Made by a program: the position numbers and the translations under genes. DNA of 64,000 nt from Rehaibacterium terrae. Its GTDB lineage: Bacteria > Pseudomonadota > Gammaproteobacteria > Xanthomonadales > Xanthomonadaceae. This document shows, in pieces, positions 1 to 64,000 of the stretch (within the stretch, counting starts at the first letter, position 1; every line of letters begins with the position of its first letter). The stretch lies in assembly GCF_014202935.1 (NCBI RefSeq), contig NZ_JACHHX010000006.1, positions 62,001 through 126,000 on the forward strand, written 5' to 3'. The notes beneath the pieces are model-generated. The model did not search any database. It saw only the letters and a list, made by a program, of their open reading frames with translations, and was not told where the DNA came from.

Positions 1-1481
1 AGCGAACGGGCCAGCGACTCGGTGCGCAGCGCCTCCATGTGCTCGGGCAACGCGAGCCGCAGCACGCCATCGGCGTAACCGCAAAAGGCGGCATGCGATG
101 CAAGCTGCTTGGCCGGTGGACGCACATCGGCGCGGGCGACCAGATCGAACCAGTCCTGGGCCTTGGCCAGGGTGACGGCGGCGGGCTTGGCCGGAGCCGG
201 AGTCGGCGCTGGCGCTGGAGGCGACTCGGGCGGCCTGGACGCCGTTGTCGCAATCGGTGCGCCTGGTCCGCCTGTCGCCGGCCGGGCCCCGTCGGACGCG
301 GCATGCGGCGTGGCGCCCGTGGCGCTGGCCGCCGCGGGCGATGGCGTGCGGCGATGCGGCATGCCGCTCCCCGATGCCGGGGCGGCTGCACCGTCGGCCG
401 AGCCGGCCGGGCGGAATGCCAGCATCCGCAGCAGTGCCATCTCGAAGCCGGCGCGCGCGCTGGGCGCATACGGCAGGTCGCGGCGGCCGGTGATCGCCAT
501 CTGGTACCACAGCTGCACCAGTTCGGGCCTGAGCTTCGCCGCCAGCGCCGCGGTGTCGAGCCGCGCCTCCTCGCCGGCCATGCCGGGGACGAGCTGGCAC
601 AACTGGATGCGGTGCAGTGCCGCGGCCAGCTCATCCAGCACGCTGCCGAAGTCGGGTGAGAAGCCAGCCAGTGTCTCGATGCGCGCCATCAGTGCGACGC
701 CGTCGCCATCGGCCAGCGCCTCCAGCAGCGCGCCGACCTGGCCGCGGTCGACGGTGCCGAGCATCGCCCGCACCGCATCCTCGCCGAGCTGACCGCCCGT
801 GTAGGCGATGGCCTGGTCGAGCAGGGACAGGCCATCGCGCAGGCTGCCGTCGGCGGCGCGTGCCAACACCTCGATTGCACCCGGCTCGTAGGCGATGCCT
901 TCGGCGGCGAGGATCTTCTCCATCTGGCCGCGGATCTGCGCCTCGTCCAGCCGCTTGAGGTTGAACTGCAGGCAGCGCGAGAGCACCGTCACCGGGAGCT
1001 TCTCCGGATCGGTGGTGGCGAGCAGGAACTTCACGTGCCCCGGCGGCTCCTCCAGCGTCTTGAGCAGCGCATTGAAGGCCGGCTTGGACAGCATGTGCAC
1101 CTCGTCGATGAGGTACACCTTGGTGCGCCCGCGCGAGGGCATGTACTGGGCGTTGTCGATCAGTTCGCGGACGTTGTCCACGCCGGTGTGGCTGGCCGCG
1201 TCGATCTCCAGCAGGTCGACGAAGCGGCCGGCATCGATGTCGGTGCAGGCGCCGCACTCGCCGCACGGCTCGGCCGAGGTGCCGCGCTCGCAGTTCAGGC
1301 TCTTGGCGAAGATGCGCGCGATGGTGGTCTTGCCGACGCCACGGGTGCCGGTGAACAGGAAGGCATGGTGGACGCGGCCGCTGTCGAGCGCATTGCCGAG
1401 CGCGCGCACCACGTGCTCCTGCCCGACCAGTTCGGCGAAACGCTTCGGGCGCCATTTGCGGGCGAGGACGAGGTAGGACAT
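1..1481 (-). CDS. dnaX: DNA polymerase III tau/gamma subunit (partial, C-terminus beyond left edge)
   Basis: AAA+ subunit of the clamp loader that opens and loads the beta clamp during replication. The start is ATG at 1481 (MSYLVLARKWRPKRF); 493 codons are visible and the remainder lies outside the window. Seen: Walker A GTRGVGKT at residues 45-52, zinc-binding cysteines C64, C73, C76 and C79, Walker B DEVH at 126-129, then an SRC motif. An Ala/Pro-rich linker follows the clamp-loader core, as is usual before the tau-specific domains. Whether the gene also makes a shorter gamma form by frameshifting cannot be judged, because no clear slippery site lies in the visible part. It is divergent from tRNA-Ser(GGA) and the SRP RNA gene. 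Confidence 0.97.
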   Translation of the reverse strand, partial: MSYLVLARKWRPKRFAELVGQEHVVRALGNALDSGRVHHAFLFTGTRGVGKTTIARIFAKSLNCERGTSAEPCGECGACTDIDAGRFVDLLEIDAASHTGVDNVRELIDNAQYMPSRGRTKVYLIDEVHMLSKPAFNALLKTLEEPPGHVKFLLATTDPEKLPVTVLSRCLQFNLKRLDEAQIRGQMEKILAAEGIAYEPGAIEVLARAADGSLRDGLSLLDQAIAYTGGQLGEDAVRAMLGTVDRGQVGALLEALADGDGVALMARIETLAGFSPDFGSVLDELAAALHRIQLCQLVPGMAGEEARLDTAALAAKLRPELVQLWYQMAITGRRDLPYAPSARAGFEMALLRMLAFRPAGSADGAAAPASGSGMPHRRTPSPAAASATGATPHAASDGARPATGGPGAPIATTASRPPESPPAPAPTPAPAKPAAVTLAKAQDWFDLVARADVRPPAKQLASHAAFCGYADGVLRLALPEHMEALRTESLARS

Positions 1482-1555
1482 CGGCGGGCCGTCGCGGAGG
1501 ATCGGCCCATTGTGCCAAGCCCCCCGACCCCGGCCAAGCGCGAAACGGCGTTTAC

Positions 1556-1584
1556 TTGTCGCCCGGGAGGGTGGCCGGTATCAT
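1556..1584 (+). promoter_or_regulatory. Sigma-70 promoter for tRNA-Ser(GGA) and probably SRP RNA
   Basis: A -35 box TTGTCG and a -10 box TATCAT are separated by exactly 17 bases, ending 45 bases before the mature 5' end of tRNA-Ser(GGA). The spacing is ideal and both boxes match the consensus in at least four positions. The 4.5S RNA gene begins 94 bases after the tRNA with no evident terminator between them, so it may be co-transcribed (inference). Confidence 0.65.
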
Positions 1585-1629
1585 TTCGCCTCTTGTTTCA
1601 GGCGAGGCGCAGGATGCGCCGTCCTCTGC

Positions 1630-1722
1630 GGAGAGGTGTCCGAGTGGTTGAAGGAGCACGCCTGGAAAGTGTGTATACGGCTAAACCCCGTATCGCGGGT
1701 TCGAATCCCGCCCTCTCCGCCA
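1630..1722 (+). tRNA. tRNA-Ser(GGA)
   Basis: Class II tRNA with a long variable arm, 93 nt including an encoded CCA. Acceptor stem GGAGAGG pairs with CCTCTCC, the discriminator is G, the anticodon loop reads CTGGAAA (anticodon GGA) and the T loop is TTCGAAT. It decodes UCC/UCU serine codons. It lies immediately upstream of the SRP RNA gene and divergent from dnaX. Confidence 0.97.
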
Positions 1723-1816
1723 CTCACATGCGGGCCCCTTGGCAACGGCCGCGCGCATTCATGCGCGGACTTTCCAGAAGGCTCCCAGGCCGGTGCGATG
1801 CCGGCTTTCACGTCTA

Positions 1817-1932
1817 TGGCGGCCCCCGTCGGCCCCTCGCGACGATAGGTCGAAAACCCCGCCAGGTCCGGAAGGAAGCAACGGTATCGGCTGATTCGGG
1901 CGCCGAGGCCAGCCGGCGGGGGTTCGCCACCC
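1817..1932 (+). ncRNA. ffs: 4.5S RNA, RNA component of the signal recognition particle
   Basis: The universally conserved SRP domain IV core CAGGTCCGGAAGGAAGCA is present at about 1863-1880. It contains the GGAA tetraloop and the asymmetric loop that binds Ffh and FtsY. The rest folds into one long hairpin: TGGCG at 1817 pairs with CGCCA ending at 1929, CCCCCG with CGGGGG, CGG with CCG and CCTCG with CGAGG. Length about 113-116 nt fits the small bacterial form. Together with Ffh it targets nascent inner-membrane proteins to SecYEG. The 3' half from 1868 to 1932 is repeated perfectly 201 bases downstream. Confidence 0.95.
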
Positions 1933-2133
1933 GTCGTCAAGTTTCCGGACCTGGGCCACGGCCAGGTTCGGCTTCCTGCCTCACCAGGCCGCCCGCCTTC
2001 GGCATCCTGCCTGCGGCGCTCGTCGGCGCGCGCTCAGCCACCGGCTGAGCGCAAGCGCGCCTTCTCGCCCGGAAGGAAGCAACGGTATCGGCTGATTCGG
2101 GCGCCGAGGCCAGCCGGCGGGGGTTCGCCACCC
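1868..2133 (+). repeat. Direct repeat pair of 65 bp (1868-1932 and 2069-2133)
   Basis: The two copies are identical over 65 bases with an offset of 201 bases and diverge immediately on both sides. The first copy is the 3' half of the SRP RNA gene. The 136 bases between them contain short hairpins, for example GCTCAGCC/GGCTGAGC near 2033-2051, but no second 5' half of the RNA. Confidence 0.95.
2069..2133 (+). pseudogene. Truncated copy of the 4.5S RNA gene (3' half only)
   Basis: This stretch is a perfect copy of the SRP RNA from its apical CCGGAAGG to its 3' end. The 5' strand needed to close the hairpin (CAGGT and the CCCCCG block) is missing: upstream stands an unrelated GC-rich sequence ending in CTTCTCGC. 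It therefore cannot form the domain IV helix and is most likely a relic of a tandem duplication. A regulatory or transcript-end role is possible but nothing in the sequence shows it. Confidence 0.85.
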
Positions 2134-2146
2134 TCGCCCGCCTCGG

Positions 2147-2174
2147 AACGCCCGCGGCGTCCGCAGCGGGCGTT
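2147..2174 (-). terminator. Hairpin at the end of the moa operon
   Basis: AACGCCCGC and GCGGGCGTT form a nine-base perfect stem that touches the moaE stop codon. There is no clear T run on either side, so it may stabilise the mRNA end rather than act as a strong intrinsic terminator. Confidence 0.35.
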
Positions 2175-2593
2175 CAGGTGTCCGGATGCAGCCAGCCGGC
2201 CACGCCGTCGGCGTAGCGCTCGTGCTTCCAGATCGGCACCCGCGCCTTCACCTCGTCGATGATCCAGCGGCAGGCGGCGAAGGCGGCATCGCGATGGCCG
2301 GCGCTGACGCCGACCCATACCGCCAGCTCGCCCAAGGCCAGGTCGCCGACGCGATGCACGCAGCGTGCCTGGACGATGTCGAAGCGCCGCATGGCCTCGT
2401 CCAGGATGCGCTCGCCTTCGGCTTCGGCCAGCGCGGCGTAGGCCTCGTAGCGCAGGCTGTCCACCGGGCGCCCCTCGTTGCGGTCGCGCACCCGGCCTTC
2501 GAAGCCGGCATAGGCGCCGGCGCGATGATCCAGCAGCGACTCGCGCAATGGCGCGATGTCGAACGGTGCGTCGGCCAGCGAGAACCGTTTCAT
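2174..2593 (-). CDS. moaE: Molybdopterin synthase large (catalytic) subunit
   Basis: 139-residue MoaE. It transfers sulfur from the MoaD C-terminal thiocarboxylate onto precursor Z (cyclic pyranopterin monophosphate) to make the molybdopterin dithiolene. The start MKRFSLADAPFD at 2593 is preferred because the reading frame upstream of it is moaD read out of frame. Family landmarks seen are RVRDRNEG early on, GHRDAAF in the middle and the C-terminal KARVPIWKHE, which holds the two catalytic lysines. It lies four bases after moaD and is the last gene of the moaACDE run. Confidence 0.95.
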   Translation of the reverse strand: MKRFSLADAPFDIAPLRESLLDHRAGAYAGFEGRVRDRNEGRPVDSLRYEAYAALAEAEGERILDEAMRRFDIVQARCVHRVGDLALGELAVWVGVSAGHRDAAFAACRWIIDEVKARVPIWKHERYADGVAGWLHPDT

Positions 2594-2597
2594 CGGC

Positions 2598-2837
2598 TCA
2601 GCCCCCCGACACCGGCGGAATGAAGGCGATCTCGGCACCGTCGCGCAGCGGTGCGTCCCAACCGACGAAGGCCGCATCCACCGCCACCCGCAGCCGCTCC
2701 GCCGGGAAGGCGAAACCGTGCCGGGCTCGCAGCGCGGCGTACAGCTCGCGCAGCCCGGTTGCCGCCGTCTCGACCTGCTCGGACTCGCATCCGGCCGCAT
2801 CGCGCAGGCTGGCAAAGTACAGCACGGTCACCTTCAT
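2598..2837 (-). CDS. moaD: Molybdopterin synthase sulfur carrier subunit
   Basis: 79-residue ubiquitin-like protein ending in Gly-Gly, the residues adenylated by MoeB and converted to a thiocarboxylate. N-terminal [16 protein letters not shown] is typical of MoaD. The start overlaps the end of moaC by four bases, which implies translational coupling. It works as a heterotetramer with MoaE, encoded next. Confidence 0.96.
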
Positions 2838-3331
2838 GCCCGCACCGCCTCACCAAAATCGCGCTTGCCGCCGCGCTTGCCGAGCAGCCTCGCCGGGCCG
2901 AGCACGATGCCGTGCGACAGCGCCTTGCACATGTCGTAGACGGTGAGCGCGGCGACCGTGGCGCCAGTCAGTGCCTCCATCTCCACACCGGTGCGATGGG
3001 TGACGCGCACGGCGCAGCGGATCGTCAAGATCGTGTCGGCCGTCCATTCGACAACGAACCGGCAACCCTCGATCGGCAGCGGGTGGCAGAACGGGATCAG
3101 CTCGTGGGTGCGCTTGACCGCCATCGTGCCAGCGATGATCGCGGTGTCGATCACCGCGCCCTTCTTGGTCGCCATCTTCGCGTCGCGCAGGTCTGCGGCC
3201 ACGGCGGCGGGGAAACGCACCCGGCACTCGGCCAGCGCCTCGCGCACGGTCGCCACCTTGGTGGATACGTCGACCATCGCGGGTCGGCCCGCGGCATCGA
3301 CATGGGTCAGCACGGACTTTTTCTTCGCCAT
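2834..3331 (-). CDS. moaC: Cyclic pyranopterin monophosphate synthase
   Basis: 165-residue MoaC. It converts the MoaA product (3',8-cyclo-GTP) into cyclic pyranopterin monophosphate. Seen: N-terminal [16 protein letters not shown], the [12 protein letters not shown] active-site segment in the middle, and [21 protein letters not shown] towards the C-terminus. The last part reads GKRGGKRDF where many family members have EKSGGKSGD, a mild variation. It starts two bases after the moaA stop codon. Confidence 0.96.
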
Positions 3332-3333
3332 CC

Positions 3334-4365
3334 TCAGCCGCCTATCAGGTACATCTCGATCTTCTTCGCCGCAGTCGAACGCGGGCCGCGCAGTTCGCTG
3401 TAGCGATCGGTGCGTCGGCGCCAGACCTGTGCGATCCGCGCTGCCAGCGCTTCCTCGCCTTCACCGGGCAGCGGCCGGACATCATGGCCCTGGCCAGCGA
3501 ACAGGCAAGTGAACAACTGGCCATCGGCCGACAGCCGGGCGCGATGGCAGTCGCCGCAGAACGGCTCGCTCACCGAGCTGACGAAGCCGACCTCGCCGGC
3601 GCCATCGGCGAAGGCGTAACGCTCGGCGACCTCGCCGCGATAGCCGGGCGAGAGCGCGCGCAACGGCCAGCGTGCATGGATGCGGTCGCGCAGCACGGCC
3701 GAGGGCACCACCCGATCCGGCCGCCAGCCATTGCAGCTGCCCACATCCATGAACTCGATGAAGCGCACCACGTGCGGCGTGCCGCGGAAGCGCTCGACCA
3801 GGGGCAGCACATCGTCCTCGTTGACACCACGCTGGACCACGCAGTTGATCTTGATCGCCGTGAAGCCGGCCGCCTCGGCGGCGGCGAAGCCTGCGAGCAC
3901 TTGGTCCAGTTCGCCGCGCCCGCCGGTGAGGATGCGGAAACGCGCCGGATCCAGCGAATCGATGCTGATCGTGAGCCTATGCAGACCGGCTTCGCGCAGT
4001 GCTCCGGCTTGCCGCGCCAGCAGCGAGCCGTTGGTGGTCAGGGCCAGATCGTCTACGCCCGGGATCACCGCCAGCCGCGCCACCAACGCGGGCAGATCCT
4101 TGCGCAGCAGCGGTTCGCCACCGGTCAGGCGCAGCTTGCGCACGCCCAGGCGGACGAGGGCGCGCGCCAACCGCTCGATCTCGTCGAACGACAGGCGGCG
4201 TGCGCGGTCGGGTGCACCTTCACCGTCCGCCACGTGCTCGGCCGGCATGCAGTAGGGGCAACGGAAGTTGCAGGTCTCGATCACCGAGATGCGCAGGTCG
4301 TGCAGCGGCCGTCCCAGACGGTCGCGCGGTGCAGCAGCCAGCGGCAGCGGATCGGGCATCCTCAT
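3334..4365 (-). CDS. moaA: GTP 3',8-cyclase (radical SAM, molybdenum cofactor step 1)
   Basis: 343-residue radical SAM enzyme that rearranges GTP to 3',8-cyclo-7,8-dihydro-GTP. The radical SAM cluster cysteines are C32, C36 and C39 (CNFRCPYC). [11 protein letters not shown] follows, and a C-terminal second Fe-S cluster is marked by [10 protein letters not shown] and a later cysteine. The protein ends in Gly-Gly, as functional MoaA must. ATG at 4365 overlaps the upstream hydrolase stop by four bases; ATG at 4359 is an alternative. Confidence 0.96.
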
Positions 4366-5126
4366 GGTGTCGCCGTCACGCGTGCCTCGACCGGCGCGGG
4401 GAGCGCGACCACCTCGTCCCGGCGCGCCACGCGGTAGCCGCGCGCGGCCAGCACTTCGCCATCGGCGTGCGAGGCGTAGTGATAGATCAGCAGGCGATCG
4501 AGCAGCTCGCGCGGGTACTCGCGCTCCAGCTCGTCGATGCCACTGTGCGAGGGATTGCCGTGCAGCGCGCAGTCGTGCGCCACCAATTCGCCGGCATCGG
4601 CGAAACGCGCCAGCATCTCGGGAATCGGCCGGGTGTCGCCGGTGAACACGAAGCTGCCGCGCAGCCGCAGTCCGTAGGCGGTCTCGGGCAGGTGGTGACG
4701 CACCGGGAACACTTCGTGCCACCAGCCGGCGTGCCAGAAGCCGCGCGTCACCGGCACCAGCCGGAAGGCGTCCCAGAAATTGGCGCCGCCCTCGGCCAGC
4801 ACGCCGGGATAGTCGGCCACCCGGGCCTGCAGATGCGGCACGATCGCGGCCGGCACGTACAGCGCCACCTGGCCCCGGCGTGCCGGGTCGAACCAGACCC
4901 GGAAGAACAGCTGCTCCATCCCGCCGACGTGGTCCATGTGGACATGGGTGATGAACACCGCGCGCGGCGGTTCCACATAGCGCCGCAGATAGGCCGCGAG
5001 CGCCTCCAGCCCGCAGTCGATCAGCAGATGCGGGCGGCCGTCGTGCTCGATCACGGCACTGGCCGAGCCCAGCTCGCCGGCGGCGCCGGCATTGCCGACA
5101 CCGAGGAATCGCATCGCCCAGCTCAT
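4362..5126 (-). CDS. MBL-fold metallo-hydrolase (RNase Z-like), function unknown
   Basis: 254-residue metallo-beta-lactamase-fold protein. The zinc signature HVHMDH lies at residues 61-66, a GDTRPIPEM segment near the middle supplies another metal ligand, and a later HDCALHGN and YHYASHADGE supply the distal histidines. The pattern resembles the RNase Z/phosphodiesterase branch more than glyoxalase II, but the substrate is not evident. It overlaps kdkA upstream and moaA downstream by four bases each, so it is translated in one coupled unit with a lipopolysaccharide kinase and the molybdopterin genes. Confidence 0.85.
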   Translation of the reverse strand: MSWAMRFLGVGNAGAAGELGSASAVIEHDGRPHLLIDCGLEALAAYLRRYVEPPRAVFITHVHMDHVGGMEQLFFRVWFDPARRGQVALYVPAAIVPHLQARVADYPGVLAEGGANFWDAFRLVPVTRGFWHAGWWHEVFPVRHHLPETAYGLRLRGSFVFTGDTRPIPEMLARFADAGELVAHDCALHGNPSHSGIDELEREYPRELLDRLLIYHYASHADGEVLAARGYRVARRDEVVALPAPVEARVTATP

Positions 5127-5875
5127 GCCGCCTCCCCGGCCCAGGCCGACTCGTAGCCTGCGACGATGACGCGATGGCAGCGCATCACCGCTTCGACCGC
5201 ATGAATGCCCCGCAGTTTCAGCAAGGATCGCTGCAGGCGACGCAGGTTGGCATGGCGCCAGTCGTCGGCGACACGGCGGCGCCGACCGCGGTCGAAATCG
5301 ATCAGCCATACCGCGCACTCCGGATCGATCAGGATGTTGTGCGCGTTCAGATCGGCGTGGCAGACGCCCGCGCGGTGGAAGGCCGCCAGCACCTCGCCGA
5401 CCCGCGCCCATGGGGGCGCATCCAGGTCGTCCCCCAGCAGCTCGGCCAGCGAACGCGCTCCGGGAATACGCTGGACGAGGATGTCCGCGGTGTAGGTCAG
5501 GCCCCGACGCCGATAGCCGGCGGCGATCGGCGCCGGCACCGGCAGGCCGAGACCGCGCAGCTCCGCCAGCAGCCGGAACTCGGCGAAACTGCGGGTGCGG
5601 TCGGCGCCGCGCCACAGGTAGCGGTCGCGATTGAAACGCGCCACCAGCCCGCCGCGCCGGTAATGGCGCAGCACCGCCTCGCCGAACTCGCCGCGCACGA
5701 ACCAGGCAGCACCGCGTCCGCCGCGCTCGCCGACCGGCCGGGCCTCCCCACCCCAGGCCGCCGGCTCGAACAGCCCATAGCCGGCTTGCGGCAGGCGTGC
5801 GCGGTCGAACACAATCGCCGCCTCGCCATCGGCGTGCTGCAGAAGCTGCAGGCTCTCGGCAATGGCCGTGGTCAT
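5123..5875 (-). CDS. kdkA: 3-deoxy-D-manno-octulosonic acid (Kdo) kinase
   Basis: 250-residue small protein-kinase-fold enzyme that phosphorylates the Kdo residue of the LPS inner core at the cytoplasmic face. Seen: LRHYRRGGLVARFNRDRYLW, a catalytic loop CHADLNAHNILID and the metal-binding LIDFDRGR. These match KdkA rather than the heptose kinase WaaP. The start is ATG 5875 (MTTAIAESLQLLQ); longer in-frame extensions run into the divergent glycosyltransferase. Kdo phosphorylation replaces heptose phosphate or a second Kdo in Haemophilus-type and Xanthomonad-type LPS (family knowledge). Confidence 0.9.
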   Translation of the reverse strand: MTTAIAESLQLLQHADGEAAIVFDRARLPQAGYGLFEPAAWGGEARPVGERGGRGAAWFVRGEFGEAVLRHYRRGGLVARFNRDRYLWRGADRTRSFAEFRLLAELRGLGLPVPAPIAAGYRRRGLTYTADILVQRIPGARSLAELLGDDLDAPPWARVGEVLAAFHRAGVCHADLNAHNILIDPECAVWLIDFDRGRRRRVADDWRHANLRRLQRSLLKLRGIHAVEAVMRCHRVIVAGYESAWAGEAA

Positions 5876-5921
5876 CGGTCCCGGGGCACGGTCGTCATCA
5901 CTTGAGTCTAACAATCCCGAC

Positions 5922-6986
5922 GTGTCCGCCGCGCCCCGCTCGCTCTGTCTGCTCCGCCTGTCCGCCCTCGGCGACGTCACCCACGTCGTCCCGGTGGTGC
6001 GCACGCTGCAGCGGCACTGGCCGGACACCGCGTTGACCTGGGTGATCGGTCCCGGCGAACGCAAGCTGCTCGACGGACTGGAAGGCGTCGAGTTCGTCGT
6101 CTACGACAAGAAGACCGGCTGGCGTGGCATGCGCGCCTTGTGGCGCCAACTCTCCGACCGCCGCTTCGACGCACTGCTGCAGATGCAGCTGGCCGCCCGC
6201 GCCAACCTGCTCTCGCTCGGCATCCGCGCCGAGCGCCGGATCGGTTACGACCGCGCGCGCAGCAAGGAGGGTCACGGCCTGGTCGTACGCGAACGGATCC
6301 CGGCCGGCGGCCGCCATGTGCTCGACGTGCTCGGCCGTTTCCTGGAACCGCTGGGTCTGCATCAGGACCGCGTCGAGTGGAATCTGCCGGTGCCCGCCGA
6401 GGCGCGCGAATGGGCGCGTGCGCAGCTGCCCGACGGTCAGCCCACCCTGCTGGTCTCACCCTGCTCCAGCCACCCGCTGCGCAACTGGCGCCCCGAGCGT
6501 TACGCGGCCGTGGCCGACCATGCCGCCGCACGCGGCTGGCGCATCGCGCTGTGCGGCGGGCGCAGCGGACTGGAGCGCCGCACCGGCGACGCGATCCTCG
6601 CCGCGATGCGGGCGCCGGCCATCGACCTGATCGGGAAAGACACGCTCAAGCAGCTGCTGGCCCTGCTGGAACGCGCCACCCTGGTGCTCAGCCCGGATTC
6701 CGGCCCGGTGCACATGGCCAACGCCATGGGCACGCCGGTGCTCGGACTGTACGCCTGCACGGATGCCGAACGCAGCGGCCCCTACTCTGACCGGCGCTGG
6801 ACGGTGAACCGCTACGATCAGGCCGCCCGCCGCTTCTTCGGCAAGCCGGGAGATGCACTGCGCTGGGGCAAGCGCGTGGAGCTTCCCGGCGCAATGGACC
6901 TGATCGGTGTCGAGGAGGTCATCGAACGGTTCGATGCGTTCGTGGCTGCGGGGATGGCGGGAGCCGCCGCGAATCCTGGCGGGTGA
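5922..6986 (+). CDS. Glycosyltransferase family 9, LPS heptosyltransferase-like
   Basis: 354-residue GT-B enzyme. It starts LCLLRLSALGDVTHVVPVVR just after the GTG at 5922, which is the family N-terminal motif. It carries SPCSSHPLRNWRPERYA in the linker region and the donor-binding SPDSGPVHMANAMGTP in the C-terminal half. It probably adds heptose to the LPS inner core, consistent with divergent kdkA next door. Which heptosyltransferase step it performs cannot be told. An in-frame ATG at 5862 lies inside the divergent kdkA start region, so GTG 5922 is preferred. Confidence 0.88.
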   Translation: MSAAPRSLCLLRLSALGDVTHVVPVVRTLQRHWPDTALTWVIGPGERKLLDGLEGVEFVVYDKKTGWRGMRALWRQLSDRRFDALLQMQLAARANLLSLGIRAERRIGYDRARSKEGHGLVVRERIPAGGRHVLDVLGRFLEPLGLHQDRVEWNLPVPAEAREWARAQLPDGQPTLLVSPCSSHPLRNWRPERYAAVADHAAARGWRIALCGGRSGLERRTGDAILAAMRAPAIDLIGKDTLKQLLALLERATLVLSPDSGPVHMANAMGTPVLGLYACTDAERSGPYSDRRWTVNRYDQAARRFFGKPGDALRWGKRVELPGAMDLIGVEEVIERFDAFVAAGMAGAAANPGG

Positions 6987-7082
6987 ATCGGACCCGGCGC
7001 CGGGCTCGCGGAAGCGGCCATCACCGCGGCCCCGATCGCAGTGGCCGATCGATCGCGGCCGTGGCCGCTCCGGCGACGACGC

Positions 7083-7490
7083 CTACGGCGCCGCGCCGGC
7101 CCGGTAGTCCTGGTAGGACTTCTCCTCGACGTAGGCCGAGCCCAGCTTCAGGTTGATGTCCTTCTTGATCCGCGCCCGCTCGTCGTTCTCGAAATACACC
7201 GAACGCGCCAGCCGGATGAACTCGTCATCGAAGGCCTGCGCCTTCTCCTTCAGGCGGATGTCGTCCTCGATCGCCCACAGCCGCTCGTTGACCGCCTTGA
7301 GCGCCGCCCGCAGGTCGGCGATGTCCTCGCGCGAGGCCGGATGCGCGGCCCAGGTGGCCTCCAGCGCGTCCAGCTCCTTGCGCACGTTGGCCAGCTTGGC
7401 CGGGTCGCCGATGCGCTCGGACTTGATCTGCAGGATGGCGATCTTGTCGAGCAGTTCGCCGTAGGAGACGGGGACGAGGATTTCGCTCAC
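7083..7490 (-). CDS. DUF6165 family protein
   Basis: 135-residue soluble protein starting MSEILVPVSYGELLDKIAIL, the signature of DUF6165. The remainder is highly charged and predicted almost entirely helical, with coiled-coil character (LERLWAIEDDIRLKEKAQ-like heptads). The function is unknown. Members often sit near LPS core genes, and here the neighbour is the heptosyltransferase-type gene in convergent orientation. Confidence 0.8.
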   Translation of the reverse strand: MSEILVPVSYGELLDKIAILQIKSERIGDPAKLANVRKELDALEATWAAHPASREDIADLRAALKAVNERLWAIEDDIRLKEKAQAFDDEFIRLARSVYFENDERARIKKDINLKLGSAYVEEKSYQDYRAGAAP

Positions 7491-7519
7491 GGGGCTTCCT
7501 TCGCTGGGGGGGCGCCGCC

Positions 7520-7548
7520 TTGCCGGAGGGCGGCCGAGGCCGTATTAT
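7520..7548 (+). promoter_or_regulatory. Sigma-70 promoter for tRNA-Ser(CGA)
   Basis: TTGCCG and TATTAT are separated by 17 bases and end 46 bases before the mature tRNA. The -10 box matches the consensus in five of six positions. Confidence 0.7.
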
Positions 7549-7594
7549 GCCCGGCTCGCCCCGGATGGTTCACACCATCCGCCGCGCCGCTTCC

Positions 7595-7688
<94 letters not shown>

Positions 7689-7692
7689 CGCA

Positions 7693-7718
7693 CCGACGCC
7701 CCCGCCAGGGGGCGTCGG
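7693..7718 (+). terminator. Terminator-like hairpin after tRNA-Ser(CGA)
   Basis: CCGACGCCCCC and GGGGGCGTCGG form an 11-bp perfect stem with a four-base loop, eight bases after the tRNA end. A short CGTTT follows, a weak T tract. Confidence 0.65.
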
Positions 7719-7875
7719 CGTTTCCGGAGGGGCCGCATCCGGACGATGGCGCTGGCAACGCCCGGCAACGGCCGCGCAGCCCCGGGGGATCGGGCCGCTT
7801 GTCGGCCGTCCGCTCCGTCCGGCACCATGCCGGTTCTTCGTTCTCTCCGATGACACACCCTGACAGCGGGCCCGC

Positions 7876-8577
7876 ATGATCGAATTCGGTCACCTCAGCC
7901 ACGTCGGCCTGCGGCGCGAGCTCAACGAGGACACCTATTACGGCGACGCGGAGCTCGGTCTGTGGTTGGTGGCCGACGGCATGGGCGGCCACGAATACGG
8001 CGAGATCGCCAGCGCGCTCGCGCGCGAAGCGGTGGTGCGCGAGGTGCGCAACGGGCATTCCTTGCACGAGGCGATCCGGATCGCCGACGAGGACATCATC
8101 CGCCATTCGCGTCGGCGCGCGGAGGCGCTGCCGATGGGCACCACCGTGGCCGCCGTCCGCGTCAGCGGCGACCGCTTCGAGCTCGCCTGGGTGGGCGACA
8201 GCCGCGCTTATCTGTGGAACGAGCGGCTGTGCCAGCTTTCCCAGGACCACAGCTACGTGCAGGAGCTGATCGACCAGGGCGTGATCACCGCCGAGCAGGC
8301 GCGCACCCATCCGCACCGCAATGTCGTCACCCAGGCGCTCGGCGTCACCGCCCCGCAGCACCTGAAGATCGAGACCGTGCAGGGCGAGCTCAAGCCCGGC
8401 ATGCAGCTGCTGCTGTGCAGCGACGGGCTGACCGAGGAGGTCGACGACCACCAGATCGCGCGCATCCTCGCCCGCACCGAGCTGTCGGCGCAGGAGTGCG
8501 TCGACCATCTGATTCACGCCGCCCTGCAGGGCGGCGGCTCGGACAACATCACCGCGGTATTGATCCGCCGGTTGTGA
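7876..8577 (+). CDS. PP2C-type serine/threonine protein phosphatase
   Basis: 233-residue stand-alone PPM-family phosphatase. All metal-binding motifs are intact: NEDTYYGD near the start, LVADGMGGHEYGE, WVGDSRAYL, LCSDGLTEEV and GGSDNITAVL at the end. It probably reverses phosphorylation by an Hpr/Ser-Thr kinase encoded elsewhere; no kinase gene lies nearby. It is cytoplasmic, with no signal or membrane segment. It ends 18 bases before convergent dnaQ. Confidence 0.92.
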   Translation: MIEFGHLSHVGLRRELNEDTYYGDAELGLWLVADGMGGHEYGEIASALAREAVVREVRNGHSLHEAIRIADEDIIRHSRRRAEALPMGTTVAAVRVSGDRFELAWVGDSRAYLWNERLCQLSQDHSYVQELIDQGVITAEQARTHPHRNVVTQALGVTAPQHLKIETVQGELKPGMQLLLCSDGLTEEVDDHQIARILARTELSAQECVDHLIHAALQGGGSDNITAVLIRRL

Positions 8578-8595
8578 TTCCGGGCGCCGCCGCGC

Positions 8596-9321
8596 TCAGG
8601 CGATCTCGACCTCCGCCTCGGGCACTTCCGCCGGCCACAGGCAACGACCGGCCTTGGCCGCGATCCGCTCCAGCCGCGCGCGGTGGGCGGCGGTTTCCTC
8701 CGCCGAGGCGCGCAGCACGCGACGCGGCAGATCGGCAGTCGCGAACGTGCGCTCGAACGCCGTGGCGCCCGACTCGACCACGACCCCGAGGCCGAGATCG
8801 CCCTGCCCCGAGGTCAGCGCCAGATACACCTCGGCGAGGAGTTCGGCGTCGAGCAGCGCGCCATGCAGCTTGCGGTGGGCGTTGTTGACGCCGAGGCGCT
8901 TGCACAGGGCGTCGAGCGAATTGCGCTGCCCGGGGAAACGCTCGCGCGCCAGCGCCAGCGTGTCGACCACGCTGCAATGCTCCTCGATGCGGCCCAGGTG
9001 CGGGCCGAGCAGCGACAGCTCGTAGTTGAGGAAGCCGACGTCGAACGCGGCGTTGTGGATGATCAGCTCGGCGCCGCGGACGAAATCGAGGAATTCGTCG
9101 ACCACTTCCGCGAAGCGCGGCTTGTCGGCGAGGAACTCCAGCGTCAGGCCGGTGACTTCCTGCGCGCCCGCTTCCATCTCCCGTTCGGGATTGAGGTGCT
9201 TGTGGAGTTGCCGGCCGGTCAGCCGTCGCTCCAGCAGCTCCACGCAGCCGATCTCGACGATGCGGTTGCCCTTCTCCCAGGACAGGCCGGTGGTTTCGGT
9301 ATCGAGGACGATCTGACGCAT
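8596..9321 (-). CDS. dnaQ: DNA polymerase III epsilon subunit (3'-5' proofreading exonuclease)
   Basis: 241 residues. The DEDDh exonuclease motifs are all present: DTETTGL at residues 7-13 (Exo I), HNAAFDVGFLN (Exo II) and HRKLHGALLDAELLAEVYL (Exo III). The C-terminal tail after about residue 190 is the segment that binds the polymerase alpha subunit. It proofreads replication errors within the Pol III core. It follows rnhA in the same orientation, the classic rnhA-dnaQ neighbourhood. Confidence 0.96.
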   Translation of the reverse strand: MRQIVLDTETTGLSWEKGNRIVEIGCVELLERRLTGRQLHKHLNPEREMEAGAQEVTGLTLEFLADKPRFAEVVDEFLDFVRGAELIIHNAAFDVGFLNYELSLLGPHLGRIEEHCSVVDTLALARERFPGQRNSLDALCKRLGVNNAHRKLHGALLDAELLAEVYLALTSGQGDLGLGVVVESGATAFERTFATADLPRRVLRASAEETAAHRARLERIAAKAGRCLWPAEVPEAEVEIA

Positions 9322-9398
9322 GGACGGGTGACGGGTGACCAGTGACCAGTGGCGGGAAGGGTAGCCCGAGGGAGGACTGACGGAAACCGCCTACCCGC

Positions 9399-9881
9399 TC
9401 ACCGATGTCCGGCTCCCGATGCCCGGTTCCCGATGTCCGGTTCCCGATTCGCGGCCTTCAGGGCGGCGGCGCGCGCCAGTGCGTCCACCCGCTCGTTGTC
9501 GGCGTGACCGGCATGGGCTTTCACCCAGTGCCAGTGCACGCGGTGACGCCGGGCGGCGGCATCCAGCCGCTGCCACAGGTCCCGGTTCTTGACCGGCTCA
9601 CCGCCAGCGGTCTTCCAGTCGCGGCGGATCCAGTTCGGCATCCACTCCGAAATACCTTGCTGGACATACTTCGAGTCGGTGTGCAGATCGACCTCGCAGC
9701 TTTCGCGCAAGGCTTCCAGTCCCATGATTGCCGCCATCAGCTCCATGCGGTTGTTGGTGGTCTGCGCCTCGCCCCCCGCGAGTTCGCGTTCGTGGCCCTG
9801 GAAGCGCAGCAGCGCCGCCCAACCGCCCGGGCCGGGGTTGCCGAGGCAGGCGCCGTCGGTGTGGATCAGGACCCGCTTCAT
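9399..9881 (-). CDS. rnhA: Ribonuclease HI
   Basis: 160-residue RNase HI that degrades the RNA strand of RNA-DNA hybrids (R-loops, primers). Catalytic carboxylates are seen in [14 protein letters not shown] (D9), [17 protein letters not shown] and [14 protein letters not shown] 9881 is preferred over an in-frame GTG at 9887. The last 15 or so residues ([15 protein letters not shown]) are encoded by a short tandem repeat rather than by family-conserved sequence, so the C-terminus has been remodelled by the repeat. Confidence 0.95.
9404..9449. repeat. Tandem 14-mer repeats (GGGAACCGG-type) in the 3' end of rnhA
   Basis: Three near-identical 14-base units begin at 9404, 9418 and 9432 (GATGTCCGGCTCCC, GATGCCCGGTTCCC, GATGTCCGGTTCCC), followed by a partial fourth. 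Read on the minus strand they are the same GGGAATCGGGAACCGG-type heptamers found upstream of tgt and hutG and after suhB. Confidence 0.85.
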
Positions 9882-9897
9882 CGCCACGCGCCCGGCC

Positions 9898-10593
9898 TCA
9901 CCCCGGATACATGCCGGGCTTGAGCGCGACGGACGCGGTGCGCTGCAGCCGCAACGGCGTGAGCCCGACCTCGCGGCGGCGGGCCTGGAGCAGGTAGGAC
10001 GAGCGGAAACGGTCGATCATGGTTTCCTTAGGGCGATCGGAGGGCGGCAGCCGGTCGTGTCCCGACCACAGTGCACCGAGATAGCGGCAGCACTGGACCT
10101 CCAGGCCGGCTTCGCGCACCCAGGCGGCGAGGCTGCCGACGCCGGTCGCGCGCAGGTCGCTTCGCAGCCAGCGCAGCCGCGCAAGCCCGTAAGGATTGAA
10201 CACGACGAACAGCGCCACGCCTTCCGGCTTGAGCACACGCGCGATCTCGCCGACCAGGGCCGCCGGCGCGCGAGAACTCTCGATCACGTGCTCGGCGTAG
10301 ACCAGCGCGCAGCTGGCGCCAGCCAAAGGCAGCGCGCCATCCTCGCAGCGCAGGTCACCGGCCAGACCGTCGCCGGCCCGGTACAAGGACAGCACCGTGC
10401 GCAGCGCGCTGCCCGGCACGGCTGCCGCCAGCGCGGGCGCGGGCCGCAGGAACAGACCGTAGCGGCCGAAGGCGCGTCCCAGGTCGCTGGCGACCTGTCG
10501 CTGCTCCTCGCGGAGCAGACGCTGCACGGCTTCGCGGGCGAACCAGGCCTCGGCCGGGTACGCGGATTGACGGGCTGCGACGAAGGCGGGCAT
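9898..10593 (-). CDS. SAM-dependent methyltransferase, YafS-like
   Basis: 231-residue class I methyltransferase-like protein. The recognisable part is the middle, [28 protein letters not shown], typical of the Methyltransf_11 family; the SAM-binding glycine loop is weak. In Escherichia coli the same position between gloB and rnhA is held by yafS, which supports orthology. The substrate is unknown. ATG 10593 ([15 protein letters not shown]) is chosen; upstream in-frame sequence overlaps the divergent gloB leader. Confidence 0.8.
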
Positions 10594-10646
10594 GGTGGGA
10601 ATTGTGCGGCAAATGGCCGCCCCGGTCACTGGCCGCTGCCCGACGC

Positions 10647-11417
10647 ATGCTCGCACTTCACGCACTGCCCGCCTTCCAGGACAACTACGTGTGGACGCTC
10701 ACCGACGAACGCGGCCATGCGCTGGTCGTCGATCCCGGCGAGGCCCGCCCGGTGCTCGAAGCCGCCCGCCGCGGCCTGCGGCCGGTGGCGATCCTGCTTA
10801 CCCATCACCACGCCGATCATGTCGGCGGCGCGGCCGAATTGCTGGCGCACTTCGCCATTCCCTGCTTCGCGCCGGCCGACGAGCGCATCGACATCCCCGG
10901 CGAGCGCGTGGCGGAAGGCGAGCGCGTGCGGATCGACGCGCTCGGTCTCGACTTCGACGTGCTCGAAGTGCCCGGTCACACGCGCAGCCACATCGCGTTC
11001 CACGGCCATGGCCATCTGTTCTGCGGCGACACCCTGTTCAGTCTCGGTTGCGGCCGCCTGTTCGAAGGTTCGCCGGCCCAGATGCTCGACTCCCTCGACA
11101 AACTGGCCGCCCTGCCGGAGGACAGTCTGGTGTGCTGCGCCCACGAATACACCCTCGCCAACGCCCGCTTCGCGCTCACCGTGGACCCCGGCAACGCCGC
11201 CCTGCGCGCGCGCGCCGACCAGGCCCGCGCGCAGCGCCAGCTCGCCCGCCCGACGCTCCCCGTCCCGCTGGCGAGCGAGCGCCAGTGCAACCCATTCCTG
11301 CGCTGTCACGAAGCGGCGATCCGCGAGGCGGTCGCCCGCCACACCGGCAGCATGCCGGAGGACCGGCTGGCCACCTTCGCCGCGCTGCGGCGCTGGAAGG
11401 ACGGCTTCCGCGCATGA
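10647..11417 (+). CDS. gloB: Hydroxyacylglutathione hydrolase (glyoxalase II)
   Basis: 256-residue MBL-fold enzyme that hydrolyses S-lactoylglutathione to lactate and glutathione in methylglyoxal detoxification. Zinc ligands are seen in LLTHHHADHVGGA, VPGHTRSHI, FCGDTLFSLGCGRLFEG and CAHEYTLAN, and a C-terminal glutathione-binding helix region ends RRWKDGF. Start ATG 10647 (MLALHALPAF) fits the family N-terminus. Its TGA overlaps the mltD start (ATGA). Confidence 0.96.
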   Translation: MLALHALPAFQDNYVWTLTDERGHALVVDPGEARPVLEAARRGLRPVAILLTHHHADHVGGAAELLAHFAIPCFAPADERIDIPGERVAEGERVRIDALGLDFDVLEVPGHTRSHIAFHGHGHLFCGDTLFSLGCGRLFEGSPAQMLDSLDKLAALPEDSLVCCAHEYTLANARFALTVDPGNAALRARADQARAQRQLARPTLPVPLASERQCNPFLRCHEAAIREAVARHTGSMPEDRLATFAALRRWKDGFRA

Positions 11418-12628
11418 TGCGCGCCTTCGCCGCCGCCGTGCCGCTGCTCGCGGCCCTGCTGCTCGCCGCCTGCCAGACGCCGCCCCGGCGCACACCAGCG
11501 CCCGCTGAAGGTCCGGCAACCGTCGCCGCCCCGGCGCCATCGTCGAAGCCGGCCAAGCGCAAACCGCGCCAACCCGCCACCGTGGCGGACGACGCGCCGC
11601 ATGCCACGGCCGCGCCGGCACCACCCGCCGACACGCTCACCGGGGATGAGGTGTTCACCCGTCTGATCGCCCGCCTGGAAACCCCCGCCTGCGGCGGCGG
11701 CGCCAGCGCCGAGTTCTGGCGCAAGCGCTACGCCGGCCACCCCGACCGCTTCGCCGAACGGCTGACCGCCATCCTGCCGCTGCTGGCCTACGTCACGCTG
11801 GAGGTCGAGCGCGCCGACCTTCCCGGCGAGTTCGCGCTGATACCGATCGTCGAGAGCTGGTATCGCCCGGATGCGCTCGGCGCGGGAGGGCCGGCCGGCA
11901 TGTGGCAGATGGTCGCCGGCACGGCACGCGGCAACGGCATCGTCATCGTTCCCGGTTACGACGGCCGTTTGTCGCCGCTGCAGTCCACCGAGGCTGCACT
12001 CGCCCACCTCGCCGATCTGCTCGAACGCTTCGGCAACTGGCGGCTGGCGGCGATGGCGTACAACGCCGGCGAACAGCGCGTGCAGCGGATCGTCGCCCGC
12101 GACGACTCCGCGGCCTCGGGCGACCGACGCCGTCCGGCCGGCCTCGCCGGTACCACCTACGAGTACATCAGCAAGCTCAAGGCCCTCTCCTGCCTGCTGG
12201 CGGAGCCGGAGCGGCACCGGCTGCGTCTGCCCGGCAGCGCGGTGGTGCCGCGGCTGGAAGCGATCGACGTGCCGCCCCGCGTGCATCGCCTGGACTCCGT
12301 CGCCGCCAGCCTGGATCTGCCGCCCGGCGAGCTCCGCCACTTCAACGCCGGCCATCGTCACGGGATCATCGCCGCCGACGCCCCGCGCAGAATCCTCGTA
12401 CCCGCCGCCACGCGCCCGCACTGGCCGTCGCTGGCCGACCTGGTCGAGGCACCCCCGCCCGCGCCGAAGTCCCCGTCACAGACGACCCACACCGTCGTCA
12501 GCGGCGACAGCCTGTGGTCGATCGCGCGCCGGCACGGCCTAAAGCTCGACGAACTGATGCGCTGGAACGGCCTGACCGCCAGCTCGGTCCTGCGCCCAGG
12601 CCAGGTGCTGCGGCTGACGCCGCCCTGA
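11414..12628 (+). CDS. mltD: Membrane-bound lytic murein transglycosylase D-like lipoprotein
   Basis: 404 residues. The N-terminal lipoprotein signal ends LLLAAC (C about residue 20) and a Pro/Ala-rich linker follows. The SLT catalytic domain contains IPIVESWYRPDA (catalytic Glu) and GPAGMWQM with later MAYNAGE. A single C-terminal LysM domain (HTVVSGDSLWSIARRHGL) binds peptidoglycan; E. coli MltD has two. It cleaves glycan strands to 1,6-anhydro products. The start overlaps gloB by four bases. Confidence 0.92.
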   Translation: MMRAFAAAVPLLAALLLAACQTPPRRTPAPAEGPATVAAPAPSSKPAKRKPRQPATVADDAPHATAAPAPPADTLTGDEVFTRLIARLETPACGGGASAEFWRKRYAGHPDRFAERLTAILPLLAYVTLEVERADLPGEFALIPIVESWYRPDALGAGGPAGMWQMVAGTARGNGIVIVPGYDGRLSPLQSTEAALAHLADLLERFGNWRLAAMAYNAGEQRVQRIVARDDSAASGDRRRPAGLAGTTYEYISKLKALSCLLAEPERHRLRLPGSAVVPRLEAIDVPPRVHRLDSVAASLDLPPGELRHFNAGHRHGIIAADAPRRILVPAATRPHWPSLADLVEAPPPAPKSPSQTTHTVVSGDSLWSIARRHGLKLDELMRWNGLTASSVLRPGQVLRLTPP

Positions 12629-12710
12629 CCGGCGACTGGCGGCCCCGGCCGGTTTGACGGCAAACTAGAGCCTTTGCTCGACCGGCGACGGTCACCGATA
12701 CGGAGGCTAC

Positions 12711-13502
12711 ATGGGATTCCTGCAGGGCAAGCGCGCGCTCATCACCGGCATCGCCAGCCAGCGCTCGATCGCCAGCGGCATCGCCGAGGCGATGCACCGC
12801 GAAGGCGCCGAGCTCGCTTTCACCTACCAGAACGACAAGCTCAAGTCGCGCGTCGAGGACGCCGCCAGAGAGTTCGGTTCCGAGATCGTGCTGCCGCTCG
12901 ACGTCAGCGACGACGCGCAGATCGACGCCCTGTTCGCGGAGCTCGGCAGGCGCTGGGACGGCTTCGACATCCTCGTCCACGCCATCGCCTACGCCCCACG
13001 CGAAGCCATCGGCGGCGAGTTCCTCGCCGGCCTCGACCGCGAGGCCTTCCGCATCGCCCACGACATCTCCGCCTACAGCCTGGTCGCGTTGGCCAAGGCC
13101 GCCCGGCCGATGATGAAAGGCCGCAACGGCGCCATCGTCACCCTCAGCTACCTCGGCGCCGAGCGCGCGCTCGCCAACTACAACGTGATGGGCGTGGCCA
13201 AGGCCAGCCTGGAAGCCTGCGTGCGCTACCTGGCGCTCAACCTCGGCGCCGAGGGCACCCGCGTCAACGCGATCTCGGCCGGTCCGATCAAGACCCTCGC
13301 CGCATCCGGCGTGGCCGATTTCCGCAAGATGCTGCACCACGTCGAGAAGTACTCGCCGCTGCGCCGCAACGTCACCATCGAGGATGTCGGCAACGTCGCC
13401 GCCTTCATGTGCTCCGACCTGGCGGCCGGCGTCACCGGCGAGGTCACCTACGTCGATGCGGGCTACAACATCCTCGGCATGACCGGGCTCGACGTCGACT
13501 GA
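12711..13502 (+). CDS. fabI: Enoyl-[acyl-carrier-protein] reductase (NADH)
   Basis: 263-residue short-chain dehydrogenase-like protein of the FabI family, catalysing the last step of each fatty acid elongation cycle. Seen: [23 protein letters not shown] cofactor site at the N-terminus, a HAIAYAP loop and the catalytic Tyr-X6-Lys as YNVMGVAK. The C-terminus is GYNILGM. ATG 12711 has a good ribosome site, CGGAGG, seven bases upstream. The gene ends before a strong bidirectional terminator. Confidence 0.94.
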
Positions 13503-13510
13503 TCCGGCCC

Positions 13511-13546
13511 GGACGCGACAACGGACGCGATAACGGATGCGATAAT
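13511..13546 (+). repeat. Three tandem 12-mers after fabI
   Basis: GGACGCGACAAC, GGACGCGATAAC and GGATGCGATAAT stand head to tail between the fabI stop codon and its terminator. No function is apparent. Confidence 0.7.
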
Positions 13547-13549
13547 CGG

Positions 13550-13577
13550 AAAAGGCCCGGCATTGCCGGGCCTTTTT
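13550..13577. terminator. Bidirectional intrinsic terminator between fabI and ppiD
   Basis: AAGGCCCGGC and GCCGGGCCTT form a ten-base stem with loop ATT, flanked by an A run on the left and TTTTT on the right. It can therefore serve fabI on the plus strand and ppiD on the minus strand. Confidence 0.9.
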
Positions 13578-13605
13578 CTTGCTTCCTCGGCGACGGCGGC
13601 CGCGG

Positions 13606-15549
13606 TCAGAGCCGCTCCTCGGCCACCGAGACCGGGAACTGCCTGCGCAGCGCATCGATGTAGGCCTGGACCTCGATCGCCGACTGGGCGCGCGCCAGCT
13701 GCTGCTTGAGCGCACCGCGGAACGTGGCGTCCAAGGCGGTCGGATCGCCGTCGCGCACACCCGACACGGCGAGCAGCACGTAACTGTCGCCGCCGAGGGC
13801 GACGGAACCGACGCTGACCTCCCCCTCGGCAGGACGCGGCAGGCGGAATGCCTCGTCCACGATCGCCCGGTCCAGGCCACCCGTGACGCGGTCGATGTCG
13901 CGCACCTGCCGCAGCTCGGCGCCGACTTCCGCTGCCAGCACGTCCAGTGCTTCGCCCGCGCGGGCGCGTGCCAGCAGTGCCTCCGCCTGCTCGCGGGCCG
14001 CCTCCGCGCGGCGCTCGGCGCGGATTTCGTCCTCGATACGGTCGCGCACTTGCGCCAACGGCAACGGCTCGGAAGGTTCGTGCTCGGCGACGCGGATGAC
14101 GACGATCCGGTTCGGACCGAGTTCGATCGGGCCGCTGGTGTTCCGCTCCTCCAGCACGTCGCGCGAGAACGCTGCCTCGATCACCGCCGGATTGGCGGCG
14201 ATCCCGGTGCCACCGTCGCGGCCGAACGGCCCGGTGCGCTTGAGTTCGAGCCCGAGCGCTTCCGCGGCTGGCGCCAGCGAGGTCGGATCGCGATAGGTCT
14301 GGTCGAGCAGGCGGCCGCCGAGTTCGCTGAAGGCGCGTTCGCGCTCGGATTCGAGCAGCTCCCGCTCCAGCGCGTCGCGCACCTCGGCGAATTCCCGCAC
14401 CTCGCCCTCGCGCACGTCACGCAGCAGGATCACATGCCAGCCGTCGCTGCTGCGCACCGGCTCGCTCACGCCGCCGACCTCCAGGGCATACAGCGCGCGC
14501 TCGAAATCCGCATCGAGCAGGCCCTGCTCGATCCAGCCGAGATCGCCGCCATCGTTGCGCGAACCGATGTCGTCGGAATGCGTGCGGGCCAGGTCGGCGA
14601 AGTCGGCGCCTTCGCGCGCCTGGCGGGCGAGATCGGCGGCCCGGTCACGCGCGCGCTGCTCGGTCGCAGCGTCGGCATTGGCGGGCACCTGGATCAGGAT
14701 GTGCGAGGCCAGGCGCTGCTCCGGCTCGACGAAGCGGGCGCGCTGCTCCTGATAGCGGTCGCGCAGAGTCTGCTCGTCGATCGTGGTCGGCACGGCGATG
14801 TTCGAGGCATCGATTTCGACGTACTCCAGCGTGACGCGCTCAGGACTGCGGTAACGGTCCGTACGCTCGGCGTACCAGGCCTGCACCTGCTCGTCGGTCA
14901 CCGTTTCGTCCACGTCCCGCGGCACGGGCAGTGCCAGATAGTCGATATCGCGGCGCTGGTCGCGCAGGCGGATGAAGGCATCGAGGTCGGCATCGCTCAC
15001 GAAGGCGGAGCGCGCGATCTGGTTCGGCAGCAGCTGGCGCACCAGGTCCTCGCGCAGCTGACGCTCGAAACCGCTTATCGTCATGCCCTGCGATTGCAGC
15101 AGCAGGCGGTACTGGGTCTGATCGAAACGCCCATCCACCTGGAAAGCCGGGATATTCATGATCTCGCGCGCGACCACCGCATCGGGCACGACCACGCCGT
15201 TGCGTTCGGCGGCGATCAGCAGCAGCTGCTCCTCGATCAGCGCGTCCAGGACCTGCCGCTTCACGGTGATGTCATCGAACTGGCGCGGGTCGTAGGCGTC
15301 GCCGAGCGTCTGCCGCATGCGCTGCCGGTATTGCTCGAAACGGCTGCGGAACTCGTCCTGCGAGATCTCGCGGGTGTCCTTGCCGAGCTGCCACCAGGGC
15401 GCGGGAACCTCGATCTTCGCGACCCAGGTCGCCACCTGCGCCGAGAAGTAGTTGTTCACGCCGAAAAAGGCGAACGGGATGATCAGCAGACCCACGATGA
15501 CGAATGCCAGCCATCCCGACGTGGTCTTCTCGCGCAGCTTCTGGAGCAT
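13606..15549 (-). CDS. ppiD: Periplasmic folding chaperone PpiD (SurA N / parvulin domains)
   Basis: 647 residues. One N-terminal transmembrane anchor at about residues 13-33 (GWLAFVIVGLLIIPFAFFGV) is followed by a SurA_N-like chaperone domain and a parvulin-type prolyl isomerase domain near residues 265-365 (ASHILIQV, GGDLGWIEQG, VRSSDGWHVILL). A long helical C-terminal domain follows. It acts at the periplasmic exit of SecYEG on emerging secreted and outer-membrane proteins. In E. coli it lies directly after hup; here tRNA-Val and tRNA-Asp are inserted between, as in other Xanthomonads. Confidence 0.94.
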   Translation of the reverse strand: MLQKLREKTTSGWLAFVIVGLLIIPFAFFGVNNYFSAQVATWVAKIEVPAPWWQLGKDTREISQDEFRSRFEQYRQRMRQTLGDAYDPRQFDDITVKRQVLDALIEEQLLLIAAERNGVVVPDAVVAREIMNIPAFQVDGRFDQTQYRLLLQSQGMTISGFERQLREDLVRQLLPNQIARSAFVSDADLDAFIRLRDQRRDIDYLALPVPRDVDETVTDEQVQAWYAERTDRYRSPERVTLEYVEIDASNIAVPTTIDEQTLRDRYQEQRARFVEPEQRLASHILIQVPANADAATEQRARDRAADLARQAREGADFADLARTHSDDIGSRNDGGDLGWIEQGLLDADFERALYALEVGGVSEPVRSSDGWHVILLRDVREGEVREFAEVRDALERELLESERERAFSELGGRLLDQTYRDPTSLAPAAEALGLELKRTGPFGRDGGTGIAANPAVIEAAFSRDVLEERNTSGPIELGPNRIVVIRVAEHEPSEPLPLAQVRDRIEDEIRAERRAEAAREQAEALLARARAGEALDVLAAEVGAELRQVRDIDRVTGGLDRAIVDEAFRLPRPAEGEVSVGSVALGGDSYVLLAVSGVRDGDPTALDATFRGALKQQLARAQSAIEVQAYIDALRRQFPVSVAEERL

Positions 15550-15593
15550 GATCGGACTTACCCGTGCTGAGCGGGCCCGGGGCTACCGGGCCC

Positions 15594-15627
15594 GGAAAAA
15601 AAGAGGGCGCCTTTGCGGGGCGCCCTC
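15594..15627 (-). terminator. Intrinsic terminator after tRNA-Asp
   Basis: On the minus strand GAGGGCGCC and GGCGCCCTC form a nine-base stem followed by an uninterrupted run of T, eight bases after the tRNA-Asp 3' end. It ends the hup/tRNA transcript and separates it from ppiD. Confidence 0.9.
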
Positions 15628-15634
15628 GGTGTAG

Positions 15635-15711
15635 TGGCGGAGTGGACGGGACTCGAACCCGCGACCCCCGGCGTGACAGGCCGGTATTCTAACCGACTGA
15701 ACTACCACTCC
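15635..15711 (-). tRNA. tRNA-Asp(GTC)
   Basis: 77 nt with encoded CCA. Acceptor GGAGTGG/CCACTCC, discriminator G, anticodon loop CTGTCAC (GTC), T loop TTCGAGT. It follows tRNA-Val in the same direction. Confidence 0.98.
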
Positions 15712-15764
15712 GCTGTCCTGTCGATGAAGGCTGCGCATTGTACGCAGATTTCACCGTTTGTAAA

Positions 15765-15839
15765 TGGTGGGTGCTGAGGGTTTCGAACCCCCGACCCTCG
15801 CCTTGTAAGGGCGACGCTCTACCGCTGAGCTAAGCACCC
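15765..15839 (-). tRNA. tRNA-Val(TAC)
   Basis: 75 nt with encoded CCA. Acceptor GGGTGCT/AGCACCC, discriminator A, anticodon stem TCGCC/GGCGA with loop CTTACAA (TAC). It starts 15 bases after the hup stop codon, so hup, tRNA-Val and tRNA-Asp probably share one transcript. Confidence 0.98.
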
Positions 15840-15854
15840 TTTGGCGCGAGCCGC

Positions 15855-16127
15855 TCAGTTTACAGCGTCCTTGAGCGCCTTGCCAGCCTTGAAGCCGGGC
15901 ACCTTCGAGGCCTTGATCTTGATCGTCTGGCCGGTGCGCGGATTGCGACCGGTACGGGCGGCGCGCTTGCGAACCTGGAAGGTACCGAAACCCACGAGGG
16001 TCACGGAATCACCCTTCTTGAGCGCCTTCTTGATGACTTCGATCATCGCGTCGACCGCACGACCTGCGTCTGCCTTCGACAGCTCGGCGGCGCCGGCAAC
16101 CGCACCAATGAAATCGGCTTTGTTCAT
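15855..16127 (-). CDS. hup: DNA-binding protein HU
   Basis: 90-residue histone-like protein that bends and compacts DNA. It has the family start [11 protein letters not shown] and the DNA-binding arm [34 protein letters not shown] 16127 is used, because a longer in-frame extension to 16205 is not HU-like. It follows lon downstream, as in E. coli (lon-hupB-ppiD), with its own promoter in the gap. Confidence 0.97.
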
Positions 16128-16261
16128 TATCGGACTCCCTGAGCGAGTTCTACCCGCAGTTCGTTCCAACCGGGCTCCCCCCATCCGGTCTCCCCGACGG
16201 TTCACCCGATCGACCTGAGCCGCGATTCCTGCGTTGCGAGCAGCTACCGCGGTTGCAGCGA

Positions 16262-16290
16262 TTTATACCAGTGCCCCCCATGGGGCGCAA
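16262..16290 (-). promoter_or_regulatory. Sigma-70 promoter of hup
   Basis: On the minus strand TTGCGC and TATAAA are separated by exactly 17 bases. The -10 box is a near-perfect match. The predicted transcript begins about 125-130 bases before the hup start codon, giving a long leader. The spacer holds a run of C and G but no other obvious element. Confidence 0.7.
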
Positions 16291-16375
16291 CAAGAAAACC
16301 AAGGTTTCATGCGGCTTCCAAGGCATCCGGATCACTTCGTCGAGAGGCGCGCGATCCGGATAGGCGCTTGCGCAT

Positions 16376-18820
<2,445 letters not shown>

Positions 18821-18893
18821 GGGGGTCTCCTGGCCGGCGCCGGAGCGCCGGCGGTTGTCTCGTGCGGGCGCATGACGCGCCCTCCGGCTCAGG

Positions 18894-18922
18894 TTATGGG
18901 GGCCGCCGACCCGGCTTGCAAG
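18894..18922 (-). promoter_or_regulatory. Heat-shock (sigma-32) promoter-like site before lon
   Basis: On the minus strand CTTGCAA is followed after 14 bases by CCCCATAA, 74 bases before the lon ATG. The sigma-32 consensus is CTTGAAA with a 13-17 base spacer and CCCCATNT, so only one base of each half differs. lon is a classic heat-shock gene, which supports the call. Confidence 0.7.
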
Positions 18923-19002
18923 GGAAGCCTGCACCTGCCGGCGACGGCCGGCAAGCGGGCTTTGAAATCAACGGGTTGCGCGCCGCACGGCGCGCGGCGG
19001 CC

Positions 19003-20286
<1,284 letters not shown>

Positions 20287-20401
20287 GCTTCAGGCGCCTC
20301 GAAAAGGGTGGTTCGGGTCGGAGAATAGCACAGCCCTGACGCCACAAGCCCCGCGCCGGCAGGACGGAGCGAGGGGGCGACGGGCGGCGCGAATCGGGGA
20401 A

Positions 20402-21037
20402 TCAGGAGGGCTGGATGCTCTCGTCGGGGCGCCGGACCAGCACCTCGTCGACCAGGCCGTAGGCCTTGGCCTCCTCGGCGCTCTTGAAGTTGTCGCGGTC
20501 GGTGTCCCTGGCGATCTGCTCGATCGGCTGGCCGGTGTGCCGGGCCATGATCGCGTTCAGCTTGTCGCGCAGCGAGAGGATCTCGCGGGCATGGATGTCG
20601 ATGTCGGTCGCCTGGCCCTGGAAGCCGCCGAGCGGCTGGTGGATCATCACCCGCGAGTTGGGCAGCGAATAGCGCTTGCCCTTGGCACCCGCGGCCAGCA
20701 GCAACGCGCCCATGCTGGCCGCCTGACCGACGCAGATGGTGCTCACGTCGGGCTTGATGTACTGCATGGTGTCGTAGATGGCCAGCCCCGCGGTGACGAT
20801 GCCGCCCGGCGAGTTGATGTACAGGCTGATGTCCTTCTCGGGGTTGTCCGCTTCCAGGAACAGCAGCTGGGCGACGACCACATTGGCCATGTGGTCGTCG
20901 ATCGGACCGACCAGGAAGATCACCCGCTCCTTGAGCAGACGCGAATAGATGTCGTAGGCGCGCTCGCCGCGGCTGGTCTGCTCGACCACCATCGGAACGA
21001 GATTCAGTGCAACGGTGGGATCCATCTTCGCGCTCAT
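20402..21037 (-). CDS. clpP: ATP-dependent Clp protease proteolytic subunit
   Basis: 211-residue serine peptidase forming the tetradecameric chamber. The catalytic Ser is in [16 protein letters not shown], the His in [11 protein letters not shown], and the Asp lies in a later helix. A short N-terminal extension ([15 protein letters not shown]) is typical of the self-processed form. It follows tig by 38 bases and precedes clpX. Confidence 0.98.
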
Positions 21038-21075
21038 GACTCGTAGGGTCTCCTGATCGTCCAGCCGGCAGCCTA

Positions 21076-22380
21076 TCAGGCCGCCTGGCCGGGGCGCATC
21101 ACTTCGTCGAAGCTCAGCGTCCGCTCGGTGGCGTCGGCGTGCGAAGCGATCCAGTCGATCACCTGTTCCTCCATCACCCGCGCCTGCAGGTTCTGCATCA
21201 GCTGGGCATCCTGACGGTACAGATCGACGACCTGCTGCGGATCCTCGTAGGTCGACGCGATCAGCTGCAGGGTCTCGTTCAGGCGCTTGGGATCCAGACG
21301 CAGGCCGTGCTGGCGGGCGATCTCGCCGACCAGCAGACCGGCGGCGACACGCTTGCGCGCGGCCGGCAGGAAGACCTCATGCGAAATGGTCACGCCCTGC
21401 TGACCCTGCTGGCGCGCCTGCTGCTCGGCCTGGCGGGCCATGCCGCGGGCCTCGTTCTCGATCAGCCTCGGCGGGAACTCGATGCCCTCGTAGGCAGCCA
21501 CCAGCTTCTCGACGACCTCGCCGCGCAGGCGGGCCATCAGCGCCCCCCTGAGCTCGCGCTCCAGGTTGGCGCGAACTTCGGCACGGAACCTGTCCAGGTC
21601 GCCGCCACTGACGCCGAAGCTCTCGATGAACGCCGCATCGACCTCCGGTACCCGCGCCTCGGACACGCGTACGGCCTTGATCCGGACCTGCGCGGTCTTG
21701 CCGGCCAGGGCCTCGACGCGCCAATCGGCCGGGAAAGCGACCTCGACGGTCTTCTCATCGCCAGCCGACATGCCGATCAGCGCCGCCTCCAGCTCGGCGA
21801 TCATCACGCCCGAGCCGACCACGGTGGCACCGCGCTCGGCGCCTTCCGCAGGCACGCGCTGACCGTCGGCCTCGGCCCAGGTCTCGACCATGACCAGGTC
21901 GCCACTCTGAGCGGCGCGCTCGACCGGCTCCCAGGTGCGGCGCTGCTGGCGCAGGGTCTCGATCATGCGGTCGACGTCGGCGTCCTCGACGCTGGCGACC
22001 ACGCGCTCGATCTTGAGCTTGGCGACATCGATCTGCCCGAAGTCCGGCACCACCTCGAAGGTGGCCACGTAACGGAACTCGCCAGCTTCGGCGTTGCCGG
22101 CCTGGATGTCGGGAGCGGCGGCTGGGCGCAGGTTCTCGCGGCTCACCGCCTCGTTGAAGGTCTCGCGGATCAGCTCGCCCAGCGCCTCGGAGCGGACCTG
22201 CTCGCCGTAGCGCTGCTCGATCACCTTCGGCGGAACCTTGCCCGGGCGGAACCCCTTGATGCGCGCGGTGCGCGCGATCTCGCGCAGACGGGACTTGACT
22301 TCGCCCTCGAGGCGCTCGGCCGGCAGGCTCACCGTCAGGCGGCGCTCGAGGTTACCGACGTTCTCAATCGAAACTTGCAT
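21076..22380 (-). CDS. tig: Trigger factor (ribosome-bound chaperone / prolyl isomerase)
   Basis: 434 residues. The N-terminal ribosome-binding domain ([20 protein letters not shown], with the signature [17 protein letters not shown]) is followed by an FKBP-like domain ([15 protein letters not shown]) and a long helical C-terminal chaperone domain. ATG 22380 is chosen over GTG 22386. It is the first gene of the tig-clpP-clpX-lon chaperone/protease run and is preceded by five tRNA genes in the same direction. Confidence 0.97.
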
Positions 22381-22431
22381 GATCACTCCTGCCTACCCGC
22401 ACCCCGACCGCTCGGCATGGCGCGGACATGA

Positions 22432-22475
22432 AAAAACCCGTGGAGCCCATTGTCGCCCCGCGCCCACCACGCCGG
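22432..22475 (-). terminator. Possible terminator of the five-tRNA cluster
   Basis: On the minus strand, just after tRNA-Leu, CGTGG and CCACG can pair across a GC-rich loop and are followed by GGG and TTTTTT. The stem is short and interrupted, so some read-through into tig is likely. Confidence 0.4.
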
Positions 22476-22476
22476 G

Positions 22477-22561
22477 TGGTGCGAAAGGAGAGACTCGAAC
22501 TCTCACGGGTTGCCCCACTGGAACCTAAATCCAGCGCGTCTACCAGTTCCGCCACTTTCGC
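22477..22561 (-). tRNA. tRNA-Leu(TAG)
   Basis: 85 nt class II tRNA with encoded CCA. Acceptor GCGAAAG/CTTTCGC, discriminator A, anticodon stem CTGGA/TCCAG with loop TTTAGGT (TAG), long variable arm. Last of a five-tRNA run read Pro-Arg-His-Lys-Leu. Confidence 0.98.
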
Positions 22562-22602
22562 CTTGCCGCGGGAAGTTCAAAACAGGTGCGGCTGGAAGGA
22601 TT

Positions 22603-22678
22603 TGGTGGGCCGTCTAGGATTCGAACCTAGGACCTACTGATTAAGAGTCAGCTGCTCTACCAACTGAGCTAACGGCCC
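22603..22678 (-). tRNA. tRNA-Lys(CTT)
   Basis: 76 nt with encoded CCA. Acceptor GGGCCGT/ACGGCCC, discriminator A, anticodon loop CTCTTAA (CTT), T loop TTCGAAT. Confidence 0.98.
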
Positions 22679-22733
22679 AAAACCTTTCCTGCCTCACGGC
22701 AGCGGACGCGCACATTATGCAGCATCCGGGAAC

Positions 22734-22809
22734 TGGGGTGGAAGACGGGGATCGAACCCGCGACACCTGGAGCCACAATCCAGTGCTCTACCACTGAGCT
22801 ACATCCACC
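22734..22809 (-). tRNA. tRNA-His(GTG)
   Basis: 76 nt including the extra 5' G(-1) opposite C73 that is the histidine identity element, with encoded CCA. Anticodon loop TTGTGGC contains GTG. The acceptor pairs GTGGATG with CTTCCAC except for a T-T mismatch at pair 6-67. Confidence 0.97.
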
Positions 22810-22826
22810 ATCGAAACTTTCGGAGC

Positions 22827-22903
22827 TGGCGCGCCCGACAGGACTCGAACCTGCAACCGTCGGCTTAGAAGGCCGATGCTCTATCCGGTTGAGCTACAGG
22901 CGC
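22827..22903 (-). tRNA. tRNA-Arg(TCT)
   Basis: 77 nt with encoded CCA. Acceptor GCGCCTG/CGGGCGC (with one G-T pair), discriminator G, anticodon loop CTTCTAA (TCT). It reads AGA/AGG codons, which are rare in a genome of this GC content. Confidence 0.98.
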
Positions 22904-22992
22904 GTCGGTCGAACTATACCGGCCTCCGGCCGCAGCCGACCGCGAGCACCCCGTCCCGAGCCGGCGACCCCACCCGCGGGAAGCGCGCAGTC

Positions 22993-23069
22993 TGGTCGGG
23001 GTAGAGGGATTCGAACCCCCGACGTCCAGCTCCCAAAGCTGGCGCTCTACCAGGCTGAGCTATACCCCG
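22993..23069 (-). tRNA. tRNA-Pro(TGG)
   Basis: 77 nt with encoded CCA. Acceptor CGGGGTA/TACCCCG, discriminator A, anticodon loop TTTGGGA (TGG). First gene of the five-tRNA run. Confidence 0.98.
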
Positions 23070-23116
23070 AAGGATCGGCTCCCGGCGCTGCCCGAAGGCG
23101 GCTCCAAAGGTCGGAG

Positions 23117-23146
23117 ATGTTACAGCCGCCATCCAGTTGCCGTCAA
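23117..23146 (-). promoter_or_regulatory. Sigma-70 promoter of the tRNA-Pro-Arg-His-Lys-Leu cluster
   Basis: On the minus strand TTGACG and TAACAT are 18 bases apart and end about 48 bases before the tRNA-Pro 5' end. The -35 box matches five of six consensus bases. Confidence 0.6.
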
Positions 23147-23281
23147 CGTACCGCAGCGACATCCGGCACGCCCGCGGAGCCCGCGCCGACCCGCCTCGCG
23201 GCTGCGTCGCCGGGCGCCGGCGTTCAGTCGCCGCATTGGCGCGGTTGCTACACTTCGCGGCCCACCAGCGACTCCGAAACG

Positions 23282-25282
23282 ATGATGGTCTTCAGTCCGC
23301 ACCGCGTCCGCCTCGTCCTCGTCCTGACCGCGATTTGTGCAGGCGCCGCGCTCGCCGGGGACGGCCCCGCCCCCGAGGATCTGGATCCGCGCACGCCCGC
23401 CTGCCAGGACTTCTACCAGCACGCCAACGGCGGCTGGCTGGCACGCACAGCGATTCCCGCCGGACGCGGCAGCTGGAGCCGTTTCGACGAACTCAACCAG
23501 CGCGCGCTGGAGCAGCAGCGCGCACTGCTCGATGCCGCCGCCGCCTCGCCTGCCGACGACACCGAGCGTCTGCTCGGCGACTTCTGGGCCAGCGGCCTGG
23601 ACGAAGCCGCCATCGAGGCCGCCGGTGCGCAGCCGCTGGCGCCGCTTCTGGCCCGCATCGACCGGGCCGGGCGCCCGCGCGACCTGCCGGCGCTGATCGC
23701 CGACCTGCATGCGCGCGGCATCCCGGTGCTGTTCAACTTCGGCGCCGACATCGACCTGCGCGATTTCGGTCGCCGCATCGCCTATGCCACCCAGGCCGGC
23801 CTCGGGCTGCCCGACCGCGACTATTACCTGCGCGACGACGAGGACGCGCGCGCGCTGCTCGGCCGCTACCGCGCCCACATCGAACGGCTGCTGGCGCTGA
23901 CAGGCACGCCGACGGGTGAACTGTCCACCCGCTCGGCGCAGGTGCTGGAGATCGAGATGCGGCTGGCCGCGGCCTCGCTCGGCCTGGTCGAACTGCGCGA
24001 TCCCTACCATGCCTACCGGCCGACGCCATTGCGCGAGCTGGACAGGCGCTATCCCGCACTGCGCCTGGCCGACTTCGCCCGCGCGCAGGGGCTGCGCCAG
24101 CTCGACAGCGTCTCGCTGGCCCACGAGCGCTTCTTCCAGGCCGCCAACACCCTGCTCGCCACGCTGCCGACGGCGCACTGGCAGGCCTATCTGCGCTTCC
24201 ACGTCGCCAACGCCCTGGCCCCGCACCTGTCGCAGCCGTTCCGCGACGCGCACCACGCGCTGTACGGCGAGCTGCTCGCCGGCCAGCCCGAACCGGCGCC
24301 GCGCTGGCGGCAGGTGCTCGCCACGCTCGATGCGGCGGTCGGCGACGCGCTCGGCCGCAAGTACGTCGAGCGGCATCTGCCGGAAGCGGCGCGCGCCGAG
24401 GCCGAAGCGGTCGTGATCGGTGTGCGCGACGCGCTGGCGCGGGCCATCGACACCGTCGACTGGCTCGGCGACGAAGCCAGGACCGCCGCGCGCGAGAAAC
24501 TCGCCACCCTGCGCGTGGAGGTCGGGGCGCCGACCCACGTCCACGACCACGCCGGACTGCGCTTCGACCGTCGCGACTATGCCGCCAACGTGCTCGCCGC
24601 CGCGCAGTGGCGCCATGCGCGCGAACTGGCCGGCATCGGCAGACAGGTGCCGCTGCAGTGGCGGGTGCCGCCGCATACGCCTGACATCGCCTACGATCTG
24701 GCGCTGAACCGCCTGACCGTGACCGCGGCGTTGCTGCAGCCGCCGGTCTTCCATGCCGGCGGCGAGACGGCGCTCAATCACGGTGCGCTCGGCACGCTCG
24801 CCGGCCAACAACTCACCCACGCTTTCGACGCCAAGGGCCGCACCATCGACGGCAGCGGCCGCTTCCGCGACTGGTGGAGCGCGGAGGACGCGCAGCGCTT
24901 CGAGGCGCGGGTCGCGCCGCTGGTGGCGCAGTACGACGGCTACCTCGCGCTCGGCCCGGTACGTGTCAACGGTCGCGTCACCCGCGACGAGAACATCGCC
25001 GATCTCGGCGGCGTCGAGCTGGCCCTCAGCGCCCTGCGCGCAGCCAGTGGCGACACGCTCGATGCCAGGCAGGCACAGCGCTTCTTCCTCGGCTACGCCA
25101 CCCTCTGGCAACGCAAGTACACCGAGGAGGAGCTCCGGCTGCGCCTGGCGACCGGCGTGCACGCACCGGCCAGGTTCCGCGTCAACGGCCCGCTCGCCAA
25201 CCTGCCCGCTTTCGCCGAAGCTTTCGGCTGCAGGGCCGGCCAACCGATGGTCAACCGCGCCGCTGTCGCGCTCTGGCGCTGA
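23282..25282 (+). CDS. M13-family (neprilysin-like) metallopeptidase homologue with lost zinc motif
   Basis: 666 residues with a signal peptide (VRLVLVLTAICAGAALAGD), hence probably periplasmic. The N-terminal DPRTPACQDFYQHANGGWLA and the C-terminal domain (ENIADLGGVELALSALR, ending ALW) are clearly M13. In the catalytic region the zinc motif HExxH is replaced: the segment reads LAGQQLTHAFDAKGR, so the first His and the catalytic Glu are both Gln (codons CAA CAA near 24807-24812). The NAYY substrate motif is also degraded to DIAYD. The fold seems kept and the reading frame is open. It is likely a pseudoenzyme with a binding or chaperone role, or a gene losing function. Confidence 0.85.
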   Translation: MMVFSPHRVRLVLVLTAICAGAALAGDGPAPEDLDPRTPACQDFYQHANGGWLARTAIPAGRGSWSRFDELNQRALEQQRALLDAAAASPADDTERLLGDFWASGLDEAAIEAAGAQPLAPLLARIDRAGRPRDLPALIADLHARGIPVLFNFGADIDLRDFGRRIAYATQAGLGLPDRDYYLRDDEDARALLGRYRAHIERLLALTGTPTGELSTRSAQVLEIEMRLAAASLGLVELRDPYHAYRPTPLRELDRRYPALRLADFARAQGLRQLDSVSLAHERFFQAANTLLATLPTAHWQAYLRFHVANALAPHLSQPFRDAHHALYGELLAGQPEPAPRWRQVLATLDAAVGDALGRKYVERHLPEAARAEAEAVVIGVRDALARAIDTVDWLGDEARTAAREKLATLRVEVGAPTHVHDHAGLRFDRRDYAANVLAAAQWRHARELAGIGRQVPLQWRVPPHTPDIAYDLALNRLTVTAALLQPPVFHAGGETALNHGALGTLAGQQLTHAFDAKGRTIDGSGRFRDWWSAEDAQRFEARVAPLVAQYDGYLALGPVRVNGRVTRDENIADLGGVELALSALRAASGDTLDARQAQRFFLGYATLWQRKYTEEELRLRLATGVHAPARFRVNGPLANLPAFAEAFGCRAGQPMVNRAAVALWR

Positions 25283-25380
25283 ACCGCCTACGACGGCAGG
25301 CGTGCCGCGCACCGGCAACGCCTGCCTATATCGCGCGTCCGCCAGCCACGCCCCTGCCCCGTTCCACACCGCACACGCCC

Positions 25381-28233
25381 ATGGAAAACTTCGTCCCCGG
25401 CCAGCGCTGGCTGAGCACCACCGAACCCGAGCTCGGGCTGGGCACCGTCATGCGCCTGACCGGGCGCAGCGTGCAGATCGTGTTCACCGGTTCGGGCGTG
25501 GTGCGCCAATACGCCTTCGGCAGCGCGCCGCTGATGCGCGCCGCATTCCGTCCCGGTGACCGCATCCGTATCGATGGCGTCGAGACGGTCGTCGAGCGCG
25601 TGGAGGCCGAAGACGGCTTGCTGGTCTATGTCTGCGGTGCCGAACGCTATCCGGAAGGCATGCTCGATGCCCAGCAGCCGGTCTCGCAGGCCGACACCCG
25701 CCTGCTCGCCGGCCGCGTCGACCGCAGCGACCAGTTCGACTTCCGCTACGAACTGCTGCAACGTCGCGCCGCTGCCCGCGCCCATCCCGGCTGGGGCCTG
25801 CTCGGCGCGCGCGTCGACCTGATCCCGCACCAGCTCCGCGTCGCCGAAATCGCCGCCCAGCGCCGCCCGCCACGACTGCTGCTGGCGGACGAAGTCGGCC
25901 TGGGCAAGACCATCGAGGCCTGCCTGATCGTCGCCCAGCAGCTTGCCGCCGGCCGCGCCCGCCGCGTGCTGGTGCTGGTGCCCGAGAGCCTGGTCAACCA
26001 GTGGTTCGTCGAACTGCTGCGCCGCTTCAACCTCGCCTTCGCGATCTACGACGAGGAGCGCTGCGAATCGCTGGAACTGACCGAGCCGCACCGGAATCCG
26101 TTCGAGGACGAGCAGTGCGTGATCGCCAGCACCGACTGGCTGGCGCGCAACGACAAGCGCGCGCGCCAGGCGCTGGCCGCGCAGTGGGACATGCTGCTGG
26201 TCGACGAGGCGCACCACCTGGTCTGGACACCCGACTTCGCCAGCCCCGACTACCGGCTGGTCGAGGCGCTGGCGGCGAAGACGCCCGGCCTGCTGCTGCT
26301 CACCGCCACCCCCGAACAGCTCGGCCTGGGCGGCCATTTCGCCCGTCTGCGCCTGCTCGACCCGGCGCGCTACCACAGCCTCACCGCCTTCGAGGCGGAA
26401 ACGCGCCGCTACCAGCGGCTGTCGCGGGTCGTCGAGGCACTGCAGGCCGGCGCGCCGCTGTCGCTGGCCGAAACCGAGGCGCTCGGCGAGCTGTTCGAAG
26501 GCGAGGCCGACACCCTGCCCGCGCTGCTCGGCGCGATCGCCCAGGGTGACGATGGCGCCCGCGCGCGCCTGATCGACGCCCTGATCGACCGCCACGGCAC
26601 CGGCCGGGTGATGATCCGCAATCGCCGCGCGGCGGTCGGCGGCTTCCCGCGGCGGGTCAAGCACATCACCGTCCTCGACGGCAACACCGCGAGCGACCCG
26701 ACCCTGCACGGCCGCCTGCTGGCCGAGTTCCTGCATGACGTCGGCGAGCAGGAAGCCGAGCCCGAGCACGACTACACCCGCGACCCGCGCATGGACTGGC
26801 TGCTGGCGCTGCTCGACCGCATCGCTCCGGCCAAGGCCCTGCTGCTGTGCCGTTCGCGCGCCAAGGTGCAGGCGCTGGAGGAGGCGCTGCGGCTGCGCAG
26901 CGGCGTGAAGGCCGCGCGCTTCCACGAGGACATGAGCCTGCTGCAACGCGACCGCAATGCCGCCTGGTTCGCCGACCCGGAGGGTGCGCGCCTGCTGATC
27001 GCCAGCGAGATCGGCGCCGAGGGCCGCAACTTCCAGTTCGCCCAGCACCTGATCCTGTGGGATCTGCCGCTCGACCCGGACATGCTCGAACAGCGCATCG
27101 GCCGGCTCGACCGCATCGGCCAGCGCGGCGACGTCAACATCCACGTCCAGGCGGTGGCCGGCAGCCCGCAGGAGACGCTGCTGCGCTGGTACGACGAAGG
27201 GCTGGATGCGTTCTCGCAGATCCTGGCCGACGGTCGCGAACTGCTGCGCTGTTTCGGCGACGACGTGGTGGCGCTGGCCATCGGCGAAGCCTCGCCGCGG
27301 CGCGATGCCGACATCCACGCCCTGCTCGCCCGCAGCCGCGAAGTCCATGCCGAACTGGCGCGGCTGATCGCCGAAGGCCGCGACCGCCTGCTGGAACTCG
27401 GCAGCCAGCGCGGCGCCGGCGAGAGCGAGCTGCTCGCCGCGCTCCTGGCCGACGACCAACGCGCCGCACAGGACGACTTCCCGTTGCGGCTGCTCGAACG
27501 GATCGGCGTGCATCACGAGGAGCTTGGCGGCGGCCTGTGGCTGCTCGATCCCGAGCACATCGCCGTCGACGGCTTCGACGAGTTCAAGAACGGCCCGCGG
27601 CCGGCCACCTTCGACCGCGCCACCGCTCTGGCACGCGACGACGCGCTCTACCTGCGCGACGACCACCCGCTGCTGCTGTCGGTCGGCGAACTGCTGCTGT
27701 CCGGCGAAACCGGCAATGCCGCCTTCCTGATCGACGAGCTGCCGCCGCGCACGGTGATCCTCGAAGCCGTGTTCGTACTCGAATGCGTCGCCCGCCGCGC
27801 ACTCAACGCCGAGCGATTCCTGCCGCCGACACCGCTGCGGGTGGCCATCGACACCCGCCTGCAGCCGCGCAGCGACTTTACGCCCAGCGAACGCGCCCGC
27901 CTGCGTGCCGGCGAGCGCCAGATCGACCTGTCACCGATGCGGAAAGTACTGGCCACGCTGGTGCCGCCGATGCTGGAACGCGCGCGCCAAGAGGCGGAGA
28001 GCCGGGCCGCAGCCCGGATCGCCGACGCGGTCGCGGCGGCGGACTCGCTGCTCGGACGCGAGATCGTGCGCCTGGAAGCACTGGCCCGGATCAACCCGGC
28101 GGTGCGCCAGGAGGAAGTCGCCCGTCTGCGCGAGGAGCGCGAGCGGCTGGTCGAGGTCCTGCCCGGCGCCCGTCCGCGCCTGGACGCCCTGCGCCTGGTC
28201 GCCAGCCCGGACTTCCTGTCGCTGCGGCGGTAG
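25381..28233 (+). CDS. rapA: RNA polymerase-associated protein RapA (Snf2-family ATPase)
   Basis: 950 residues, close to the 968 of E. coli. N-terminal Tudor-like domains (MENFVPGQRWLSTTEPELGLG) precede the Snf2 motor: Walker A LADEVGLGKTIEA, DEAHHLVW box, LLLTATP, and the helicase C-terminal lobe with SEIGAEGRNFQFA and QRIGRLDRIGQ. The long RapA-specific C-terminal region follows. It recycles RNA polymerase stalled after transcription. ATG 25381 is chosen; the upstream in-frame extension reads through the end of the M13-like gene out of frame. Confidence 0.95.
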   Translation: MENFVPGQRWLSTTEPELGLGTVMRLTGRSVQIVFTGSGVVRQYAFGSAPLMRAAFRPGDRIRIDGVETVVERVEAEDGLLVYVCGAERYPEGMLDAQQPVSQADTRLLAGRVDRSDQFDFRYELLQRRAAARAHPGWGLLGARVDLIPHQLRVAEIAAQRRPPRLLLADEVGLGKTIEACLIVAQQLAAGRARRVLVLVPESLVNQWFVELLRRFNLAFAIYDEERCESLELTEPHRNPFEDEQCVIASTDWLARNDKRARQALAAQWDMLLVDEAHHLVWTPDFASPDYRLVEALAAKTPGLLLLTATPEQLGLGGHFARLRLLDPARYHSLTAFEAETRRYQRLSRVVEALQAGAPLSLAETEALGELFEGEADTLPALLGAIAQGDDGARARLIDALIDRHGTGRVMIRNRRAAVGGFPRRVKHITVLDGNTASDPTLHGRLLAEFLHDVGEQEAEPEHDYTRDPRMDWLLALLDRIAPAKALLLCRSRAKVQALEEALRLRSGVKAARFHEDMSLLQRDRNAAWFADPEGARLLIASEIGAEGRNFQFAQHLILWDLPLDPDMLEQRIGRLDRIGQRGDVNIHVQAVAGSPQETLLRWYDEGLDAFSQILADGRELLRCFGDDVVALAIGEASPRRDADIHALLARSREVHAELARLIAEGRDRLLELGSQRGAGESELLAALLADDQRAAQDDFPLRLLERIGVHHEELGGGLWLLDPEHIAVDGFDEFKNGPRPATFDRATALARDDALYLRDDHPLLLSVGELLLSGETGNAAFLIDELPPRTVILEAVFVLECVARRALNAERFLPPTPLRVAIDTRLQPRSDFTPSERARLRAGERQIDLSPMRKVLATLVPPMLERARQEAESRAAARIADAVAAADSLLGREIVRLEALARINPAVRQEEVARLREERERLVEVLPGARPRLDALRLVASPDFLSLRR

Positions 28234-28267
28234 GTCACGGGGAGCGCTTTCGCCGCATCCTGTCGCT

Positions 28268-28933
28268 TCAGTGCGGCCGCCACGGCCCGCCCCGGCCACG
28301 CGGTGGACTGAACGGCCAGCGGCCGCGCCAGTACTGGATCAGCAGGAAGCCGAACAGCATGCCGCCCAGGTGGGCGAAGTGCGCCACGCCCTGCTGGGTG
28401 CCGGTGACCCCGAGGAACAGCGCCAGCGCGCCGAACACGATCACCAGCGTGCGCGCCTGCATCGGGATCGGCGGGAACAACAGCATCACCCGCTGGCGCG
28501 GGAACAGCATGCCGTAGCCGAGCAGCAGGCCGTACACGCCGCCGGAGGCGCCGATGGTGGGATAGGCGCCATAGCCCTGCTGCACCGCCAGCGTGCCGAC
28601 GATCAGCTGGATCACGCCGGCGCCGACCACGCAGGAGAAGAAGAAGATCGCGTACCGGCGCTGCCCCCATGTGTACTCCAGCGGCGCGCCGAACATGAAC
28701 AGCGCCAGCATGTTGAAGAACAGGTGCCCGAAGCCGCCGTGCAGGAAGCCGTAGGTCACCAGCTGCCAGGGCAGGAACAGGTTGCCGACCTGGCCCATGC
28801 CCAAGGGGTAGTCGCCGAGCGGCCACAGCATGAAATGGAGGAAGAACTCGTTGCCCAGCAGCAGCTGCAGCAGGAACACCGCGCCGTTGCTCAGCAGCAG
28901 CGCCTTGGTGACGGGGGGCAGGTTGTCGAACAT
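28268..28933 (-). CDS. Rhomboid-family intramembrane serine protease
   Basis: 221 residues with about six transmembrane helices. The catalytic Ser lies in TIGASGGVYGLLLGYG and the catalytic His in HFAHLGGMLFGFLL. An HGGFGHLFFNMLALFMFG segment holds the conserved HxxxN. ATG 28933 is favoured by the ribosome site AAAGGAG seven bases upstream. It cleaves transmembrane substrates; the target is unknown. The final residues are Pro/Arg-rich and cytoplasmic. Confidence 0.92.
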   Translation of the reverse strand: MFDNLPPVTKALLLSNGAVFLLQLLLGNEFFLHFMLWPLGDYPLGMGQVGNLFLPWQLVTYGFLHGGFGHLFFNMLALFMFGAPLEYTWGQRRYAIFFFSCVVGAGVIQLIVGTLAVQQGYGAYPTIGASGGVYGLLLGYGMLFPRQRVMLLFPPIPMQARTLVIVFGALALFLGVTGTQQGVAHFAHLGGMLFGFLLIQYWRGRWPFSPPRGRGGPWRPH

Positions 28934-28968
28934 GCGGACTCCTTTCGGCTCGCCGCTATCATAGCCGG

Positions 28969-29610
28969 ATGTCCGACCGCGCCCGGCTGCCGCTCCCCGA
29001 AACCGCCATCGACGCGGCCTGCGACGCATTGGCCGCCCAGGGCTGGGCCGCGCTCGAGGACGCCTTCCCGCCGCCCCTGCTGCATCGGCTTCGCGCAGAG
29101 GCCGATGCCCTGGCAAGTACCGGCCGGCTTCGTCCGGCCGGCATCGGCCGCGGCAGAGGACACCAGGCCCGGCACGATCTGCGCGGCGACGCCACCTGCT
29201 GGCTCGACGACCCGGCCTGCGGCGCACCGGCGCGCGATTTCCTCGCCGGGATGGACGCGCTGCTCACCGCGTTGAACCGTCGACTGCTGCTCGGCCTGGC
29301 GTCGCTGGAGGCGCACTACGCGCTCTACCCGCCCGGCGCGCGCTACACCCGGCACCTCGACCGCTTCCGCGACGACGACAGCCGCACCCTGTCGCTGGTG
29401 CTGTACCTCAATCCCGACTGGCGACCCGGTGATGGCGGCGAACTGCGGCTGTTCCTGCCGGAAGGCGAACGCGACCTGCCGCCGCGGTTCGGCCACGCCG
29501 TGCTGTTCCTCTCCGACCGGATCGAGCATGAAGTGCTGGTCACGCGCATCCCGCGCTACAGCATCGCCGGCTGGTTCCGGCGGCGGCCGCTGGATCCGCT
29601 GCGGGCGTGA
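28969..29610 (+). CDS. 2OG-Fe(II) oxygenase (prolyl 4-hydroxylase-like)
   Basis: 213 residues with the Fe(II)/2-oxoglutarate facial triad: HLDRF around the first His and Asp, EHEV for the distal His, then YSIAGWFR providing the 2OG-binding Arg. LYLNPDWRPGDGGELRLFLP lies between, as in SM-20/P4Hc proteins. The target residue or protein is not known. Divergent from the rhomboid gene with only 35 bases between the starts. Confidence 0.88.
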   Translation: MSDRARLPLPETAIDAACDALAAQGWAALEDAFPPPLLHRLRAEADALASTGRLRPAGIGRGRGHQARHDLRGDATCWLDDPACGAPARDFLAGMDALLTALNRRLLLGLASLEAHYALYPPGARYTRHLDRFRDDDSRTLSLVLYLNPDWRPGDGGELRLFLPEGERDLPPRFGHAVLFLSDRIEHEVLVTRIPRYSIAGWFRRRPLDPLRA

Positions 29611-29727
29611 CCGCAGAGGCCGCAGGGGAATCGCAGAGATCGCCAGGGAACGGTTTTTTGCGGGCGCGGCCTCCGCCGCTCCGGCGCGCATCCGTTCTGC
29701 GGCCTCGACGCATCCTCCGCGGCGCCT

Positions 29728-30078
29728 CTACCGCTCTTCGGGCGCCCACAGCAGCGCATCGAGATCCGCCGCCGTGCGCGGCCGCCGCGCGCGGCCGTTC
29801 TCGACGCGCACGCCCTCCGCCCGCAGACGGCGCGACTGTTCGCGGAATCCGGCGCTGTCCGGCGGGAAGGCGATGCGCCCGTCCGCGCGCAGTACGCGAT
29901 GCCAGGGCAGGGTCGGGTCGTCGTTGCCGGCGAGGATGCGTGCGACCAGCCGCGCGCGGCCCGGCAGGCCGGCACGGCGTGCGACCTCGCCGTAGCCGGC
30001 CACCTGGCCGCGGGGAATGGCGCGCACCACGGCGAGAATGGCGGCGGCCGCGCGCCCGGCGGGAGACTTTGCTGGCAT
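29728..30078 (-). CDS. Alkyltransferase-like protein (MGMT DNA-binding domain family)
   Basis: 116 residues. It resembles the C-terminal half of O6-methylguanine-DNA methyltransferase (VVRAIPRGQVAGYGEVARRAGLPGRARLV). The acceptor Cys of PCHR is Trp here (PWHRVLRADG), the hallmark of ATL proteins, which bind O6-alkylguanine and hand it to nucleotide excision repair. ATG 30078 is preferred over an upstream in-frame GTG at 30099. The C-terminal extension after about residue 90 is basic. Confidence 0.9.
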   Translation of the reverse strand: MPAKSPAGRAAAAILAVVRAIPRGQVAGYGEVARRAGLPGRARLVARILAGNDDPTLPWHRVLRADGRIAFPPDSAGFREQSRRLRAEGVRVENGRARRPRTAADLDALLWAPEER

Positions 30079-30116
30079 CGGGCGGTAGCATACCGGCACT
30101 CGCCCGAGACGCTCCC

Positions 30117-30524
30117 ATGCAGAACTTCGAACAGATCCGCACCCACGTCGCCGCCAACTACCGGGTGACCGCCAGCGAGCCCTACCTGGTGTGCGTCGAA
30201 CTCTCGCTCGAGAACGGCACCCGCCACCAGAGCATCTTCCTGGCCGAGCTGGAGAACGAGGACGGCCGCAGCTACCTGCGCGTGAGCACGGCGGTGGCGC
30301 CGATCACCGGCCTGGACACCCGCCGCGCACTGGTCTTCAACTGGGAGAGCCGGGTCGGCTACCTCGCCATCAGCGATCTCGACGGCGTGCCCTATCTGCA
30401 CCTGTGCGAGAACCGCCCCTACGAGGCGCTCACCGCCGCCGAAGTCGACCGCCTGATCCTGGAAATCGGTGGCGTCGGCGACAACATGGAGCGCATGCTG
30501 TCGGCGGGCGGGGATCTGCTGTAG
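30117..30524 (+). CDS. YbjN / type III chaperone-like domain protein, function unknown
   Basis: 135 residues, soluble, starting MQNFEQIRTHVAANYRVT. The alternating strand pattern (LVCVELSLENGTRHQSIFLAEL, YLRVSTAVAPITGLD, VGYLAISDLDGVPYLHLCE) and a C-terminal helix (EVDRLILEIGGVGDNMERML) fit the YbjN/CesT-like chaperone fold. This is a fold-level guess, not firm homology. No secretion genes are nearby. It is divergent from the ATL gene and convergent with pit. Confidence 0.6.
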   Translation: MQNFEQIRTHVAANYRVTASEPYLVCVELSLENGTRHQSIFLAELENEDGRSYLRVSTAVAPITGLDTRRALVFNWESRVGYLAISDLDGVPYLHLCENRPYEALTAAEVDRLILEIGGVGDNMERMLSAGGDLL

Positions 30525-30578
30525 CGCCAGGCCTCGGACTTCGGGGATCCGCAGAAGCGGCCGGAGCCGCCCGCGGGA

Positions 30579-31826
30579 TCACAGCACCGCCCTCAGTACG
30601 AAGAAGAACACCACTGCCAGCAGCGCGCCGGCCGGGACGGTGACGATCCAGGACAGGAAGATATCGCGGATCACGTACAGGTTGATCGCCGAGATGCCGC
30701 GCGCCAGGCCGACGCCCAGCACCGCGCCGACCAGCGTGTGCGTGGTCGAGATCGGCAGGCCGGTGCCCGAGGCCACCACGATGGTCGTGGCCGCCGACAG
30801 CTCGGCGGCGAAGCCGCGACTCGGGGTGAGCGCGGTGATCTTCTCGCCGACCGTGCGCATCACCTTGCGTCCGTAGGTGGCCAGGCCGAGCACGATGCCG
30901 CCACCACCGAGCAGCAGGATCAGCGGCGAGACGGTCGCACGCTGCTCGACCATGCCGGTGGTCGCCACCGAAATCACCGCTGCCACCGGGCCGATGGCGT
31001 TGGCGACGTCGTTGGAGCCGTGGGCGAAGGCCATCGCGCAGGCCGTCACCACCATCAGCACGCCGAACACGCGCTCGACGGTGGCGTAGTGGAACTGGTG
31101 GTCGGCGCCGGGCTCGACCCGGATGCGGTCGATGATCAGCTTGCCGACGATGGCGACCACGATGCCGACCGTGACGGCGGAGAGGATCGTCTGGCTGGGC
31201 CCGAGCTTGAGGCCGACATGTTGCAGGCCCTTGATCAGCGTCACCAGGGTGATGTTGAAGGCGGTCAGGAACATGTAGACCGGCACCCAGCGGCGCGCCT
31301 GTCGCAGCGGGTCCTCGCGGTCGAAGATCAGCAGCTGCACGCTGCGGAAGATCATGAAGGCGATGGTGCCGGCCACCAGCGGCGACACCACCCAGCTCAT
31401 CACGATGGTGCCGACCTTGTTCCAGTGCACGTAGTCCATGCCCACGCCGACCGCGGCGAAGCCGACGATGGCGCCGACGATCGAGTGGGTGGTGGACACC
31501 GGCCAGCCCATGGCCGAAGCGAGATTGAGCCAGGCGGCCGCGGCCAGCAGCGAGGCCAGCATGCCGAAGATCAGCAGCTCGGGGTCGTCCACGAACAGGC
31601 TGGTGTCGACGATGCCGCTGCGGATGGTCGAGGTGACCGCGCCGCCGGCCAGTACCGCGCCGGCGAACTCGAAGACTGCGGCGATGATCAGCGCCTGCTT
31701 GAAGGAGATCGCCTTGGCGCCGGTGGAGGTGGCCATCGCGTTGGCCACGTCGTTGGCGCCCAGGGCCCAGGCCATGTACAGGCCGAAGATCGCCGCCAGG
31801 ACGATGTAGAGGGTCATCGTGTCCAT
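30579..31826 (-). CDS. pit: Low-affinity inorganic phosphate transporter
   Basis: 415-residue inner-membrane protein with about ten transmembrane helices. It carries the duplicated PHO4 signature, GANDVANAMATSTGAKA near the N-terminus and HGSNDVANAIGPVAAV in the second half. It imports metal-phosphate with protons. It starts three bases after the PhoU-like protein, so both are translated together. Confidence 0.94.
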   Translation of the reverse strand: MDTMTLYIVLAAIFGLYMAWALGANDVANAMATSTGAKAISFKQALIIAAVFEFAGAVLAGGAVTSTIRSGIVDTSLFVDDPELLIFGMLASLLAAAAWLNLASAMGWPVSTTHSIVGAIVGFAAVGVGMDYVHWNKVGTIVMSWVVSPLVAGTIAFMIFRSVQLLIFDREDPLRQARRWVPVYMFLTAFNITLVTLIKGLQHVGLKLGPSQTILSAVTVGIVVAIVGKLIIDRIRVEPGADHQFHYATVERVFGVLMVVTACAMAFAHGSNDVANAIGPVAAVISVATTGMVEQRATVSPLILLLGGGGIVLGLATYGRKVMRTVGEKITALTPSRGFAAELSAATTIVVASGTGLPISTTHTLVGAVLGVGLARGISAINLYVIRDIFLSWIVTVPAGALLAVVFFFVLRAVL

Positions 31827-31829
31827 GGA

Positions 31830-32507
31830 TCAGCGCGCCAGCATCCGGAGCAGGCGGCTGCCGACCCGCTGGGCGAAGTCGCCGACTTCGCCGATCCATT
31901 CGATCGCCTGGTACATGAACACCACGTCCACCGGCGGCAGCGATTTCTCCTGCGCGAACAGACGCGCGCGGACCTCGATCTGCAGGCGATCGGTGTCGTC
32001 CTCGATGGCGTCGAGCTGGTCGATCATCGACTCGACCAGCTTGGCCTCGGCGCCGCGGAAGCCGGTCTCGAACAGTTCGTCGAGCTCGTTGACGCTGCGC
32101 TCGGCCTGGTTCACCGCGTCGACGCAGCGGCTGACCAGGGCGGTCAGCGGCTCGGCCACGTCGGCCGGGAAGCTCATCCTGCGTCCGATCACCAGCCCGG
32201 ACACGTCCTTGGCGGTGTTGGCGACGCGGTCCTGGATCATCAGCAGGTCGAGCAGGTCGGCGCGCGGTACCGGCATCCACAACCCGCCGGGCATGTTCAG
32301 GCGGATCTGCTTCTTGAGCTCGTCGGCCTCGTGTTCGAGCTGCTGGATGCGCTCGCGGGCGGCGGCGGCCGACTCCCAGTCGCCGGCCAGCGCGGCCTGC
32401 AGGAACGGGACCAGCTCGCGCGCGCAGGCGGCGGCCTTGGCGATGTGGTTCTGCAACGGCCGCACGGGCGAGCGACCGAAGATGTTGGCGACGAAACTGC
32501 CGGCCAT
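31830..32507 (-). CDS. PhoU-like (DUF47/TIGR00153) protein, partner of Pit
   Basis: 225 residues, all-helical. N-terminal MAGSFVANIFGRSPVRPLQNHI and internal IQQLEHEADELKKQIRLNM are typical of the YkaA/TIGR00153 family found beside Pit transporters. They are thought to regulate Pit as PhoU regulates Pst (family knowledge). ATG 32507 is chosen because the extended frame adds only Arg-rich residues. Confidence 0.9.
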   Translation of the reverse strand: MAGSFVANIFGRSPVRPLQNHIAKAAACARELVPFLQAALAGDWESAAAARERIQQLEHEADELKKQIRLNMPGGLWMPVPRADLLDLLMIQDRVANTAKDVSGLVIGRRMSFPADVAEPLTALVSRCVDAVNQAERSVNELDELFETGFRGAEAKLVESMIDQLDAIEDDTDRLQIEVRARLFAQEKSLPPVDVVFMYQAIEWIGEVGDFAQRVGSRLLRMLAR

Positions 32508-32632
32508 GCCGTACTTCCCCAGGCGGATGCGGCGTCGGGAGCGACGCCGGGACCGCAATTATCCGGGACAGGCGGGGACGGCGAAACCCCGGGCGAGGCC
32601 CGGAGCCTGTCGGACCGGGCCGGAGCGGCGGG

Positions 32633-33364
32633 CTACTCGCCCTTGCCGCCGGCGTCCGGGTTCATCGCCGGGTTGGCCTTGGGATGGCGCACGTCGCGGC
32701 CTTCGACCAGATAGAACACGTACTCGGCCACGTTCTTGGCGTGGTCGCCGATGCGCTCGAGCGCCTTGAGGGCGAACATGACGTGCACCGAAGCACCGAT
32801 CGAGCCCGGCTCCCTGGCCATCTGCGCCTTGAGATCGGCCAAGGCCGCGTCGTAGGCATCGTCGAGCCGGTCGTCCTCCTCGCCGACCTGGCGGGCGCGC
32901 TCCAGGTCCAGCCGCACCAGCGCGTCGAGCGCGCCGTGCAGCATGCTCAGCGCGTAGCGGGCGGTGGTGGAGACGTGGGCCAGCCCCGGCACGCCGCCGT
33001 GCTCCTCACGGCCCTCGTCGAGCCGGATCGCCGCCTTGGCGATCTTCTTGGCCTCGTCGCCGATGCGCTCCAGGTCGTTGACGGTCTTGGACAGCGTCAG
33101 CACGGTGCGCAGATCGACGCCGAGCGGCGTGCGCAGGGCGAGCAGCTGGGCGACCTCCTCGTCGGCGCGGATCTCCATCCGGTCGACATCGCGGTCGCGC
33201 TCGACGACCTCCAGGGCGACCGAGGGCTCGCCGCGCTCGAGCGCGCCGACCGCGCGCGAGACCTGGTCCTCGACCAGGCCGCCCATCTTGAGGACGAGGT
33301 CGCGCAGGGTGGCCAGCTCCTCGTCGAACTTCTTGAGGGTGTGGGCGCTGTGGGTGATCGACAT
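32633..33364 (-). CDS. phoU: Phosphate-specific transport system accessory protein PhoU
   Basis: 243 residues, two repeated three-helix bundles. MSITHSAHTLKKFDEELATL starts the protein; each repeat carries a metal-binding E/DxxxD stretch (IRADEEVAQLL, ALERIGDHAKNVAEYV). It connects PstSCAB with the PhoR sensor and represses the Pho regulon when phosphate is ample. It follows pstB by 19 bases. Confidence 0.96.
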   Translation of the reverse strand: MSITHSAHTLKKFDEELATLRDLVLKMGGLVEDQVSRAVGALERGEPSVALEVVERDRDVDRMEIRADEEVAQLLALRTPLGVDLRTVLTLSKTVNDLERIGDEAKKIAKAAIRLDEGREEHGGVPGLAHVSTTARYALSMLHGALDALVRLDLERARQVGEEDDRLDDAYDAALADLKAQMAREPGSIGASVHVMFALKALERIGDHAKNVAEYVFYLVEGRDVRHPKANPAMNPDAGGKGE

Positions 33365-33383
33365 GGTGGTCTGCCCTCCCGGC

Positions 33384-34160
33384 TCAGCCGAAGCGGCCGG
33401 TGATGTAGTTCTCGGTCTGTTCCTTGGCCGGCTTGGTGAAGATCTGCTCGGTCTCGCCGAACTCCACCAGTTCCCCAAGGTACATGAACGCGGTGTACTT
33501 CGACACGCGGCCGGCCTGCTGCATGTTGTGGGTGACGATCAGGATCGTCACCTGCCGCTTGAGCTCCATGATGAGCTCCTCGATGTTGGCCGTGGCGATC
33601 GGGTCCAGCGCCGAGGTCGGCTCGTCGAACAGCAGGATCTCCGGCTCGGTGGCCAGGGTGCGGGCGATGCACAACCGCTGCTGCTGACCGCCTGACAGGC
33701 TGGTCGCCAGCGAGTGCAGACGGTCCTTGACCTCGTCCCACAACGCGGCGTCGCGCAGCGCCTTCTCGACCTTCTCGGCCAGCACCGCCGGGCGCTTCTC
33801 GCCCATGATGCGCAGCCCGTAAGCCACGTTCTCGAAGATCGACTTCGGGAACGGATTGGGCTTCTGGAACACCATGCCGATGCGCATGCGCGTCTCGATC
33901 GGATCGACCGAGCTGTGCAGCAGGTTGACGTCGTCCGGAAACAGCCGGATCTCGCCCTCGTAGCGGCTGCCCGGATACAGGTCGTGCATCCGGTTGAAAC
34001 AGCGCAGCAGGGTGGACTTTCCGCAGCCGGACGGACCGATCAGCGCGGTCACTTCCTTCTCGGCGACCTTGAAGCTGACGTCCTTGAGCGCGCGGAAGTC
34101 GCCGTAATAGAAGTTGAGGTTGCGGACCTCGGCCTTGCAGGTAGCGTTGTGGGCAGTCAT
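33384..34160 (-). CDS. pstB: Phosphate ABC transporter ATP-binding protein
   Basis: 258 residues. Walker [18 protein letters not shown], signature [16 protein letters not shown], Walker [14 protein letters not shown], and H-loop [12 protein letters not shown]. The C-terminus [12 protein letters not shown] is typical of PstB. It powers the PstCA channel, encoded immediately upstream with four bases between. Confidence 0.98.
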
Positions 34161-34164
34161 CGGG

Positions 34165-35085
34165 TCACCACTTGATGCGCTGGCGGGCGCGGTAGCGCAG
34201 CCAGATCGCGCAGGCGTTCATGAGCAGGGTCATCGCCACCAGCACCATGCCGGCGGCGGCGGCGTTGGCATGGAAGGCCGGATCCGGGCGCGAGACCCAG
34301 TTGAACATCTGGATCGGCATCACCGTGAACGGCGAGAACAGCCATTCGAAGTTGAGGAACGGCGGCGTGGCCGTGACCGGCGCCGGCGGCAGGAAGGCGA
34401 TGAAGGTCAACGCGCCGATGGTGATGATCGGTGCGGTCTCGCCGATCGCGCGCGACAGGCCGATGATCACGCCGGTGAGGATGCCTGCCGCCGAGTACGG
34501 CAGCACGTGGTTGCTCACCGTCTGCCACTTCGAGGCGCCCAGGCCGTAGCTGGCCTCGCGGATCGACTGCGGCACGGCGCGGATCGCCTCGCGGGTGGAG
34601 ACGATCACGATCGGCAGGATCAGCATCGCCAGGGTCAGGCCCGCGGTCAGGATGCTCTCGCCGAGGTTGAGCTGGTACACCAGCAGGCCGAGCGCGAGCA
34701 GGCCGTAGATGATCGAGGGCACGCCGGCCAGGTTGCTGACGTTGATCTCGATCAGCTCCGAGATCCGGTTCTTCGGCGCGTACTCCTCCAGCCATACGCC
34801 CGCGGCCACGCCGACCGGCACCGCCGCCAACGCGGTCACCAGCATCACCAGGAAGCTGCCGACCCAGGCCGACAGGATGCCGGCCTGCGCCGCGCGCCGC
34901 GACGGGAAGCTGGTGAAGAAATCGACGCTCAGCCGCCCCGCGCCATCGATCACCAGCTGCGCGAACAGGGCGGTGAGCACCAGCAGTGCGGCCAGCATGA
35001 CGATCAGGCCCAGCATCTCGAAGGCCATGTCCTTGAGCTTGTGGCGCCCGATCAGGGCGCGGATTTCTTCCGGTTTCAGCGCCAT
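34165..35085 (-). CDS. pstA: Phosphate ABC transporter permease PstA
   Basis: 306-residue inner-membrane permease with six predicted helices; the cytoplasmic coupling loop is [24 protein letters not shown]. It forms the channel with PstC and starts one base after the pstC stop. Confidence 0.96.
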
Positions 35086-35086
35086 C

Positions 35087-36022
35087 TCAGTACGCCTCCC
35101 GCCAGCGCTTGCGGATCCAGTGGCCGATCAGGTTGAACACCAGGGTGATCACGAACAGGGTCAGGCCGGCGGCGAAGATGCTCTGGTAGCCGATCGAACC
35201 ATGCGGCAGGTCGCCCATCGCCACCTGCACGATGAAGGCGGTGATGGTCGCCGCTGCCTCGGTCGGGTTGAAGGTCAGGTTGGGCTGCTGGCCGGCGGCG
35301 ATGGCGACGACCATCGTCTCGCCGACCGCACGCGAGATGCCGAGGATGTACGAAGCGACGATGCCCGACAGCGCCGCCGGGGTGACCACCCGCACCGCGG
35401 TCTGGAAACGGCTGGCGCCCATGCCGTAGCTGGCCTCGCGCAGGTGCATCGGCACCGCGCGCATCGCGTCCTCGGACAGCGAGCTGATGTAGGGAATGAT
35501 CATGATGCCGATCACGATGCCCGGGCCGAGCATGTTGAAGCCGGGCAGGCCGGGGATGAACTTCTGCAGCAGTGGCGTGACGAACAGCAGCGCGAAGTAG
35601 CCGAACACCACCGTCGGCACGCCGGAGATCAGCTCCAGGATCGGCTTGACCACCTCGCGCACCCGCGGCCTGGCGAATTCGCTGAGGTAGATCGCGGTGA
35701 TCGTGCCCAGCGGCACGGCCACCAGCAGCGCGATCAGGCTGGTGGTCAGGGTGCCGGCCACCAGCGGCAGGATGCCGTAGCGGGCGTTCTCGAACAGCGG
35801 CGTCCACTGGGTGTCGGTCAGGAACGTCCACAGCGGGACGTGCTCGAAGAAGGCAGCCGACTCGTAGACCAGGATGATCACGATGGCCGCGGTGATCGCG
35901 ACCGCCGAGAATGCCGCCAGGAACAGCAGCGCCTCGATCGCCCGTTCGCGCAGCTTGCGCCACGGGCTGGGCACGAAACGGCGCGCCGGCGCGGCGACCT
36001 GACTGGAAGTTTGGTTGGACAT
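35087..36022 (-). CDS. pstC: Phosphate ABC transporter permease PstC
   Basis: 311-residue permease. The cytoplasmic N-terminus is followed by a first helix ALLFLAAFSAVAITAAIVIILVY; the coupling loop is EDAMRAVPMHLREASYGMGASRFQ, parallel to that of PstA. It lies 74 bases after pstS in the direction of transcription. Confidence 0.96.
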   Translation of the reverse strand: MSNQTSSQVAAPARRFVPSPWRKLRERAIEALLFLAAFSAVAITAAIVIILVYESAAFFEHVPLWTFLTDTQWTPLFENARYGILPLVAGTLTTSLIALLVAVPLGTITAIYLSEFARPRVREVVKPILELISGVPTVVFGYFALLFVTPLLQKFIPGLPGFNMLGPGIVIGIMIIPYISSLSEDAMRAVPMHLREASYGMGASRFQTAVRVVTPAALSGIVASYILGISRAVGETMVVAIAAGQQPNLTFNPTEAAATITAFIVQVAMGDLPHGSIGYQSIFAAGLTLFVITLVFNLIGHWIRKRWREAY

Positions 36023-36096
36023 CGGTTGGGGGATCCCCTGCGGCAGGACGCGGCACCCGAAGATGCCGCGTCCAGATGACCGTATTCCGTTCCGGC

Positions 36097-37095
<999 letters not shown>

Positions 37096-37182
37096 CGGAT
37101 GTTCTCCAGGGCAAACGGAAGGGAGTCTGCGGGGCGGCCCGCGCCGGACGGGTCCAGGCCGCGGAGAACAATATTTCAGTAA

Positions 37183-37201
37183 TGTTTCGGTTGTGTGACA
37201 G
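37183..37201 (-). promoter_or_regulatory. Pho-box-like site upstream of pstS
   Basis: On the minus strand the sequence reads CTGTCACACAACCGAAACA. The first half matches the PhoB half-site CTGTCA(T/C) perfectly; the second half is weak. The site is 88 bases before the pstS ATG and 66 bases before divergent exoD, and could control both. Confidence 0.55.
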
Positions 37202-37266
37202 CACACCGGACCGCGCCCAGCCCGGTTCAACCGGGGTAAAGAGCCGGCCGGACAGACTACCGGACC

Positions 37267-37872
37267 ATGCGCCCCCGCCACCCCACCACCCTGGACCTGC
37301 TGCGCGAAACCGCCCGTGGCGAACCCGCCGACAGCCTGGCACTGGCCGACCTGCTGCAACGTTTCCGCGAGCGGGCGTTCGGCGTGCTGCTGCTGGCCGC
37401 CACCCTGCCCGCCTTCATTCCGCTGCCGCTCGGCGTGGGCGCGATCGCCGGACCGCTGGTGATGCTCGTCGGCCTGCAGCTGCTGCTGGCCTTCCATCAG
37501 CCCTGGCTGCCACGCGGCCTGCGCACGCGGGGGCCGCAGCGCGAGACCGTGGCCCGCTTCCTGCGACGCAGCGAGCCGTTGCTGCGGCGACTGGAGCGTC
37601 TGGTGCGGCCGCGCTGGGAGGTGCTGGTCACCCACCCCCTCGCCCTGTGCCTGACCGGCGCCCTGCTGCTGGCGCTGGGCTTTCTGCTGGCGCTGCCGAT
37701 CCCGTTCACCAATTACCCCTTCGGCCTGCTGCTGTTGCTCTACAGCGTCGCCCTGATCGAGCGCGACGGGCTGTTGCTGAGCGTCGCCTGGCTGCTCGGC
37801 GGCGGGGTGATCGGCGTCTTCCTGCTGGCCTCGGAGGCGGCCGCGGGCTGGGTCGGACGGATGCTGGCCTGA
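37267..37872 (+). CDS. ExoD family exopolysaccharide synthesis protein
   Basis: 201-residue membrane protein with four to five hydrophobic segments. GVLLLAATLPAFIPLPLGVGAIAGPLVMLVGLQLLL is the ExoD core; the middle is basic (RRSEPLLRRLERLVRPRW). Rhizobial ExoD influences exopolysaccharide and alkali tolerance, but the biochemical role is not known. It is divergent from pstS. Confidence 0.88.
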   Translation: MRPRHPTTLDLLRETARGEPADSLALADLLQRFRERAFGVLLLAATLPAFIPLPLGVGAIAGPLVMLVGLQLLLAFHQPWLPRGLRTRGPQRETVARFLRRSEPLLRRLERLVRPRWEVLVTHPLALCLTGALLLALGFLLALPIPFTNYPFGLLLLLYSVALIERDGLLLSVAWLLGGGVIGVFLLASEAAAGWVGRMLA

Positions 37873-37874
37873 AG

Positions 37875-37928
37875 GGGACCCGGGTCCCGGGAAAGAGCCT
37901 CGAAAGATCGTCACCCCGGCGCGAGCCA
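37875..37928 (+). repeat. Composite intergenic repeat, copy 1
   Basis: It contains GGGACCCGGG and CGGGAAAGAGCCTCGAA followed by ATCGTCACCCCGGCGCGAGCC. The same order of blocks recurs after suhB at 44699-44775 (GGGACTCGGG, CGGGAAAGGGCATCGAA, ATCGTCATCCCG, GGCGCAAGCC). Confidence 0.75.
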
Positions 37929-38043
37929 GCGCCCCTCCCCCACCCGCCGAAGCCGGGGCGAGCCAGGCCAGGTCGGGCAAGTGCAATTCCTGTTGCGATG
38001 CACAACAATCAGCCGGTCGCCCCCATCACCGACCGCCCCGCGC

Positions 38044-39714
38044 ATGTGCTCGATCCTCGGCATCCTCGAACTCCAGACCGACCCCGTGCCGCTGCGCGCC
38101 CGCGCGCTGGAGCTGTCCCGGCGCATGCGCCACCGCGGCCCGGACTGGTCCGGCGTGTATGCCGACGGCCGCGCCATCCTGGTCCATGAGCGGCTGGCCA
38201 TCGTCGGCGTGGACAGTGGCGCGCAGCCGCTGCTCAGCCCCGACGGCAAGCAGGCGCTGGCGGTCAACGGCGAGATCTACAACCACCGTGTCCTGCGCGC
38301 CCGCTTCGAGGGCGAGTACGGCTTCCAGACCCACTCCGACTGCGAGGTGATCCTGCCGCTGTACCGCGAGCGCGGCGCCGGTTTCGTCGACGAACTGGAG
38401 GGCATGTTCGCCTTCGTGCTGTGGGACGCCGAGGCCGGCCGCTGGCTGGTGGCGCGCGACCCGATCGGCATCATTCCGCTCTATTTCGGTCGCGACGAAC
38501 ACGGCAACCTGTACTTCGCCTCCGAGCTGAAGGCGCTGGCCCCGGTCTGCCGCGAGGCGCAGGAATTCCCGCCCGGCCACGTCTGGGCCAGCGGCCAGCC
38601 CGAGCCGCAGCGCTACTACCGGCCCGACTGGCGCGAGTATGCGGCGGTCGCGGGTCGCCCGGCCGACCGCGCCACGCTGCGCAGCGCGCTGGAAGCGGCG
38701 GTGAAGAGCCACCTGATGAGCGACGTTCCCTATGGCGTGCTGCTGTCCGGCGGGCTGGATTCCTCGCTGATCGCCGCCATCGCCAAGAAATACTCGGCAC
38801 GCCGGGTCGAGGAGGACGGCAAGACCGAGGCCTGGTGGCCGCAGCTGCACAGCTTCGCCATCGGCCTGAAAGGCGCGCCCGACCTGAAGGCCGCGCGCGA
38901 GGTCGCCGCCCACATCGGCACCATCCACCACGAGCTGCATTTCACCGTGCAGGAGGGGCTGGACGCCCTGGACGACGTCATCCACCACCTGGAAACCTAC
39001 GACGTCACCACCGTGCGCGCCTCCACGCCGATGTACCTGATGGCGCGACGGATCCGCGCCATGGGCATCAAGATGGTGCTCTCCGGCGAAGGCTCGGACG
39101 AGCTGTTCGGCGGCTACCTGTACTTCCACAAGGCCCCCGATGCCCGTGCGCTGCACGAGGAGACGGTGCGCAAGCTCGACCAGCTGCACCTGTACGACTG
39201 CCTGCGCGCCAACAAGGCGATGGCGGCCTGGGGCGTGGAAGCGCGTGTGCCCTTCCTAGACCGCCGCTTCATCGATGTCGCGATGCGGCTGGACCCGGAA
39301 GCGAAGCTCTCGGGCAGCCAGCGCGGCCGGATCGAGAAGCAGCTCCTGCGCGAGGCCTTCGCCGGCTACCTGCCCGACAGCGTGCTGTGGCGGCAGAAGG
39401 AACAGTTCTCCGACGGCGTCGGCTACGCCTGGATCGATTCGCTCAAGGCGCATGCCGAGGCCAGGGTGAGCGACCGGCAGCTGGCCAATGCCGGCTACCG
39501 CTTCCCGCACAACACGCCGCAGACCAAGGAGGCGTACCTGTACCGGGAGATCTTCGAGCGCCACTTCCCGCAACCGTGGGCCGCGCAGTGCGTGCCGGGC
39601 GGCCCGTCGGTGGCCTGCTCCACCGCCGCCGCGCTGGAGTGGGACCCGTCGCTCAAGGCCGTGCTCGACCCGTCCGGCCGCGCGGTACGCAGCGTGCACC
39701 GGCAGGCCTACTGA
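38044..39714 (+). CDS. asnB: Asparagine synthetase B (glutamine-hydrolysing)
   Basis: 556 residues. The N-terminal glutaminase domain has the nucleophile Cys2 (MCSILGI), RMRHRGPDWSG and AVNGEIYNH. The C-terminal ATP-pyrophosphatase domain has the P-loop VLLSGGLDSSLIAAIA and LSGEGSDELFGGYLY. It makes asparagine from aspartate, glutamine and ATP. ATG 38044 is required to expose Cys2; a longer in-frame ORF from 37981 would hide it. Confidence 0.96.
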   Translation: MCSILGILELQTDPVPLRARALELSRRMRHRGPDWSGVYADGRAILVHERLAIVGVDSGAQPLLSPDGKQALAVNGEIYNHRVLRARFEGEYGFQTHSDCEVILPLYRERGAGFVDELEGMFAFVLWDAEAGRWLVARDPIGIIPLYFGRDEHGNLYFASELKALAPVCREAQEFPPGHVWASGQPEPQRYYRPDWREYAAVAGRPADRATLRSALEAAVKSHLMSDVPYGVLLSGGLDSSLIAAIAKKYSARRVEEDGKTEAWWPQLHSFAIGLKGAPDLKAAREVAAHIGTIHHELHFTVQEGLDALDDVIHHLETYDVTTVRASTPMYLMARRIRAMGIKMVLSGEGSDELFGGYLYFHKAPDARALHEETVRKLDQLHLYDCLRANKAMAAWGVEARVPFLDRRFIDVAMRLDPEAKLSGSQRGRIEKQLLREAFAGYLPDSVLWRQKEQFSDGVGYAWIDSLKAHAEARVSDRQLANAGYRFPHNTPQTKEAYLYREIFERHFPQPWAAQCVPGGPSVACSTAAALEWDPSLKAVLDPSGRAVRSVHRQAY

Positions 39715-39748
39715 GCCGCCTTTGAGCCGCCTTTCCCGGCACCGCCAC

Positions 39749-39866
39749 AAAGCCGAAAAGCACGCACGGAGGATGCGGAGAACAATCGGAGAAGGCGGAG
39801 ATGAGTCGATTGTCTCCGTTCTGCTCCTGTTGTTCTCTGCTTACTCCGTGCGTGCTTTGGCTCTTT
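39749..39866. repeat. Long imperfect inverted repeat between asnB and the GGDEF/EAL gene
   Basis: The left arm (39749 on) contains AAAGCACGCACGGAG and GGAGAACAA; the right arm ending at 39866 contains their reverse complements TTGTTCTC and CTCCGTGCGTGCTTT. About 50 bases pair on each side around a short centre, and the unit looks like a small non-coding mobile or palindromic element. It may also end both convergent transcripts. Confidence 0.8.
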
Positions 39867-39905
39867 CCGCTTTCCCGCCCTGCCTGCCCGCCGCGGAGCA
39901 ACCGC

Positions 39906-42014
39906 TCAGCCCGCCAGCCGGCGCATCAGCTCCTGCATCGCCATCGGCCGCCCCAGCCAGAAGCCCTGGGCGAGGTCGCAGTTGCGCTCGCGCAGCACCG
40001 CGTACTGGCCTTCGTTCTCCACACCCTCGGCCACCACGGTGATGCCGAGCGAGTGGGCCATGGCGATGATGGCGGAGGTCAGCGCCAGGTCGTCGGGATC
40101 GCGCAGCACGTCGGCGACGAAGCTGCGATCGATCTTCACGCCGTCCACCGGCACCCGGCGCAGGTGGCTCAGTCCGGAAAAACCGGTACCGAAGTCGTCC
40201 AGCCAGATCTTCACGCCCAGGGCGCGCAACCGTGACAGCAGGGCGCTGGCCTGCACCTCGTCTCCGAGCACGGCGGTCTCGGTCAGCTCGATGTGCAGCC
40301 GTTCCGGCGCCAGGCCGGAGTCCTTCAGGGTGGCGGCCACCACCTCGGGCAGATCGCCGCCGCGCAGCTGGCGCGCGGAGATGTTGACCGACACGAACGG
40401 CGCCTCGCCTTGCTCCACCTGCCAGCGCTGCGCGTCTTCACAGGCGCGGGCCAGCACGTGGCGACCGAGCGCCTCGATCAGCCCGCTCTGTTCGGCCACG
40501 TCGATGAACACCGCTGGCGGAATGACGCCGTGCAGCGGGTGCTGCCAGCGCAACAGCGCCTCGGCACCGACCAGGGCCCCGTCGGCGAGCCGGAATACCG
40601 GCTGGTAGTGCAGACTCAGTTCGCCGCGCTCCCAGGCGCCGCGCAGATCCTGCTCCATCTGAACGCGCCGCTCCACCGCCTGGTTCATCGCCTTGCTGTA
40701 GAAGCGGTAGCAGTTCTTGCCGGCGACCTTGGCCTGGTACATGGCGATGTCGCCGTTCTTCAGCAGCAGCCCGGCGCCGGCCGCATCGTGCGGGAACAGG
40801 GTGATGCCCACCGAAGCACCGAGGAAAACCTCGCGACCCAGCACCTCGATCGGCTGCTGCAACTCCAGGATGATCGCATCGGCCAGACGGCTGGCCGTGG
40901 CGCGCATGTCCTGGCCGAGGATCAGGGCGACGAACTCGTCGCCGCCGAAACGCGCCACCTCGGCGCCATCGCCGCCGATCCGCTCCACGCACTGGCGGAT
41001 GCGGGTGGCGAACTGCGCCAGCACTTCGTCGCCGGCATCGTGGCCGAGGGTGTCGTTGACGCGCTTGAAGTCGTCCACGTCGAGGAACAGCAGTGCCAGC
41101 TCGCCGCCGCTGGCCTGCAAGGTCAGCAGGCGCTGGTCGAGCAACTCGCGGAAGGCCAGCCGGTTGGGCAGACCGGTCAGGCTGTCGCCGTAGGCCATGC
41201 GGCGGATGTCGCGGTCGTGGCGGTCCACGCTCTCGCTCATCCGTTTGAAGGCGCGGATCAGGTCGCCCAGCTCGTCGCCGCGGCGAGTGTCGAGCTGGAC
41301 CCGCTCGTAACGCCCGATCTCGACCGCCCGCGCCGCCTCGGCCAGCTGGCGTATCGGCCGCACCAGGCCGCGCGACACCAGCACGAGCACCGCCACGCCG
41401 AGCGCGGTCAGCGCGGCGAGCAGCGCGGCCAGCCAGTACAGATTGCGCTGGGCGATGGCGCCCAGCCCCTGCCGCAGCAAGGCATCGGCGCGCGACTGCT
41501 GCTCGCCGACCACGGCGAGCGAGAAACCGAGACGCACACCGCCGATGCGCTCGTCGCCGATGAAGATCGGCTGGGTCACGTCCATCGTCTCGGCCGACCA
41601 CTGCACCCGCAGCGACTGCGCGGCGATGGCGCCGGCAGCGAACGGGTCGTCCATCGGCTGGCCATACCCCGGGATGTCGCTCGAACCGTCGTGCACGACC
41701 AGGCCCTCGGCGTCGAAGACGATCACGTAGGCGACGTCAGGCTGCCGCAATACGGACCGGCTCAGTTCCCCGATCGTGTCGAGGTCGAAGTAGTAGAGCG
41801 GGTTGGCGATCGCTTCGGCGAGCTGGCTGGACAGCGCCGCGCCGCGCCGGCGCAGGCCCTCCATCGCCAGCTCGTGCACGGCCTCGCGACCGATGCCGGC
41901 CAGCTCTTCCTGGCTGTCCTCGTACTGCCACCACAACGCCGCCAGCACCACCAGCGCGGTCCCCAACACCAGGGCCAGGATGGTGAGCACGCGCGCCTGC
42001 AAGCCGTAACGCAT
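39906..42014 (-). CDS. Membrane-bound diguanylate cyclase/phosphodiesterase (HAMP-GGDEF-EAL)
   Basis: 702 residues. TM1 (about 9-29), a periplasmic sensor region of about 160 residues, TM2 (about 193-213), a HAMP-like linker, GGDEF and EAL domains. The GGDEF site is intact (ARFGGDEFVALI). The EAL domain keeps GAEALLRW, LTETAV, LDDFGTG, KIDRSF and EGVENE, so both c-di-GMP synthesis and breakdown look possible. It starts three bases after the PhnD-like binding protein gene, which suggests the two act together as a periplasmic sensing unit. Confidence 0.93.
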   Translation of the reverse strand: MRYGLQARVLTILALVLGTALVVLAALWWQYEDSQEELAGIGREAVHELAMEGLRRRGAALSSQLAEAIANPLYYFDLDTIGELSRSVLRQPDVAYVIVFDAEGLVVHDGSSDIPGYGQPMDDPFAAGAIAAQSLRVQWSAETMDVTQPIFIGDERIGGVRLGFSLAVVGEQQSRADALLRQGLGAIAQRNLYWLAALLAALTALGVAVLVLVSRGLVRPIRQLAEAARAVEIGRYERVQLDTRRGDELGDLIRAFKRMSESVDRHDRDIRRMAYGDSLTGLPNRLAFRELLDQRLLTLQASGGELALLFLDVDDFKRVNDTLGHDAGDEVLAQFATRIRQCVERIGGDGAEVARFGGDEFVALILGQDMRATASRLADAIILELQQPIEVLGREVFLGASVGITLFPHDAAGAGLLLKNGDIAMYQAKVAGKNCYRFYSKAMNQAVERRVQMEQDLRGAWERGELSLHYQPVFRLADGALVGAEALLRWQHPLHGVIPPAVFIDVAEQSGLIEALGRHVLARACEDAQRWQVEQGEAPFVSVNISARQLRGGDLPEVVAATLKDSGLAPERLHIELTETAVLGDEVQASALLSRLRALGVKIWLDDFGTGFSGLSHLRRVPVDGVKIDRSFVADVLRDPDDLALTSAIIAMAHSLGITVVAEGVENEGQYAVLRERNCDLAQGFWLGRPMAMQELMRRLAG

Positions 42015-42017
42015 GCC

Positions 42018-42944
42018 CTACTCCAGCTCCGCCCTGACCCGACGCACGCCGGCCCGCAACCGTTCCAGCGCCTGCGCCGTGTCGCCGTCGATCTCGATGA
42101 AACGGTTGGTCTGGAAGAAGCTGCGCAGCGCCTCCTGACCGGCCGGATCGTCGGCCGCGGCCAACAGCACCTCGCGCAGGCGCGCCTCGACCGCGACCGG
42201 CAGGCCGGTGCGCACCAGCTCCACCGCGCGCGGATACGGCTCGGTCTCGCCGATGATCGTCAGGTCCTCGCGGAAGCGGTCGGGCATGCGCTCCAGATCC
42301 TCCCAGTCGAGATTGCTGAAGGCGCCGGCATCGACCACCCGTTTGTGCACCCAGGCGGCGATGTTGCTCTCGCTGCGGGCGAAGACGTAGCCGACCCCGC
42401 CGGACTCGGGCCGGTCCCGCGGCGAGAGCATGATTTCCAGCGGCAGGCCCGCCTGCAGCAGCGCCATCGCCGGAGCGAAGTAGGCGCTGGTCGAGGAGGG
42501 GCTCTGGAAGGCGATGCTGCGGCCGAGCAGATCCCCGAGCGTGCGGATGCCGCTGTCGCGGCGGGCGAAAAACACGGTCCGGTACAGACGCACGCCGTCG
42601 CGCTCGGTGGCCAGCAGGGGGCGGGCGCCGGCGCGCTCCTGCAGGATCGAGGCCATCGCCGCGGTTTCGGTCACCCAGTCGACCCGTCCGCGACGCAGAT
42701 AGCTCTGCATCTGCTGGGCGTCGCGGGCCATCAGGATGCGGCCCTCGCGGATGCCGACATCGGCCATCCGCGGCACCACGTAGTCGAGCAGCGGCTTGAG
42801 CTGTTCGTAATGCCGCTTGGGGTTGTCGCTGATGCGGCCGAGCACCAGCAGGCTTTCGTCATCGCCCGCCTTGGCCGTGCCGGCGCAAAGCGGCAGCGCC
42901 AGCACCAACGTGCGAGTCAGGGCGAGGAGGAGCTTCGACACCAC
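42018..42944 (-). CDS. PhnD-like periplasmic substrate-binding protein
   Basis: 308 residues with a cleavable signal peptide (LLLALTRTLVLALPLCAGTAKA). The body fits the phosphate/phosphite/phosphonate-binding family: YLRRGRVDWVTETAAMASIL, VFFARRDSGIRTLGDLLGRSIAFQSPSSTSAYFAP and VHKRVVDAGAFSNLDW. No ABC permease or ATPase accompanies it. The following gene is a membrane GGDEF/EAL protein with a periplasmic domain, so a role as ligand sensor for that protein is likely (inference). The start is GTG at 42944 or the adjacent GTG at 42941. Confidence 0.85.
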   Translation of the reverse strand: MVSKLLLALTRTLVLALPLCAGTAKAGDDESLLVLGRISDNPKRHYEQLKPLLDYVVPRMADVGIREGRILMARDAQQMQSYLRRGRVDWVTETAAMASILQERAGARPLLATERDGVRLYRTVFFARRDSGIRTLGDLLGRSIAFQSPSSTSAYFAPAMALLQAGLPLEIMLSPRDRPESGGVGYVFARSESNIAAWVHKRVVDAGAFSNLDWEDLERMPDRFREDLTIIGETEPYPRAVELVRTGLPVAVEARLREVLLAAADDPAGQEALRSFFQTNRFIEIDGDTAQALERLRAGVRRVRAELE

Positions 42945-43015
42945 GTCTGTGCGAGCCGGGGTTGCAGGAAAACGGCGCCCAGCCTACCCCATCCGGACCG
43001 GGCCGCGATAGCCGC

Positions 43016-43768
43016 TCAGGGCGCCCTGCGCCCGGCCAGCCGCGCCATCCGCTGGACCTCGCTGAGGATGCCGCGCAGGATGCGCACCTCGCGCTGGTCG
43101 GGATCGGCGCGCAGGAACAGCCGCCGCAGCCGCTGCATCACCATCTCCGGCGCGCGGCCCTTGTGGAAATCGATGTCGTCCAGCGTCTCGGACAGGTGTG
43201 CGAACAAGCCCTCCAGCTCGGCCTGGGTGGCCGGCGGCTCCGCGCGCTCGGCGACGGCGGCTCCGGCCCCGTCCCGCTCGAGCGCCGCCAGCCGCAACTC
43301 GTAAGCCAGCACCTGCACGGCGGCCGCCAGGTTGAGCGAACTGAACGCGGGATTCGCCGGAATGTGCACGGCCGCGTGGCAACGCTGCAACTCCTCGTTG
43401 GTCAGGCCGGTACGTTCACGGCCAAACAGCAGCGCCACCGGCCCCTGCCCGGCGGCCTCGCGCAGCCTTGCCGCCGCCTCGCGCGGGCTGTATTCGGGCA
43501 GACGCACGGTGCGGCTGCGGGCGGTGCAGCCGAGCACGTAGCGGCAGTCGGCCAGCGCCGGCTCCAGCGTCGGGTGGACTGTCGCCGCCGCCAGCAGGTC
43601 GTCGGCGCCGGCCGCCAGCGCGACCGCTTCGGGATGCGGGAACTGCTCGGGCGCGACCAGCGTCAGCCAGCCCAGCCCCATCGTCTTCATCGCGCGCGCG
43701 GCGCTGCCGATGTTGCCGGGGTGCTGAGTGCCGACCAGGACGAAGCGGATGGAATCGAGAAATGACAT
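43016..43768 (-). CDS. trmJ: tRNA (cytidine/uridine-2'-O-)-methyltransferase TrmJ
   Basis: 250-residue SPOUT-family enzyme that methylates the ribose of tRNA position 32. Seen: [23 protein letters not shown] at the N-terminus, [16 protein letters not shown] and the knot [19 protein letters not shown]. The helical C-terminal extension ([15 protein letters not shown]) is typical of TrmJ. ATG 43768 (MSFLDSIRF). Divergent from suhB, as in many gammaproteobacteria. Confidence 0.95.
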
Positions 43769-43830
43769 GGCTCGGGGTGGTTCGGTTCGGGTCGGGCATC
43801 GGGCCGGGCAGGACGCAGCCAACGGGCGGC

Positions 43831-43839
43831 TGCTAGAAT
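43831..43839 (+). promoter_or_regulatory. Extended -10 promoter element of suhB
   Basis: TGCTAGAAT, an extended -10 (TGN plus TAGAAT), lies 56 bases before the suhB ATG. No good -35 box stands 17 bases upstream, in line with an extended -10 promoter. Confidence 0.5.
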
Positions 43840-43894
43840 GCGCCGCCTGCGGCCAGCGGCCGCCCCGCTCTTTTCATCTTTCCACGGTGCGCGC

Positions 43895-44695
43895 ATGCAG
43901 AAGCCTGCAGTCAACGTCATGGTCAAGGCGGCCCGTCAGGCCGGCACCCTGATCCTGCGCTACATGAGCCGGCTCGACAGCCTCAACGTCGTCGAGAAGG
44001 CCCGCCAGGACTATGCCAGCGAAGTCGATGCGCTCGCCGAGGCCGAGATCATACGCGAGCTCAAGCGCGCCTTCCCCGACTACGCCTTCCTCGCCGAGGA
44101 GAGCGGCCAGCAGGGCAAGTCCCGCCACACCTGGGTGATCGACCCGCTCGACGGCACCAGCAATTACCTGCGCGGGCTGCCGCACTTCTGCGTCTCCATC
44201 GCCCTGCTCGAAGGCCACGAGCCGATCCACGGCGTGGTGTTCGATCCGCTGCGCAACGAGCTGTTCACCGCCAGCAAGGGCGCCGGCGCCCTGCTCAACG
44301 ACAGGAAGATCCGCGTCGCCGAGCGCCGTGATCTCGCCGGCAGCCTGCTGATCACCGGCTTTCCGCCACGCGAGCGCAAGCGCGCCGGCATCCAGCTCGA
44401 CACCGTCAAGACGTTGCTGGAGACCGCCGAGGACGTGCGCCGCACCGGCTCGGCCGCGCTCGACCTGGCCTACGTCGCCTGCGGACGGGCCGATGGCTAC
44501 TTCGAGGCCGGCGTGCAGCCCTGGGACATCGCCGCCGGGCTGCTGCTGGTGCGCGAGGCCGGCGGCCGCGTCTGCGACTACCGCGGCGGCAGCGACTTCA
44601 TGCGCAACGGCCAGATCATCGCCGGCAACCTCAAGGTCGCTGACGCCCTGCAGAAGGTCATCGTGCAGAGCGGTTACGCCGCGGCGTTCGACTGA
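43895..44695 (+). CDS. suhB: Inositol-1-monophosphatase family protein SuhB
   Basis: 266 residues. Metal and phosphate sites: [35 protein letters not shown] and the C-terminal [18 protein letters not shown]. SuhB hydrolyses myo-inositol phosphate and also joins the rRNA antitermination complex in E. coli. [17 protein letters not shown] at the start matches SuhB well. Confidence 0.96.
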
Positions 44696-44698
44696 GAG

Positions 44699-44775
44699 CG
44701 GGATCCGGGACTCGGGACTCGGGAAAGGGCATCGAAGCATCGTCATCCCGATCCCGGCGCAAGCCGGGATCCATG
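44699..44775 (+). repeat. Heptamer run plus composite palindromic repeat after suhB (copy 2)
   Basis: GGGATCCGGGACTCGGGACTC-type heptamers are followed by CGGGAAAGGGCATCGAA and a REP-like ATCGTCATCCCG ... GGCGCAAGCCGGGATCC. It shares its block order with 37875-37928. The remaining bases to 44975 hold only the leader of the next gene; no other gene is visible in this 280-base gap. Confidence 0.8.
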
Positions 44776-44975
44776 TTGCTCTTCCATCGCACGGCACCCG
44801 GGCACGACCAGGCCGGCCACGGATTCGCGCCGCCGAGGCGCCCGCGCAGACCGCCCCTTCACCACCCCCGGGTGCGTCGGTCGCGTGCCGCCACCGGGCA
44901 CCACTCCACTGTTCCTCCGCGGTAGCGCACCGACATAGACTCACAGTCGGGCCTGATTCGCAGACAGGGAGTGAC

Positions 44976-46226
44976 ATGCGCTCGGGAGCATTGCTGTTCT
45001 TGCTGTTCTTGCTGGGCTCGGCCGGTGCCGCCGCGGCCGAGACACCGCGGGTCACCGAGATCCGCTTCGCCGGCAACGCCGTCACCCGGCCGGAGGTGAT
45101 GCTGCGCGAGATGAACCTGCGCCCGGGCGACCCCGCCGACCCCGACCGGATCGCGCGCAGCCGCCAGGCCATCCTCGATCTCGGCCTGTTCCGCGAGGTC
45201 CGGATCGAGCAGGTTCCCGAAGCCGACGGCGTGGCGCTGGACGTGCACGTGCGCGAGAAGCGCTACGTGCTGCCGATCCCGCGCGCCGACACCAGCACCG
45301 ACCGCGACTACAGCTACGGCGGCCAGCTGCGCTGGAGCAACATCGGCGGCCTCAATCACAGCATGAACGTGTACATCGAGCAGGGCCGTTTCCGCGACGA
45401 TCTCAATCGCGAACGCGAGCGCACGGCGCGCCTGGCGTACACCGCCCCCTACGTCTTCGACACCCCCTACAACCTGTCCACCAGCATCGGCCGGCTGGAG
45501 CGGGTCAACCCGGGCCAGACCGGCAGCTTCGAGGAAACCTTCCATCACGCCGAACTGCATCTGTCGCGCGACCTGAGCTGGCGCCGCCCGCGGCGCGGCT
45601 GGACCTTCGGCGGCGGCCTGCTGTGGCAGACGCAGCGCGCCGAGGGCGAGTTCGCCCCGCCGTCGGACGGCGAGGCGCTCGCGGCGGTGCTCAGCGCGGA
45701 CTTCCACGACGTCCGCTTCAACGTCTACAGCGAGAGCGGCCGCCGCTTCGTCACGCGGCTGGAAACCGCCAGCGACGCGTTGCTGTCCGACTACGGCTAC
45801 ACCCGCCTGACCGGCCGCTACATCGAGTACCGGCCGCTGGGCGACACCCCGCACCAGACCCTGCACCTGATCGCCGACGGGGGCTGGTATGCCGACGGCC
45901 CGCGCAGCCGCAACGCCTTCAGCCTCGGCGGCGCCTCCCGGCTGCGCGGTTACGAATCGGACTGGCTCGAAGGCCAGCGTTACTGGCACATCGCCGCCGA
46001 GTATCTCCGGCCGCTCGGCCGCAACTGGCTGCGTCTGCTCGCCGTGGCCGAGGCCGGTGGCACCGATGACGCCGTGCTCGGCCGCCGCGAGGGCGGGCCC
46101 TACGCCAGCGTGGGCTTGGGCGTGCGCATCCGCCTGACCTGGTTCGTCGACATCGAGATCGAGGCCGGCATCGCCTACCCGCTGCGCGGCGGCGACGGCG
46201 CGCGCTTCTTCGCCCGCGGCAATTGA
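44976..46226 (+). CDS. Small Omp85-superfamily outer-membrane protein (one POTRA plus D15-type barrel)
   Basis: 416 residues with signal peptide (ALLFLLFLLGSAGAAAAE). Residues about 24-95 form a single POTRA-like domain (VTEIRFAGNAVTRPEVMLREMNL ... VDVHVREKR in pattern). The rest is a predicted beta barrel with alternating aromatic strands and the Omp85 motif LRGYESDWLEG. Length is far below BamA (about 800) and TamA (about 580). It is likely an outer-membrane insertion or secretion pore of the single-POTRA type; its substrate is unknown. It stands alone, convergent with secF. Confidence 0.8.
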   Translation: MRSGALLFLLFLLGSAGAAAAETPRVTEIRFAGNAVTRPEVMLREMNLRPGDPADPDRIARSRQAILDLGLFREVRIEQVPEADGVALDVHVREKRYVLPIPRADTSTDRDYSYGGQLRWSNIGGLNHSMNVYIEQGRFRDDLNRERERTARLAYTAPYVFDTPYNLSTSIGRLERVNPGQTGSFEETFHHAELHLSRDLSWRRPRRGWTFGGGLLWQTQRAEGEFAPPSDGEALAAVLSADFHDVRFNVYSESGRRFVTRLETASDALLSDYGYTRLTGRYIEYRPLGDTPHQTLHLIADGGWYADGPRSRNAFSLGGASRLRGYESDWLEGQRYWHIAAEYLRPLGRNWLRLLAVAEAGGTDDAVLGRREGGPYASVGLGVRIRLTWFVDIEIEAGIAYPLRGGDGARFFARGN

Positions 46227-46322
46227 TGGCGAAGGCGGGCCGCGGAGACCACGGAAACTGCAAACGGATGCATCGACGCAAGCCGTGACCGGCAGATTCG
46301 GCGCCGGCAAAGCATTTCAGCC

Positions 46323-46397
46323 TCGGATCTGCGCGGATGCGCGCAGACAAGGCTTTGAGCCAGCGTGATCCGTGTTCATCCGCGCAAATCCGCGGCA
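46323..46397. repeat. Inverted repeat of the CGGATCTGCGCGGATG family
   Basis: The left arm contains CGGATCTGCGCGGATG and the right arm its reverse complement with changes (CATCCGCGCAAATCCGCGG). The same sequence family occurs in the tgt-yajC gap. Confidence 0.75.
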
Positions 46398-46485
46398 AAG
46401 AGCGTTGCTGCCTCCGGGCATCCGGTCGCGGCGCACGCCACTCTCACGACTGCAACACATCCCGGAACGCCTCGCGAAAATGCGA

Positions 46486-46508
46486 AGACCCGCCACGCGG
46501 GCGGGTCT
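46486..46508. terminator. Convergent terminator hairpin
   Basis: AGACCCGCC and GGCGGGTCT form a nine-base stem with loop ACGCG between the convergent Omp85-like gene and secF. T tracts are weak on both sides. Confidence 0.5.
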
Positions 46509-46532
46509 CGCGGGGCAGCCGGCGTGAGCGGC

Positions 46533-47516
46533 TTACGGGCGGCGGGCCAGCTCGGCCTCGTCGCGCGCCTTGGGCATCAGGTCCTGCTTGGTGACGCCCA
46601 GCCACAGCAGCACCGGGGTGGCGTAGAAGATCGTCGACAGGGTGCCGACCACGATGCCGACGATCAGCGCCAGCGAGAAGCCTTCCAGCGTGGGGCCGCC
46701 GAACAGGTACAGCGCCACTGCGGTGAGCAGGGTCGTCACCGAGGTCATGATCGTGCGCGACAGGGTGCTGTTGATGGCCTTGTTCAGCACCTGCACGCTG
46801 TCCGAGGCGCGGGTCGAGCGGAACAGTTCGCGCACGCGGTCGAACACCACGATCTTGTCGTTCACCGAGTAGCCGTCGACCGCCAGGATCGCCGCCAGCA
46901 CGGCCAGATCGAAGTCCAGGCCCATGATCGCGAAGAAGCCCAGCGTCACCACCACGTCGTGGATTTCGCCGATCACCGTGGCGAGGGCGAACTTCCACTC
47001 GAAGCGCATGGCGATGTAGATCATGATGCCGGTGAGCACCACGAACACCGCGACGATGCCGTTGTAGGCCAGCTCGCGGCCGACCTGCGGACCGACGTAC
47101 TCGCTGCGCTTGATGGTGACCTCGTGGCCGCCGGCGCGAAGTGTGTCCAGCACCAATTGGCCGACCGCGGCGTTGCGCGCATCGATGCTGGTCTCTTCGT
47201 CCTCGGTCAGCAGTTCCTCGACCGCCGCCGCCGAATGCTCCGGCGACAGCCGGATGGCGAAGCTGGTCGAATCGAAGCGCTGCACGAGGGGATTGCGGAA
47301 GCCGCCGGCCTGCAGCGCATCCACCACCTCGGACTGCTCGACCGGCTTGTCGTACACCACCTCGACCAAGGTGCCGCCGGTGAAATCCAGCGCCAGGTTC
47401 AGGCCTTTGGTGGCGATCGCCACGATCGAGCCGAGCATCAGCAACAGGGCGATCGTCACCGACACCCGGCGGATGCCCATGAAGTTGACGTTGCTGTTCG
47501 GATTGAAGAATTCCAT
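46533..47516 (-). CDS. secF: Protein translocase subunit SecF
   Basis: 327-residue inner-membrane RND-type protein with six transmembrane helices and a short periplasmic P1-like domain. LALDFTGGTLVEVVYDKPV near residue 50 and the C-terminal YSVNDKIVVFDRVRE match SecF. With SecD and YajC it pulls preproteins through SecYEG using the proton motive force. It lies 23 bases after secD. Confidence 0.96.
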   Translation of the reverse strand: MEFFNPNSNVNFMGIRRVSVTIALLLMLGSIVAIATKGLNLALDFTGGTLVEVVYDKPVEQSEVVDALQAGGFRNPLVQRFDSTSFAIRLSPEHSAAAVEELLTEDEETSIDARNAAVGQLVLDTLRAGGHEVTIKRSEYVGPQVGRELAYNGIVAVFVVLTGIMIYIAMRFEWKFALATVIGEIHDVVVTLGFFAIMGLDFDLAVLAAILAVDGYSVNDKIVVFDRVRELFRSTRASDSVQVLNKAINSTLSRTIMTSVTTLLTAVALYLFGGPTLEGFSLALIVGIVVGTLSTIFYATPVLLWLGVTKQDLMPKARDEAELARRP

Positions 47517-47539
47517 CTGGGTCGTCTCCGATCAGCCCG

Positions 47540-49414
47540 TCAGACCGACACGGTCTTGACGCGGCGGCCGTGGCCGTAGATCGCCGTGGCGATGGCGCGG
47601 CTCACGACGACGGAAGTGAACATCGAGGTCAGCACGCCGAAGAACAGCACCACGGCGAAGCCGCGGATCGGCCCGGTGCCGAACGAGAACAGGGCCATGG
47701 CGGCGATCACCTTGGTGACGTTGGAATCGAGGATGACCGTCCAGGCGCGCTCGTAGCCGGCCTTGATGCTGGCCACCGGCGTGTTGCCCATGCGCAGCTC
47801 CTCGCGGATGCGTTCGCAGATCAGCACGTTGCCGTCGATCGCCATGCCCAGGGTGAGCACGATGCCGGCGATGCCGGGCATGGTCAGGGTGGCGTCGATG
47901 AAGCTCAGCGCGGCACAGAGCAGGGTCAGGTTGGTGAACAGCGCCACCACCGAGATCAGGCCGAACAGCTTGTAGTAGACGATCATCAGCGCGCACACCA
48001 GCAGGAAGCCCATCGTGATCGCCATGGCGCCGGCCTCGATGTTCTCCTTGCCCAGCGACGGGCCGATCACGCGCTCCTCGACGATGTCCACCGGCGCGGC
48101 CAGCGAGCCGGCGCGCAGCAGCAGGGCCAGCTCGGCGGCCTCGCGCGGGCTCTCCAGACCGGTGGTCTGGAAGCGCTTGCCGAACACGCCGCGGATGGTG
48201 GCGACCGAGATGACCTCCTCGGTGACGCGGGTGGTGCGCACCTCCTGGCCGTCGACGATGCGGACCTCGGGCGTGCGCTCGATGAACACGACCGCCATGC
48301 CGCGACCGACGTTCTCCCGGGTGAACTCCAGCATGCGCTGGCCGCCGACGTTGTTCAGCGTCACCGAGACCATCGGCGAACCGTCCTGCGGATCGAAGCC
48401 GGAGCGGGCGTCGACCAGCTGATCGCCGGAGGCGATGATGCGCCGCGACAGCAGCACCGGGATCGGCCGGCCGTCGGCGCCGGTGCGACGCTGGTAGTAA
48501 AGACGCGCGTCGGGCGGCACGCGGCCGGTCTGGGCGGCGGCATAGGCGTCGCCGTCGACCACGGCGCGGTACTCCAGGGTGGCGGTGGCGCCGAGCACCT
48601 TCTTGGCCTGTGCGGTGTCCTGCACGCCGGGCAACTGCACCACGATCCGGTTGGCACCCTGGCGCTGGATGATCGGCTCGGCCACACCCAGCTCGTTGAT
48701 GCGGTTGCGCAGGGTACCGACGTTCTGCTCGATGGCGTTGTCGATGATGGTCTTGAGCTCGGCCTCGCTGATGCGCGCCACCAGGGCCGCCCCCTCCTCG
48801 GTCGTCGTGGTCTGCAGCAGCAGCTCGGGCAGGTCGCGGGCGATCAGGCTGCGGGCACGGTCGAGGTCGGCGGCGTCGCGCAGCTGGATCAGGATGCCGT
48901 TCGGACCGCGGTTGACCGCCGTATAAGGCACGCGGTTGTCGCGCAGCAGCGCGCGGATGTCGTCGGCGAAGCCGTTCTCGCGCTGTTCCAGCGCGGCGCG
49001 CTGGTCGACCTCCATCAGGAAATGCACGCCGCCCTGCAGGTCCAGGCCGAGCAGCATCGGCGTGGCGCGAATGGCGACCAGCCAGTCCGGCACGGTCGAG
49101 GCGAGGTTGAGCGCCACCGTGTAGCGGTTGCCCAGCTCCTCGCGGATCAGGTCGGCGGCCCGCAGCTGGGTGTCGGGATGATCCAGCCGCACCAGCAGGC
49201 TGTCCGGACCGACATCGATCCTCTTGGGCGTCAGCCCGGCGCGTTCCAGCACGCCCTGCACGCGCTCCTTCAGCGCCTCGTCGACGACCGCGCCGCGGTT
49301 GGGCGTGATCTGGACCGCGGGATCCTGCGGATAGATGTTGGGGATGGCGTAGACGATGCTGACCAGGACGACCAGCACGACCAGTGCGTACTTCCAGCGG
49401 GGAAACTCGAGCAT
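47540..49414 (-). CDS. secD: Protein translocase subunit SecD
   Basis: 624 residues. The N-terminal helix is followed by a large periplasmic domain with LGLDLQGGVHFLMEVD, then six helices with GIVLTLGMAIDGNVLICERIREELR, which contains the conserved residues for proton coupling. Length is close to E. coli SecD (615). Second gene of yajC-secD-secF. Confidence 0.97.
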   Translation of the reverse strand: MLEFPRWKYALVVLVVLVSIVYAIPNIYPQDPAVQITPNRGAVVDEALKERVQGVLERAGLTPKRIDVGPDSLLVRLDHPDTQLRAADLIREELGNRYTVALNLASTVPDWLVAIRATPMLLGLDLQGGVHFLMEVDQRAALEQRENGFADDIRALLRDNRVPYTAVNRGPNGILIQLRDAADLDRARSLIARDLPELLLQTTTTEEGAALVARISEAELKTIIDNAIEQNVGTLRNRINELGVAEPIIQRQGANRIVVQLPGVQDTAQAKKVLGATATLEYRAVVDGDAYAAAQTGRVPPDARLYYQRRTGADGRPIPVLLSRRIIASGDQLVDARSGFDPQDGSPMVSVTLNNVGGQRMLEFTRENVGRGMAVVFIERTPEVRIVDGQEVRTTRVTEEVISVATIRGVFGKRFQTTGLESPREAAELALLLRAGSLAAPVDIVEERVIGPSLGKENIEAGAMAITMGFLLVCALMIVYYKLFGLISVVALFTNLTLLCAALSFIDATLTMPGIAGIVLTLGMAIDGNVLICERIREELRMGNTPVASIKAGYERAWTVILDSNVTKVIAAMALFSFGTGPIRGFAVVLFFGVLTSMFTSVVVSRAIATAIYGHGRRVKTVSV

Positions 49415-49482
49415 GGGCGATCAGCCGCTAACGGCCGCCGTGGCGGCCGGAATTGTCGGGATGGGGATGGCTCGGTGCAGCT

Positions 49483-49815
49483 TCAAGCCGACTTGAGCGT
49501 GCCCTTGGGCAGCACCGTCTGCACGGCGCCGCGCTGCACCTTGACCTTGACGCCCTCGGCGATCTCCAGCGTCACGAAACTCTCGGACAGGTCGTCGATG
49601 CGGCCGGCGATGCCGCCGGCGGCGATCACCTCGTCGCCCTTGGCCAGCTTGGAGACCAGCTCGCGGTGTTCCTTGGCGCGCTTCATCTGCGGCCGGATCA
49701 GGAAGAACCAGAACACCACGAAGAACAGGCCGAGCATGATCAGCGGCTGCCACGGATTGGGTTCGGCGGCGGCCTGCGCATAAGCCGGGGAGATGAAGAA
49801 ATCGAGCAGGTTCAT
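49483..49815 (-). CDS. yajC: Sec translocon accessory protein YajC
   Basis: 110 residues with one transmembrane helix (PLIMLGLFFVVFWFFLIRPQMKR) and a cytoplasmic tail (LAKGDEVIAAGGIAGRIDDL). ATG 49815 (MNLLDFFISPAYA) gives the canonical start; the larger in-frame ORF to 50004 begins in intergenic repeat sequence. It starts the yajC-secD-secF operon. Confidence 0.95.
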   Translation of the reverse strand: MNLLDFFISPAYAQAAAEPNPWQPLIMLGLFFVVFWFFLIRPQMKRAKEHRELVSKLAKGDEVIAAGGIAGRIDDLSESFVTLEIAEGVKVKVQRGAVQTVLPKGTLKSA

Positions 49816-50021
49816 GGGCTTGCCTGTGGTTGTCCGGTCAACGAAAGTCACGCAGTATGCCACGGCGGCCGGATGCCCGCATGGCCGGATCGGGAAGGCG
49901 GCGGCAGCAAGGACTTCCCGTGGCGGTGGCCATGGCCGCGATCGGCCGTCCGGCGGTTCGCGCATCGCCGCCTTGGCGGCTCCCGCACAGACGGTCGCAG
50001 TCACCCACAGCGTCGCCCTGC

Positions 50022-50198
50022 TGTAGCAGCGGCTTCAGCCGCGACCGGATGCCCGGGAACAGCAGCAGCCTTTGGCCACGGATGTGCGCGGCCAGACGCG
50101 GATGAGACTTCGAATCGGTTTCATCCGTGCCCATCCGCGCAGATCCGTGGCTGAATCTTCGCTGTTGCGTTCAGGTCGCGGCTGAAACCGCTCCTGCA
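50022..50198. repeat. REP-pair (BIME-like) element
   Basis: TGTAGCAGCGGCTTCAGCC followed by GCGACC at 50022-50046 faces GGTCGCGGCTGAAACCGCTC with TGCA at 50174-50198. Between them lies a second inverted pair, GCCACGGATGTGCGCGG at 50075 against its complement ending at 50151. Such GGAGCGGCTTCAGCCGCGACC palindromes are widespread between genes in Xanthomonads and Pseudomonads. Confidence 0.85.
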
Positions 50199-50217
50199 CG
50201 CGCGGGCTGGTTCCGCC

Positions 50218-50252
50218 GCGATCTGGCCGGCGCTACGCGCCGGCCAGATCGC
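50218..50252. repeat. Perfect 15-bp hairpin
   Basis: GCGATCTGGCCGGCG and its exact reverse complement flank a five-base centre CTACG. It follows the REP pair directly. No T run adjoins, so it is not an ordinary terminator. Confidence 0.85.
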
Positions 50253-50384
50253 GACAAACCCGCAAGCGCACGGAACAACCGGCCTGAAAAGCCGGTCAGG
50301 TCGCGAGAGACCCACAGGCACGCGAGCCTGGCGGCGCTACACGCCGTGGGCACCGAAGACGGGGGGATAAGAAGACAGTTGCTC

Positions 50385-51603
<1,219 letters not shown>

Positions 51604-51664
51604 GCACTTCGCCCGTCAGCAAAGATCCTGCGGTAACCGCTTCCGCGGGAGCGACGACGCGCTT

Positions 51665-52699
51665 CTACGATTCCCGGCCGGGGAAAAGCAGCATCGCATC
51701 GCCGTAGCTGAAGAAGCGGTAGCGCTGCGCGACCGCATGGCGATAGGCGGCGAGGATGCGCTCGCGGCCGGCAAAGGCGGAGACCAGCATCAGCAGCGTG
51801 CTCTCCGGCAGGTGGAAGTTGGTGATCAGCGCGTCGATCGAGCGGATGCGGTATCCGGGAAAGATGAAGATCCGGGTCTCGCCGGCGAACGGCTGCAGCT
51901 CGCCATCACGCACCGCACTCTCCAGCGCGCGCACCACGGTCGTGCCGACCGCCACCACGCGGCCGCCGCGGGCCCGGGTTCGACGCACCTGCTCGACCAG
52001 CTCGGCGCCTACGTTCAGCCATTCGCTGTGCATCCGGTGCTCTTCGACCGTCTCGGCGCGCACCGGCTGGAACGTGCCGGCGCCGACGTGCAGGGTGATG
52101 TGGCCGAACTCGACGCCGCGTGCCCGCAGCGCATCCAGCAGCGCCTCGTCGAAGTGCAGGCCGGCGGTGGGCGCGGCGACCGCGCCAACCTGCTTCGCGT
52201 ACACGGTCTGGTAGCGCTCGGCGTCGTCGGCACCGGCCTCGCGCTGGATGTAGGGCGGCAGCGGCAGCCGCCCCGCACGCAGCAGCAGCTTTTCCAGCGG
52301 CTCCTCGCCGAGCAGCCGCAACAGATAGAACTCGCCTTCGCGTCCGAGCACCTCGAACTCGCCGCCAGCGTCGAGCACGACCCGCGTCCCCGGCCTGGGC
52401 GACTTGCTCACCCCCAGCTGGGCCTTGGCCTCGTGGCTGCCGAGCAGGCGCTCGATCAGGATCTCGACCCGCCCGCCGGTCGCCTTGCGGCCGAACAGGC
52501 GCGCCGGGATCACCCGGGTGTCGTTGAACACCAGCAGGTCGCCCGGCTGCAGCAGCGCCGGCAGATCGCGCACGCCACGGTCATCGAACGCCGCCGGCGC
52601 CGGCGGCACCACCAGCAGGCGGCTGGCGGAGCGCTCGGGCAGCGGCGCCTGCGCGATCAGCTCGGGCGGCAGGTCGTAATGGAAGTCGGATTTCTTCAA
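51665..52699 (-). CDS. queA: S-adenosylmethionine:tRNA ribosyltransferase-isomerase
   Basis: 344 residues from the start [16 protein letters not shown]. QueA converts preQ1-34 to epoxyqueuosine-34 using the ribose of SAM. Seen: [39 protein letters not shown] and [19 protein letters not shown]. No ATG stands at the expected position: TTG at 52699 aligns with the family Met, and GTG at 52711 is four codons upstream. Neither has a clear ribosome site. Confidence 0.94.
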
Positions 52700-52895
52700 G
52701 GTCGGCGGCACGAAACCCGCGGTACGTCGCGGCCGCGCATTATCCGCCCCGATCCCGGGGCCAACAACCTGGCAGCCTGTCGGAAAACGCACGCCCTGCG
52801 CGTTTTTCAAGTCGCGGAACCGGCACATGCCCGGAACCGCCCGGCCGCTTCGCGGCTGCGTCTGGCTTCAGCAGAACCCGACAGGCCAACCGGTT

Positions 52896-53081
52896 TCAGC
52901 GGGTGAGCCGCTGCCAGGCCGACTGCAGCCAGTCGGCGAGTTGCTGCACCTGCGCGTCGTACCGGCCGCTGTACGCCGCCCAGATCAACCAGGCGAACAC
53001 CGCCAGCAGCAGCAACGAGGCGACGCGTTGGCGGGTCCTGGCGAAACGGAGCTTGCGGTGGGCCGGGTCGGCGCTCTTCAC
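52896..53081 (-). CDS. Small single-helix membrane protein, unknown function
   Basis: 61 residues. The GTG start at 53081 overlaps the stop of the N-formylglutamate amidohydrolase gene (GTGA). A basic N-terminus (AHRKLRFARTRQR) precedes one transmembrane helix (VASLLLLAVFAWLIWAAYSG) and a short Gln/Trp-containing tail. The four-base overlap and the coherent membrane-protein design argue for a real gene, but no family is recognised. Confidence 0.55.
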   Translation of the reverse strand: MKSADPAHRKLRFARTRQRVASLLLLAVFAWLIWAAYSGRYDAQVQQLADWLQSAWQRLTR

Positions 53082-53851
53082 AGGCAGCACTCCAGCAGCT
53101 CGCGCAGGCGCGCCTGCAGTCTGCCGGCGCGCTCCGGCAGGTAATCGAAACTGTCTTCGTCCATGTAGGTGCGCTGGGCCAGCTCCAGTTGCACGGCCTC
53201 GATGCCCTGCGCCGGCAGACCGTAGTTGCGGGTGATGTAGCCGCCCTTGAAGCGGCCGTTGACCACCCAGGTGTAGTCCTGCTGCCGCTCCAGCACCGCC
53301 TGCAGCCGCGCCTGCAGCGCCGGCGTGCAACTGGCGCCGGCGGCGGTGCCCAGGTTGAGGTCGGGCAGCACGCCCTCGAACAGCCAGGGCAGCTCGCCGC
53401 GGATCGAGTGCCCCTCCCACAGCACCACGTGCCCATGCTGCGCGTGCAAACGCGCGATCTCGTCGGCGAGCGCATCGTGGTAAGGCCGCCAGAAGAACTG
53501 CACCCGTTCGACGATTTCCTCCACCGAGGGCTGCTGACCGTCGCGGTACACCGGCCCACCGTCGAACCGGTGAAGCGGGCACAGGCCGGTGGTGTTCTGG
53601 CCCGGATACAGCGACACGTCGTCGGGTGGCCGGTTGAGATCGATCACGTAGCGCGAGAAGCGCGCCCGCAGGATCGACGCGCCCAGTCCGCGCGCGAATT
53701 CGTACAGCCGACCCACGTGCCAGTCGGTATCCGGCACCCGTTGTGCCGCCTCGGTGAGACGCGGCACCAGCCCGGGCGGCAGGTCGCTGCCGTCATGCGG
53801 CAGGCTGACCAGCAGCGGCGCGGTGCCGCGATGCAGGGTGAAGACATCCAT
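53078..53851 (-). CDS. hutG: N-formylglutamate amidohydrolase
   Basis: 257 residues of the FGase family. LLVSLPHDGSDLP at the start, FSRYVIDLNRPPDD, VVLWEGHSIRGELPWLF and QGIEAVQLELAQRTYMDED hold the metal ligands. It hydrolyses N-formylglutamate to formate and glutamate, the last step of one histidine-degradation route. No other hut gene is in the window, so the symbol rests on family resemblance alone. Heptamer repeats start nine bases upstream of ATG 53851. Confidence 0.82.
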   Translation of the reverse strand: MDVFTLHRGTAPLLVSLPHDGSDLPPGLVPRLTEAAQRVPDTDWHVGRLYEFARGLGASILRARFSRYVIDLNRPPDDVSLYPGQNTTGLCPLHRFDGGPVYRDGQQPSVEEIVERVQFFWRPYHDALADEIARLHAQHGHVVLWEGHSIRGELPWLFEGVLPDLNLGTAAGASCTPALQARLQAVLERQQDYTWVVNGRFKGGYITRNYGLPAQGIEAVQLELAQRTYMDEDSFDYLPERAGRLQARLRELLECCL

Positions 53852-53859
53852 GAGCCGGG

Positions 53860-53942
53860 CTTCGGGATTCGGGGTTCGGGACTCGGGACTCGGGATTCGA
53901 CCGGGAGCCTACGCCATTCCCGCAACGGCGGGAAATCCGGCG
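53860..53942. repeat. Heptamer run and REP-like palindrome upstream of the amidohydrolase gene
   Basis: GGGCTTC, GGGATTC, GGGGTTC, GGGACTC, GGGACTC and GGGATTC stand in tandem at about 53857-53898. They are followed by ATTCCCGCAACGGCGGGAAAT, a palindrome of the REP type. These are the same heptamers as at 9404 and 51524. Confidence 0.85.
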
Positions 53943-54019
53943 CCTGGCCCGACGATCCCGGCCATCCCCCGTTCTCCACGGAGGGGATGCGCCGTGCCGA
54001 TGTGTCCCGGACAGCGGAT

Positions 54020-55366
54020 TCACAGCAGCACCAGCTCTTCGGCCGCGGTCGGGTGGATTGCCACGGTGGCGTCGAAATCGGCCTTGCGCGCGCCCATGCG
54101 CAGTGCAACGGCGAAGCCCTGCAGCATCTCGTCGGCGCCGGGGCCGACCACGTGCAGGCCGACGATGCGCTCGTCGGCGCCGACGCAGACCAGCTTCATG
54201 AAGGTGCGTTCGTCGCTGCCGGCCAGTGCGCCGAGCATGGGCCGGAAACGGGTGCGGTAGCAGCGCACGGCATCGCCGAAGCGCTCGCGCGCGGCCTCCT
54301 CGCCCAGGCCGACGCTGCCGACGGGCGGGTGCGCGAACACCACGGTCGGGATCATGTCGTAGTCCAGCCTGGCCTCGGCCCGACCGCCGAACAGGCGATC
54401 CATCAGCCGGCGCGCGGCGGCAATGGCCACCGGGGTGAGCGCCGGCCGGGCGGTAACGTCGCCGACCGCGTACACGCCGGCCGCGCTGGTGGCCTGCCAG
54501 TCGTCGATGGCGACATGGCCTTCGCCATCCAGCGTCACGCCGGCCGCGTCCAGCCCGAGCGAGGCCACGTTCGGCGCGCGGCCGGTGGCCCAGAGCAGCT
54601 CGTCGAAGCCGCTCGACACGCTGCCGTCGGTGCAGCGCAGGCGGTAGCCGACGTCGCGGCGCTCGACGCGCGCCAGTCGATGGCCGAAGGCAAGCTGCAC
54701 GCCGCGCGCCTGCATCGACCCGGCCAAGGCCCGCGACACCTCACCGTCGAAGCGGCCGAGCAGGCGGTCGCCGCGCACGAACAGCACGACCTCGCTGCCG
54801 AGCGCGCGCAGCACGCCGCCCAGCTCGACGGCGATATAGCCGCTGCCGACGATGGCGACGCGCCGCGGCGCGGCGCGCAGGGCGAAGAAACCATCGGAGT
54901 CGATGCCAAGCTCCCGTCCGGGCAGATCGGGCCGGACTGGACGCGCGCCGGTGGCGATGAGCACGTGCGCCGCGCGCAGCCGACGCCCTCCGGCTTCGAT
55001 CTCGCGCGCGGCGACGAAGCGGCCGGCATGCGGCAGCAGCGCGATGCCCAGTTCGCCCAGCCGCTGGCGGTAGCTGGCGTGGATGTTGGCGATGTAAGCC
55101 TCGCGGCGGGCGACGAAGGCCGGCCAGTCGAGCGCGCCGGGCGCGCCGGCGAAGCCGAGCGCCGCGGCCACCTGCCGCAGCTCGGCCAATTCGGCCGCCA
55201 GCCACATCGCCTTCTTCGGCACACAGCCGACATTGACGCAGGTGCCGCCGAGCGCGCCCGGCTCCAGCAAGGCCACGCGGGCGCCGTGGCGGGCGGCGCG
55301 AATCGCCCCGGCGAGGCCGCCGGAGCCCGCGCCAAGCACGATCAGATCGAAGTCGTCGCGGTCCAT
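54020..55366 (-). CDS. gor: Glutathione-disulfide reductase-like flavoprotein
   Basis: 448-residue class I pyridine nucleotide-disulfide oxidoreductase. FAD site LIVLGAGSGGLAGAIRAARHG, redox-active disulfide GGTCVNVGCVPKK, NAD(P) site VGSGYIAVELGGVL followed by RGDRLLGRFD (Arg suggests NADPH), and the C-terminal His-Glu in VAIHPTAAEELVLL. These features point to Gor, which keeps glutathione reduced; other family members (mercuric, trypanothione type) are less likely from the CVNVGC motif. Confidence 0.9.
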   Translation of the reverse strand: MDRDDFDLIVLGAGSGGLAGAIRAARHGARVALLEPGALGGTCVNVGCVPKKAMWLAAELAELRQVAAALGFAGAPGALDWPAFVARREAYIANIHASYRQRLGELGIALLPHAGRFVAAREIEAGGRRLRAAHVLIATGARPVRPDLPGRELGIDSDGFFALRAAPRRVAIVGSGYIAVELGGVLRALGSEVVLFVRGDRLLGRFDGEVSRALAGSMQARGVQLAFGHRLARVERRDVGYRLRCTDGSVSSGFDELLWATGRAPNVASLGLDAAGVTLDGEGHVAIDDWQATSAAGVYAVGDVTARPALTPVAIAAARRLMDRLFGGRAEARLDYDMIPTVVFAHPPVGSVGLGEEAARERFGDAVRCYRTRFRPMLGALAGSDERTFMKLVCVGADERIVGLHVVGPGADEMLQGFAVALRMGARKADFDATVAIHPTAAEELVLL

Positions 55367-55491
55367 GCGTGGCAGCTTGACAGAAAGCGGCGCGGCTGCG
55401 GATGTCCGGCGCGGGATGCAGCGTCCCGGCGTCTGTATCCGCAGGCGCGGCGCCGTCGTCTGCCGAAGGCCGCGACCTCAAGCAGCCAGGC

Positions 55492-55616
55492 ATGAGTGGA
55501 AAGGTGTGAGAAACGAGATGAACGGCGGCGCTTCGATGCGCTGGGGCTTTCCCTCGTTTCTCACTTCTCTTCACTCATTTCTTCGCACTCCAGGTCGCGG
55601 CTGAATCGCTCCTGCC
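55492..55616. repeat. Inverted repeat with a REP at its end
   Basis: ATGAGTGG ... GTGAGAAACGAG at 55492-55517 faces CTCGTTTCTCAC ... CACTCAT at 55553-55578. A REP copy, GGTCGCGGCTGAATCGCTCC, follows at 55593. The 258-base gap between the DadA-like gene and gor holds no gene. Confidence 0.8.
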
Positions 55617-55624
55617 GAAGAAGC

Positions 55625-56884
55625 TCAGCGGCGGACCAGGCGCTCCGGCGCGCAGGCGGACGGATCGACCACCGGCTCGCGACCGGCGATCAGGTCGGCG
55701 ATCAGCCGGCCGGTAACGGCGGACAGACTCATGCCGAGCATGCCGTGGCCGGTGGCCAGCCACAGGTTCGCGCTGCCCGGCGCGCGACCGATGATCGGCA
55801 GGTCGTCGGTGGTCATCGGTCGCCAGCCGTACCAGTCCTCGCGGTGTTCCGGGCCCTCCGGCTGACGCAGGTACTCGCGCGCACCGCGCACCAGCGCGCC
55901 CAGCCGCGTCGGGTTGAGCCGGCTGTCGTAACCGGAGAACTCCATCGTGCTGCCGAGCCGGAAGCCGCTGCCCCAGGCGGTGACGCAGACCGAGCGCTCC
56001 TTGAGCACCAGCGGCCGCTTCGGCGCCAGTGCCGGCCGGCTGTAGGTGATCGAGTAGCCCTTTCCGGGCACGATCGGCAGGCGCAGGCCGAGTGCGCGGC
56101 CGAGTTGCGGCGACCAGGCGCCGGCCGCCAGCACCACGTCGCGGCCCGCGCGCGGCCCCCGCTCGGTCTCCACCCGCACGCGGCCCTCGCCGTCGCGGTG
56201 CAGCCCGGTGACCCGGCAGCGCTCTTCGATCGCGCCACCGGCCGCACGCACCGCCCTCGCCAGCTCGGCGACATAGCGGTCCGGCCGCAGGCAGGCGTCG
56301 TCGGGAAAGTACAGCGCGCCGGCCATGCCCGACCGCAGCGCGGGCTCCTCGCGTGCGAGCGTGCGCGGATCCCAGGTTTCGACGCGCACGCCGAACGAGC
56401 GGACCTGTTCGACCGTGGCGTTGGCTTTTTCCCACTCGCACTGGTCGCGATAGATGTAGAGCAGGCCATCGCCGCGAAACTCGCAATCGAGCGCGGCATC
56501 GCGCACCAGCTCCTCGATCAGCCGGCGCGATACCGTCAGCAGCGTCGCCTTGGACTGCCCCGAGGCCAGCCAGTCGCGCGTGTTGCAGCGTCCGGCGAAG
56601 GTCAACAGCCAATGCCACAGGCCCGGGTCGATGCGCGGGCGGACATACAACGGCGCGTCCGGCCGCAGCATCCACTTGAGCGCCTGCGCGACCATGCCCG
56701 GCGCGGCCAGCGGCGGCGCATGGCTTGGCGTGATCGTGCCGCAGTTGCCGTGCGAGCTGCCGCAGCCGAGCGTGCCCTGTTCGAGGATGCGCACACCGCG
56801 GCCGGCCTTCTGCAGGTACCAGGCGCAGGCCAGGCCGATGACCCCGCCGCCGAGGATGAGCACATCGTCGCAAGTGGTAGGCAT
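55625..56884 (-). CDS. FAD-dependent amino acid oxidoreductase, D-amino acid dehydrogenase-like
   Basis: 419-residue DAO-family flavoprotein. The FAD-binding DVLILGGGVIGLACAWYLQKAG is at the N-terminus, and the C-terminal LPIIGRAPGSANLWLATGHGMLGMSLSAVTG completes the site. Similarity is to DadA-type membrane-associated dehydrogenases (D-amino acid to 2-oxo acid). Hydroxyproline-pathway and glycine-oxidase relatives cannot be excluded. No partner gene such as alanine racemase adjoins. It is divergent from the secreted amidohydrolase gene. Confidence 0.82.
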   Translation of the reverse strand: MPTTCDDVLILGGGVIGLACAWYLQKAGRGVRILEQGTLGCGSSHGNCGTITPSHAPPLAAPGMVAQALKWMLRPDAPLYVRPRIDPGLWHWLLTFAGRCNTRDWLASGQSKATLLTVSRRLIEELVRDAALDCEFRGDGLLYIYRDQCEWEKANATVEQVRSFGVRVETWDPRTLAREEPALRSGMAGALYFPDDACLRPDRYVAELARAVRAAGGAIEERCRVTGLHRDGEGRVRVETERGPRAGRDVVLAAGAWSPQLGRALGLRLPIVPGKGYSITYSRPALAPKRPLVLKERSVCVTAWGSGFRLGSTMEFSGYDSRLNPTRLGALVRGAREYLRQPEGPEHREDWYGWRPMTTDDLPIIGRAPGSANLWLATGHGMLGMSLSAVTGRLIADLIAGREPVVDPSACAPERLVRR

Positions 56885-57018
56885 CCGGCCATTCTATGCA
56901 AGCCGCGATTCCCTTGCCCCACCCCCGCAGCACCCCGGAGCGGACCGGGCCTTCCGGGGGATGCGGCGCGCCGGGGAAGCTGCCAGCATGAGGCTTCCAC
57001 TCGCCGGAGACGCACGCC

Positions 57019-58365
57019 ATGAAACGCCTGCTCGCCGCCCTGCTTTGCCTGCTGCCCGGCCTGGCCGCCGCCGAGGCCATCGTCTTCCGCAACGTCAACG
57101 TCGTCCCCATGGACCGTGAGACGGTGCTGCCGAGGCAGACCGTGGTCGTCCGCGACGGCCGCATCGCCGCGCTCGGCCCGGCCGCCGAGGTCGCCATTCC
57201 CGACGGCGCGCGCGTCGTCGAGGCCGAGGGCAAGTATCTGATGCCGGGCCTGGGCGAGGCCCACGGCCACATGCCGCCACGCGGCCACGCCAACCTCGAC
57301 ACCGTACTCGACCTGTTCCTCGCCCACGGCATCACCACCGTGCGCGGCGTGCTCGGCGAGCCGGGGCAGCTCACGCTGCGCGCGGAACTGGCCGCCGGCG
57401 AACGCGCTGGCCCGCGCCTGTACACCGCCGCCCCCTCGCTCAACGGCAACTCGGTGCGCGATCCCGCGCACGCCGCCGAGCTGGTCGAGACCTACCACCG
57501 CAACGGCTACGACCTGCTCAAGATCCATCCCGGGCTGGACGTGCCGCGCTTCGACGCCATCCTCGACAAGGCCCGCGCGCTGGACATGATCGTGGTCGGG
57601 CACGTGCCCGAGGCGGTCGGCCTGGCGCATGCGCTGGCACAGCGCATGAGCTGCATCGAGCACCTCGACGACTACGTGCGCGCGCTGGTGCCCGACGGCC
57701 ACCCTGCGCGCACCGCCACGCCCGGTTTCTTCGGCCTGCTGCAGGCCGAGGTCGCCGACGAAGCGCGCATCCCGGTGCTGGTGGAAAAGACCCGCGCGGC
57801 CGGCGCCTGGATGTCACCGACCGAGACGCTGATGGTGTCGATGCTCGGCCCGGACAGCACCGAGGCGCTGCTGGCGCGCGAGGAGTTCGCCTACGTCCCG
57901 GCCGCGACCCGCAAGCAGTGGGCACAGGCGCGCGAGAACCTGCGCAACGCTCCCGGCTTCACCGCCGAGCGCGCCGCGCGCTTTCTCGAACTGCGCCGCC
58001 TGCTGCTCAAGGCGCTGCACGACGGCGGCGTCGGCATCCTGCTCGGCTCGGACGCGCCGCAGTGGTTCAACGTGCCCGGCTATTCCGCGCACCGCGAGCT
58101 GGCGCTGATGGTCGAGGCCGGCCTGACGCCCTACCAGGCGCTGCGCACCGGTACCGTCAACATCGCCACCCACCTGCGCGCCGGCGACCGCCGCGGCACC
58201 ATCGCCGCGGGCATGGACGCCGACCTGGTGCTGCTCGACGCCAACCCGCTGGAAGACATCGCCCACACCCTGCGCATCGCCGGCGTGATGGTCGCCGGCC
58301 GCTGGCACGACCGCGCCGACCTCGACGCCCGCCTCGACGCCATCCGCCGCGCCGCGGCGGAATGA
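57019..58365 (+). CDS. Secreted amidohydrolase (imidazolonepropionase/prolidase-like)
   Basis: 448 residues with a signal peptide (LLAALLCLLPGLAAAEA). The metal-dependent hydrolase fold starts VVEAEGKYLMPGLGEAHGHM, where the HGH supplies the first ligands, and ends with LLGSDAPQWFNVPG (catalytic Asp) and GTIAAGMDADLVLLDANPLED. Such exported TIM-barrel hydrolases in Xanthomonads often act on dipeptides or cyclic amides; the substrate here is unknown. Confidence 0.85.
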   Translation: MKRLLAALLCLLPGLAAAEAIVFRNVNVVPMDRETVLPRQTVVVRDGRIAALGPAAEVAIPDGARVVEAEGKYLMPGLGEAHGHMPPRGHANLDTVLDLFLAHGITTVRGVLGEPGQLTLRAELAAGERAGPRLYTAAPSLNGNSVRDPAHAAELVETYHRNGYDLLKIHPGLDVPRFDAILDKARALDMIVVGHVPEAVGLAHALAQRMSCIEHLDDYVRALVPDGHPARTATPGFFGLLQAEVADEARIPVLVEKTRAAGAWMSPTETLMVSMLGPDSTEALLAREEFAYVPAATRKQWAQARENLRNAPGFTAERAARFLELRRLLLKALHDGGVGILLGSDAPQWFNVPGYSAHRELALMVEAGLTPYQALRTGTVNIATHLRAGDRRGTIAAGMDADLVLLDANPLEDIAHTLRIAGVMVAGRWHDRADLDARLDAIRRAAAE

Positions 58366-58381
58366 GGCGCGCCGCGGCGGC

Positions 58382-59659
58382 TCAACCGCGCCGCATCGGC
58401 TGCAGGCGCAGATAGGTGATGCTGCGCCACAGCCATTCGGCCGGGCCATAGCGGAAGCGCTCCAGCCACCAGGCGCTGAACGCGAGCTGGAGCGCGAACA
58501 CGCCGGCGACCAGCACCACCTGCCAGGCACGCGGCACCTGGCCGTACAGGCCCAGGCCGTAGCCGTAGAACAGCAGCGTGCCGACCACCGACTGCAGCAG
58601 GTAATTGGTGAGCGCCATGCGCCCGGCCGGGGCGAGGATCGCCAGCCGTGGCGCCCACCGCGGCGATTGCAGCGCCAGCACGATCGCGCCGACGTAGCCA
58701 AGGCAGATCAGCGGATTGGCCAGCAGCATCAGCAGCAGCGCGCGCAGCATCGCCGGGTCGGCCTGGTCGAGCGCGAACGAGGTGCCGACCGATGCGCTGA
58801 GCAGGGCCAGCGCGATGCCCGCCGGCAATCCGGCGAAGGTCAGCCACCGGAACAGGCGCAGGTGCCGCGCCGGCTCGACGATGGCGCCCGAGCGCAGCAG
58901 CCAGGCGCCGATCAGGAACATGCCGAGGATGAGCCAGCCGCCGAAGACCAGCATGTTCAGATGCACCGCCAGTTCGCGTGCCCGCTGCACGACGGCCTCG
59001 CCGTAGCGGCCTTCGCGCATGACCCGCTCCGATTCGGCGACCAGCGCGGCGAACCTGGCCTCGGCCTCGCCCTCGGTGGCGTCGGTTTCGACGACCTGCG
59101 CCATCGCCGTGTCGTTCGGCGTATCGTCCGCCGGGCCTTCCGCCGGCATCACCGCCAACGCCACCGCCATGCCGATCAACGGCACCGCGTACAGCCCGAT
59201 GCCCCAGCGCCACAGCCGGTCCGCCGGCATGCGCCGGAAAAGCAGCAGCAGGAATGCCAACAGCGCATAGGCGTGCAGGATGTCGCCCGACCAGACCAGG
59301 ATGCCGTGGGCCAGCCCGAAACCGAGCAGGGCCAGGGTGCGCCGCAGGTAGAGGCCGACGAAGCCGCGACCGGCGACCTGCGCGCGCGACAGCATCACCG
59401 CGAAGCCCATCCCGAACAGCAGCGAGAACATCGTCCAGAACTTGCCCTGGACGAACACGTAGATCAGCCAGCCGGCGAGAAAGTCGATGCCTTCCAGGTC
59501 GGGCGGCATCCCCTGGGCGATGGTCAGCGTCGAGCGCGAGAAATACTCGACGTTCATCAGGAAGATGCCCAGCAGCGCGAAGCCACGGATCACATCCAGC
59601 GTGGCGATGCGCTCGCGCGGCGAAACCGGCGCCAGGCCGGCGCTCTGCGATACGGTCAT
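58382..59659 (-). CDS. DUF418 (YeiB-like) membrane protein
   Basis: 425 residues with about ten hydrophobic segments. The N-terminal ERIATLDVIRGFALLGIFLMNVEYF is the family hallmark, and the C-terminal DUF418 region contains GRMALTNYLLQSVVGTLLFYGYGLGLYG. Function unknown; related acyltransferase-3-like membrane proteins suggest a transfer reaction. A soluble acidic insertion (ETDATEGEAEARFAALVAES) separates two membrane blocks. Confidence 0.85.
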   Translation of the reverse strand: MTVSQSAGLAPVSPRERIATLDVIRGFALLGIFLMNVEYFSRSTLTIAQGMPPDLEGIDFLAGWLIYVFVQGKFWTMFSLLFGMGFAVMLSRAQVAGRGFVGLYLRRTLALLGFGLAHGILVWSGDILHAYALLAFLLLLFRRMPADRLWRWGIGLYAVPLIGMAVALAVMPAEGPADDTPNDTAMAQVVETDATEGEAEARFAALVAESERVMREGRYGEAVVQRARELAVHLNMLVFGGWLILGMFLIGAWLLRSGAIVEPARHLRLFRWLTFAGLPAGIALALLSASVGTSFALDQADPAMLRALLLMLLANPLICLGYVGAIVLALQSPRWAPRLAILAPAGRMALTNYLLQSVVGTLLFYGYGLGLYGQVPRAWQVVLVAGVFALQLAFSAWWLERFRYGPAEWLWRSITYLRLQPMRRG

Positions 59660-59745
59660 GGTCCGCCCCTCCCCTGGCCAGACCGCGTTTTAGCACAGCG
59701 CGCTGCCCGCCACGGGGGCGGCAGCGCGCAAGGACACGGAAGAAG

Positions 59746-60225
59746 TCAGTGCTCGACGCCACCGTCGCCGTGCACGTGTCCGTGCTCGATCTCCTCCGGC
59801 GTGGCCTCACGCACATCGACGATCTCGATGTCGAAATGCAGGTCCTTGCCGGCCATCGGATGGTTGAGATCGACGTCGACCACGCTCATGCCGACCTTGA
59901 GCACGCTCACCGCACGCGGGCCATAGCTGGTCTGCAGCACCACCTGCATGCCCGGCTGCAGGCGCTGGCTGCCGAAGTGCTTCTTCGGGATGCGCTGGAC
60001 CAGCCCTTCCCGACGTTCGCCGTAGGCCTCGGCGCAAGGCACGGTCACTTCGAAGCGCTCGCCCTTTTCGCGGCCGAGCATCGCCGCCTCCAGGCCCGGG
60101 ATGATGTTCCTGTGGCCGGTCAGGATGGCCAGCGGCTGACCGTCGAAGGATGACTCGCGGCTCGGCTGGCCGGCTTCGGCGACGGCGTAGTGGAAGCGGA
60201 CGACGTGGTTGTTGGCGATCTTCAT
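59746..60225 (-). CDS. slyD: FKBP-type peptidyl-prolyl isomerase SlyD
   Basis: 159 residues. FKBP domain (MKIANNHVVRFHYAVAEAG, then PLAILTGHRNIIPGLEAAMLG) with the inserted IF chaperone loop (YGERREGLVQRIPKKHF) of SlyD. The C-terminal tail is short and His-containing (EHGHVHGDGGVEH), a possible nickel site, poorer than the E. coli tail. Confidence 0.93.
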   Translation of the reverse strand: MKIANNHVVRFHYAVAEAGQPSRESSFDGQPLAILTGHRNIIPGLEAAMLGREKGERFEVTVPCAEAYGERREGLVQRIPKKHFGSQRLQPGMQVVLQTSYGPRAVSVLKVGMSVVDVDLNHPMAGKDLHFDIEIVDVREATPEEIEHGHVHGDGGVEH

Positions 60226-60328
60226 GGTGCGGAGGCCGGAACGGGATGGGCGGCGCGACGGGCGCCAGGATGGGATGGGAGGCCCGGGCGATCGGCGCGG
60301 GATGCGCCGACGCGACGGATGCGGCAAG

Positions 60329-60880
60329 ATGCGGGCCGTGAGCAACGTCGCCGCGCATTATCCCGGCCGCATCGTCCCGGCGCCACTTCTGCGCGCCGCC
60401 CTGCCCTCCCTCCTGCTGCTCGCCGCACTGCTGCTGGCGGCCTGCGGCGGCGCGCCCAGGCGCGCCGAACCGCCCGGCCACGCCCGCCCCGGCGCGACCG
60501 CGCCGCTGGCCAACGACGTGCTGATGCGCGCCATCGGCCTGGTCGGCACACCCTACCGCTACGGCGGCAACACGCCCGAGGGCGGCTTCGACTGCAGCGG
60601 CCTGATCGGTTACGTCTTCCACGACGCCGCCGGCCTGCGCCTGCCGCGCAGCACCGCACAGATGGCGGCACTGGACCGGCCCAAGGTATCGCGCGACCGG
60701 CTCGCGCCCGGCGACATCGTCTTCTTCGGCCGGCGCGGCAGGGTCGACCACGCCGGGATCTATGTCGGCGAAGGCCGCTTCGTGCACGCGCCCAGCACCG
60801 GCGGCACGGTCCGGCTGGACGCGCTCGATGGCCACTACTGGCGCGACACCTACCTGTTCGCGCGACGGGTGCTGCGCTGA
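60329..60880 (+). CDS. NlpC/P60 family peptidoglycan endopeptidase lipoprotein
   Basis: 183 residues. The lipoprotein signal ends LLLLAALLLAAC. The NlpC/P60 domain keeps the catalytic Cys in TPEGGFDCSGLIGYVF, His in RVDHAGIYVGEGRFVHAPST and the third residue nearby. It cleaves D-glutamyl-meso-DAP bonds in peptidoglycan. ATG 60329 is used; GTG 60338 is possible. Its 3' end overlaps the convergent DUF454 gene by 31 bases. Confidence 0.9.
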   Translation: MRAVSNVAAHYPGRIVPAPLLRAALPSLLLLAALLLAACGGAPRRAEPPGHARPGATAPLANDVLMRAIGLVGTPYRYGGNTPEGGFDCSGLIGYVFHDAAGLRLPRSTAQMAALDRPKVSRDRLAPGDIVFFGRRGRVDHAGIYVGEGRFVHAPSTGGTVRLDALDGHYWRDTYLFARRVLR

Positions 60881-61302
60881 CCGGCCGCCAGGGTCGGCCC
60901 CGCCTCCGCGACCGACCCCGAGGCGCATGACGATGGTTCGGGCCGTCGCCACAGCCACACGCCGACCACCGCCATGATTCCGGTGCCGGTCGCCCACATC
61001 CACAGCCGGGCCGGACTCAGCCACATCAGCAGCGAGCACAGCGCCATCATCCCCAGCGCCAGGCGCTTGGCGCGCCGGCTGACCGCGCCATGCGCCTCCC
61101 AGTCGCGGATCATCGGCCCGAAGGTGCGATGCGCCAGCAACCAGGCGTGCAGCCGCTTGGAACCGCGCGCGGCGCAGAACGAGGCCAGCAGGATGAAGGG
61201 CACGGTCGGCAGGCCGGGCACGAGCACGCCGATCGCACCCAGGCCGAGCGCGACCCAGGCAGCCGCCAACCAGAGCCAACGGACGATGCGGGACGACGTC
61301 AT
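60850..61302 (-). CDS. DUF454 (YbaN-like) membrane protein
   Basis: 150 residues with three to four transmembrane helices. WVALGLGAIGVLVPGLPTVPFILLASFCAARGSKRLHAWL is the family core. Function unknown. ATG 61302 (MTSSRIVRWLWL). Confidence 0.88.
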   Translation of the reverse strand: MTSSRIVRWLWLAAAWVALGLGAIGVLVPGLPTVPFILLASFCAARGSKRLHAWLLAHRTFGPMIRDWEAHGAVSRRAKRLALGMMALCSLLMWLSPARLWMWATGTGIMAVVGVWLWRRPEPSSCASGSVAEAGPTLAAGQRSTRRANR

Positions 61303-61362
61303 GACGCGACAAGGATAGCCGCGCAGACGCGGCCGCGCCCGGCCGGCGCCACACGTCACCCC

Positions 61363-61956
61363 TCAGCCCCCGGCCGGCAGCCGGCAGGCCATGAGCCAGT
61401 CCTTCTGCGGATCGGTGCCGACATGAAACACGGCGGTGCCGATCGTCTCGAAGCCGTGCTTGCGGTAGAAGCGGATCGCCCGCGGCGCCTGCTGCCAGAC
61501 GCTCAGCCAGAGCGCATCGGCGCCGCGCTCGCGAGCGGTCGCCTTGGCCGCCTCCATCAGCGATGCCGCCCAGCCTCTACCGTGCAGATCGCGGCGCAGA
61601 TAGAAACGTCGCATCTCCACCGGCGCCTGCGCCTGCAGCGCCTCGGGCGCCGGCTGGCCGAACACCAACTGGGCGTAGCCGGCGTAATCGCCGGGCGGGC
61701 CGATCACCAGCGTCACGCAGGCCGGGTCGGTCAGCTCCCGGGACTGGCGGGCGGCGCTGAAGTGGTGGCGGACGTGGGCCAGCACGTCCTCCTGCCGGCT
61801 GCCGTGGCCGAAGGCGTCGAGAAAGGCATGCGCCATGAAGCGGCTCAACAGCGCCGCCTCCGCCGTCCGGGCGCGGCGGATCGACGGCAGGCCCTCGAAG
61901 GGCGCGGCCCCGCCTGTCCTGTCCCCTGCACGGGGCATCGCATGTCGCTCGTTCAT
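61363..61956 (-). CDS. GNAT-family N-acetyltransferase
   Basis: 197 residues. The acetyl-CoA-binding motif is MRRFYLRRDLHGRGWAASLMEAA and the C-terminal RAIRFYRKHGFETIG is typical of GNAT proteins. The substrate cannot be inferred. ATG 61956 is taken; ATG 61938 is a second choice. The 208 bases to the next gene show no other feature. Confidence 0.88.
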   Translation of the reverse strand: MNERHAMPRAGDRTGGAAPFEGLPSIRRARTAEAALLSRFMAHAFLDAFGHGSRQEDVLAHVRHHFSAARQSRELTDPACVTLVIGPPGDYAGYAQLVFGQPAPEALQAQAPVEMRRFYLRRDLHGRGWAASLMEAAKATARERGADALWLSVWQQAPRAIRFYRKHGFETIGTAVFHVGTDPQKDWLMACRLPAGG

Positions 61957-62164
61957 CGGGACAGCCCCCTCCGGTGGTGGCGCGGGCGGTCGTGACCGGG
62001 TACTGCCGGCTCCCGGTGGCGGACCGGGCGCCCCGTCGGCGCGCGCCGTCGCGCATCGATCGGAAAAGGCCCCTGGCGGTGGGCAGCGCGCCAACAGGGT
62101 GCCGCGAACGGCACCGGTTCCGCCGCTCCGTATTCCTTCGCACGCAGGCCGGGGCGGGGAGCGG

Positions 62165-62701
62165 TCACGAGGCGGCCTCCTCACTCTCGACCCGGCCGCG
62201 TTCATGCATCCGCGCATGCAGGGCCTGGCGCTGCCGCGCCAGCGCGCCGGCATGGGCCAGCCGGCCCGCGTGGTCGCCCGGCGGCGGCCCCAGCGCCAGC
62301 CGGAATGCGCAGAAATCGGCGTAGGCCTCGAGCGTATGGCGCAGCCGGCGCAGCATCAGCGCCAGCATGATCGCGTCGTCGATCAGGCCGATCACCTCGA
62401 TGTGGTCCGGGATCATGTCTTCCGGATCGCTGAAGTAGGCCAGTGCCTGCAGGACCTGTTCGCGATCCTCGCGCGGCAGCCCCCAGGCCTCGTCCTCGAC
62501 CATCAGGATCAGCCGCTGCACCTCGCACAGCTGGCGACGGACGAAGCCCGGCGCCGTACCGATCGGCAGCTGATCGAGCGCGTGCTTGGCGCCGTCGATG
62601 ATGTCGCACTCCTCGGCGCAGGCAACCCGCTGCACCGCCCGGGCCGTGGCCTCGCGGAAGCGCTGCAGGTCGTCCGGCTCGAGTTCGAAGACAATGCGCA
62701 C
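62165..62701 (-). CDS. DUF1232 (YkvA) family protein
   Basis: 178 residues. The DUF1232 core ALAYFSDPEDMIPDHIEVIGLIDDAIMLALML is clear near residue 105. The rest is helical. Function unknown. GTG 62701 has a strong ribosome site (GGGGAGGG) seven bases upstream and is preferred over a longer start at 62770. Confidence 0.82.
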   Translation of the reverse strand: MRIVFELEPDDLQRFREATARAVQRVACAEECDIIDGAKHALDQLPIGTAPGFVRRQLCEVQRLILMVEDEAWGLPREDREQVLQALAYFSDPEDMIPDHIEVIGLIDDAIMLALMLRRLRHTLEAYADFCAFRLALGPPPGDHAGRLAHAGALARQRQALHARMHERGRVESEEAAS

Positions 62702-62851
62702 GCGGCCCCTCCCCCGATCGCATCGCGTGAAGAAGGGGTGAAAGATAGCCCCAGTCCCGCCCCGGGTCACGCGGCGCGTTTTTGACCGCGATCAGGTCGT
62801 TGCCGGCCACGGCGGGCACAATGGGAACACATCCGTCTCGTGGAGGGCACC

Positions 62852-63748
62852 ATGGACCGCATCCGCACCATCCTCGCCGCCACCGATTTCTCCGCTCATG
62901 CCGAGCTGGCCACACAACGCGCCGGATTGCTGGCGCGCGATCTGGATGCCGGACTGGAGCTGATCCACGTCCACACCGGGCTCGGCCCCGGCCCGATCTG
63001 GAGCGACCCGGGCGGCGGCGTGCTGATCGACGAGAGCCGCATCGTCGAAAACCTGCGGGAGCGGCTGGAAACCGTGCGCGAAGCCCTGCAGCGGAAGTAC
63101 TCGATCACGGCGCATGCCATCATCCAGACCGGCACCGTCCACCGCCGCGTGCACGAGCGCGCCCGCGACGTGCAGGCCGACCTGGTGGTGATCGGCGCCA
63201 CCGGCGCGGGCGCCATCGCCCGTCGCCTGTTCGGTTCGCGTGCGCAGACGCTCGTTCGAACCGCGCAGCGACCGGTGCTGGTGGTACGGCAACCGGTCGC
63301 CGATGCCTACCGTCGGGTGCTGGTCGCCACCGACTTCAGCGACGATGCGGAGCGCGCCGCACGCCTCGGCATGACCCTGGCGCCCGAAGCCGCCTTCACC
63401 TTCCTCACCACGCTGGACCTGCCCGCCCACCACTCCGAGCCGGTGATGGGCCTGGACGAAACGGAACGCGCCGCCCGCCTGCAGGCGGCCCGCGAGCATG
63501 CCCGCAAGCAGCTTCGCGCCCTGGCCGACAAGCATGGTCATGAGGCCTCGGCCATCCTGGTCCGCGACGGCCGCGCCGCCGACGAGCTGCCGGACATCGC
63601 CCGCGAAATCGACGCCGAGCTGCTGTGCATCGGCGCCCACGGCAAGAGCCGGCTGGAGGCCGGCCTGCTCGGCAGCACCAGCCTGCACGCCGTCGCCGAG
63701 GCGCCCTGCGACGTGCTGGTGGCACCGCACCGGGCGGAGGACACATGA
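62852..63748 (+). CDS. Tandem-domain universal stress protein
   Basis: 298 residues made of two UspA domains, one starting RTILAATDFSAHAELATQRA, the other VLVATDFSDDAERAARLG. Each ends with an ATP-binding loop (GATGAGAIARRLFGSRAQTLVR and GAHGKSRLEAGLLGSTSLHAV). Two-domain USPs respond to oxidative, redox and starvation stress. GGAGGG precedes ATG 62852. The following Usp gene overlaps by four bases. Confidence 0.9.
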   Translation: MDRIRTILAATDFSAHAELATQRAGLLARDLDAGLELIHVHTGLGPGPIWSDPGGGVLIDESRIVENLRERLETVREALQRKYSITAHAIIQTGTVHRRVHERARDVQADLVVIGATGAGAIARRLFGSRAQTLVRTAQRPVLVVRQPVADAYRRVLVATDFSDDAERAARLGMTLAPEAAFTFLTTLDLPAHHSEPVMGLDETERAARLQAAREHARKQLRALADKHGHEASAILVRDGRAADELPDIAREIDAELLCIGAHGKSRLEAGLLGSTSLHAVAEAPCDVLVAPHRAEDT

Positions 63749-64000
63749 ACCGCCCGCTCCGCACCCTGCTCGCCTGCACCGACTTCTCCCCGCATGCCAC
63801 CCAGGCCGTGCACCGCGCCGCGCGGCTGGCGGGAGCGCACGCTGCGACGCTGGTACTGGCGCACGCCTACGACGCGCCGACCATCGTCCCGGCCTGGGGC
63901 GACCCGGGCGGCGGCGCCTGGGTCAGCGAGGAGCAGGTCAGCGAAGGCCTCCGCGAGCGGCTGCAGCGCGAGGGCGCCGAACTCGCCACCGAGTACGGCA
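63745..64000 (+). CDS. Universal stress protein (partial, runs off right edge)
   Basis: 85 codons are visible, starting MNRPLRTLLACTDFSPHATQ. It resembles the first domain of the preceding gene (TDFS, then AWGDPGGG paralleling IWSDPGGG), so the two appear to be paralogues from a tandem duplication. ATGA overlap at 63745 indicates coupling. Confidence 0.9.
   Translation, partial: MNRPLRTLLACTDFSPHATQAVHRAARLAGAHAATLVLAHAYDAPTIVPAWGDPGGGAWVSEEQVSEGLRERLQREGAELATEYG

Follow-up and report, generated by a model that had tools for sequence, protein, structure and literature searches.

A clade of M13 metallopeptidase homologues with mostly broken zinc sites, probably of the Lysobacteraceae, and a probable exported pseudopeptidase in Rehaibacterium terrae

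In a 64,000-nucleotide stretch of the Rehaibacterium terrae genome, here called the window, a gene on the plus strand at 23285..25282 encodes a homologue of the M13 metallopeptidases in which both the zinc motif and the substrate motif are altered. The gene is a member of a supported clade of paralogues, which we call M13P, and copies in this clade with a broken zinc site are under strong purifying selection. We propose that the encoded protein is an exported, non-catalytic pseudopeptidase, most likely acting as a partner that binds active M13 paralogues, a statement to which, taken whole, we give a probability of about 0.55. Its parts differ in strength, as follows. That the gene is maintained for a non-catalytic function is highly probable; the partner mechanism, which is argued from analogy, is tentative.

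The identification of the gene draws on its open frame, on Pfam matches, on matches to solved M13 structures and on an AlphaFold2 model. The frame from the ATG at 23285 comprises 665 residues and a stop, as the first-pass annotation, which counted 666 codons, had described. A second possible start is the ATG at 23282, giving an N-terminal MM, and the frame lies within a 797-residue ORF that begins at 22889 and extends across part of a cluster of five tRNA genes (Leu, Lys, His, Arg and Pro; 22477..23069, minus strand) between tig and M13P. It is sensible to place the start at 23282 or 23285 rather than at 22889. GC at the three codon positions of the frame, 0.785/0.513/0.890, is gene-like and resembles that of tig and rapA. 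Both domains of family M13 exceed the curated Pfam scores: M13_N (PF05649) at 334.9 bits (E 1.1e-99, cut-off 32) and M13 (PF01431) at 155.4 bits (E 2e-45, cut-off 24.5). The protein also matches 14 distinct solved M13 sequences, TfPepO 9eyg being the best. On inspection of the sequence, residues 1–24 (23285..23356, plus strand) form a signal-peptide-like stretch ending in ALA, with no lipobox apparent by eye, and the C-terminal W664 is present; the N-terminal domain, signal peptide and C-terminal Trp had been listed as retained, and the domain and the Trp are in place together with this signal-like start. A scan of the window for promoters and terminators brought up a single promoter-like site, on the minus strand, and was otherwise uninformative.

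Active M13 enzymes carry HExxH, which supplies two zinc-binding His and the catalytic Glu, a third zinc ligand in ENxxD, and a VNAxx or NAYY substrate motif. In the window protein, sequence, alignment and model agree that HExxH is replaced by QQLTH (residues 508–512; 24806..24820, plus strand; codons CAA CAA CTC ACC CAC), with the counterparts of neprilysin His583 and Glu584 lost and that of His587 kept. The alignment places DIAY (residues 467–470; 24683..24694, plus strand), within PDIAY, at the position of NAYY, whose Asn542-Ala543 pair in neprilysin is substrate-binding. The third-ligand segment is intact: ENIAD (residues 569–573; 24989..25003, plus strand) keeps the third ligand, Glu646, and the second-sphere Asp650 in sequence, alignment and model. 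Thus, the loss of HExxH and NAYY and the survival of ENIADLGG (E569, D573), all reported in the first-pass annotation, stand as described. Functional roles are further ascribed to His711 and Arg717 of neprilysin, and sequence and alignment find both counterparts in an H...R segment (residues 626–632; 25160..25180, plus strand). The residues retained are His512, Glu569, Asp573, His626 and Arg632.

The roles of His583, His587, Glu646, Glu584 and Asn542 are taken from excerpts of PMC2259306. Read in these terms, QQxxH removes one of the three zinc ligands together with the catalytic Glu, and DIAY removes the substrate-positioning Asn-Ala. Without the Glu and one ligand, the window protein therefore cannot use the M13 mechanism. 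In PepS, an M13 enzyme, mutation of the HExxH Glu or of the third-ligand Glu abolished activity, according to the portion of PMC4701951 drawn on here. Drosophila Nepl proteins are classed as pseudopeptidases, in the excerpted text of PMC8223033, by the absence of at least one among HExxH, ENIAD, NAY/FY and CxxW; two of the three motifs checked in the window protein are lost.

The AlphaFold2 model of the window protein, built on 58 aligned sequences, has a mean pLDDT of 94.0 and a pTM of 0.90, residues 1–24 being the only segment of low confidence. It places QQLTH in a helix of residues 495–513 and ENIAD in a helix of residues 567–587. A VIA search returned M13 structures first, the top 15 with Z scores from 45.7 to 27.6 and the next row at 6.2; the match to TfPepO 9eyg (Z 45.7) has 30% identity over 639 aligned residues. 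An Arenimonas fontis copy with a deleted hairpin is modelled with a pLDDT of 92.5 and a pTM of 0.89. The alignments behind these models consist mostly of active homologues, and the models speak for a compatible fold, not for an empty zinc site. Structure modelling, which had been suggested as a check for an empty site, bears out the M13 fold and does not tell whether zinc is bound.

The copy most similar to the window gene belongs to another genus (genome G011, genus group g12), with 68.8% identity in its middle piece and about 57–59% in its C-terminal piece. It has DIGY at the NAYY position, GQQLTH at the zinc motif and Gly at the third-ligand position. A base-calling error at the HE codons is ruled out by the same GQQLTH in this second genus; a close homologue in a related genus thus shares QQLTH, a point the first-pass annotation had left for checking. 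In the G011 copy (L036 3275-5197) the homologous reading changes frame twice, and a frame of 726 codons is open across it; this copy is a broken gene or an assembly error. A search for an intact second M13 gene, also advised, found two. The R. terrae genome (2.89 Mb, 34 contigs) carries them in tandem, with intact motifs, on another contig than M13P (C10:44398-46329 and 46667-48601).

Relatives were gathered from one genome per genus, from wider draws within the family and from named genomes. Full-length matches, covering at least 80% of the query with no internal stop, numbered 263, of which 234 rows were left once duplicates and copies contained in others had been taken out; partial or split copies, such as that of G011 and a truncated one (L196), stand outside the 93 M13P rows described below. 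Sampling was uneven, since loci were chosen from best-scoring matches: genus group g17 (21 rows) and g61 (16 rows), which we take to be Arenimonas, are over-represented, and the contig scan of named genomes covered the best 80 of 583. Outside the family, a class-wide search of 274 genomes showed two matches, each with an intact HExxH; the search was limited to E <= 1e-130, at which absence of M13P elsewhere is not proven. A search of plasmid proteins with the window protein returned only matches under 60% identity.

When the motif columns are left out of the tree, the window gene falls in the 93-row M13P clade (SH-aLRT 100, FastTree support 0.997, obtained by quick methods with no bootstrap); an earlier tree, also without motif columns, had placed it in a 58-row clade with SH-aLRT 99. 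We infer that the host family is Lysobacteraceae because one of the proteins, from genome G099, is 100% identical to that of A. fontis, and named Lysobacteraceae records also carry the gene. Among 36 family genomes sampled one per genus (G000-G035), 32 have a full-length M13P. The other four are G011, with its split copy, and G004, G007 and G023, of which G007 (72%) and G023 (89%) are incomplete genomes; the single G023 match was left out of the sequence set.

The picture of a single altered enzyme, as first drawn, needs correction: the window gene is one member of a clade of paralogues, in which the site was lost by many routes, QQ among them. With motif columns assigned by automatic alignment, the numbers of the 93 M13P rows that keep each residue are as follows: Asn542, 3; Ala543, 3; His583, 66; Glu584, 67; His587, 29; Glu646, 58; Asp650, 93; His711, 64; Arg717, 93. 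No zinc ligand is left in 18 rows, one in 14, two in 44 and three in 17. All 17 three-ligand rows also have the Glu and are spread over 15 of 47 genus groups, and a single row (L005, genus group g36) has the complete catalytic set including the Asn. Outside the clade, both His, the Glu and the third ligand are present in 141/141 M13 rows (30/30 with the same family code and 111/111 others, the latter including 7 from named Lysobacteraceae records), which puts the changes in the window gene beyond chance. Asn542 is likewise found in all 111 others and in 29 of the 30, the one non-clade exception, L080, having Asp at that column beside a gap. A count of other conserved columns weighs against the reading proposed here. 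Of 84 columns conserved in at least 95% of the 141 other M13s, an unweighted count finds only 32 kept in at least 90% of M13P rows, 27 in 50–90% and 25 in fewer than 50%. A Lys/Arg-rich stretch following the signal-like start (at least six K/R within residues 19–50) occurs in 17 of 93 M13P proteins and 1 of 37 active proteins of the same family, and is absent from the window protein.

On a 102-row tree, the minimum number of changes is 1 for Asn542, 3 for Ala543, 10 for His583, 7 for Glu584, 8 for His587, 14 for Glu646 and 18 for His711, counts that do not separate loss from gain. These figures indicate a single change of the substrate-binding Asn in M13P against repeated changes of the zinc ligands, and that in the lineage of the window gene NAYY was lost before the zinc site. 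Two species of genus group g14 differ at the zinc motif, one (L204) with QQISH and QNVAD and the other (L026) with HELSR and ESAID, which is a recent step of degeneration. All 17 copies retrieved from the Arenimonas group have QQ, followed by a deletion of about 14 residues, and have the third ligand replaced by Gln or Met; copies lacking all three zinc ligands in this group are L107 12397-14280, L184-L198, L200 and L201. On the tree the window gene stands apart from the Arenimonas group, and QQ may therefore have arisen more than once; QQISH in the g14 copy is a further case.

Selection was estimated with a custom pairwise codon model (GY94 type, F3x4). Across 17 within-genus M13P pairs, omega ranges from 0.019 to 0.141 and omega = 1 is rejected in each (likelihood-ratio statistic at least 149); at least one zinc ligand is missing in 16 of these 17. 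Five pairs of the Arenimonas group give 0.050–0.099, a g23 pair with RGLMG at the zinc motif gives 0.055, and the one ligand-keeping pair tested, L007/L068, gives 0.067. Ten pairs allow the same estimate for a portion of the adjacent active M13 and give 0.014–0.153; in at least one of them, L058/L070 (63% identity), the active copies may be other than orthologues. Conservation in the zinc-broken relatives is as tight as in the active genes beside them, and selection therefore acts on something other than the zinc site: the fold, the surface or the cavity. For the window gene itself, the comparison with G011 gives a dN of 0.207 in the middle piece and 0.318 in the C-terminal piece, against 0.191 for an active M13 and 0.202 for rapA in the same two genomes. 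Omega = 1 is again rejected (statistics 146 and 153), with dS saturated and no usable omega for the gene's own branch, and the faster C-terminal piece may allow some relaxation. The dN/dS computation that had been called for thus comes out on the side of maintenance by selection, both for the zinc-broken members and, within the limit of saturated dS, for the window gene.

Among the 84 rows whose upstream sequence covers 400 bases or more, 62 have an active-type M13 gene that ends just upstream of M13P in the same orientation; by genus group the figure is 32 of 43. In the window genome and in 11 of the 43 groups there is no active M13 directly upstream. Downstream of M13P in the window, 98 bases after its stop, lies a rapA-like helicase gene (25381..28233, plus strand). 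The same neighbour is found in g10, g19, g33, g36 (after 1 kb), g59, the Arenimonas group and G011; the flanks are short, and further rapA-adjacent cases may be missed. This recurring M13P-rapA neighbourhood supports orthology. Two active-type M13 genes and rapA also lie near each other in Lysobacteraceae bacterium PS02065 (L110 12066-15085), and no full-length M13P was found there between them.

The proposed mechanism is as follows. The window protein would be exported with an M13 fold and would cleave no peptide by the M13 mechanism. The closed two-domain shell of M13 would be kept, and its cavity or outer surface would serve to bind a protein or peptide. As partner, the active M13 paralogue, whose gene usually lies just upstream, is the best candidate; the window protein might assist or restrain it as a non-catalytic subunit, in the way alpha-MPP acts on beta-MPP in family M16. 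The role of partner or regulator seems likeliest because M13P adjoins active M13 genes and because of the analogy with M16 pairs; the separation of M13P from the active M13s in the window genome counts against it. That separation also favours a stand-alone periplasmic binding protein or chaperone, whose M13 cavity would bind peptides with no active M13 partner, a possibility we regard as doubtful but worth keeping in view. It fits the invariance of the Asp650 and Arg717 counterparts in all 93 rows, and the want of an obvious lipobox in the window protein, a pattern present in 25 of 37 active proteins of the same family and 9 of 93 M13P proteins (a weak comparison, as starts were guessed). However, adjacency to active M13 genes in most genus groups points to a shared role, and the loss of the substrate-positioning Asn-Ala in nearly all rows disfavours ordinary substrate binding. 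Somewhat less probable again is an origin through altered specificity, in which members lacking NAYY and keeping HExxH with its Glu would remain active peptidases, with catalysis lost in some lineages only, that of the window gene included. Some members of the clade may be enzymes, given the 17 rows with three ligands and the Glu, among them the one complete set, and the equally low omega of the L007/L068 pair is in accord with this. Against it, omega is similarly low and the neighbourhood the same with or without the ligands, as if the zinc site were not selected; moreover, this origin concerns the clade, and the window gene would end in the same non-catalytic state.

Simple decay, in which an enzyme made redundant by two active M13s lost its zinc site on the way to gene loss, is most improbable. 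It would draw on those two intact genes, on the G011 copy broken over two frames, on the faster C-terminal piece and on the four one-per-genus genomes without a full-length row. It is rejected by the purifying selection in zinc-broken relatives, the comparison with G011 and the full-length copies in the other 32 genomes; the window gene also keeps a full open frame with gene-like GC, and its middle piece has a dN about equal to those of the active M13 and rapA. Sister copies with HExxH alongside relaxed selection would be the mark of such decay; HExxH survives in some distant members, and no tested pair is relaxed. The suggestion in the first-pass annotation that the gene is under selection for a non-catalytic function thus survives in part: given a broken zinc site in an intact frame, a maintained role fits much better than decay. 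Hydrolysis through another metal site, or by a metal-free mechanism, at QQxxH...E is the least probable reading of all. His512, Glu569, Asp573 and Arg632 remain and might serve it, but the site has lost the catalytic Glu and one ligand, and Arenimonas-group orthologues lacking all three ligands show no relaxed selection.

Bacterial M13 peptidases such as PepO, Zmp1, PepS and TfPepO (9eyg) share whole-length homology and fold with the window protein, which differs from them in the replacement of a zinc ligand, the catalytic Glu and NAYY. Catalytically dead M13s are already described in insects, as far as excerpts of PMC2259306, PMC8223033 and PMC11266112 go. According to these, 21 Drosophila Nepl genes are predicted to be inactive (PMC8223033), and Gone early has an EAxxD motif and no third ligand (PMC11266112). 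Like M13P, these proteins conserve the M13 fold and have lost at least one catalytic motif; they are animal lineages, whereas M13P is probably a separate, bacterial clade, tied to tandem active M13 genes. A parallel to the proposed arrangement is found in alpha-MPP and in the two-gene pairs of bacterial M16B, in which, by the excerpted account in PMC11266112, an inactive paralogue is encoded beside an active one. The M16 pairs belong to another family; for M13P, the pairing with active M13s is one of gene adjacency. In the text excerpted from a 2008 survey (PMC2259306), 30 sequences are altered at key positions, rat Kell being the only one among them that does not come from an invertebrate, and the corresponding text of a 2024 review (PMC11266112) names for M13 only Gone early. 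Our search of openly licensed papers found no description of a bacterial M13 pseudopeptidase clade, and none on Arenimonas and M13.

It is tempting to go further and propose a near-universal Lysobacteraceae M13 pseudopeptidase, fixed as the non-catalytic subunit of tandem M13s, in which the zinc site was lost independently many times with the function kept. This broader proposal is speculative, and we think it unlikely as it stands; if true, it would amount to a bacterial neprilysin pair with one active and one dead subunit. For the annotation of the family, the clade carries a warning, namely that homology alone is insufficient to name M13P-type proteins metalloendopeptidases. The M13P clade, in which one active site was lost repeatedly under purifying selection, grades naturally from intact through half-lost to fully lost sites on a constant fold, and with it the function of the M13 fold without catalysis becomes testable in culturable bacteria.
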